A stretch of 30,590 nucleotides of DNA from a virus, in the IMG/VR virus record IMGVR_UViG_3300044858_005202, positions 1-30,590 of that record; one strand, given 5' to 3'. This document shows, in pieces, positions 1 through 30,590 of this stretch. Made by a program: the position numbers and the translations under genes. Position 1 is the first letter of the stretch; each line of letters starts with the position of its first letter. The notes beneath the pieces are model-generated. The model saw only the letters and a list, made by a program, of their open reading frames with translations. It was not told the DNA's origin and made no database searches.

Positions 1-338
1 TTGTGCAGTGTGGTGGATTGTTACAGCGGATGCAATAACTAGGGAATCTATGTAAAGAGGTGGCAAACCCCCTGAAAAACGCTGCCAAGTGTTGACACTT
101 TTGAGCGTGGAATGGCGTGGAATAGGGGGAAGGTGGGGGGGTTTGAAAAAAGATCGGTCGCGCCGCCTATATGGCAGGTGTTTTCCGCTGCCATCCAGCA
201 CCCACCACATTCTCACTCGCTTCTCGATCTCACCCTGATCTCACAACACCCCTGCCTCTGTACCAGTCATACCGTTCACGCATTCGTGCTCAACCACCTG
301 TGTCCTGCGTCACTTCATTCTCGTCTCGGTATCAGGAC
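1..338. other. Non-coding, pyrimidine-rich leader region
   Basis: I see no convincing gene here. The first ~54 bases could be the tail of a gene cut by the window edge, but every frame closes within 60 bases and none can be preferred. Bases 87-100 form a perfect 14-bp palindrome (AAGTGTTGACACTT) followed by TT, which could be an operator or a weak hairpin. It contains a TTGACA, but no -10 box sits at the right distance. From about 180 to 340 the plus strand is strongly C/T-rich with short repeated TCTCAC words. The region ends at a strong promoter, so it looks like an upstream control or spacer segment. Confidence 0.5.
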
Positions 339-366
339 TTGACGCACGCTTCTCGTAGCGTATAAT
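339..366 (+). promoter_or_regulatory. Strong sigma70-type promoter for the basic-protein gene
   Basis: TTGACG (339-344), a 16-base spacer and a perfect TATAAT (361-366). Transcription should start near 373, giving a leader of about 37 bases before the GGAGG at 401-405 and the ATG at 410. It is the best match to the housekeeping consensus in the window and probably drives the left gene cluster. Confidence 0.75.
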
Positions 367-409
367 GCATATCTGCTCGTCAATCCGAGCACAATATTTG
401 GGAGGCACA

Positions 410-556
410 ATGGGTGCACTAGAGAAGCTCTTCGGTAAGAAGAAGGTTCAGACCAAGAAGGCGGTGCTTACACCGTCCGTGAAGAAGGCTGCTCCTAAGG
501 GGAAGCCTGTGACACGAAAGACTGTTGCTAAGGGTGGCAAGTCTCGCGGTAAGTAG
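410..556 (+). CDS. Small Lys-rich basic protein (48 aa)
   Basis: I chose the ATG at 410 because GGAGG lies at 401-405 with a 4-base gap; the longer reading from 365 begins inside the promoter. The protein has 14 Lys and 2 Arg in 48 residues and a single acidic residue (Glu5). It has no Cys, no hydrophobic segment, and Ala/Pro/Lys/Thr-rich repeats such as KKAAPKGKP. This composition resembles histone H1-like tails and would fit binding to nucleic acid or another polyanion, which is inference. It is the first gene behind the strongest promoter in the window, a position typical for abundant early host-interaction or DNA-binding phage proteins. No family recognised. Confidence 0.7.
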   Translation: MGALEKLFGKKKVQTKKAVLTPSVKKAAPKGKPVTRKTVAKGGKSRGK

Positions 557-705
557 GTCTATTGGGTATTGGTGTCTGTGAGAGCGGTGCTTTGGCGCCT
601 GCCTCACGGCACCGTGACCCTCATCTCACGACTCAACCTCGCTTCGCGAGTTTTCGGGCCGAGCCTGAGGCTCACTGGCGGGTCAAAACAAAAAGGAGCT
701 ACAAT
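557..705 (+). other. Intergenic segment with three short hairpins
   Basis: Three inverted repeats follow one another: TCACG/CGTGA at 604-617, CTCGC/GCGAG at 638-650 (loop TTC, followed by TTTT), and GAGCC/GGCTC at 661-673. The middle one has a short T-run and could act as a weak terminator behind the basic-protein gene. An AAGGAG ribosome binding site at 693-698 ends the segment. An open frame crosses it from a TTG at 562, but the encoded residues look like read-through rather than protein. Confidence 0.4.
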
Positions 706-951
706 ATTCTAAGGATTTTTGAGTATTGCGGTTCGTGCCGGGCTTCGGAAGACACGCTTCTTTCGGTGTGGTGCGACAGGTGCAGGAAACCAATTTGCGA
801 GAGATGCTTACTGGTGGCAAAAGACCACCCGGGCTGGTATCAGTGCACGAAGTGCTTTCAATCGTTCAGGACGGCTGAGTTGGACAGTATTAACCCGTCA
901 GCCTTTTTGCATGAACGAGTTGAAGACGCTCTGCACGGAATAGGATTCTAA
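706..951 (+). CDS. Small zinc-binding protein with four CxxC pairs
   Basis: The reading frame contains CGSC, CDRC, CERC and CTKC within about 50 residues, followed by an aromatic and acidic tail. Eight cysteines in four knuckles should bind two zinc ions, in a treble-clef or B-box-like arrangement; no named family is assigned. The start is uncertain. AAGGAG at 693-698 is well placed only for an ATT codon at 706, and no ATG, GTG or TTG exists in this frame between 661 and the first Cys. ATT is a rare initiation codon. The alternative TTG at 562 would add 48 unlikely residues across three hairpins. The next gene follows after 10 bases, so the two are probably co-transcribed. Confidence 0.6.
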   Translation: MLRIFEYCGSCRASEDTLLSVWCDRCRKPICERCLLVAKDHPGWYQCTKCFQSFRTAELDSINPSAFLHERVEDALHGIGF

Positions 952-961
952 GGAAAACCAC

Positions 962-1684
962 ATGGCAAAGCAGAAACCCAAAGCAGTAAACGAGTCTTCA
1001 TATCTTCCACCCCGTCCCGGTCAGCCGTGGTATTCAGCGGACTTTGGCGCTAGCGCAGAGTCAAGCGAAGCTTCGGATAAACATGATGGACTTGGCGCGT
1101 TCCTGCCAAAGCAACCCAGCATGCGTGAAAAGATATTTGACGCGCTGTCTGGTGAGCTTGCCGTCGTTCTTCTCATTGGTCTTGTCTCAACCACAACTGC
1201 GTGGACTGCAATCCAAGCGTCCTTCCACGGCGGAACCGCAGACGGGTCGTATGGCGAATACCAGACCTCTATGGCGGAAGCCAATAACCTGTGGATTACC
1301 GCAGAGGTCAAATACCGTGCAGACCTCCTGACATGGGACACAGGTGCGGGGGGATCATACGAATACGCACTCTATGCAAAGCCATGCCGAGAGAGCGGGG
1401 AGTCCCAGCTGCCAGACTGCGCTCCGTATATGGAGGCGGTTTACAACCCATACAGCGAAGCATTTGATGCGGCGCAGCCGCTCCTTGAAACCTCAGAGAT
1501 TGAGGCCGGACACAGCAACCGACTGCAAATGCTGACGGGCATCTTTGCGGTGTCCCTCTTCCTTCTAGGCGTAACCTCGCCGATGAAAAAGCGTAAAAAC
1601 GCGGCATACCTCATTGCCTTTGCCGCCACCCTCTGGGCAACAGGGGTTGCGATCTTGGCGTCAGTCCCAATCATTATTTTGTAG
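962..1684 (+). CDS. Membrane protein, three predicted TM segments (240 aa)
   Basis: The start is set by AAGGA at 950-954, seven bases ahead of the ATG. A polar N-terminus of about 60 residues is followed by one hydrophobic segment (~65-88), a 100-residue region with YQ/W/A-rich helical character (WTAIQASFHGG...YGEYQTSMAEANNLW), and two closely spaced hydrophobic segments (~190-208 and ~217-238) with KKRK between them. That topology (one TM, helical ectodomain, TM hairpin) resembles a family of hypothetical actinobacterial membrane proteins, but I cannot name it with confidence. Two Cys (CRESGESQLPDC) could form a disulfide in the ectodomain. The next gene starts 8 bases later. Confidence 0.75.
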   Translation: MAKQKPKAVNESSYLPPRPGQPWYSADFGASAESSEASDKHDGLGAFLPKQPSMREKIFDALSGELAVVLLIGLVSTTTAWTAIQASFHGGTADGSYGEYQTSMAEANNLWITAEVKYRADLLTWDTGAGGSYEYALYAKPCRESGESQLPDCAPYMEAVYNPYSEAFDAAQPLLETSEIEAGHSNRLQMLTGIFAVSLFLLGVTSPMKKRKNAAYLIAFAATLWATGVAILASVPIIIL

Positions 1685-1692
1685 GAGGAACT

Positions 1693-1864
1693 ATGGACTA
1701 CATCATTCCGCTTCTTATCGGGGGAGCCGTAGGATTCATCTTTGCAGGGCTTGGGGCATACGTTCCCGCCCCGCCAAATATTCAGGGGCTTCTTGGGGTG
1801 GCCGGGATCACCCTTTATGCTCATTACGATCCTTACCTTTGCGGTTGGGATTATTCGGTCGTGA
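1693..1864 (+). CDS. XapX-like two-TM small membrane protein, +1 frameshift near 1816
   Basis: AGGAGG at 1684-1689 gives a strong start at ATG 1693. Residues 1-41 read as a XapX-type (DUF1427) domain: a Gly-rich TM segment, the hallmark VPAPP turn, then the beginning of a second TM (GLLGVAGITL). In this frame the hydrophobicity then collapses into Tyr/His/Asp/Trp-rich sequence. Shifting +1 after the CTT at 1813-1815 (skipping T1816) continues the TM as MLITILTFAVGIIRS and stops at TGA 1862-1864, giving 56 residues and a stop that overlaps the next start as GTGA. Either the shift is programmed (CTT is a known slippery codon) or one base was inserted in the sequence. Without a shift the ORF runs on to 2496 as a 267-aa fusion. 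A holin-like role is possible but unproven. Confidence 0.5.
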
Positions 1865-2496
1865 ACACCCGTAGCCGCGCACGGGCTATTGTCTTTCTTT
1901 TGCTTTCGGCGATCATCCTTGTCCCGTTCCTTGCCGTTGCTGCGAGCCGGACATATGGCGTAGAGATTGATGCACCAGCAACCTCTGAGCCGACGCCAGA
2001 ACCGACCACTGAAGAGCCGGCGCCGACCCAGCCCGTTGAGCCGTCACCAGAGCCAAGTGTTGAGCCCACACCAGAGCCAACTCCTAGGTCAGCGACAGGG
2101 CCGACCCCAACACCAGAGCCAACCCTAGAGACGACGCCAGAGATCAGCGGGTCAGAAGAGCCTTCGGAAACCACAGGGCCACAACCGCAAGCACCTCAGT
2201 GGAAAATTGGAGATCCTCCAGTAGACATGCCTCCAGTGCGGATTGAAATCCCAGCCGGCTATTCCGCAGAGAACCAAATCCCAATCGCCGACCAAGAAGG
2301 AGGCGTCAGGGGGCCTGGGGCGTATTCGGTAATTAGCGAAGGCGTGCTTCTGGGGAACTATATGTTTGACCCCGTTTCCTCAAGGCAGCTTCTGGAAATG
2401 ATGCGATCACCAGAATGTGATCTTGGGCCGTTCTGCGGGGCGATCATCGTTCCAAGCAACGGGACCATCAACCCCGGAACACCAATTATCCCCTAG
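1861..2496 (+). CDS. Exported, membrane-anchored Pro/Thr/Glu-rich protein (211 aa from GTG)
   Basis: Read from GTG 1861, which overlaps the TGA of the shifted upstream frame. Arg-rich residues 1-8 precede a hydrophobic segment (~9-28) that acts as a signal or anchor. Residues ~38-112 are a low-complexity linker of PEPT, PEPS and TPEP units of the kind used to hold domains out from a Gram-positive cell surface. The C-terminal ~100 residues look folded and contain a Cys pair (CDLGPFC). No SD is obvious, so translation is probably coupled to the gene before it. The same design (signal plus PT/PE linker) recurs at 29408. If no frameshift occurs, this is the C-terminal part of a 267-aa protein starting at 1693. 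Confidence 0.6.
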   Translation: MNTRSRARAIVFLLLSAIILVPFLAVAASRTYGVEIDAPATSEPTPEPTTEEPAPTQPVEPSPEPSVEPTPEPTPRSATGPTPTPEPTLETTPEISGSEEPSETTGPQPQAPQWKIGDPPVDMPPVRIEIPAGYSAENQIPIADQEGGVRGPGAYSVISEGVLLGNYMFDPVSSRQLLEMMRSPECDLGPFCGAIIVPSNGTINPGTPIIP

Positions 2497-2518
2497 GATC
2501 AGTTAAGATAGCAACCTA

Positions 2519-2914
2519 GTGAGCAACCAGCTGGAGTACCTAAAGGAAATGACTGGGAAGTGGCACCTCGTTGAACGATGGGTTGAGGTTGAGGGTGAGC
2601 ACTATAAGTTCACGCAAGACCGAGACATGATGATCGTGACAGACAACTTGGGGGCATCGTTTGCCCGCCTATCAGTACGGATCGCTGACAAGCCAGCGCC
2701 GGAAGGCTGGTTCTGGCTACGAAACTGGTCAGAAAATGAGAAGTTTTGGGAGAAGGTCTCTCACCACTTTGAGCTCAGCACGGATGTCGTGCAGGTCTCG
2801 CCCTATGTGGACACGGTGGCGGCGAGATTCCTTCTTAGTCCACTGGAGGCGACAAATGAACAAGCGACCACGAAGGCTTTCAACGAAAAGGGTCGTGACG
2901 AAGACATACTTTGA
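2519..2914 (+). CDS. Hypothetical protein (131 aa)
   Basis: An open frame from GTG 2519, rich in Trp, Glu and His (WHLVERWVEVEGEH, GWFWLRNWSENEKFWEKV). It is soluble, without Cys, signal or membrane segment, and I do not recognise a family. There is no good SD; the upstream TAAGAT at 2504-2509 could be a -10 box for a nearly leaderless message, but its spacing to the start (9 bases) is long. Its 3' end overlaps the next gene by 59 bases, so the last ~20 residues are the least certain part. Confidence 0.55.
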   Translation: MSNQLEYLKEMTGKWHLVERWVEVEGEHYKFTQDRDMMIVTDNLGASFARLSVRIADKPAPEGWFWLRNWSENEKFWEKVSHHFELSTDVVQVSPYVDTVAARFLLSPLEATNEQATTKAFNEKGRDEDIL

Positions 2915-3029
2915 GTATGGCGTCACCCCAGCGGCTAACAAGACCGCTGCTGGAAACTATATAAACTTTGTACTGGGTGTTGTTCTTGTAGTCGGCATCT
3001 ATCTCATTGCGGGGGCGTTTGGAATCTAA
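2856..3029 (+). CDS. Small single-TM protein with basic N-terminus (57 aa)
   Basis: GGAGG at 2845-2849 sits 6 bases before ATG 2856. The protein starts with a highly basic stretch (KRPRRLSTKR) and ends with one hydrophobic helix (~37-57, NFVLGVVLVVGIYLIAGAFG). It overlaps the end of the upstream gene and its stop overlaps the next start (TAATG). Size and topology fit a phage membrane accessory or lysis-related protein with its N-terminus inside. No family recognised. One of two holin-size candidates in this cluster. Confidence 0.65.
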   Translation: MNKRPRRLSTKRVVTKTYFEYGVTPAANKTAAGNYINFVLGVVLVVGIYLIAGAFGI

Positions 3030-3244
3030 TGTCAGCGCCAAGCCGTGAAGAGATGCTTGAGCTCGGTCGCGCAACCGGTCGCGCCGCGACGCGTGAAGAC
3101 GCCGAGAATATCGTTGCTGGCTTGATGCAAACCGTCCGCACGGTCAGGGAGCAGTCGGGACACGACAGCCAGATCGCGTGGTCCCTGATGGCTGCAATTG
3201 AGGGCATACGAGAGACAATGAAGAGGTTTGATGCGCAGGGTTAA
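3029..3244 (+). CDS. Small helical protein (71 aa)
   Basis: The ATG shares its A with the stop of the previous gene (TAATG), so translation is probably coupled. The sequence is polar and predicted almost all helical, with charged heptad-like spacing (SREEMLELGRATGRAATREDAENIVAGLMQ split over several turns). It has no Cys, signal or TM. No family recognised. It overlaps the start of the next gene by 14 bases. Confidence 0.6.
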   Translation: MSAPSREEMLELGRATGRAATREDAENIVAGLMQTVRTVREQSGHDSQIAWSLMAAIEGIRETMKRFDAQG

Positions 3245-3374
3245 GTCGTTGGCTTGGCTTGTGGTTAACACCTTGGCGACGGTGGTGATTTCTACTGTCG
3301 TTGGCGTAGCCGTAATGGCTGCTGCCTTTATGACTGGGGCGGCAATATTTCTTGGGATTGTGCGGCGGAAATAA
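3231..3374 (+). CDS. Tiny hydrophobic membrane protein, holin-like size (47 aa)
   Basis: ATG 3231 follows AAGAGG (3221-3226) at 4 bases. MRRVK is followed by about 37 nearly uncharged, Val/Ala/Thr-rich residues and a C-terminal RRK. This is long enough for one long or two short membrane segments with positively charged ends. Such size and charge pattern is typical of small holins or antiholins, but no endolysin is visible in the window, so the role is only a suggestion. The 3' end overlaps the end of the minus-strand ORF at 3328. Confidence 0.55.
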   Translation: MRRVKSLAWLVVNTLATVVISTVVGVAVMAAAFMTGAAIFLGIVRRK

Positions 3375-3546
3375 CCCGTTGCCACTCAATTTCAATCAAC
3401 TGCTCTTCGCTATATACCCCACGACCAAGATGAGTCGCATGCCTGCAGTACCAGTTGGGGGAGCCCTGGAGATCGAGAAGGGCTCCGTGTCGTTCATCCT
3501 GTGGGCACGCAGGTCCCCAGTACCACCCGTCACTGATCCAGCGCAC
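3328..3546 (-). CDS. Probable small zinc-binding protein on minus strand (72 aa)
   Basis: This minus frame reads more like protein than anything on the plus strand here: RWISDGWYWGPACPQDERHG, a NWYC.H segment, and an acidic Glu-rich tail (SEEQLIEIEWQ). Cys and His residues (CPQDERH, CRHATH) suggest one zinc site. The frame is open up to an ATG at 3624. I prefer GTG 3546 because AGAGG lies 5 bases upstream and because this avoids overlap with the plus-strand gene at 3639. The gene converges with the holin-like gene and overlaps it by 47 bases. The family is uncertain. Confidence 0.45.
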   Translation of the reverse strand: MRWISDGWYWGPACPQDERHGALLDLQGSPNWYCRHATHLGRGVYSEEQLIEIEWQRVISAAQSQEILPPQS

Positions 3547-3549
3547 GCG

Positions 3550-3568
3550 AACCTCTTCGCGAGAGGTT
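3550..3568. promoter_or_regulatory. Inverted repeat at the start of the minus-strand ORF
   Basis: AACCTCT (3550-3556), loop TCGCG, AGAGGTT (3562-3568) is a perfect 7-bp stem. Read on the minus strand it contains the AGAGG that would be the ribosome binding site for GTG 3546. Folding of the message would therefore hide the site, or the DNA palindrome could be a binding site between the minus-strand ORF and the rightward zinc-ribbon gene. Confidence 0.4.
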
Positions 3569-3638
3569 GGCTGCCCAACGCGAAGTTCTTGCTGCGGACG
3601 AGATGCTCTACGACGACTTGCCATATGTGGGCATCAGT

Positions 3639-3797
3639 ATGACTGAAGAAAAGCAAGTGTCAACCTCAGAGGCCCCACAGCCAGACCCCGAAGAGTTAGT
3701 ATTGACTTGCGCGAACTGCGGGCGTATGCTTGATGAGCGCAAGTGCAAGCTGGTTTGTGAGTGCGGGTATTTCGCTTCGTGCTCAGATTACTATTAG
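3639..3797 (+). CDS. Zinc-ribbon protein ending in CGYF.SCSDYY (52 aa)
   Basis: A Glu/Pro-rich N-terminus is followed by CANCG, CKLVCECG and a final FASCSDYY. The Cys pairs CxxC ... CxxxCxC fit a compact zinc ribbon. The C-terminal pattern CGYF-x-SCSDxY is one I recall from small conserved zinc-ribbon proteins of bacteria and phages of unknown function. No clear SD precedes ATG 3639; the frame stays open back to TTG 3567, and residues encoded there (ADEMLYDDLPYVGIS) look plausible too, so the start could be earlier. Followed after 10 bases by the next gene. Confidence 0.6.
   Translation: MTEEKQVSTSEAPQPDPEELVLTCANCGRMLDERKCKLVCECGYFASCSDYY
3702..3730 (+). promoter_or_regulatory. Possible internal promoter
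   Basis: TTGACT (3702-3707), exactly 17 bases, then TATGCT (3725-3730), inside the zinc-ribbon gene. It would start a message with a leader of about 70 bases for the gene at 3808. It matches the spacing rule well but lies in coding sequence, so chance is a real alternative. Confidence 0.3.
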
Positions 3798-3807
3798 GAG
3801 GCAGAAG

Positions 3808-4197
3808 ATGATTAGTCCTGTGGTTCATTTTGGTAACTATTCCATTGACGAGCAGCTGGAACTGCTTGATCGTGATCTCCGAGCGTATCAGCGCATTTGG
3901 CTAATTGAGCGCAGCCCAGAGGGGGTGTGGGGCATTGCCATTGTGAAGGACCTGCCTGAGCATCAGTGGCCAGAGCCGAATGAATACGGCGTGGTTCCCC
4001 GCTCTGACACCTATCAGACCATCGTCTACCGTCGTCATGAGTGCCTTGCCAAGGCGATCTGGGACGCACGAGAAGACCTGTTGATCCGCAATGAAAACGA
4101 AGATCATGAGAGCCATGATGCGGAGGCTGAAAAGAAGTTCACGGAGCCAATCAACCCAGATCCAGTCACGGGGATTGCCGACCTTCTGAAGGAATAG
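3808..4197 (+). CDS. Hypothetical acidic protein (129 aa)
   Basis: AGGAGG at 3797-3801 with a 6-base gap fixes the start. The first 80 residues look like a compact alpha/beta fold (IDEQLELLDRDLRAYQ, then WLIERSPEGVWGIAIV as a probable beta hairpin); the C-terminal third is strongly acidic and probably flexible (ENEDHESHDAEAEKKF). No Cys pair, signal or membrane segment. I do not recognise the family. The stop is immediately followed by a strong stem-loop at 4199, suggesting the end of a transcription or processing unit. Confidence 0.7.
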   Translation: MISPVVHFGNYSIDEQLELLDRDLRAYQRIWLIERSPEGVWGIAIVKDLPEHQWPEPNEYGVVPRSDTYQTIVYRRHECLAKAIWDAREDLLIRNENEDHESHDAEAEKKFTEPINPDPVTGIADLLKE

Positions 4198-4198
4198 T

Positions 4199-4231
4199 GA
4201 CCGCTGGGAGAAAGGATAAAACCCAGCGGTC
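4199..4231 (+). terminator. Strong 10-bp stem-loop after the gene ending at 4197
   Basis: GACCGCTGGG (4199-4208) and CCCAGCGGTC (4222-4231) pair perfectly around a 13-base purine-rich loop that contains AAAGGA. No U-run follows, so it is not a textbook rho-independent terminator. It may still end or protect the upstream message, or be a protein-binding RNA hairpin. Confidence 0.5.
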
Positions 4232-4244
4232 TCGTGCATCATAG

Positions 4245-4272
4245 ACCATTCCAAATGGTGTATGCTTTTGTT
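4245..4272 (+). promoter_or_regulatory. Leaderless-type -10 box with adjacent palindromic operator
   Basis: TATGCT (4261-4266) is followed by 6 bases and then ATG 4273, so transcription could start on the first base of the gene. Directly upstream lies the inverted repeat ACCATT-CCA-AATGGT (4245-4259), placed between the -35 and -10 positions where a repressor would act. No good -35 hexamer is visible. Confidence 0.4.
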
Positions 4273-4485
4273 ATGACGGATCGCGCGGGGGCTCCAACAG
4301 ACCGGGTGTGGGCAGTGTACTTTTTGTATGCCCAATCGTTTCCATTGTCTATTAACCTTGACCAGCGTCGCCCAGATGATGAAGAGCCGTATGCCGTAAC
4401 GATTGCGGACGGAGGGGAAGTTTTTATTCGTCTTTCCGATGATGAGGTGAGTTGGCTAATTGCCAAGAAAGTGGGGATATCGTGA
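4273..4485 (+). CDS. Hypothetical protein (70 aa), probably leaderless
   Basis: The frame is open from 4234, with possible starts at GTG 4234, ATG 4255 and ATG 4273. None has a ribosome binding site. I choose ATG 4273 because a TATGCT -10 box ends exactly 6 bases before it. The product is a small alpha/beta protein (VWAVYFLYAQSFPLSINLDQ, then EPYAVTIADGGEVFIRLSDDEVSWLI) without Cys or membrane segment. Family unknown. Its stop overlaps the start of the glycosyltransferase (GTGA), so it probably leads that operon. Confidence 0.6.
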   Translation: MTDRAGAPTDRVWAVYFLYAQSFPLSINLDQRRPDDEEPYAVTIADGGEVFIRLSDDEVSWLIAKKVGIS

Positions 4486-5138
4486 GCCGATTGCTACTTA
4501 TTGTTCCAAGCCGAAAGCGACCGCAGTCTTGCGACGAGCTTCTTACCGCATTTGAAGAGACTGCGGAAGACGCCGATATTCTCTTTGGCTTAGATGATGA
4601 CGACAAGAGCGAATACTCCGCCCGGGTTCTTGAGAGGTCGTCTATTAACCCGCGACTGCGAATGGGCGGAACGCTGAACCTGCTTGCGACGCAGAATGCT
4701 GACAAGTACGAATTCCTATCCTTTATGGGGGACGACCACCGACCACGAACGAAGGGGTGGGACCGAGTTCTTTGTGAAGCTATTGGCGAACGCCCGGGCG
4801 TCTCATACGGGGACGATCTCCTTCAGGGCGCAAACCTTCCAACCGCCGTCACGATGTCAGCAGAGATTGTCCGACGAATTGGGTACATGGTTCCACCTGT
4901 ACTCGTCCACATGTACATGGACAACTTCTGGAGGGACTTTGGGAGCAAAATAGGGAACCTCCAGTACCGAGCAGATGTTGTGATTGAGCACATGCACTAT
5001 CTGGCCGGTAAGGCAGTCAACGACCTTCAGTACCAGGAGGTTAATGCATCTCATGTGTACGAGAAAGACCGTCTTGCATACGAGGATTACCAGAAGACCC
5101 AAATGGAAACCGACGCAATGCTGGTTTTGCGAGCATGA
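4482..5138 (+). CDS. Glycosyltransferase-like protein, GT-A fold (218 aa)
   Basis: GTG 4482 overlaps the previous stop and puts the N-terminal strand LLLIVPSRKRP at the start, as in GT-A/GT2 enzymes. Residues ~33-41 (DILFGLDDDD) and ~80-86 (SFMGDDHRP) provide two acidic motifs; the second resembles the DxD metal/nucleotide-sugar site. Further conserved-looking elements are GVSYGDDLLQG, PPVLVHMYMDNFW and DVVIEHMHYLAGKA, the last with a possible metal-binding His. At 218 residues it is a minimal catalytic domain without membrane segment, so it is probably cytoplasmic. It likely transfers a sugar to phage or host structures; the donor is unknown. It overlaps by ATGA with a sugar epimerase/dehydratase, arguing for a joint pathway. 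Confidence 0.75.
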   Translation: MSRLLLIVPSRKRPQSCDELLTAFEETAEDADILFGLDDDDKSEYSARVLERSSINPRLRMGGTLNLLATQNADKYEFLSFMGDDHRPRTKGWDRVLCEAIGERPGVSYGDDLLQGANLPTAVTMSAEIVRRIGYMVPPVLVHMYMDNFWRDFGSKIGNLQYRADVVIEHMHYLAGKAVNDLQYQEVNASHVYEKDRLAYEDYQKTQMETDAMLVLRA

Positions 5139-6010
5139 AGATACTTATCACTGGACATAGGGGATTTGTTGGTCGCCACTTCACAAACTTCTACCGTGAA
5201 AAGGGCCACGAGGTGTTTGGCGTAGACATCACCGCAGATACCCCTCGAGAAGCAAGGGATTTCTTCCGCAAGGACGACATTCAATGGGACCTTGTGATTC
5301 ACCTCGCTGCCGTCGTTGGCGGGCGAGCAAAGATTGAAGGAGACCCACTCTCGGTCGCCGTTGACCTCTCCATTGACGCAGAGATGTGGCAGTGGGCAAT
5401 AAGGACAAAGCAGCCAAGGGTCGTGTACTTTTCATCTTCCGCCGCATATCCCATTGAGCTGCAAACGCGAGAGAACCATGTGTCACTCTCGGAGCACATG
5501 ATCAACCTCAATGACATTCGCAGCCCAGACTTTACTTACGGGTGGTCCAAGCTGACAGGTGAATACCTTGCACAGTTTGCTGCCGCAGAGGGGGTAAAGA
5601 CACATGTCTTCCGACCATTCTCTGGATACGGTGAGGACCAGGCGCTGGACTACCCATTCCCTTCGTTCATTGAGCGGGCAAAGCGACGCGCAGACCCGTT
5701 TGAAGTATGGGGAGATGGGCACCAGACGCGGGACTTTGTGCACATTGATGACATTGTCGCAACCGTTAACGCAGCGATTGATCAGGACTATCGTGACCCG
5801 CTGAATATCGGAACCGGGCGACCGACATCGTTCCTTGCCCTTGCCGATCTTGTATGTAGCGAAGTTGGGTATAAGCCAGAAATTGTTACATACCCAGAAA
5901 AGCCAGTTGGGGTTTTCTGGAGGGTATCCGACCCAGTAATGAGCTTTCAGGTGTACCAGCCAAGAATCACCCTAGAAGAGGGGATCAAGAGGGCGCTTTT
6001 GACACGCTGA
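5135..6010 (+). CDS. NAD-dependent sugar epimerase/dehydratase, extended SDR (291 aa)
   Basis: Residues 1-13 carry the Rossmann motif TGxxGxxG (G7, G10, G13), with an acidic D31 at the end of strand 2, which favours NAD. HLAAVVGG near 56-63, a Ser cluster at 100-102, and Y135-x3-K139 (YGWSK) complete the SDR active site. RPFSGYGEDQ, WGDGHQTRDFVHIDD and NIGTGRPTS are typical of nucleotide-sugar epimerases and dehydratases. Length is normal for the family. The exact substrate (UDP-, GDP- or dTDP-sugar) cannot be told. ATG 5135 overlaps the glycosyltransferase stop, so the pair is translationally coupled and probably makes and attaches a modified sugar. Its 3' end contains the promoter of the next gene. 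Confidence 0.88.
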   Translation: MKILITGHRGFVGRHFTNFYREKGHEVFGVDITADTPREARDFFRKDDIQWDLVIHLAAVVGGRAKIEGDPLSVAVDLSIDAEMWQWAIRTKQPRVVYFSSSAAYPIELQTRENHVSLSEHMINLNDIRSPDFTYGWSKLTGEYLAQFAAAEGVKTHVFRPFSGYGEDQALDYPFPSFIERAKRRADPFEVWGDGHQTRDFVHIDDIVATVNAAIDQDYRDPLNIGTGRPTSFLALADLVCSEVGYKPEIVTYPEKPVGVFWRVSDPVMSFQVYQPRITLEEGIKRALLTR

Positions 6011-6027
6011 CCGAAACACTCTAGGAT
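5999..6027 (+). promoter_or_regulatory. Promoter for the gene at 6049
   Basis: A perfect TTGACA (5999-6004), 17 bases, then TAGGAT (6022-6027). The -35 box lies in the last codons of the epimerase gene. The start should be near 6034, followed by an A/G-rich SD (AAAGG and six G, 6036-6044) and ATG 6049. Confidence 0.7.
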
Positions 6028-6048
6028 GCCCATAGAAAGGGGGGCTGT

Positions 6049-6354
6049 ATGGAAGAAGTAATACGGCTTTACAGAATTGACGAGGTTGAAAAAAACCTTA
6101 AAGAGTGCAGGTCGGAAATTGTGGCGCACGTGACGCACCAGAAGAAGCTACGTGTGGCTGAGATGACCAACTGGTCTCAAACTCAAGAGTTCCTTACCCT
6201 TGCCGTTCGTGTGTATGAGGCTGTTGGCAACGGGGTTGAATTCCAAGACCTTGCCAGAAGGGGAATTAACTCTGCAGACGATGCGAGAGCCGCGAGGAAG
6301 TGGCACGATGAAAACCCAGGACGATGGCCGCAGGGAGGAACCAGTGCCGAATAG
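6049..6354 (+). CDS. Hypothetical helical protein (101 aa)
   Basis: A strong G-rich SD ends 4 bases before ATG 6049 and a consensus-like promoter precedes it. The protein is charged and mainly helical (IDEVEKNLKECRSEIV..., NSADDARAARKWHDENPG). The single Cys and absence of signal or TM suggest a cytoplasmic protein. No family recognised. It overlaps the next gene by 47 bases and leads a run of seven or eight short genes to 8688. Confidence 0.7.
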   Translation: MEEVIRLYRIDEVEKNLKECRSEIVAHVTHQKKLRVAEMTNWSQTQEFLTLAVRVYEAVGNGVEFQDLARRGINSADDARAARKWHDENPGRWPQGGTSAE

Positions 6355-6700
6355 TTCAGTAAAGACATTTGAAGAAACGTTTAAAGAAATCTACGATGAG
6401 GCGTATGAGCTTCTTTGCGAGAAGCAGGCCCGATATGGTGACTCCAACATTGAGCATCTCGGACTGCATGGGGTAATCAGCCGAATCGGGAACGACAAGA
6501 TTGCTCGAGCGCGAAAGTTCATGCAGGGCAAGATCGTTGACGGCCATGTGATCCTTGATCCACTTGACGAGGGCACATACGAATCCCTTGCAGACACCCT
6601 TCTGGACATTGCAAACTACGCGCTCATTGCAGTTGCGCTTCAACGCGGATTGTGGGGCGCGCCGATGGAGCGAGATTTGCCGGGGCGGCCAAAGAAGTGA
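6308..6700 (+). CDS. DUF1599 / Nmad1-like protein (130 aa)
   Basis: Residues ~20-112 match what I know of the nucleotide modification-associated domain 1 (DUF1599): a helix ending in LLCEKQARYGDSNI, then HGVISRIGNDKIARARKF, and a final ESLADTLLDIANYALIAVAL. The pattern EKQxxYG...DK.AR...E...DTLxDxANYALI is typical. The family is helical and often encoded in phages beside DNA-base metabolism genes; its biochemical role is not settled and no other base-modification gene is visible here. ATG 6308 has GAGGAAG upstream. The N-terminal ~18 residues are polar and probably flexible. Its stop overlaps the next start (GTGA). Confidence 0.75.
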   Translation: MKTQDDGRREEPVPNSSVKTFEETFKEIYDEAYELLCEKQARYGDSNIEHLGLHGVISRIGNDKIARARKFMQGKIVDGHVILDPLDEGTYESLADTLLDIANYALIAVALQRGLWGAPMERDLPGRPKK

Positions 6701-6942
6701 ACCCACAGTTCATTGAGGCGCTTAAGGCGGCCAAGAAGGAAGGGAAGATTGACGCGGTCAGGGAGGGCATGCGGTCACTTCACTCGGCGACTGCATGGGC
6801 ACAGGCTCAGGAGGGTGACAGTGAGTACCATCGCGGACTTCGCGACGGAATAGTCTTAGCAATGGAGGCGATTGGGTATAACCGATGGGAAGCACAACGC
6901 GGTATGAAGTCTGGAAACTTGAACGATCAGAAGAAGGGATAG
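6697..6942 (+). CDS. Hypothetical protein (81 aa)
   Basis: GTG 6697 overlaps the previous TGA, suggesting coupled translation. The protein is helical with Ala/Glu/Lys-rich segments (QFIEALKAAKKEGKIDAVREG and RGLRDGIVLAMEAIGYNRWEAQ). No motif or family recognised. The last 20 residues overlap another reading frame starting at 6885, so the C-terminus is less secure. Confidence 0.6.
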   Translation: MNPQFIEALKAAKKEGKIDAVREGMRSLHSATAWAQAQEGDSEYHRGLRDGIVLAMEAIGYNRWEAQRGMKSGNLNDQKKG

Positions 6943-7091
6943 GTTACAAATGGGCAATATGGGACCAAGCCACAAACACGGTGGCAAAAAGCGGACTAGC
7001 GCAAACGGCAGACGACGCCGTAGAAATAACGACGTTCTGGATTGGTTTTCTGACCGATATCGCAAACCGACTCCAGCAGCAAAAAAGATAA
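6885..7091 (+). CDS. Hypothetical protein (68 aa)
   Basis: ATG 6885 begins a natural-looking sequence (YEVWKLERSEEGIGYKWAIWD, ADDAVEITTFWIGFLTDIANRL) with a likely beta hairpin then helix. A rival frame from ATG 6950 with a better SD covers the same bases, but its first 50 residues are Arg/Lys/Gly-rich with five Arg in a row and look like a shadow. I therefore keep 6885 and start the next gene later. The SD is weak (GGAGG 16 bases upstream). Family unknown. Confidence 0.55.
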   Translation: MGSTTRYEVWKLERSEEGIGYKWAIWDQATNTVAKSGLAQTADDAVEITTFWIGFLTDIANRLQQQKR

Positions 7092-7120
7092 CGCAGGTGT
7101 GGCTGGCGAAATCGTTTGCC

Positions 7121-7387
7121 ATGAGCAACGCCAATTTAATCCCGCTCGTCGGCGGAGAGGAGCTCAAAACCATTGCCGTTGAAATGATGGAGGTCGCATC
7201 TGCGATTGGCGGTGTGCACGGTTGCAAGATCACGCTATCTGAACCACGGGAAGGCGATCCCTATTACGAGAGCGATATGGAAATGATCATTGATGGCATG
7301 CGGCACGATGTGGTGATCTCATCGCTTGACCTGAACGAGCTGTTGACATCATCCGTTGGATGGATTAACCGAAGGGGCATCAAGTGA
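7121..7387 (+). CDS. Hypothetical protein (88 aa)
   Basis: The frame is open from 6950; ATG 7121 is chosen because it avoids the overlapping gene, although GTG 7097 or ATG 6950 are possible. The product looks like a small alpha/beta domain: a helix (GEELKTIAVEMMEVASAIGG), then strands (GCKITLSEP, ESDMEMIIDGMRHDVVISS) and a final helix. Single Cys, no signal. Family unknown. Its stop overlaps the next start (GTGA). Confidence 0.55.
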   Translation: MSNANLIPLVGGEELKTIAVEMMEVASAIGGVHGCKITLSEPREGDPYYESDMEMIIDGMRHDVVISSLDLNELLTSSVGWINRRGIK

Positions 7388-7596
7388 GCGCATCTGACCG
7401 ACTTCGCAAGTTGGTTGAGCATGCTGTCTCGGGGGACACGACCCCAGTTTTAAGGGGGATTGGTATTAGCCAACGAGGGAAGGTTGAACTTTTCTCTAGG
7501 CTGGCATATATTGCAGGTCTTAAGAGAGCTCTTGAGATAGTGGAAGAGTATGAAAAGGAGCAATCAGATGGCGGACGCCAAGAATCTAGTCGTTGA
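7384..7596 (+). CDS. Hypothetical helical protein (70 aa)
   Basis: GTG 7384 overlaps the previous stop. The protein is mostly helical, with VELFSRLAYIAGLKRALEIVEEYEKEQ as a long amphipathic stretch. No motif recognised. The last ten residues overlap the start of the next gene, whose SD (AAGGAG, 7555-7560) lies within this frame. Confidence 0.6.
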   Translation: MSASDRLRKLVEHAVSGDTTPVLRGIGISQRGKVELFSRLAYIAGLKRALEIVEEYEKEQSDGGRQESSR

Positions 7597-7762
7597 CAAC
7601 CGCGGGCGACCGCTGGATGGCTGGCACTGCACTCAGTGCGAAACAAAGATTGACGACAAGGTAATGGAGGGCTATCCGGCTACGATTGACCCAAAATATA
7701 AGAAGGCAACATGCCATAAGTGCAGGAAGGTGAAGGTTATTAAGAAATGGGATCAAAAGTAA
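7568..7762 (+). CDS. Zinc-ribbon protein (64 aa)
   Basis: AAGGAG at 7555-7560 lies 7 bases ahead of ATG 7568. Two knuckles, CTQC (~27-30) and CHKC (~55-58), are separated by about 24 residues, a classical zinc-ribbon spacing; the tail is basic (RKVKVIKKW), which would suit nucleic-acid binding. No specific family. The 3' end overlaps the protease gene by 16 bases, so the two are translated from the same message. Confidence 0.7.
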   Translation: MADAKNLVVDNRGRPLDGWHCTQCETKIDDKVMEGYPATIDPKYKKATCHKCRKVKVIKKWDQK

Positions 7763-8688
7763 GGGCTATTGCGATATTTATCGCAGCTGTTTTATTCATA
7801 TCTGCTCCCGGAGCGGTTGACGCAAGACAAAAAAGATCTAAGAACGTTTACCGAGTTAAATACACCTACAGCAGTTCGCTTGGATACAAATGGGCGCAAG
7901 ATAGAATCAACCAAGGGTACACCACTAGGCTTGACGGCAAGGCCCCTACTCCCAACAGCTATGGATCTGGAATTGATGTCTACATTGTTGATAGCGGCGT
8001 CGGCGCAGAAGACTGTGCAAACCACGGTTCAATGGTGGCAAGCGTTGTCAGCAATTCAAGCATTGGGATCGCTACTGGAGTTAACATTATTAGCGTTAAG
8101 GTTCTGGACTGCAAGGGCGAGACCACAGAGGAGAATTTGGTCAACGCAATCAACTCCATCAAGGAAACAGCGGTTCCTAGCAGGTCAGTGGTTAATATCA
8201 GCATTGGCGGAGCTAAGAGTGCCGCAGTTGATGCAGCAGCCAGCAGCCTCGGGTTGATGATGCCGGTTGTTGTTGCGGCTGGAAATGAGTTTACTGATGC
8301 ATGCAAAACAAGTCCAGCTGGTGCAAGCAATGTAATCACTGTTGGAGGAGTTGATAAATACCATTACATGGCATGGTTCTCAAACCACGGTCAGTGTGTT
8401 GATATTTGGGCTCCCGGTAAAAGCGTGGACGCGATTGACAAGAATGGCGCTTCACGAAAGATAAGCGGAACAAGCATATCTGCGCCGCTCGTAACTGCAG
8501 CGATTGCATGGGTTGCAGATAGGGATAATTCAACAACTATGGAGGCTGCGCTTACTGTATTCAGGGAGAGCAGTGATGCTCCAGTTATGACGCCGTATCA
8601 CAGCGGAGGAAAGAAGCCGTTCTCGCTGTGGATTCGGGATGTGCCAGTAAACTGGATTAGAACCGACTACCCGACTTCGCTGCCGTAA
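7747..8688 (+). CDS. Secreted subtilisin-like serine protease, S8 family (313 aa)
   Basis: A signal peptide (~1-26: basic MGSKVR, hydrophobic AIAIFIAAVLFISA, AVDA cleavage region) leads directly into the mature domain. The catalytic triad is complete: D82 in VYIVDSGVG, H93 in ANHGSMVASV, S243 in SGTSISAP, with the oxyanion N180 in VVAAGNE. WAQDRI before the Asp motif resembles the proteinase K branch. Only ~25 residues separate signal and catalytic domain, so the usual I9 propeptide chaperone is absent. Cys 90, 122, 186 and 217 may form disulfides. An exported protease could act on host surface proteins or in lysis, which is inference. The 3' end converges with and overlaps the terminase gene by 32 bases. 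Confidence 0.92.
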   Translation: MGSKVRAIAIFIAAVLFISAPGAVDARQKRSKNVYRVKYTYSSSLGYKWAQDRINQGYTTRLDGKAPTPNSYGSGIDVYIVDSGVGAEDCANHGSMVASVVSNSSIGIATGVNIISVKVLDCKGETTEENLVNAINSIKETAVPSRSVVNISIGGAKSAAVDAAASSLGLMMPVVVAAGNEFTDACKTSPAGASNVITVGGVDKYHYMAWFSNHGQCVDIWAPGKSVDAIDKNGASRKISGTSISAPLVTAAIAWVADRDNSTTMEAALTVFRESSDAPVMTPYHSGGKKPFSLWIRDVPVNWIRTDYPTSLP

Positions 8689-10072
8689 AGTAGAACGTGC
8701 TTCCGCTTAGGTCCGCAGCGTAGACCAGCGCGTCAACAAGGTCGTCGTGTTCCCCGTTTGGAAATGCCGCCATCTCCGCCTCTAGGTCTTTGATCCCAGG
8801 CGCTCCCTTAAGATGGAAAACCTTTCCAGCCTCGTATCGCGCAGCAAGAGCCCTAGCGCGAGTAACCTTGTCCTTGTCTGGTCGGACGGGTCTGGCGGGA
8901 AGGTTAGTTGTGCCAAGAATCTCACGAACGAACGTGCTTTGGTGCTGGACCGCTTCAATGTTTACCGACTCTAGCGGTCGTGCGCTCTCTGTCATCTCTG
9001 GCGAGTGTGGGATTAGATACTGCGGCCAAAGGAGCTTCGGTCCGTCATCTGCAACAAGATCTCCGTCCCTAGTAACTCCAGTAATCCAGTCTCGATGACC
9101 CTCCACTAGCCGCGCTTTCCACGCGCCAATAACATAAAGGTTGTGATCAGCATCTTCCACAACCTCCACACACGACGTGTAGTCACTTCGCTCAGATGCA
9201 GAGGATGCAAGGTCAATTCCAACCCTCCGAGCCCCAGACGGGACGCTGTCGGTTTGCTTAAACCTGTCGTACCTAAAGATGTTTCCGCCCATTGAGGTGA
9301 CGTCGTTCTGGAACTGCAGCATGAAAATAGGACTTCCGAGTTCCTCTCGCTTCTTGTCCATGTCTGCAACCGTATACATCTCTGGCCAGAGAATCTGATC
9401 GCCCTCAACCGCCCGCCTAAGCATGACGGGTGTTCCCTTCTCCTTGAGGTCGTTATAAAAATCGTCTTCGTGCCAACGGGTTCCGATATACCAGCGCTTG
9501 GCCCCCGGCACAAGCATTGGGTCAACAACTTGCCAGTAGGTGTCTTGCGCTTTCTGGCGCTGAACGGCAGTGGCGTTTTCCTTCATGCCAACCATGTCGT
9601 CGCCAATTAAAATGTCTAGACGGGCACCAGGCTTAATTGAGCCAAGTCCGTCAGCAAAGCATGTGGCATCTTTGCCCATGTTGGCACCCTTGATAGTCCA
9701 GACCTCATCCGTCCACTTGGGACCAACAACCCCGTCTCTTGCCCATTCAAAGATCTCAGCAAAATGTGGTGATTCAATAATCGCCTTGATTGCACGAGAG
9801 CGAGCAAGGGCATCTGAAAGCACAGAGGTAAGAATGCCAACCCTAATCTTTCCTTGGCTTACACCGATAAGGCGAGCCACCCTATGAATCAGTTGAGTTG
9901 TCTTGGCGTGTCCGCGCGGCATCAAGACGAGTGCTCGGTCGTTCTTGTCTAGGAAACGCTCCATTTCCCTGAGGTGCTTGGGAAAGACAAGATTGCCGAC
10001 GTATTCCGCAAATGCTGCGTCAGACGTCTTCGCTTGCTGTCTCAACCACAGTCTGTACTGCTTGCTGTCCAT
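8657..10072 (-). CDS. terL: Terminase large subunit (471 aa)
   Basis: DNA-packaging motor. Residues ~52-59 are the Walker A-type motif PRGHAKTT; 153-159 (DILIGDD) are Walker B with the catalytic acidic pair; GTRW near 197-200 fits the coupling motif. The C-terminal RNase H-like nuclease shows D287 in GIDLA, an internal Glu/Asp region, and HDDLVDA at 442-448, the usual final metal-binding Asp pair. Length is normal. The start is fixed by GGAGG 6 bases upstream of the ATG at 10072. It overlaps the small subunit by 53 bases, the standard terS-terL order, but the pair runs opposite to all neighbours and no portal follows. Confidence 0.95.
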   Translation of the reverse strand: MDSKQYRLWLRQQAKTSDAAFAEYVGNLVFPKHLREMERFLDKNDRALVLMPRGHAKTTQLIHRVARLIGVSQGKIRVGILTSVLSDALARSRAIKAIIESPHFAEIFEWARDGVVGPKWTDEVWTIKGANMGKDATCFADGLGSIKPGARLDILIGDDMVGMKENATAVQRQKAQDTYWQVVDPMLVPGAKRWYIGTRWHEDDFYNDLKEKGTPVMLRRAVEGDQILWPEMYTVADMDKKREELGSPIFMLQFQNDVTSMGGNIFRYDRFKQTDSVPSGARRVGIDLASSASERSDYTSCVEVVEDADHNLYVIGAWKARLVEGHRDWITGVTRDGDLVADDGPKLLWPQYLIPHSPEMTESARPLESVNIEAVQHQSTFVREILGTTNLPARPVRPDKDKVTRARALAARYEAGKVFHLKGAPGIKDLEAEMAAFPNGEHDDLVDALVYAADLSGSTFYFTAAKSGSRF

Positions 10073-10559
10073 CGCCGACCTCCTCTAGTGCGTCAGCCCA
10101 ATTACGTAGGCGCTTTGCTAGGTCCTCTGCATTCAAGCCATCAATTGCGTGGTCAATCATCTGCATCTGAACGGCACCACCATTTGCACCAGTGATCTCA
10201 ATCTTAGAAGCCTCGTAAGCCCCGGTTAGTTTTGCAAGGCGATCTATGACCTCAAGCTGTACCTTGAGAAACGCAACCTGCCCGCTAAACGAGTTCTCTC
10301 GAGCAGAGGCATGACCCTGGGCCGCCGCCCTTGCCACCCTATTTGCTCGCTCAATAAGTTCAACCTTGCTCTCAACGGGACCGATTGCATCTTCCAGAGC
10401 CATTTTGCGCATTTTCGCAATGTACTTTTTAATGGTGTCCGGCTTAAGATCAAACTGAGCGCCAATCTCGGCAACAGATACACCATTAAAGTGCAAATGG
10501 TAAATTTCCCGTTCAAGCTTATTTTGATCGTTTTTGGTACGTCTTCCAATTTGTGCCAT
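10020..10559 (-). CDS. terS: Terminase small subunit (179 aa)
   Basis: DNA-recognition subunit of the packaging complex. Residues ~12-52 form a helix-turn-helix (YHLHFNGVSVAEIGAQF, then LKPDTIKKYIAKMRK), followed by long helices expected for the oligomerisation core (VAFLKVQLEVIDRLAKLTG) and an acidic C-terminus. The frame is open to 10613, but ATG 10559 is preferred: a TATAGT -10 box ends exactly 6 bases before it, so the message is probably leaderless, and the extra upstream residues would be encoded by the promoter. No SD precedes 10559. Direct overlap with terL supports the assignment. Confidence 0.85.
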   Translation of the reverse strand: MAQIGRRTKNDQNKLEREIYHLHFNGVSVAEIGAQFDLKPDTIKKYIAKMRKMALEDAIGPVESKVELIERANRVARAAAQGHASARENSFSGQVAFLKVQLEVIDRLAKLTGAYEASKIEITGANGGAVQMQMIDHAIDGLNAEDLAKRLRNWADALEEVGDGQQAVQTVVETASEDV

Positions 10560-10565
10560 GCGCTG

Positions 10566-10571
10566 ACTATA
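10566..10571 (-). promoter_or_regulatory. -10 box of leaderless terminase transcript
   Basis: On the minus strand TATAGT is followed by 6 bases and ATG 10559, so the first transcribed base can be the A of the start codon. No clear -35 hexamer is seen (TTCCGT at about 18 bases is the nearest). The absence of an SD supports leaderless translation. Confidence 0.6.
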
Positions 10572-10597
10572 CCACATAATCTGCCCTTGACGGAAAG

Positions 10598-10626
10598 TTG
10601 CAGGATTTTTCAATTTGCTTTAGGGT
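10598..10626 (+). promoter_or_regulatory. Possible leaderless promoter for the gene at 10633
   Basis: TTGCAG (10598-10603), 17 bases, then TAGGGT (10621-10626), then 6 bases to ATG 10633. The pattern matches the TANNNT rule. The AGGG inside it could also serve as a weak SD for a longer message, so the reading is not unique. It is divergent from the terminase promoter. Confidence 0.4.
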
Positions 10627-10632
10627 TTGCTC

Positions 10633-11046
10633 ATGCCAAGAAGCAGGTGGCCAAGGAAGACTGAAGAGCCTGAGATCAGGCGCTTTCAGGAGGCGTGCAT
10701 GGCGTGGGCCAGCCAGTCCCAGATTAGCCTGAACAAAGTATTCATTGCTGCCGGGAAAAAGAGAAACAAGGGAATCTGGTGGGCAAAAGAAAGGTTCTAC
10801 GGCGGTGTCGTTCCAACAGATGACGATATTGCTTGGGCTCGCCTGAATGCGCTTAACGACGTGCTATCCGCAGAGAACCTGGCCGCCCTTGCAAAGCATC
10901 GGCGAACCGTGGCAAAGTTTTGCTATTCCTGTGCAAATAAGAAAATGAACGACATTTCCGCTAGGTGTTGGGATGGCGGGTGCCCCCTACGGCCCGTAAG
11001 CCCCCTTCCTCTAAGGGTTCCCGTAGAAAATAAGCCCATAGAGTAG
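10633..11046 (+). CDS. HTH-like protein with C-terminal CxxC / LRPVSPLPL module (137 aa)
   Basis: The N-terminal two thirds (~15-88) read as a helix-turn-helix-type domain: ISLNKVFIAAGKKRNKGIWWAKERFYGG followed by PTDDDIARL-like helices, comparable in layout to phage XRE-type regulators, though divergent. The C-terminus has four cysteines (C97, C100, C112, C117) and then the motif LRPVSPLPL at 119-127. The same ending, CxxC-x(5-11)-C-x4-C-x-LRPVSPLPL, closes the HTH protein at 28759-29331. A zinc-bound module is likely. The location beside the divergent terminase promoter would suit a regulator. Start ATG 10633; see the promoter entry. Confidence 0.65.
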   Translation: MPRSRWPRKTEEPEIRRFQEACMAWASQSQISLNKVFIAAGKKRNKGIWWAKERFYGGVVPTDDDIAWARLNALNDVLSAENLAALAKHRRTVAKFCYSCANKKMNDISARCWDGGCPLRPVSPLPLRVPVENKPIE

Positions 11047-11061
11047 GCGGTTTCCGCAGGC

Positions 11062-11067
11062 TATAAT
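11062..11067 (+). promoter_or_regulatory. -10 box of a leaderless promoter ahead of the tail module
   Basis: A perfect TATAAT ends 6 bases before ATG 11074, so the message should start on or next to the start codon. No SD is present and no convincing -35 hexamer can be seen. It probably opens the large rightward fibre operon. Confidence 0.6.
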
Positions 11068-11073
11068 CTAGCC

Positions 11074-11421
11074 ATGGCACTTTCCACCTATGACATTGCA
11101 ACCGAGCAGGGCTCTTCATATGGGTCTGTTGTCACCTATGAGGACGACAACGGAGATCCAGTAAACTTGACTGGGTATACTGCCAATATGCAGGTCAGAA
11201 CCTATGCTGGGGCAGCAGTTCCATCCCTCACGCTTGCAAGCTCAAGCGGGCTGGCGACTGGCGGGGCGGCGGGAACGATAACCATTTCTATCTCGGCTTC
11301 CGCCCTTTCGGCGGTCAGGGCTGGTTCCTACGTTTACGACCTAGAAATCCAAAGCCCAGGCGGTGTTGTCACTAAGTTGCTGAGTGGAAATTTTACGATT
11401 GAGCAGGAGGTTACCCGTTGA
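11074..11421 (+). CDS. Virion beta-sandwich protein, BppU-N-like (115 aa)
   Basis: The sequence follows a pattern known from phage baseplate and tail-fibre accessory proteins: an N-terminal strand (YDIATEQGSSYGSVVTYED), the signature DPVNLTGYTANMQVRT, a Gly/Ala/Ser-rich loop, TITISISASALSAV, then YVYDLEIQSPGG and a final strand (SGNFTIEQEVTR). This is the usual shape of BppU N-terminal-type domains that attach adhesins to the tail tip. It has no Cys or signal. ATG 11074 is preceded by a -10 box rather than an SD. It overlaps the next gene at TTGA and is the first gene of the fibre block. Confidence 0.65.
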   Translation: MALSTYDIATEQGSSYGSVVTYEDDNGDPVNLTGYTANMQVRTYAGAAVPSLTLASSSGLATGGAAGTITISISASALSAVRAGSYVYDLEIQSPGGVVTKLLSGNFTIEQEVTR

Positions 11422-11708
11422 GCCAAGTAACAGTTACGCAGGTTAATCGGAACGTAACCGTTACCGAAGCCGCGGCAAACCTGTTGGTCACGACAGGAAT
11501 CATCTCTTCCCCGCACGGGACTTTCACCCACAGCCAGAACGCCCCGGCCAGCACATGGGTCATTAACCACAATCTTGGCTGTAAGCCCTCGGTTACGGTT
11601 GTAGATAGCGGCGGAAATGTACAGATCGGCGAGGTCTTGTATAACTCGGATAATCAGATTACGATCACATTTGTATCCGCCTTTGGCGGGTACGCCTACC
11701 TAAACTGA
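11418..11708 (+). CDS. Short tail-fibre-type protein (96 aa)
   Basis: TTG 11418 overlaps the previous stop, and AGGAGG at 11405-11410 is well placed. The C-terminal ~60 residues carry a pattern common in phage fibre tips: FTHSQNAPASTWVINHNLG, PSVTVVDSGGN, a strand pair, and a closing AYLN. The N-terminus repeats VTV/NRNVTVTE, an all-beta prefix. This looks like a small knob or adaptor of the fibre apparatus; receptor binding is inferred only from similarity of the pattern. Confidence 0.65.
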   Translation: MSQVTVTQVNRNVTVTEAAANLLVTTGIISSPHGTFTHSQNAPASTWVINHNLGCKPSVTVVDSGGNVQIGEVLYNSDNQITITFVSAFGGYAYLN

Positions 11709-11718
11709 GGAGACGCCC

Positions 11719-13497
11719 GTGAAGGTCCTGACCAGTCTAACGCTTAGCAGCTTCCTAGACCTACAGAAGAATGAGTTGCGCAATGCTGCCATTCAGGTTC
11801 TTGCCACCCCGCCGTCCTCGCCTGTCACGGGTCAGATCTATTACAACTCAGACTCAAATGACGGCCCAATTGGCATCATGGTCTACAACGGAACTCTTTG
11901 GGAGTCCGTTGGATCAATTGACGGCCTTTCAGGAACGGCTCCAATCAGCGTTAGCGTTTCTGGTGGCGTTGCAACAATCAGCATCTCGGCGGCAGACGGC
12001 ACGAACCCAGGTTCAATGTCTGCTGCGCACTACACGCTGGTCAATAACGCCACTGATGCAAACACCGCAAGCACAATCGTCAAGCGCGATGCATCGGGGA
12101 ACTTCACCGCTGGGACCGTTAGCGCAACAAGCGTAACTATCTCTGGCGCGGTAACCAACGCAACTGACGCAGCGACCAAGGCATACGTAGACGGCGTAGC
12201 ATCTGGACTTGATGTCAAGGCATCGGTCCGAGTTGCCACAACTGCAAACATTGCACTTGCCACTGCTCTTGAAAACGGCGACGCAATTGACGGGATTACG
12301 CTTGCCACTGGCGACCGCGTCCTTGTTAAGAATCAGTCAACTGGTTCCGAGAATGGTATTTACGTTGTTCAGTCTTCTGGCGCGGCAGTTCGCTCAAGCG
12401 ATGCCGACGTAAGCGCAGAGGTAACCCCAGGCCTATTTACCTTCGTTGAAGAGGGAACAGCAAACGGGAACACGGGTTGGGTTCTTACCACCGATGGAAC
12501 AATTACACTTGGAACAACCGCGCTTGTATTTACGCAGTTCTCTGGGTCTGGCGCAGTTACTGGCGGCGCTGGACTCACCCTCACTGGAACTGACCTTGCG
12601 GTCAACGTTGATGACTCAACCATTGAGATTGCCTCTGACACCCTTCGCGTCAAGGACGCCGGGATTACTGCAGCAAAGCTTGCAACCAGCGCTGTTGATG
12701 TCTCAACCTCAACAGTAACTGGAACTCTTCCAGTTGCCAAGGGTGGTACTGGGGCAACAACTGCCTCTGACAACACCGTCTTCGCCGGTCCTGCAACTGG
12801 TGGTCCTTCTGCCCCCTCATTCCGATCACTTGTTGCTTCGGACATTCCAAGCCACGGCACTGATAAGCTCACGAGCGGCACGCTTGGCGTTGAGCGCGGC
12901 GGCACTGGTGCCGCAACATTCACTGCTGGTATCGTCAAGTCGTCTGGCGGAACTAATGCGCTAACGACCGCAAGCACGATTGCCCTTGGAAGCGAAGTCT
13001 CTGGCACGCTGCCAGTTGCAAACGGTGGTACTGGAGCAAGCACCCTGACATCTGGTGGCGTACTGCTCGGCAACGGGACAAGCACCATCGGAGCAACCTC
13101 TGCGGGAACTGCCAATCAGGTCCTTCGGGTTCCGGGCGCTGGTGGATCACCAGCCTTTGGCGCTATTGACCTTACGCAGTCTGCTGCCGTCACTGGCGCG
13201 CTGCCAATCGCAAATGGTGGTACTGGTCAGACTACTGCGTCCGCTGCCCTTGCGGCACTTGGCGGAACGTCAAAGTACACCGCGCAACTTGGAGATGGAT
13301 CGGCAACGACATACACGATCTCTCACGGTCTTGGAAATATTTGGGTAACCGCCGAAGTGTTCCAGACCTCTAATGGTGAGAAGGTCTACCCAGATATCAC
13401 TGTGGGACTGACCACGGGAACCCCGAACGGCACCGTTGTCCTAGACTTCTCCCAGGCGCCAAGCAACAACCAGTACAGGGTTGTTATAATCGGGTAA
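11719..13497 (+). CDS. Long tail fibre protein with GGTG repeats (592 aa)
   Basis: GTG 11719 has GAGGAG 6 bases upstream. The N-terminus contains a PSSPVTGQIYYNSD...YNGTLWESVG module also found in the genes at 13519 and 13928. Residues ~110-285 hold a widely distributed fibre domain (NATDANTASTIVKRDASGNF, AYVDGVASGLDVKASVRVAT, GDRVLVKNQSTGSENGIY, GLFTFVEEG, FTQFSGSG). Then come repeats of the form GTLPVAxGGTGxxT (about four), typical of trimeric fibre shafts. The last 80 residues (YTISHGLGNIWVTAEVFQTS...YRVVIIG) form a probable tip. Sits in the adhesin operon between short fibre genes. Confidence 0.85.
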   Translation: MKVLTSLTLSSFLDLQKNELRNAAIQVLATPPSSPVTGQIYYNSDSNDGPIGIMVYNGTLWESVGSIDGLSGTAPISVSVSGGVATISISAADGTNPGSMSAAHYTLVNNATDANTASTIVKRDASGNFTAGTVSATSVTISGAVTNATDAATKAYVDGVASGLDVKASVRVATTANIALATALENGDAIDGITLATGDRVLVKNQSTGSENGIYVVQSSGAAVRSSDADVSAEVTPGLFTFVEEGTANGNTGWVLTTDGTITLGTTALVFTQFSGSGAVTGGAGLTLTGTDLAVNVDDSTIEIASDTLRVKDAGITAAKLATSAVDVSTSTVTGTLPVAKGGTGATTASDNTVFAGPATGGPSAPSFRSLVASDIPSHGTDKLTSGTLGVERGGTGAATFTAGIVKSSGGTNALTTASTIALGSEVSGTLPVANGGTGASTLTSGGVLLGNGTSTIGATSAGTANQVLRVPGAGGSPAFGAIDLTQSAAVTGALPIANGGTGQTTASAALAALGGTSKYTAQLGDGSATTYTISHGLGNIWVTAEVFQTSNGEKVYPDITVGLTTGTPNGTVVLDFSQAPSNNQYRVVIIG

Positions 13498-13518
13498 ACC
13501 CCCGCTAGGAGGTAGCCC

Positions 13519-13860
13519 GTGCCAAGGATTCTAAATAGGCTCCGACTACCAAAATACTCCTCCGCCCCGTCTTCTCCTGTTTCTGGCGATGTTTACTACG
13601 ATACCACTGAAAATAAGGTTTACGCCTATAACGGAAGCGCCTGGGTTGACCTCGGCGCTGCTGGCGGTGGTGGTGGTGGTGGTGGGAGCGGCTCAACAGT
13701 ATTTTTCCAGCCAAACTCCCCAAGTGCAAATGCCGTTGGGGACATTTGGGTGCAGACAGAAACTGCCGCAAGCTTCTCGGACAGCATAATCCTGTATGGT
13801 GGTGTTGGCGCTGACGGCGACGAGCAGTTCAACGATACCGCAAACGGCGGGTCTGCATAA
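13519..13860 (+). CDS. Short fibre protein with poly-Gly hinge (113 aa)
   Basis: AGGAGG at 13507-13512, 6 bases ahead of GTG 13519. The first ~50 residues are the module SSAPSSPVSGDVYYDTTENKVYAYNG.AWVDLG shared with its neighbours. A run of eight Gly encoded by a GGT repeat follows, then a second small beta domain (FFQPNSPSANAVGDIWVQTE). The product looks like a linker or adaptor of the fibre apparatus. A possible promoter lies in the 67-base gap after its stop. Confidence 0.65.
   Translation: MPRILNRLRLPKYSSAPSSPVSGDVYYDTTENKVYAYNGSAWVDLGAAGGGGGGGGSGSTVFFQPNSPSANAVGDIWVQTETAASFSDSIILYGGVGADGDEQFNDTANGGSA
13666..13686 (+). repeat. (GGT)7 trinucleotide repeat inside a fibre gene
   Basis: Seven perfect GGT units encode the core of an eight-Gly hinge. 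Slippage here would change hinge length by whole residues without breaking the frame. Confidence 0.8.
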
Positions 13861-13892
13861 CTAAAAATCAATAATTGCACTAAGTTTTGCTG

Positions 13893-13898
13893 TATACT
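13893..13898 (+). promoter_or_regulatory. Possible -10 box before the fibre gene at 13928
   Basis: TATACT in an A/T-rich gap between 13860 and 13928. TTGCAC at 13875-13880 is only 12 bases away, too close for a normal -35, so the promoter would be weak. A leader of about 23 bases with GAGGGG would follow. Confidence 0.3.
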
Positions 13899-13927
13899 AA
13901 CAAAATAAATAGCAAGAGGGGTTTACC

Positions 13928-15658
13928 TTGGCAACGAGGATTATTCTAAGGAAAGATACGTCGGCAAACTGGGCCTCAGCAGACCCAGTGCTTGCCAATG
14001 GGGAGATTGGCTATGACACGACCATTGACAGGCTCAAGGTCGGGGACGGCTCTACGGTATGGACCTCTCTGCCGTTTGTCACAAATGTAAGCCTTGCGAG
14101 CGGCTCTGATGCTGGTCTACTATCTGCTGCTGGGTACAACGACATCAATGGTGCCACTGACGCAAACACGGCAAGTAAAATTGTTAAACGCGATGCAAGC
14201 GGTAACTTTTCAGTAAACCTTATTACTGCCAGCGGAACCCCAAGTAGCGCGGGTCACTTGACCACAAAGTCATATGTGGACGCCGTAGTCAACGGGCTGG
14301 ATGTTAAGGCAAGCGTTCGCGTTGCAACTACCGAAAATTCCGACCTGTCTGGTCTTGACACAATTGACGGCGTAACCGTGGCTTCTGGAGACCGTATCCT
14401 TGTCAAGAATCAAACAACGGCTTCGGAAAATGGTGTTTATCTTGCTGCCGCAGGCTCGTGGTCTCGAGCAACCGACTGCGACGTAAGTGCAGAGGTTACA
14501 TCTGGTCTGTTTACATTTGTTTCTGAGGGCTCTGTAAATGCGGACTCTGCATGGGTGCTTACCACAAACGACCCGATCACTGTTGGCAGCACTTCGCTTG
14601 CATTTACCCAGTTCTCTGGCGCTGGGCAAATCAACGCTGGGGTTGCGCTAACAAAGAACGGCAACACCCTTGATGTTGACCTGATAGATTCAACTTCAAG
14701 CACATCCACAAGCGCCGCTGCAACTCCATCTAGCGTTAAATCTGCATACGATCTTGCGGCAACAAAAGCGAAGGTGACAAGGCAGGCAAGTGCCCCGTCT
14801 AGCCCAGCAAATGGTGACATCTGGATTGAGTCAGACAACAATAACCTTGGCTATGTGTACGACTCAGCAACAACTTCTTGGATTACCATCAAAGGCGACC
14901 TTCCGCCAGACGCAACAACAACCGTCAAGGGTATCGTTATGCTTTCAAGCGCAATAGATTCTACAAATGAAACCAAATCAGCAACACCATTTGCCGTAAA
15001 AAGCGCATATGACCTTGCGGCAAATGCATATATCATTGCGGGAAACGCAGAAACCGCCGCGAATGCCGCGGCAGCAGTAGCCCCAACCAATGTCGTCACG
15101 GCAAAGGGCGACCTAATTGCTGGGACTGCAAACGCTGCAATAGACAACCTTCCAGTTGGGGCAAACAATACAGTTCTGATTGCAGATTCAGCACAGACAA
15201 TGGGCATGAGGTGGGGCTCATCTCTTTCAGGTGCAACCCTTGACGGGTCTACGTTTACCGGGGCGTCTACGTTTACCGGGGCTATCGTTGCTCAGGAGCT
15301 GAGCGAAACCGTTGTTCCAGTTACCCTCGCAACCAACGTGGGCACAATGGTGTGGACCGATGGGAATATTTTCTACATTGCCACCGCCCCGACTGGCGCA
15401 ATGACATTTAACGTAACGGGGGTTCCAGAAACTGTTAACAGGATTCAGACGGTAAACGTGTTTGTGACTCAGGGTGCGACTGGATACATTCCTTCTACGT
15501 TCCAGATTGGCGGAGCCAGCCAAACCATTAGGTGGTCAGGTGGAAGTGCGCCAACCCCAACCTCATCTGTTGGAAAAATTGACATCTTTAGCTTTACTAT
15601 GCAGCGCACAGCCTCCGCCGCATGGATTGTCTACGGGTCCTCATCGCTTAACTTCTAG
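13928..15658 (+). CDS. Long tail fibre protein with Mtd-N-like head (576 aa)
   Basis: TTG 13928 follows GAGGGG at 6 bases. The N-terminus (RKDTSANWASADPVLANGEIGYD...LKVGDGSTVWTSLPF) is the tail-fibre entry domain seen in many phages. Residues ~75-240 repeat the TDANTAS...VKASVRVAT...LVKNQTTASENGVY...FTQFSGAG domain of the fibre at 11719, at roughly half identity by eye. Then follow SSVKSAYDLA and FAVKSAYDLA units, the PSSPANGDIWIESD module, TAKGDLIAGTANAAIDNLP, a duplicated STFTGA, and a C-terminal beta domain. Typical mosaic trimeric fibre. No catalytic motif seen. Confidence 0.85.
   Translation: MATRIILRKDTSANWASADPVLANGEIGYDTTIDRLKVGDGSTVWTSLPFVTNVSLASGSDAGLLSAAGYNDINGATDANTASKIVKRDASGNFSVNLITASGTPSSAGHLTTKSYVDAVVNGLDVKASVRVATTENSDLSGLDTIDGVTVASGDRILVKNQTTASENGVYLAAAGSWSRATDCDVSAEVTSGLFTFVSEGSVNADSAWVLTTNDPITVGSTSLAFTQFSGAGQINAGVALTKNGNTLDVDLIDSTSSTSTSAAATPSSVKSAYDLAATKAKVTRQASAPSSPANGDIWIESDNNNLGYVYDSATTSWITIKGDLPPDATTTVKGIVMLSSAIDSTNETKSATPFAVKSAYDLAANAYIIAGNAETAANAAAAVAPTNVVTAKGDLIAGTANAAIDNLPVGANNTVLIADSAQTMGMRWGSSLSGATLDGSTFTGASTFTGAIVAQELSETVVPVTLATNVGTMVWTDGNIFYIATAPTGAMTFNVTGVPETVNRIQTVNVFVTQGATGYIPSTFQIGGASQTIRWSGGSAPTPTSSVGKIDIFSFTMQRTASAAWIVYGSSSLNF
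15248..15282 (+). repeat. 18-bp tandem duplication in fibre gene
   Basis: TCTACGTTTACCGGGGCG at 15248-15265 is repeated at 15266-15282 apart from the last base, encoding STFTGA twice. Identical DNA points to a recent duplication. Confidence 0.85.
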
Positions 15659-15664
15659 GCCATC

Positions 15665-16546
15665 ATGCCATTTATAAGCAGCGTCAGGGGATCATTTGGT
15701 CCGCAAGGGAGATTCGGCAGGAGAGCGGGTCTTTCTGGTTCAACGGGCGGAACCTACACGGAGGCTGGCGGGTACGGGATTCACACCTTTAATTCCGTAG
15801 GAAGTTTTTCATTCGTATCTGCTGGCGTTGGGACAGTAGAATATATTGTTGTTGCTGGCGGCGGCGGCGGCGGAACAGACCAAGGGGATGCAGGCGCTGG
15901 TGGCGGTGGTGGTGCTGGCGGATTTATCTCAGGAAATCTCGCCGTAACCGCAACCACATATTCCATTACCGTTGGAGACGGCGGTGCTGGAGCACCAGTA
16001 AATGCTGGGACAGCAGGCATCAGGGGAACAAGTGGGTCAAACACGGTATTCTCCTCATTCACGGCGATTGGAGGGGGTGGCGGGGGTTCAACCCAGGGGA
16101 ACATTGCCGGATTGAGCGGTGGCTCTGGCGGTGGGGGGGCAGCGCAAAGCGGTTCTGCTGGCGGCGGGACTGCGGGGCAAGGAAATTCTGGTGGCACAGG
16201 GGGTCAGTCAGGTTATGGCGGCGGCGGTGGAGGAGGGGCAACACAGGCCGGAGGAAACAACACCAACGGCTCATCCAGTGGCACCTCACACTTTGGTGGA
16301 AATGGTGCGAGCTCGTCTATTTCTGGTACATCTCAAACATATGCTGGCGGTGGTGGCGGCGGATCTCGCAACGGTGTAGGAAGCGGTGGAGCGGGTGGCT
16401 CTGGTGGCGGTGGAGCCGGCGGCGCTGGGAGCAATGGATCGGCTGCAACGTACTTTGGAGGCGGCGGTGGCGCTGGGGGAACCTCAAGCAGCTGGACTGG
16501 CGGCAACGGCCACAGGGGAATTGTAATCGTAAGGTATGCGATATAA
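15665..16546 (+). CDS. Glycine-rich adhesin / fibre tip protein (293 aa)
   Basis: After a short basic start comes a beta strand region (YGIHTFNSVGSFSFVSAGVGTVEYIVVAGGGGGG) that is the usual entry to phage glycine-rich domains. About 200 residues of Gly-rich loops follow (GGGGGAGG, GDGGAG, GGGGGG, GGSGGGGAAQ), ending in NGHRGIVIVRYAI. Such polyglycine sandwich domains form receptor-binding tips in some T-even-like phages (gp38-type), a role inferred here. The overlapping Pro-rich minus-strand ORFs are composition shadows. A second gene of this class lies at 20202. SD weak; ATG 15665 is 4 bases after the previous stop. Confidence 0.75.
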   Translation: MPFISSVRGSFGPQGRFGRRAGLSGSTGGTYTEAGGYGIHTFNSVGSFSFVSAGVGTVEYIVVAGGGGGGTDQGDAGAGGGGGAGGFISGNLAVTATTYSITVGDGGAGAPVNAGTAGIRGTSGSNTVFSSFTAIGGGGGGSTQGNIAGLSGGSGGGGAAQSGSAGGGTAGQGNSGGTGGQSGYGGGGGGGATQAGGNNTNGSSSGTSHFGGNGASSSISGTSQTYAGGGGGGSRNGVGSGGAGGSGGGGAGGAGSNGSAATYFGGGGGAGGTSSSWTGGNGHRGIVIVRYAI

Positions 16547-16549
16547 TAT
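16521..16549 (+). promoter_or_regulatory. Leaderless-type promoter for the gene at 16556
   Basis: TTGTAA (16521-16526), 17 bases, then TAATAT (16544-16549), then 6 bases to ATG 16556. The overlapping perfect TATAAT at 16542-16547 gives 15-base spacing and an 8-base gap instead. In either reading the leader is at most a few bases and no SD exists. Confidence 0.55.
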
Positions 16550-16555
16550 CGTTCT

Positions 16556-16930
16556 ATGCCCCAGTTCAAAACAACGAAAAACATTTTTGTTGATCCGTGG
16601 AACGATGAGCTATTTGATGAAAACTGGATGAACTCCGAATCGGTTTCCTTGCCCCCCAAAAAAGATTGGGACTACAAAAAGGAAATTCGCATTGAGGATG
16701 TTGATATCTGGGAGGTTATCTATCAGCAGGGGGGCGGTCTGGGGCTTTATGCGTCTTGGTCCCCGTATGCCGAGTTCTACCTTATTACAAAAGGATTGCA
16801 GGGAGTAGAGACGTTTTATGGCAAGAAGTCGGGAGAGCTTGCATACAAAAGAGCAAAAGAACTGGGAATGCAAGTCTCCCTAAGCAAGGTGTGGGTTGAA
16901 GATAGCGATATGTGGCTATACAGGGATTAA
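16556..16930 (+). CDS. Hypothetical protein with GLYASWSPYAEFYLI motif (124 aa)
   Basis: A cytoplasmic-type protein with Trp-rich N-terminal half (VDPWNDELFDENWMN), a central DIWEVIYQQGGGLGLYASWSP segment and a helical C-terminus ending in WVEDSDMWLYRD. I recall similar GGGLGxYASWxPxAEF sequences in uncharacterised proteins of marine and freshwater phages, but no function is known to me. It has its own leaderless-type promoter and faces the oxygenase gene; the two stop codons share bases 16927-16930, so transcripts converge. Confidence 0.65.
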   Translation: MPQFKTTKNIFVDPWNDELFDENWMNSESVSLPPKKDWDYKKEIRIEDVDIWEVIYQQGGGLGLYASWSPYAEFYLITKGLQGVETFYGKKSGELAYKRAKELGMQVSLSKVWVEDSDMWLYRD

Positions 16931-17463
16931 GGTTTTTTGTTCCACTCAAAGTAGTTAAAGTTAATTACAACCCTATTCTTTGTGTCCGTGGAACTTGATC
17001 CCGTATGTGCCATATGTGGGTCAAAAACAAGTAGCCTGCCAGCAACCGACTCAACCTTAGTGCCGTCTTCAAAGAGCGTATACCCGTTATTGCTGTTCAA
17101 ATAGAAAACCGCACTTTTGCCTGAGTGATTTGTCGTTCCGCCGAGCCCGTAATCAGTATGCATCCCGTACTCAATAATTTCTGGGGTTGCTGGCGTCAGG
17201 TTTGCCTTGATACGAATGATCGCCGCAGGTTCAATCGCTTCTAGGATTGGGTTTAAGACCTCTGCGTACTGACTTGATGGCGCATGGTTGCTATAGAAGT
17301 TGTGAATAAACTGGAAATTATATAATTCACGAGAGCTTTCAAGGTGAAGGTCCTTTTTAACCTTGTGGTGCAGGTACCAAGGGAAATCCGCACCCAACAT
17401 AACGCCCTGTATGGACTCAAGGGCAGAACGACCGATAAGATTGTCAATAACCTGATAAGACAT
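16927..17463 (-). CDS. 2OG-Fe(II) dioxygenase-like protein (178 aa)
   Basis: The facial triad is visible: H102-x-D104 in GMHTDYGLGG and a distal His (H153 in PHMAHTGSSS; H150 is an alternative), with R164 in NRVVINFNYF as the likely 2-oxoglutarate binder. Strands AAIIRIKANL, AVFYLNSNNGYTLF and GRLLVFDPH complete the double-stranded beta helix. Length is typical for small phage-encoded oxygenases, many of which resemble prolyl hydroxylases. The substrate is unknown; its position within a fibre operon suggests modification of a virion or host surface component, which is speculation. AAGGAGG sits 6 bases before the ATG at 17463 and a good promoter precedes it. Confidence 0.85.
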   Translation of the reverse strand: MSYQVIDNLIGRSALESIQGVMLGADFPWYLHHKVKKDLHLESSRELYNFQFIHNFYSNHAPSSQYAEVLNPILEAIEPAAIIRIKANLTPATPEIIEYGMHTDYGLGGTTNHSGKSAVFYLNSNNGYTLFEDGTKVESVAGRLLVFDPHMAHTGSSSTDTKNRVVINFNYFEWNKKP

Positions 17464-17483
17464 TGATGGCCTCCTTGGAACCG

Positions 17484-17512
17484 ATCATAGCAGGGTCGCA
17501 CCAGAACGTCTA
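17484..17512 (-). promoter_or_regulatory. Promoter for the 2OG oxygenase gene
   Basis: On the minus strand TAGACG (17512-17507), 17 bases, then TATGAT (17489-17484). The start should fall near 17477, just ahead of the AAGGAGG site. Back-to-back with the rightward promoter at 17517-17544. Confidence 0.55.
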
Positions 17513-17516
17513 GGAC

Positions 17517-17544
17517 TTGATTTATCGTCTATTTTTAGTATGAT
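17517..17544 (+). promoter_or_regulatory. Promoter for the fibre gene at 17552, leaderless-type
   Basis: TTGATT (17517-17522), 16 bases, then TATGAT (17539-17544), then 7 bases to ATG 17552. No SD is present ahead of this ATG. ATG codons at 17540 and 17546 lie inside the promoter, so 17552 is the likely start. Confidence 0.5.
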
Positions 17545-17551
17545 CATGTCA

Positions 17552-18067
17552 ATGGAAGCCATTATTAACCTCCTTCTCAGCCCCCAGGATCGAGAGGCCA
17601 CGGTCCAGCTTCGCCGCGCCACCGCCGCACAGTGGTCGGCAGACAACCCAGTCCTCCTTGAGGGTGAAATCGGTATTGACACCACGACTGGGTATATTAA
17701 GGTTGGAAACGGCACCGACACATGGTCCGCGCTTCAGCTTCAGGCCCGCTACCTTACCTCGGTAACCAGCACGGCTACAGATATTGGCGCCACCCCATCC
17801 GCCGTAAAGACCGCGTATGATCAGGCGGTCACCGCCACGACAAATGCCGCAACCGCCCAGAGCACTGCGGAAAATGCCGCGGCGACCTCTATCCCAAGGG
17901 CAATGGTTACCGCTAAGGGTGATATTATCGCGGCAACAGGAAACGGGGCCCCAGACAACCTTCCGGCTGGGGAAAACAATGCCGTGCTTACGGCTGACTC
18001 CTCGGCGGCAACAGGATTGAAATGGGCATCTGCAGACGAATACATGGCGTATATCTTTTTTAATTAA
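17552..18067 (+). CDS. Short tail fibre with Mtd-N-like domain (171 aa)
   Basis: The first 60 residues (VQLRRATAAQWSADNPVLLEGEIGIDTTTGYIKVGNGTDTWSALQ read in parts) are the same entry domain as in the fibre at 13928. The rest also matches that fibre: SAVKTAYDQA, an Ala/Thr-rich helix, then MVTAKGDIIAATGNGAPDNLP and NNAVLTADSSAATGLKWAS. It looks like a shortened derivative of the longer fibre that keeps head and neck modules but lacks the large central domain. The stop is followed by the SD of the next gene. Confidence 0.75.
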   Translation: MEAIINLLLSPQDREATVQLRRATAAQWSADNPVLLEGEIGIDTTTGYIKVGNGTDTWSALQLQARYLTSVTSTATDIGATPSAVKTAYDQAVTATTNAATAQSTAENAAATSIPRAMVTAKGDIIAATGNGAPDNLPAGENNAVLTADSSAATGLKWASADEYMAYIFFN

Positions 18068-18078
18068 GGAGATATTAA

Positions 18079-20202
18079 ATGGCAAGGACAGAAAAGAAGT
18101 TTGGTCAACTTACGCAACCGGCTGCAAACACGCTGCATGAGATTGTTCCAACATCCAGCAACCGAAGAAATGTCCTGCTCAATGTTACTGGACGCGCAAA
18201 CTCATTTATTACCGCAATCACCGCAACCGCTCCGATAACATTTAATCCAACATCAGTGACGACAGGGCTTGCATCTCAAACTGGGGTTGCAATTACAACC
18301 ACTGGCGGCAACCCCAGCTACTATAGGGGCATTGGGCTAAACCCAGCAAAGAACACCTTTGTTCTTATTGCATATAACAGCAATCAACAGCCTGGGGTAG
18401 TTGGCATTAGCGCAACCGGGCCGACATCTGTTACTACCACTAGCGCGTCGGCAATTAATTACTCTGGTCAGGTCCAGTGGTACAACGCAGATTCAAGCTT
18501 CAGCTCCAACGGTCAACTCTGGACAGCGTCAAGCGGATCGTATTTTCTTACCTACCCAATTGTTGTTCTTGATGACACGTGGGCAATGATTTATTACTGG
18601 GGAAACACTGGCGCTACGTCTGACTACCGCACGGCAATATTTAGGTACAATGCCGGCGGCAGCCCAACGCCAGTTGGGTATAACGCATCACCAACAAGCG
18701 CAACACATCAGTACACCGGTGCTTCCACTTGGCAAGTTGCTGGCGTTTGGCAGATTAGACCAGGCACCACCGCGAACGGTGTGGGGATGCATATGTGGCA
18801 CCACGCTGGATCTGGTCAGGCAATTGGCTCGAGTGCGGTCGGTATGAGAATCTTTAGGGGCGGGGCCCAAACAGCGACCGCGTTCTGGGCAACAACGGCA
18901 AACAGTTCAAATCAAACTGGAACAAAACTTGCAAATTTCTGGCAGGACATTGAATTTAATGCTATCCATAACATATACGCAATAACAAACCCAACACTAA
19001 CCGCCGCGGACTCTTGGCACGGTGTGGCTTCTTCTGGTGGGACGATTGGAACCGATGGAATTTTGCCGCCAGCTGAAAACGCTAAGTTTGGATTTAGGTT
19101 TGTTGCTGCAACCTCTGGGGGCACAGACACCGCAGAGTTCCTGAAGGGTGCAATTACATACCCATCTGGAACGCCTACAACACTCGTCCCAACTGGGGTT
19201 GACAAGCCAATCTCTCAAATGCGATGGAGCCCAGACGGCACTCGCCTTGCAGTTATGTTCAACCGATCGCACAGCAACACGGTTTCTTTGAGCGTAACCT
19301 CAAGACGCATTGTAAGCAATGTGGCGACACTTACGCTCAATATTGGAAACCTTGCAAGCCATACCTATGTTGCTGGGGATTCAATTACCGTTTCAAGCGT
19401 TGCCTCACCGTTTAATGGTACTTTTACAGTTACGGCAGTAACATCAAATACTGTATCGTATGCACTAACAAACGCAGACATCGCAGCGACATCATCAACG
19501 GGCTCAGTGTCTGCGACAAAAACAAACAATCTCACCAACAGCGTGATAGCAATTTATACGCGTCAAAATGATGGTAGCTACATTGAAACGCATCAAAGCG
19601 GATCAACCATAAGCTTCTCAGCAAATCCACTTCCAAGTGGTCTCGCGTGGAACGGCGAATCAAATATCCTGGCAGTGACTGGGATAAATGCTGGCATATG
19701 GCTCTGGTATTTTGGCGGAACTTCCATTTCAAGGAGCACGGTAACCTCCGCTAGCGGGTGGACGGTGACCGCCCCGAACCCACAGGTTACATCTATGACC
19801 GCTCCAACCACGGGTGCAAACACCACGATTACCGGCCCAACGTTTATTACGCCAACAGCGCAAGCTTCGTACCTAGGGTATAACCGTTATCCTTCGGTTG
19901 TAGAATTCTTGCCAGTCGCTGGAGCCGTCTCGGATCTTCTATACATTGTAAGAGATACTTTGGGCATGAGCGACCAGAGAGATTTCACAAGCACGTGGCA
20001 AAACGTAAACAACCTTGGCGGATACTCTGGAACCGCAACAATTTCAAACTATGTAAACACGATAGCGCAATCTCTACCGGTTTCGTCTGGCAACGTAACG
20101 CAGTTGTCAAATATTGTTCTTGAGTCTGGTGAACGACTTTATGTTGAGCCAACAGTTTCAAACGCAGTAGACGCAGTTGCATATGGGGTTGAAATCACCT
20201 AA
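18079..20202 (+). CDS. Large virion adhesin with propeller-like repeats (707 aa)
   Basis: AAGGAG at 18066-18071, 7 bases before ATG 18079. The N-terminal ~60 residues look like an attachment domain. Repeats with the WD40/TolB-like signature appear (GIGLNPAKNTFVLIAY, ISQMRWSPDGTRLAVMF, GLAWNGESNILAVTG), suggesting a beta-propeller. Residues ~405-485 are an Ig-like module (IVSNVATLTL...FNGTFTVTAV...YALTNADI) that also occurs twice in the protein at 22288. The C-terminal ~90 residues end in SNIVLESGERLYVEPTVSNAVDAVAYGVEI, a motif I associate with phage structural proteins. Ends in TAATG overlap with the glycine-rich gene. Exact ligand unknown. Confidence 0.7.
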   Translation: MARTEKKFGQLTQPAANTLHEIVPTSSNRRNVLLNVTGRANSFITAITATAPITFNPTSVTTGLASQTGVAITTTGGNPSYYRGIGLNPAKNTFVLIAYNSNQQPGVVGISATGPTSVTTTSASAINYSGQVQWYNADSSFSSNGQLWTASSGSYFLTYPIVVLDDTWAMIYYWGNTGATSDYRTAIFRYNAGGSPTPVGYNASPTSATHQYTGASTWQVAGVWQIRPGTTANGVGMHMWHHAGSGQAIGSSAVGMRIFRGGAQTATAFWATTANSSNQTGTKLANFWQDIEFNAIHNIYAITNPTLTAADSWHGVASSGGTIGTDGILPPAENAKFGFRFVAATSGGTDTAEFLKGAITYPSGTPTTLVPTGVDKPISQMRWSPDGTRLAVMFNRSHSNTVSLSVTSRRIVSNVATLTLNIGNLASHTYVAGDSITVSSVASPFNGTFTVTAVTSNTVSYALTNADIAATSSTGSVSATKTNNLTNSVIAIYTRQNDGSYIETHQSGSTISFSANPLPSGLAWNGESNILAVTGINAGIWLWYFGGTSISRSTVTSASGWTVTAPNPQVTSMTAPTTGANTTITGPTFITPTAQASYLGYNRYPSVVEFLPVAGAVSDLLYIVRDTLGMSDQRDFTSTWQNVNNLGGYSGTATISNYVNTIAQSLPVSSGNVTQLSNIVLESGERLYVEPTVSNAVDAVAYGVEIT

Positions 20203-21137
20203 TGGCGATTACAAGCGTTAGAAAAACATCCATTATTCTTGACGAGTTTACCTCGTCTGGAATTTGGTATAAGCCATCTGGAGCCGTGCAGGTGACCGTG
20301 GAGGTTGTGGGCGGAGGCGGCGGTGGCGCTGGCGGAGCGTGGACATCTAGCACCACAAGCGCGCAGAGCCCGTGGCTTGGCGGGCAGGGGGGAGAATCGT
20401 ACTATGGAACATTCGTGGACCCGGATGCACTGCCAGAGACCGTTGCTATTCTAATTGGCAATGGTGGAAATGGTGGGGCTGCCCCAGCAACAATTGATAA
20501 CAATCCTAGCGCTGGCGGTGCTGGGACCTCAAGTTCATTCGGCAGCATCCTTGTTGCTGGGGGGGCTGGTGGAACGTCAAGCAGCCCAGCAGCCGCGCAA
20601 AGAAACTGGCCATTCGTATGGCCATATGTTGCAACCGGGTATCCAGCACTTCCGCCATCAGTAGTTCCTGGAGCAAGCGGTAGCGTCTCAGTGGGATACG
20701 GGGGGTATAGAAACGAGATCGGCGGCGGTGGTGGTGGCACTGGCGGGTACTGGTACAGCACTAGCGCTGCCACCTACTCTCCTGCAACCGCAGGCGGAAA
20801 AAGAGAAGCGATTTCTGGATACCTCTGGAGATATGGCGGGGAGGCAACCTTCAATGGCGGTGGCGGTGCGGGCGGTGCTGGCAACGGAAGCACAATTGCC
20901 TCAGCCGCTGGAACCGCTGGCACTGCTGGGTCTGGGGGCGGCGGTGGCGCTGCCGCAAACAAGGGCTCTGCGGGGGTGATAGACTGGAATGGCAAGCCTG
21001 GTGGAAATGGTGGCGTTCCAGGGGGAGGCGGCGGCAGCGCTGGTTCCAGCTTCACATCGGCTGCAACATCTCGAGGTTCTGGCGGCAATGGCGGAGCCGG
21101 AAGGGTTCGCGTTTGGACCCTAGTGGCTGGTAAATAG
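20202..21137 (+). CDS. Glycine-rich adhesin / fibre tip protein (311 aa)
   Basis: ATG 20202 shares its A with the previous stop. The start (TSSGIWYKPSGAVQVTVEVVGGGGGGAGGAW in parts) is the standard entry of glycine-rich phage tip domains. About 250 residues of Gly clusters separated by short aromatic and Asn/Ser loops follow, closing with GGAGRVRVWTLVAGK. It is the second protein of this class after 15665 but differs in the N-terminus and loop sequences, so the pair may recognise different surface ligands. A receptor-binding role is inferred from known polyglycine tips. Confidence 0.75.
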   Translation: MAITSVRKTSIILDEFTSSGIWYKPSGAVQVTVEVVGGGGGGAGGAWTSSTTSAQSPWLGGQGGESYYGTFVDPDALPETVAILIGNGGNGGAAPATIDNNPSAGGAGTSSSFGSILVAGGAGGTSSSPAAAQRNWPFVWPYVATGYPALPPSVVPGASGSVSVGYGGYRNEIGGGGGGTGGYWYSTSAATYSPATAGGKREAISGYLWRYGGEATFNGGGGAGGAGNGSTIASAAGTAGTAGSGGGGGAAANKGSAGVIDWNGKPGGNGGVPGGGGGSAGSSFTSAATSRGSGGNGGAGRVRVWTLVAGK

Positions 21138-21138
21138 C

Positions 21139-21390
21139 ATGCAAACAAAACTATTTGCCGTTGTTGTTGATTCGGTGGTTGACGGGGTATATCTCGCTGA
21201 AAGCCTTGACCTAATGAGGCAACTTGCCCCATGGGCGGACCTAGTGGTGGATGTAACAGACTACGGTCAATCAACACCATCGGCGGGGTGGCTCCTAGAT
21301 GATTCTGGGCAATTTGTTGACCCCGAAGCCCCAGAAGATGCCTCCGTAGAGGATACGGAGGAACCAGCCGAAGAAGACCCAGTCTCGTAG
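21139..21390 (+). CDS. Small acidic protein after the glycine-rich fibre (83 aa)
   Basis: An N-terminal alpha/beta part (LFAVVVDSVVDGVYLAESLDLM, LVVDVTDYGQ) is followed by a strongly acidic tail of Glu, Asp and Pro. It starts 1 base after the previous stop. Small acidic proteins placed directly behind a tip gene are often fibre assembly chaperones; the protein at 28301 has a comparable layout. No family recognised. A small hairpin (ACGGA/TCCGT, 21391-21405) follows the stop. Confidence 0.55.
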   Translation: MQTKLFAVVVDSVVDGVYLAESLDLMRQLAPWADLVVDVTDYGQSTPSAGWLLDDSGQFVDPEAPEDASVEDTEEPAEEDPVS

Positions 21391-21425
21391 ACGGATCTTT
21401 TCCGTGATCGGTCCTGGCAAACGGG

Positions 21426-21431
21426 TATAAT
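21426..21431 (+). promoter_or_regulatory. -10 box ahead of the gene at 21458
   Basis: A perfect TATAAT in the 67-base gap, 26 bases before ATG 21458, which has its own SD (GAGG, 21449-21452). No good -35 is visible. It may start a second fibre transcript. Confidence 0.45.
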
Positions 21432-21457
21432 CGTTAAAACGTTAAGTTGAGGTACTT

Positions 21458-21688
21458 ATGGCAAACAAGGTGTTCGTCTGGAGCGGGTCAGCATGGGTGG
21501 AGGTTATTACAGCCGTCGCTGCGCACGCTCAGGAGCACCTTGCGGGCGGACTTGACCCCCTTGTTGTTGGGGCGCCAGAGATTTCATCGGCATACGCAGA
21601 CAATCGAGAGGTTCTTGTTGCCGACGGGTTTGGTGGTACTAGGTTTGAAAAGCACCCTAACGCCGCCCTATCGTGGTGGATGTCCTAA
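21458..21688 (+). CDS. Small virion-type protein (76 aa)
   Basis: Starts with KVFVWSGSAWVEV, the short module seen as YNGSAWVDLG in the fibre genes upstream, followed by HAQEHLAGGLDPLVV, a segment often found near phage fibre trimerisation sites, and an aromatic C-terminus. Probably a minor fibre or baseplate component. Stop overlaps the next start (TAATG). Confidence 0.6.
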   Translation: MANKVFVWSGSAWVEVITAVAAHAQEHLAGGLDPLVVGAPEISSAYADNREVLVADGFGGTRFEKHPNAALSWWMS

Positions 21689-22008
21689 TGGCAACGATTA
21701 CAAGGCTTGCCGTTAGCAACCCAGCCGAAGACACCGAAACCCTTGCGTTTACGGCAAATTCAACGTATCTTGTATCTGTTATCGCTACGAATAAGAGCCA
21801 AGGTGAGTCCTCAAGGGTTTATGTGTGGATTGCCCCCCTCAACGACAACACCGAATCAAGCAGGGGATATATCGCTCACAACCTAACCATAGAGCCGTCT
21901 AACACCTATGAAACATTCAAGTTTTCAGTAATTAACACAGACAAGGTATATGTCAAGGCTACAAATGGGCACACCTCGTTTGTCGTTTCTGGCGTTGATC
22001 AGGCATAA
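21688..22008 (+). CDS. Beta-sandwich virion-type protein (106 aa)
   Basis: ATG 21688 shares its A with the previous stop. The sequence alternates strands and turns throughout (ITRLAVSNPAEDTETLAFTA, YLVSVIATNKSQ, SRVYVWIAPLNDN, YETFKFSVINTDKVYVKATN), the layout of a single Ig-like or lectin-like sandwich. No Cys or signal. Probably a small adhesin or decoration protein of the tail apparatus. The next gene's SD (AAGGAG) overlaps its stop. Confidence 0.6.
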   Translation: MATITRLAVSNPAEDTETLAFTANSTYLVSVIATNKSQGESSRVYVWIAPLNDNTESSRGYIAHNLTIEPSNTYETFKFSVINTDKVYVKATNGHTSFVVSGVDQA

Positions 22009-22018
22009 GGAGCGATAG

Positions 22019-22285
22019 GTGGCATACGCACGAGGCAAAGAGACGTTGACGCCGGGGATCATCGTAGGCGGTCAAAACGTGTTCGGCAAAGCTTTTTATG
22101 GGTTGCGTCTTGATAGCGATACTGGTACACTCACCGTTGACAAGGTGGTAGACGGTACGGCTGTCTACACCCCAGCGGCAGACCTTGTTAACACGTCTGC
22201 AGACTATGACCAGTGGGTCTGGACGCAAAATAAACTGGTATTCTCATTTAATGAAAACGGACATCTTTTGATGGAGGTCAGGTAA
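22019..22285 (+). CDS. Small virion-type protein (88 aa)
   Basis: AAGGAG at 22007-22012 lies 6 bases before GTG 22019. The product is beta-rich (FYGLRLDSDTGTLTVDKVVDG, YDQWVWTQNKLVFSFNENGHLLMEV). The final FNENGHLLMEV resembles ends of tail-fibre adaptor proteins. No family named. It lies directly before the fibre gene at 22288. Confidence 0.6.
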   Translation: MAYARGKETLTPGIIVGGQNVFGKAFYGLRLDSDTGTLTVDKVVDGTAVYTPAADLVNTSADYDQWVWTQNKLVFSFNENGHLLMEVR

Positions 22286-22287
22286 CA

Positions 22288-24222
22288 ATGGCAGAGTTGA
22301 TTGATCTAGGTAAGTTGCGCTTTGACTTTAAGGGCGCATACGCTGGCGGCACCACCTATGAGCGCAATGACGTTGTTATCTATCAGGGCAGCGCCTATGT
22401 CTACAAGAACGCCACCTCCGCGGCTGGGAACGTTCCAACCAATGCGACCTATTGGGACAAGATGTCTCAAGGTGTCAACATTGGTGGCGGAGACTCAGGA
22501 AAGCTGCTTACCAACAATGGAACTGATTATGCTTGGACGGCAACACCAGAGGTAACGTCACTTACAACTGTTGGCGATGCAACAATTGGAGATCAGGCAC
22601 TTGTTGGTTCGGGAGCGACAGCCCTTGCCGCAACGCTGACCAACCCAAAGGTTGTCATAAAAACCAGCGCATCTGACTATGCGCAGGTTGCATTCCAGAA
22701 TGCAGGCGACACCGCAGACTCATCCACCGACTTTATTGCGTATGCAAACAATGGAACCGATGACGCTGGCTGGATTGACATGGGCATCACGTCAGGAAGC
22801 TTTAACGACGAAGAGTTCACCATCACCGGACCACACGACGGCTACATCTTTATGGAAGCGCCAGCGGGGACATCGGGCTCGGGAAATCTTGTTCTTGCCA
22901 CTGGGGCAAACGGGACAGAAAACAAGATTGTGTTTGCCGCTGGTGGACTAAGCAGCGACAACACGCAAATGATTATCATTCCCGACCAAAATATTCACAT
23001 TGAGATTCCAACCGCATCAACAAGCCCAACCACCGGCGCGCTTACTGTCGTGGGTGGCGTTGGCATTCAAGGCGACGTAAATATTCAGGGGACCATTGCA
23101 TTTGGTGGCGCTGGAACAACCGTAGAAACTGATAACCTTTCTGTCAGCGAGCCAATGATTTTCGTTGCCAACGCAAACCCAGCAAACTCACTTGACCTTG
23201 GTATTGTTGGCGAAGCGTATGTAACAACCACACTTGACCCAGTTGCAAGCATTACAACAAAGGCAATCGCAAGCAATGTGGCAACACTTGGTGTGACCTA
23301 CGGTGGGGGGGCCGAGCCAGTTCAGGTTGGGGACACCATCGTTGTAACCGATGTTGACGCAACGTTCAACGGAACATACACCGTTACAGCAAGGACGGGC
23401 TCTACGGTCTCTTATGCCAAGACTAATGCAAACATCACGCAAACTGCCGCAACTTCTGCACTTGCAAAAACTGTAACAACTAAGGCGCTTACCTCAAACA
23501 TTGCAACGCTTACCACTGACGTGACGCATACATTTATTGCTGGAGAGCAGGTGGTTGTTGCTGGGGTGGATGCAACGTTTAACGGCACATATACCATTTT
23601 GGCAACTCCAACTACGACAACCTTTACCTATGCAAAAACCGCCTCAGACGTCACGTCCGCCGCATCTGGTGGCGGAACTGCGACGGTAGAAAAGCTTCTT
23701 GGGTTTGTCAACGCTACCGATGTATCGCGAACTAGGTACTCGGGGTTTGTAAAAGATGCAAGCGACGGAAAGTGGAAGCTTTTTGACGGCATTAATACAA
23801 AGCCAACAACCACGGTAAATTTCGGACAGGCTGGCGTCACCTATGGGTCGCTTAAGGTTGGTGCACTTGAGGCCGATAGCGTTCTTATCAATGGAGCCGC
23901 CCCAGCAAGCGAGGCATTCGTAAACAACCAACTTGGTCTTTCGTGGCAGGTGAAAACAGCAAATTATACGCTTGCGTCTGGGGATAACATTTTTGCAGAC
24001 TCAACCGCAGGATCGTTTACGCTGACACTTCCAGCGTCACCAGCGACAAACACCCGAGCACGCATTCACGACGTCGCCGGTAAGTGGAACACGTTCCCAG
24101 TTGTTATTGCAAGAAACGGACAGTTGATTCAGGGCGTTGCGGAAAACCTCAACCTTAACGTGCAGTACGCAACCGTTGAGCTATTCTATGCTGGCTCCTC
24201 ATATGGTTGGAGAGTCGTGTAA
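22288..24222 (+). CDS. Tail fibre with carbohydrate-binding-like head and two Ig-like inserts (644 aa)
   Basis: The N-terminus (FDFKGAYAGGTTYERNDVVIY, SAYVYKNATSAAGNVPTNATYWDKM) resembles small CBM5/12-type modules in phage fibres. The middle (TGALTVVGGVGIQGDVNIQG, TTVETDNLSVSEPMIFVAN, SGFVKDASDGKWKLFDGI, TTTVNFGQAGV) is a module I recall from cyanophage-like structural proteins. Two copies of an Ig-like module (~23245-23460 and 23470-23690) sit inside that middle domain. The C-terminus (NIFADSTAGSFTLTLPASP...VVIARNGQLIQG...GWRVV) is a common fibre tip. No catalytic motif. Ends in TAATG overlap with the first of three paralogues. Confidence 0.8.
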   Translation: MAELIDLGKLRFDFKGAYAGGTTYERNDVVIYQGSAYVYKNATSAAGNVPTNATYWDKMSQGVNIGGGDSGKLLTNNGTDYAWTATPEVTSLTTVGDATIGDQALVGSGATALAATLTNPKVVIKTSASDYAQVAFQNAGDTADSSTDFIAYANNGTDDAGWIDMGITSGSFNDEEFTITGPHDGYIFMEAPAGTSGSGNLVLATGANGTENKIVFAAGGLSSDNTQMIIIPDQNIHIEIPTASTSPTTGALTVVGGVGIQGDVNIQGTIAFGGAGTTVETDNLSVSEPMIFVANANPANSLDLGIVGEAYVTTTLDPVASITTKAIASNVATLGVTYGGGAEPVQVGDTIVVTDVDATFNGTYTVTARTGSTVSYAKTNANITQTAATSALAKTVTTKALTSNIATLTTDVTHTFIAGEQVVVAGVDATFNGTYTILATPTTTTFTYAKTASDVTSAASGGGTATVEKLLGFVNATDVSRTRYSGFVKDASDGKWKLFDGINTKPTTTVNFGQAGVTYGSLKVGALEADSVLINGAAPASEAFVNNQLGLSWQVKTANYTLASGDNIFADSTAGSFTLTLPASPATNTRARIHDVAGKWNTFPVVIARNGQLIQGVAENLNLNVQYATVELFYAGSSYGWRVV

Positions 24223-25553
24223 TGGCAAATATCTATAGGCTTATAGACCCCAAGGGGTTAGATCCCCTTCCAACATTTGCCACGTGGGATAACACGGGTG
24301 GCGGGATCTATGACAGCTATGGCGGGCACGTTGCCGACTACACCATTTCTGGAAACTCTGAGTTTACTAATAACGGAAACATTGTTTCCTCTATTACAAG
24401 TCAGGCAAGCAGCAACTCAAGGACTACGGGCTGGCCAAGCTTTACCTGCGCCAATCAGGCAGAGGGAAACTGGACGATCAACCCGCCTGGGATGGGCGGG
24501 TTTGGAACTGGATACCGAAGAGAAGACCGCGTGCAGCTTGTGTGGCCAGATTACGGAACTGTCATTGGAAATTCTGGGATTCGCCAACGCATCTCCATCC
24601 ATGCCAACGGAAACGTAATTTCAGTGTATGCAAGAGGAAGCCTTCTTCCTTATGAGTCGCTCACCACAAACACGTCCACATACAGGAATATTATTGGCGA
24701 GCCCGGAACCAACTGCAGGGGCATGATTTCATACAACGACAGGACAAGAACGCTTGCGTATATGGTTTCGGACAGCTCGCTGAACTATCGAGTGCACGTA
24801 TGGAGGCACCCGCAGGTTTCGCTGAATGAATTGTCATACAAGACTGGTCAGTTGTACAAGTTTTTGACTGAAGCAAAAAGCGCAACGAATGGCGCTTCAT
24901 ATTATTACAACGATTTTGCATTTTCATCAAGCAGCGCCAGCAGCTATACCGAATCTATGCACCACATAAGAATCGTCATGGGCGATAACGGAACCCTTGG
25001 GCTTATTCGGTTTACGCCAAGCAACCAAACAATACATCGTTACGCAGTGCTTAATCCTTCGGGAACTTCTATCACCGGAACTGTAACAGCTGTTTCGGAC
25101 AACACGGTAACGACATCCTACGGGATTGAGCAGGGCGGTTACTACGGAATGCGATCAAATATCACGTGGGACAACCTGTGGGTTGTCGCCTATGCGCCGT
25201 ACTATTACTACGGCACTGGGTTTGCTTCTCACTTCGTCTACACCCCAGACCCCTCAAAGGGATATAAGTTTCTGAACTCAAACACCTCCACTGGCTGCCA
25301 GGTTGTTCCGGTTCAGGAAGGACAATTTCTTTTCCGTCAATCTGACAATACCGACAGCGGGGCTGGCGTGTCCGTGTCGTCCATAGATCCGACTGGGGCT
25401 TTTGTTAACGAGCGCAACGCAAGCGGTGCCGCAATTTCTAATGGCGGAACCCTAGTGGCGTCAAGCGCAGCGAATAGCTACGACGTGTTTAACACGAGTA
25501 CTGCGTATGTGCCCCTGATCCCAATGGGAAGCTGGTACGGCGGAGGGAGATAA
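24222..25553 (+). CDS. Paralogue 1 of a tandem adhesin-like family (443 aa)
   Basis: First of three adjacent homologues. Shared features: an N-terminal DPLPTF motif, a middle SxxTGEPGTxxxGxxSYNxRTR segment, then GASYYYNDFAFSSS, HHIRIVMGDNGTLGLIRFTPSNQ, TTSYGIEQGGYYGMR, WVVAYAPYYYYGTG, DPSKGYKF, and a C-terminal STAYVPLIPMGSWYGG. It is rich in Tyr, Ser and Thr, mostly beta, without signal, TM or catalytic motif. I do not recognise the family; as part of the fibre operon it is probably a virion surface protein. It is the most diverged of the three. Its stop overlaps the start of paralogue 2 (TAATG). Confidence 0.7.
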   Translation: MANIYRLIDPKGLDPLPTFATWDNTGGGIYDSYGGHVADYTISGNSEFTNNGNIVSSITSQASSNSRTTGWPSFTCANQAEGNWTINPPGMGGFGTGYRREDRVQLVWPDYGTVIGNSGIRQRISIHANGNVISVYARGSLLPYESLTTNTSTYRNIIGEPGTNCRGMISYNDRTRTLAYMVSDSSLNYRVHVWRHPQVSLNELSYKTGQLYKFLTEAKSATNGASYYYNDFAFSSSSASSYTESMHHIRIVMGDNGTLGLIRFTPSNQTIHRYAVLNPSGTSITGTVTAVSDNTVTTSYGIEQGGYYGMRSNITWDNLWVVAYAPYYYYGTGFASHFVYTPDPSKGYKFLNSNTSTGCQVVPVQEGQFLFRQSDNTDSGAGVSVSSIDPTGAFVNERNASGAAISNGGTLVASSAANSYDVFNTSTAYVPLIPMGSWYGGGR

Positions 25554-26917
25554 TGCCTGCCCTCAACCTTAACGAAATCCTTGACCCAACCGTATACATG
25601 AGCGGGCTTCCGCTTATTGTCCAAATGGAGGGCACTGCTGGCGCAACGGTTAGATCCTCTTCTGGGGACGCGATGTCTTCGTATACATTTACAACCTCAG
25701 AGGGATCAAGCACACTAGCCGGAAGCACCTTCCTAGGGACCACCTCTCTAATTGGCCAGAGCGGCGCCGCCTATATGATTCAATCAACAGCAAACAACAC
25801 CAACGTAGCGTCGTTACTTCAGGACCCAGCTTCATCTTTTTCTGCTAGCAATTCCAACGCAATGACTGGCAGACCAAACCAAGGAACAAGCGTTTATCCC
25901 TACTTTGGGACAACAATTGGCACTATTGGGAAAAGGCAGCGTGCTTCAATCTTTACGAGCGGAACAACAATTCGTATGTATCGTCGCAGCCTACAAACGG
26001 CTGCGGAGTCGTTTACCTTGACCCAGCGAACCACTAGCGGTGAGCCGGGAACCGCCAACTCGGGCCAGACCTCCTACAATGAGCGGACAAACAGACTTAT
26101 TGTGGTAATGAGCGGAACATCTACGTATCGTGTGCATGTTTATACAAATCCGAATATTAACCTGAATAGTTCATCGTATCGGGTTGGCGATTTGTTTAAA
26201 TTTGTAAACGATGCGTTTAGCGGACTTAATGGCGCCTCCTACTTCTACAATGACTTCACATGGAGCACCTCAAACTCAACATCATACACGGAGTCAATTT
26301 CCCACAACAGGTTTATCCTTGGGGACAACAATATTGTCGGCATGTTCCGCATGACTCCAAGTAACCAGTCGGTGGCCGCAAACATGACCCTTAACTCTGG
26401 CTCAACGACAACAACAGTTACACAGTTGTGGACATCCTCGTTGACGACCAGCTACGGCATTGAGCAGGGGGCGCTGTATGGATCAAGAACGCAAAATGAC
26501 TGGGGAAATACATTCGTTGCCGCATACTGCGTGTATTACTATTACGGGTGCGGCATAAAAATTGTGTTCTTCTATGCCGCAGATCCATCTAAGTACTATG
26601 TATACACCTACGACGACACCCAGTCTGGGGTATCTATTGCCCCTCAGGGCGTAGGGGGATTTATGCTTAAAATTAACAGCGCAAACAGTGACGGGGTCGG
26701 CACTCGAGTGTATGCAATAAATCCAAACGACATGAGGGGAACCTCAATCAACATGAACGGCAGTGGTGTTTCAAACGGTGGAACAGTTGGCCTCCTAAAT
26801 CCATACTGGGGTTTTGACCTGTACGGAAGCAGCACCCAATACAACATAGTGCATTCAGCGACCTCTTGGTTTACGCCCATGAAAACGATTTTGCAGCCAA
26901 GAGACATCACAGGGTAG
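25553..26917 (+). CDS. Paralogue 2 of a tandem adhesin-like family (454 aa)
   Basis: GGAGGGAG precedes the ATG at 25553. The N-terminus LNEILDP matches LNEVLNP of paralogue 3. The core GASYFYNDFTWST, SYTESISHNRFILGDNNIVGMFRMTPSNQ, TTSYGIEQGALYGSRT, CVYYYYGCG and ADPSKYY is nearly identical to paralogue 3, and at 26231-26269 the DNA is identical over 39 bases to 27642-27680. Here CxxxxxxxC replaces the Ser/Ala of the others around the YYYYG motif, a possible local disulfide. No known family; probable virion surface protein. Confidence 0.7.
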   Translation: MPALNLNEILDPTVYMSGLPLIVQMEGTAGATVRSSSGDAMSSYTFTTSEGSSTLAGSTFLGTTSLIGQSGAAYMIQSTANNTNVASLLQDPASSFSASNSNAMTGRPNQGTSVYPYFGTTIGTIGKRQRASIFTSGTTIRMYRRSLQTAAESFTLTQRTTSGEPGTANSGQTSYNERTNRLIVVMSGTSTYRVHVYTNPNINLNSSSYRVGDLFKFVNDAFSGLNGASYFYNDFTWSTSNSTSYTESISHNRFILGDNNIVGMFRMTPSNQSVAANMTLNSGSTTTTVTQLWTSSLTTSYGIEQGALYGSRTQNDWGNTFVAAYCVYYYYGCGIKIVFFYAADPSKYYVYTYDDTQSGVSIAPQGVGGFMLKINSANSDGVGTRVYAINPNDMRGTSINMNGSGVSNGGTVGLLNPYWGFDLYGSSTQYNIVHSATSWFTPMKTILQPRDITG

Positions 26918-26927
26918 GTAGCAAGAA

Positions 26928-28304
26928 GTGCCAAATCAACGCCTAAATGAAGTATTGAATCCGTGGGGGTTTGAAGATCCGCTGCCGACATTCGGTGTTT
27001 TGGATGCAAACTCCAACCTAGGCGACCCTTTTGTTGATATATATTGCAGTGATTTTGAAAAGATCGGCAGCGTAAGATTTCAAACTGGCTCCGAGGGCAT
27101 GCAGGCCTTTGGCGTATCCATTAGAACCGACGCCCAGGTTAGCACGAACTCAGGCGCCGGCATAGCAAACGGAACCAATGCAAACCACTCAGAGGGAAAT
27201 GTGTGGCTTGACATTCCGGCGACACCGGGACGAGCGGTTCCAATCCCGAGCAACAGTAGTAAGGCCATAATTCAGGCGTATTACGGAACGGTCATTGAGC
27301 GACGTGGCGTTCGCCCAAAAATCTCCCTAGCCGCATTTGACGCATCGTGGCTGTATCTATTTGCTCGGGGCGGTCAGCAAATACTTGACCTTGTATTCAC
27401 TACGACCTGGAGAAACACAACGGGAGAACCAGCAGGAGCGGAGTGTTATGGGCAAATCTCGTACAACATAAGAACGCGCAAGTTGTTGATGGTGTATGGG
27501 GACAACTCCAACAATTATCGCGCTCACGTATGGACATTTACGCCAAGCCAGAATTTCAACAAAACGGTTCTTGGCGAGGCTGCCGCACCTAGGACTGGAT
27601 GGGCGTATTATGACCTTGCCAATGCGTATAACGGATCAAGCGGCGCCTCCTACTTCTACAATGACTTCACATGGAGCACCACGGGCTCCTCGTCGTACAC
27701 GGAATCTAGGAAGCATAATAAGTTTGTCCTTGGCGACAATGACGTTGTCGGCATGTTCCGCATGACTCCAAGCAATCAGGCGGTAGTTGCAAACCTTACG
27801 CTGAACCCCTCGGGGACAACTGCCACAGTGACGGCGCTCACCACCATGACCGCTACAACGTCATATGGAATTGAGCAGGGTGTTCTTTTTGGCTCTAGGA
27901 CAATGCACACGTGGGATAACGAATGGATGGCTTGCTATTCCCCGTATTACTATTACGGGGCTGGGATCAACATGGTCATCTTTAACACAAAAGACCCAAG
28001 CAAGTACTACACCTATCAGCTTCAGGACAGTGCGAACGGGGTTGGTCTTGCCCCGATTGGCGAGAGCAAGTTCATTATTCGCGCACAGCAAAATTCAGAT
28101 GGTGGAAATGGTGTAACATTTGGTATTATTGACCCAGCGGGGCCCTTCTATTATGGTAGGGGTCCAGCTGGAGAAGCGATTGCGAATGGCGCAGCGCTTC
28201 CAGTCACATATGGCGGAATTGGAATGATTGATAGTTATTATACGTCAACAAACTATCCGCAGATTATCCCAATGCAAAATTGGGTTGGAGGTACAGGTTC
28301 ATGA
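26928..28304 (+). CDS. Paralogue 3 of a tandem adhesin-like family (458 aa)
   Basis: GTG 26928 begins MPNQRLNEVLNPWGFEDPLPTF, combining N-terminal features of both other copies. The core GASYFYNDFTWST, HNKFVLGDNDVVGMFRMTPSNQAVVANLTLN, TTSYGIEQGVLFGSRT, SPYYYYGAG and KDPSKYYTY matches paralogue 2. The C-terminus STNYPQIIPMQNWVGG matches paralogue 1. The SD is weak. The stop overlaps the next start by ATGA. Function unknown; the triplet in one operon suggests either three copies on one structure or diversified binding specificities. Confidence 0.7.
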   Translation: MPNQRLNEVLNPWGFEDPLPTFGVLDANSNLGDPFVDIYCSDFEKIGSVRFQTGSEGMQAFGVSIRTDAQVSTNSGAGIANGTNANHSEGNVWLDIPATPGRAVPIPSNSSKAIIQAYYGTVIERRGVRPKISLAAFDASWLYLFARGGQQILDLVFTTTWRNTTGEPAGAECYGQISYNIRTRKLLMVYGDNSNNYRAHVWTFTPSQNFNKTVLGEAAAPRTGWAYYDLANAYNGSSGASYFYNDFTWSTTGSSSYTESRKHNKFVLGDNDVVGMFRMTPSNQAVVANLTLNPSGTTATVTALTTMTATTSYGIEQGVLFGSRTMHTWDNEWMACYSPYYYYGAGINMVIFNTKDPSKYYTYQLQDSANGVGLAPIGESKFIIRAQQNSDGGNGVTFGIIDPAGPFYYGRGPAGEAIANGAALPVTYGGIGMIDSYYTSTNYPQIIPMQNWVGGTGS

Positions 28305-28594
28305 GAAACGGTTTTTTCACGGAAATAGGTAATTGGGTCTGGGACGAAAATGGCGATCTTCGCACCCCAGTTGATTCAAATCTTGGGCATCGGTTCTATC
28401 TTGAGGACGGCGAGGTCAAGGATCGCTATAATGGCGTTTCCGATAACAGCGTCCGAGAGATTGATCACGAACAGGCAATGGAGCGCAACGTCGCTGAGAT
28501 TGCTGCGTGGGAAGCGCTTCCAGAGCCAAAGGGGTCGCGACCACCAGATCTTCCGCCACTCGTTCTTCCAGGGGAAGAGCCAGAAGCCGAATAG
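28301..28594 (+). CDS. Small acidic protein behind the paralogue cluster (97 aa)
   Basis: GGAGG at 28287-28291, 9 bases before ATG 28301, which overlaps the previous TGA. The N-terminal part has a short beta motif (FTEIGNWVWDENGDLR, HRFYLEDGEVKDRY), the middle is helical and acidic, and the C-terminus is a Pro/Glu tail (PPLVLPGEEPEAE). Like 21139 it sits directly after large adhesin genes and has an acidic tail, so an assembly-chaperone role is possible. No family recognised. Confidence 0.6.
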   Translation: MRNGFFTEIGNWVWDENGDLRTPVDSNLGHRFYLEDGEVKDRYNGVSDNSVREIDHEQAMERNVAEIAAWEALPEPKGSRPPDLPPLVLPGEEPEAE

Positions 28595-28613
28595 TTTATA
28601 AAAGGGAGGAAAC

Positions 28614-28772
28614 ATGGCAGAGCCACAGGTAACCGTTGACGACCTCTTGAAGAAAATTGGAAGTCTCGTCATTCAGCTTGAGATGTATCAGCTTCAAGCA
28701 GCCGCACTCTCTGAGCGCGTTGCTGGGCTTGAGAAAGAAAACGAAAAGCTCAAGTCGGATGACAAAAAGTAA
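28614..28772 (+). CDS. Small coiled-coil protein (52 aa)
   Basis: AAAGGGAGGA (28601-28610) gives a strong SD before ATG 28614. Residues ~10-48 (LLKKIGSLVIQLEMYQLQA, LSERVAGLEKENEKLK) keep Leu/Ile/Val at heptad positions, a parallel coiled coil. Very small coiled-coil proteins near phage fibre genes include trimeric fibre-folding chaperones such as T4 gp57A; that role is only an analogy here. It overlaps the next frame by 14 bases. Confidence 0.65.
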   Translation: MAEPQVTVDDLLKKIGSLVIQLEMYQLQAAALSERVAGLEKENEKLKSDDKK

Positions 28773-29331
28773 GTTCGTCTCAATGACGAACAGGCAGCGC
28801 AGGGACTTTTTTTCTACGGAGCTGCGAAGGTCGCTAGACCGTAACGGCCTTACCGCAGCGACGCTTGCCCAGCAGTTGTCGTTGAGCTACTACCGTGTGC
28901 ACCATTGGGTAACGGGCAGGAGCATGCCCTCCCTGCAGACAATTGCATTCATTGCAAACCACCTCAGTGATGACGAGCTGAGCCGAGCGGGAATAGCCGT
29001 GCATAATCGAGAATGTAAGAATTGTGGGGAGATATACACGGCAAACTCTCCGCAGGGAAGCTCTAAGCTTTGTGGTCGCCGGTGTCAGCGGCAAAACGAA
29101 AGAGTCCGCCAGAAAAGCGGTAGATCCATGGTTAAGAGAAACCCCGACTCTTACGAAAACAAATACAGACTTGCTGTGGCGAATTTCTGCGGAGGGTGCG
29201 AGCCTGGCGGCATTTGCCACAATGGCTCGTGCGATCTGCGACCCGTTTCTCCGTTGCCGCTGCTGTCAAAAACCGAGGCAGTTTTTGCCTCTGGCGGCAC
29301 GCAAAGAATCAACGGTGTTAAGAGCAAATAA
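28759..29331 (+). CDS. HTH protein with two zinc modules, second one LRPVSPLPL-type (190 aa)
   Basis: Residues ~30-68 (LTAATLAQQLSLSYYRVHHWVTGRSMPS in parts) form an XRE-type helix-turn-helix. A zinc ribbon follows (C86, C89, C105, C109: CKNCG...CGRRC) with a basic helix after it. The C-terminus has C144, C147, C153, C158 and then LRPVSPLPL at 160-168, the same ending as the protein at 10633. This suggests a DNA-binding regulator with a shared zinc-bound tail. The start is uncertain (ATG 28759 or 28783; neither has a good SD). The stop lies in the stem of the hairpin at 29327. Confidence 0.7.
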   Translation: MTKSKFVSMTNRQRRDFFSTELRRSLDRNGLTAATLAQQLSLSYYRVHHWVTGRSMPSLQTIAFIANHLSDDELSRAGIAVHNRECKNCGEIYTANSPQGSSKLCGRRCQRQNERVRQKSGRSMVKRNPDSYENKYRLAVANFCGGCEPGGICHNGSCDLRPVSPLPLLSKTEAVFASGGTQRINGVKSK

Positions 29332-29353
29332 TAACGCAGAGCGCGTTATTATT
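29327..29353 (+). terminator. Terminator-like hairpin at the end of the fibre operon
   Basis: AATAATAACGC (29327-29337) and GCGTTATTATT (29343-29353) form an 11-bp stem around AGAGC. The GC-rich top and U-rich descending arm resemble a rho-independent terminator. It includes the stop of the upstream gene and overlaps the -35 box of the next promoter by two bases. Confidence 0.55.
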
Positions 29354-29380
29354 GAAAGTGTTGCATAAGTATTAGATAAT
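29352..29380 (+). promoter_or_regulatory. Promoter for the exported protein at 29408
   Basis: TTGAAA (29352-29357), 17 bases, then GATAAT (29375-29380). The start would be near 29387, followed by GAGG at 29400-29403 and ATG 29408. It lies directly behind a terminator hairpin, as expected for a new transcription unit. Confidence 0.65.
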
Positions 29381-29407
29381 CTTGTTGCGTGTTAGCAGCG
29401 AGGTTTT

Positions 29408-30590
29408 ATGGACACTAAAAGGATTACCGCGGCAGCCATTTTGTGGCTGGTTGCATCCACACTTCTCTTTGGGGCGGTCACCTCACCCGCGCTCGCCCTA
29501 GAAGACACAGATGAGTGGGACCAGCAGATTGACTCCAATGGAACAATCACACTCACCGAAGGAACGATTTTGATTCAGGGCAGCAACAATGCTGGCCCCG
29601 GATATCCGTGGCAAAACAATGTGACCGGGCTTACCACCGATTCTTCGGCTGGCGAGACGGTCTCTTTTGATTGGTCGTACTGGACTACTGACGGCGCGTT
29701 CTATGACCGCGCGCAGATGCTGCTTGACTCAAACTGGGTTGACCTCGCAATCTGGGATCAGGCTGGCTATAACTCACTGCAGCAAAGCGGCACGCAATCT
29801 GTGTACATCGCGTCAGGCGGCTTTTTCGGATTCCGCATCCTGAGCATTGACTCGTGCTGCGGCGCAGGATTTCTTCAGATCAACAACACCACGTGGGTCG
29901 TTGGACCCGCGCCAACCCCTGAGCCCTCGGTAGAGCCTAGCCCTACCCCAAGCCCGGAGCCTACTAATGAACCATCACCATCTCCAAGCCCTACTCCAAC
30001 GCCTGAGCCTACGCCTCAGCCCACACCAGAACCAACCCCTACCCCCGAGCCCACCCCGTCTCCAACACCTGAGCCGACTCCAGTACCTCAAACACCTGAG
30101 CCCGTATCTCCTAGTCCCAGCCCTGTACCTACTCCTGCACCTACCGAACCCCCTGTAGAACCCTCCCCAGAGCCCTCAGAAGCCCCGATTTCCCCGAACC
30201 CTAGTCAGACACCAGATCCAGTAGAACCGAGCCCCAGCGTGGCTCCTAGCCCCACTCCAGAGCCATCTGTAGACCCAAGTGAGGAGCCATCCCCTGAACC
30301 AACCCCTGAGCCTGCTCCAGAGAATCCGGTGGAAGCTATTGGAGAGGCGGCTGAGGCGGTCGGAGAAGCGGTTGGCGCGGCTGCAGAAGCAGTTGGAGAG
30401 GCTGTTGGGGCGGCTGCGGAAGCGGTCGGAGAAGCAGTAGGCGAAGCCCTTGCCCCGCTTGCAAATTTAGGTAATGATGTTACCGAAGAGGAGCGCGAGG
30501 AAGCTGCTCCGACAATCATCGCTGCCGTGGTCATGTCGCAAGTTGCCCAGAACGCTGTGGCTGCTGCGGCTCGTGCTGGCGCATCGTCCC
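29408..30590 (+). CDS. Exported Pro-rich protein with 11-residue repeats, 3' end beyond window
   Basis: A signal peptide (~1-30, ending SPALA) leads to a beta-rich domain (~31-165: [66 protein letters not shown]). About 145 residues of PEPT, PSPT and TPEP linker follow. From ~309 an 11-residue Ala/Glu/Val/Gly unit ([11 protein letters not shown]) repeats about three times, a hendecad helix with small residues of the glycine-zipper kind. The frame is open to the last base, so the protein is cut off. It shares signal plus PT/PE linker with the gene at 1861. Likely displayed on the host surface or in the envelope; function unknown. Confidence 0.75.

Follow-up and report, generated by a model that had tools for sequence, protein, structure and literature searches.

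Three tandem genes for predicted beta-propeller adhesins behind a tail-fibre gene ending in an XD1-type domain in an uncultured bacterial virus

In this study, we analysed one virus record of 30,590 bases (the window) from an uncultured bacterial virus and relate three tandem paralogous genes, here called A, B and C, to the tail-fibre shaft gene that precedes them (Table 1). We think it reasonably probable that their products are three alternative fibre-tip adhesins sharing one socket, which would give the phage several receptor specificities. To our knowledge, multiple receptor specificities in phages are understood in detail for few systems, such as T2-type gp38 and the tailspikes of Ackermannviridae. 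A preliminary description of the same DNA had drawn attention to the three genes; the upstream socket domain, the shared N-terminal motif, the downstream partner ORF and the propeller fold were absent from it and are reported here.

Table 1. Positions of the shaft gene, the three predicted adhesin genes and associated features in the window
Feature	Position	Strand	Remarks
Tail-fibre shaft protein, 644 aa	22288..24222	+	C-terminal XD1-type domain, the proposed socket
XD1-type domain, shaft residues ~549-644	23932-24219	+	Profile matches to TSP4/gp34/gp10
Copy A, predicted beta-propeller adhesin, 443 aa	24222..25553	+	Start ATG 24222; N-terminal motif MANIYRLIDP
Copy B, predicted beta-propeller adhesin, 454 aa	25553..26917	+	N-terminal motif LNEILDP; start overlaps A stop
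Copy C, predicted beta-propeller adhesin, 458 aa	26928..28304	+	GTG start; N-terminal motif LNEVLNP
39-base tract of B	26231..26269	+	Identical to 27642-27680 in C; gene-conversion tract
39-base tract of C	27642..27680	+	Identical to 26231-26269 in B
28-base tract of B	26334..26361	+	Identical to 27745-27772 in C
28-base tract of C	27745..27772	+	Identical to 26334-26361 in B
Small partner ORF, 97 aa	28301..28594	+	ATG 28301, ATGA overlap with stop of C

In line with the preliminary description, which had placed tandem paralogues at 24222, 25553 and 26928, the three open reading frames are found there and are 36-41% identical as proteins (A/B 36.4%, A/C 40.7%, B/C 38.7%; 428-437 aligned residues). 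With B as query, C was recovered at E=4e-77 and A at E=3e-74, and their likeness is therefore not due to chance. The ordered motifs that had been listed for them align as described, except that IPMxxWxGG is present only in A and C, the end of B being different. The family had also been called unrecognised and adhesin-like, a view borne out by its tail-fibre context in several phage types and by the searches. Neither A, B, C and ten diverse relatives in PHROGs or Pfam, nor A, B, C and three relatives in NCBIfam, gave a significant match, and the 57-sequence family profile found no PDB chain at E<=10. Among 50,697 phage records, tblastn with B and three different relatives found nothing and C gave chance-level matches only, so that no member is known from the cultured phages; a search of the plasmid collection with A was likewise empty. 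The neck protein of ACG-2014f, considered as a relative at E~8, was rejected as a chance match.

Whole-protein alignments had found a single relative and suggested an orphan family, a reading overturned by a scan with the most conserved 88 residues, which identified 75 environmental phage loci; further members lie on contigs of Tepidimonas thermarum and of a Rhodoferax MAG. In complete loci, almost every member is full length; full-length members occur in more than 70 of the environmental phage loci. Their genes are situated among virion genes, including those for a portal and head protease (locus L025), a tape measure and a DUF4815 protein (L168), a tail sheath (L049), a head closure protein (L065) and fibres (L083). 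We are thus dealing with an unnamed family of predicted propeller adhesins that is common in environmental phages and absent from the reference libraries searched. Members in L167, L168, L022 and L033-L038 are at least 95% identical, lie beside a tape-measure gene and come from two Burkholderiales genomes (Tepidimonas thermarum and the Rhodoferax MAG) and several metagenomes; they represent a widespread phage or prophage of Burkholderiales.

A named protein normally present in three copies, the outcome that the preliminary description had set against its own proposal, was not found, and copy number varies from one (L049, L045 and the L022 group) through two (L013 type) to three (window and L004, L025 type, L068 and L083). 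A related phage, L004 (38,884 bases; terminase 83% identical), is syntenic with the window and retains the same three genes in the same order, with protein identities between orthologues of 82% for A, 64% for B and 74% for C. In a tree of 79 members, the copies of the window and L004 form one clade with L049 (100/98), within which each window copy pairs with its L004 orthologue. Orthology between the third copy in the window and that in the L025 group is rejected (AU p=2e-12), which indicates that three-copy arrays expanded repeatedly; it was not rejected for the position-1 copies of the three-copy lineages (AU p=0.075).

To place the family structurally, we rely on an AlphaFold2 model of copy A built from a 57-sequence alignment (pLDDT 86.1, pTM 0.90), in which the strands occur in successive groups of four. 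All Foldseek matches of this model to the PDB that we inspected were beta-propellers, among them Atg18, DPP8, WD40 proteins, clathrin and a designed 7-bladed protein. The TM-scores were low (0.15-0.42), which indicates that the propeller is unusual and its blade number uncertain; copy A is predicted to have about six blades, a count read from the strand list rather than from coordinates. Sequence conservation peaks in residues 301-340 and is lowest at both ends. Structure prediction, recommended beforehand for each copy, yielded a confident propeller for A and, for B, a first and poor model from six sequences (pLDDT 52) that is also propeller-like. The predicted beta-propeller fold and the tail-fibre context are both strongly supported.

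The gene upstream of A provides the proposed attachment site. As a single sequence, the domain that ends the shaft matched XD1 at E=2e-5, and a profile of ten such shaft-end domains matched XD1 of CBA120 TSP4-N (7rfv, residues 90-174) at E=1.6e-13, the T4-type long-tail-fibre proximal subunit gp34 at 6e-10 and gp10 at 8e-7; no other XD domain was matched in the last 104 residues of the shaft. XD1 has been defined as residues 80-178 of TSP4, a trimeric beta-sandwich that also occurs in gp9 and gp10 (PMC8825819). Of the 50 loci with enough upstream sequence, 39 have the XD1-type domain at the extreme C-terminus of a gene that precedes the adhesins, as a rule with 0-4 residues left after it. This gene lies within about 65 bases of the adhesin in the window, L004, L025, L049, L068, L072 and L083, about 2 kb before it in the L013 type and, exceptionally, at about 5 kb in L065 and L067. 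The XD1 module of TSP4 and of gp10 lies within the protein and does not itself provide the partner-binding surface; in TSP4, linkers extend from both of its faces, for which reason it has been judged incapable of binding a trimeric partner (PMC8825819). At a C-terminus, one face of the domain would be free. The L013-type loci have two further traits, a conserved pair of ORFs of ~108 and 105 aa preceding the first adhesin (e.g. L014 6014-6659) and adhesins with a longer N-terminus (TQIVLPGID...). Given their different N-terminus and the ~2 kb gap to the socket gene, most two-copy phages may attach their adhesins otherwise.

What follows an XD1-ended gene need not belong to this family. Among cultured phages, Pelagibacter phage Mosig encodes a single glycine-rich protein behind the domain, and the cyanophages S-CAM1, S-CAM3, S-SSM7 and Sf-FS3 encode three in tandem; profile comparison rejected the followers in Mosig, Kolga, S-CAM1, S-CAM3, S-SSM7, HTVC023P and CRP-2 as family members. 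Nevertheless, the followers begin alike: MSSLRDLLD in S-CAM1 and S-CAM3, MADLRDFTG in Mosig, MSNLSDFLG in CRP-2, MASLDTLLT in another protein of L014, MASLARLIG in L049, MSNLSNIFG in L083 and MANIYRLID in copy A. The motif was present in 25 of 32 distinct proteins encoded behind the socket gene, compared with 16 of 503 among the remaining ORFs of 200 aa or more; its pattern had been written after seeing these data. At least nine of those 16 are themselves duplicates or tandem copies of the follower adhesins. In S-CAM1, S-CAM3 and L068, the motif occurs in every one of the three tandem proteins. In the window, B and C share the motif core and match only with a longer spacer, one more residue preceding it. 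Copy C of L004 departs from the motif (LDEVFYP), and the tandem proteins of S-SSM7 and Sf-FS3 have a different N-terminus (MANYRSY...). Docking through the N-terminal motif is moderately supported, and the short motif seems to mark an adhesin plugged into the socket, whatever its fold. A parallel is found in phage S16, where gp38 is attached to gp37 through short N-terminal helices (PMC9608196); for the proteins described here, binding by the N-terminal segment is predicted.

The genes are closely coupled. The stop of the shaft gene (22288-24222) overlaps the ATG of copy A (TAATG), and the ATG of copy B overlaps the stop of A likewise; with the overlap at the end of C, this makes it probable that the unit of fibre, A, B, C and small ORF is translated together. 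In virtually all main-clade loci whose sequence extends far enough, homologues of the small ORF (28301-28594) stand behind a family gene, as they do in the Tepidimonas and Rhodoferax contigs. In the main clade they stand behind one copy per locus, or behind two in the L025 type. The ORF had no match in Pfam, PHROG or NCBIfam; it is a conserved partner and possibly an assembly chaperone.

We also examined how the copies have exchanged sequence. The identities of 39 and 28 bases between B and C reported in the preliminary description are exact. In the core of the window's B and C, the same codon is used at 26 of 36 same-residue positions versus 36 of 128 elsewhere (Fisher 2e-6), with up to 14 identical codons in a row (permutation p=5e-5); the DNA identity of B and C exceeds that given by protein conservation. 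For comparison, core codon sharing was 12/38 between window B and L004 C, and 16/40 between window B and its own orthologue. The core excess and the 14-codon run indicate an exchange of a short tract between B and C that postdates the split of the window and L004. In the same region of L004, B and C use the same codon at 22 of 40 positions versus 43 of 129 elsewhere (Fisher p=0.012), the longest run not being significant. Duplication with gene conversion, as originally proposed, is thus supported for B and C of this phage and is suggestive only for its sister phage L004, and with so weak a signal in the latter we do not claim two independent conversion events. The further proposal that C combines A-like ends with a B-like core agrees with trees of separate regions: A, C and L049 join in the N-terminal tree (SH-aLRT 83), while B and C join just after the core (SH-aLRT 98). 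The position of B is less clear in the N- and C-terminal trees, and parts may therefore have been imported from other lineages.

Three other explanations have to be weighed against alternative adhesins. The first is a hetero-oligomeric tip, in which A, B and C would be obligate partners in a single complex, for instance with one copy of each at a trimeric fibre end. In two diverged phages the three genes are strictly retained together and translationally coupled, which is consistent with this, and threes recur behind the socket across unrelated lineages and folds (window, L068/L083, S-CAM1, S-CAM3, S-SSM7, Sf-FS3); L025-type phages also have three copies, and ongoing conversion of the B/C core could keep an interface alike. 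However, the single-copy phage L049 keeps the gene order of the window, with shaft, then adhesin, then small ORF; two-copy members exist as well, and A, B and C diverge most in their N- and C-terminal thirds. Of the two possibilities raised in the preliminary description, hetero-oligomer or alternative specificities, we favour the latter, since single-copy relatives (L049, L045, L022 group) show that the family as a whole can do without an obligate complex of three; we regard such a complex as unlikely.

The second explanation, that the propellers are enzymes, namely glycan-cleaving depolymerases with different substrates, arose from GH43 propeller enzymes among the matches of the first, poor model and from conserved polar residues that include E244, D231, D255 and H192. 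Yet GH43 is absent from the top 50 matches of the better model, for which reason a GH43-like enzyme was dropped, any catalytic triad would be hypothetical and no enzyme family of Pfam or NCBIfam was matched; we consider an enzymatic role very unlikely. It is similarly improbable that the three proteins serve as ordinary components of the shaft or of the virion decoration, have no receptor-binding role and were duplicated by chance: some neighbours in the window bear head-decoration or virion-structural PHROG labels, but the three genes follow the last domain of the fibre, lie distally in the tail modules of several phage types and share a docking-type N-terminus with gp38-like glycine-rich proteins.

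Under the preferred reading, A, B and C would be variants of a single adhesin at the distal end of the tail fibre; each would fold as a beta-propeller with some six blades, and the three would be made together from the coupled operon behind the shaft gene. The docking peptide of each, [LI]xx[LIV][LIVF][DN]P, would plug into the XD1-type domain that ends the trimeric shaft, and the 97-aa ORF behind C would probably help in folding or assembly. Since the three copies each carry a form of this peptide and the genome shows one such socket, different propellers may be displayed on different fibres or at different positions of one trimeric tip. In that case, the phage would carry several receptor specificities, and the fibres of one particle or burst would differ in specificity. 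On this account, all three proteins would be present in the virion, each with a presumed specificity of its own for a receptor that is probably a surface glycan or protein.

Several known systems resemble parts of this arrangement. As with gp38 of the T2/S16 type, a separate adhesin gene lies directly behind the fibre gene; there, N-terminal helices attach to the C-terminal end of the fibre and specificity is exchangeable (PMC12892980, PMC9608196). In contrast to gp38 with its glycine-rich PGII lattice, A, B and C contain 10-11% Gly and are modelled as propellers, they occur in three tandem copies, and the fibre end is XD1-like. Beta-propellers are host-binding modules in phi11 Gp45, PRD1 P2 and phiKZ gp131C (PMC4901313, PMC6115969), a role predicted here for proteins without sequence similarity to any PDB chain; compared with phi11 Gp45, the length of A, B and C leaves no stem and tower, the modelled propeller being closed near both protein ends. 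Several receptor-binding proteins on one appendage are also known from TSP1-4 of the Ackermannviridae phage CBA120, whose XD domains are N-terminal in the tailspike, XD2 and XD3 binding partners (PMC8825819, PMC11414711). The XD1-type domain is homologous to theirs in sequence; unlike in these tailspikes, it forms the C-terminal end of a fibre, the adhesins are predicted propellers, and partner binding through XD2/XD3 has no counterpart in the shaft end, where only the XD1 region was matched. The likeness to S-CAM1, S-CAM3, S-SSM7 and Sf-FS3 lies in a run of three adhesin-like genes that comes immediately after a gene ending in XD1, extends in S-CAM1 and S-CAM3 to the N-terminal motif and ends at the heads, which are unrelated and glycine-rich.

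More tentatively, and at a little less than an even chance, many tailed phages may possess a plug-in slot of this kind, an XD1-ended fibre followed by one to three tandem adhesins that share a docking peptide and carry unrelated heads (beta-propeller, glycine-rich or others). Tandem copies would compete for the socket or share it, conversion and head exchange would refresh the set, and one virion would bear a mixed host-binding set. Should this be borne out, the socket and the motif alone could suffice to predict adhesins in uncultured phages, and mixed versus hetero-oligomeric tips would become directly testable.

Other genes of the window deserve mention. Two glycine-rich proteins of 311 and 293 aa with PHROG tail labels are encoded in the same fibre region (20202-21137 and 15665-16546), and both glycine-rich and propeller adhesins seem to be present in this phage. 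A 707-aa protein (18079-20202), 87% identical in L004 and found nowhere else in the viral contigs searched, contains repeats that resemble propeller blades (e.g. MRWSPDGTRLAV); it was rejected as a relative of the tandem family, there being no detectable profile link. Upstream of the adhesins lies a tandem pair of related fibre- or decoration-like proteins (11719-13497 and 13928-15658), both matching phrog_2647, 27782 and 30390. A gene for a subtilisin-like (S8) protease with a signal-like N-terminus (7747-8688) adjoins the terminase on the opposite strand and is conserved in L004 (L010 6045-7076). Inside the fibre cluster, the minus-strand ORF 16927-17463 is labelled DNA endonuclease V by PHROG, yet it shows a match to 2OG-Fe(II) oxygenase as well, together with an HxD motif; Mosig has several 2OG-Fe(II)-type oxygenases beside its fibre.
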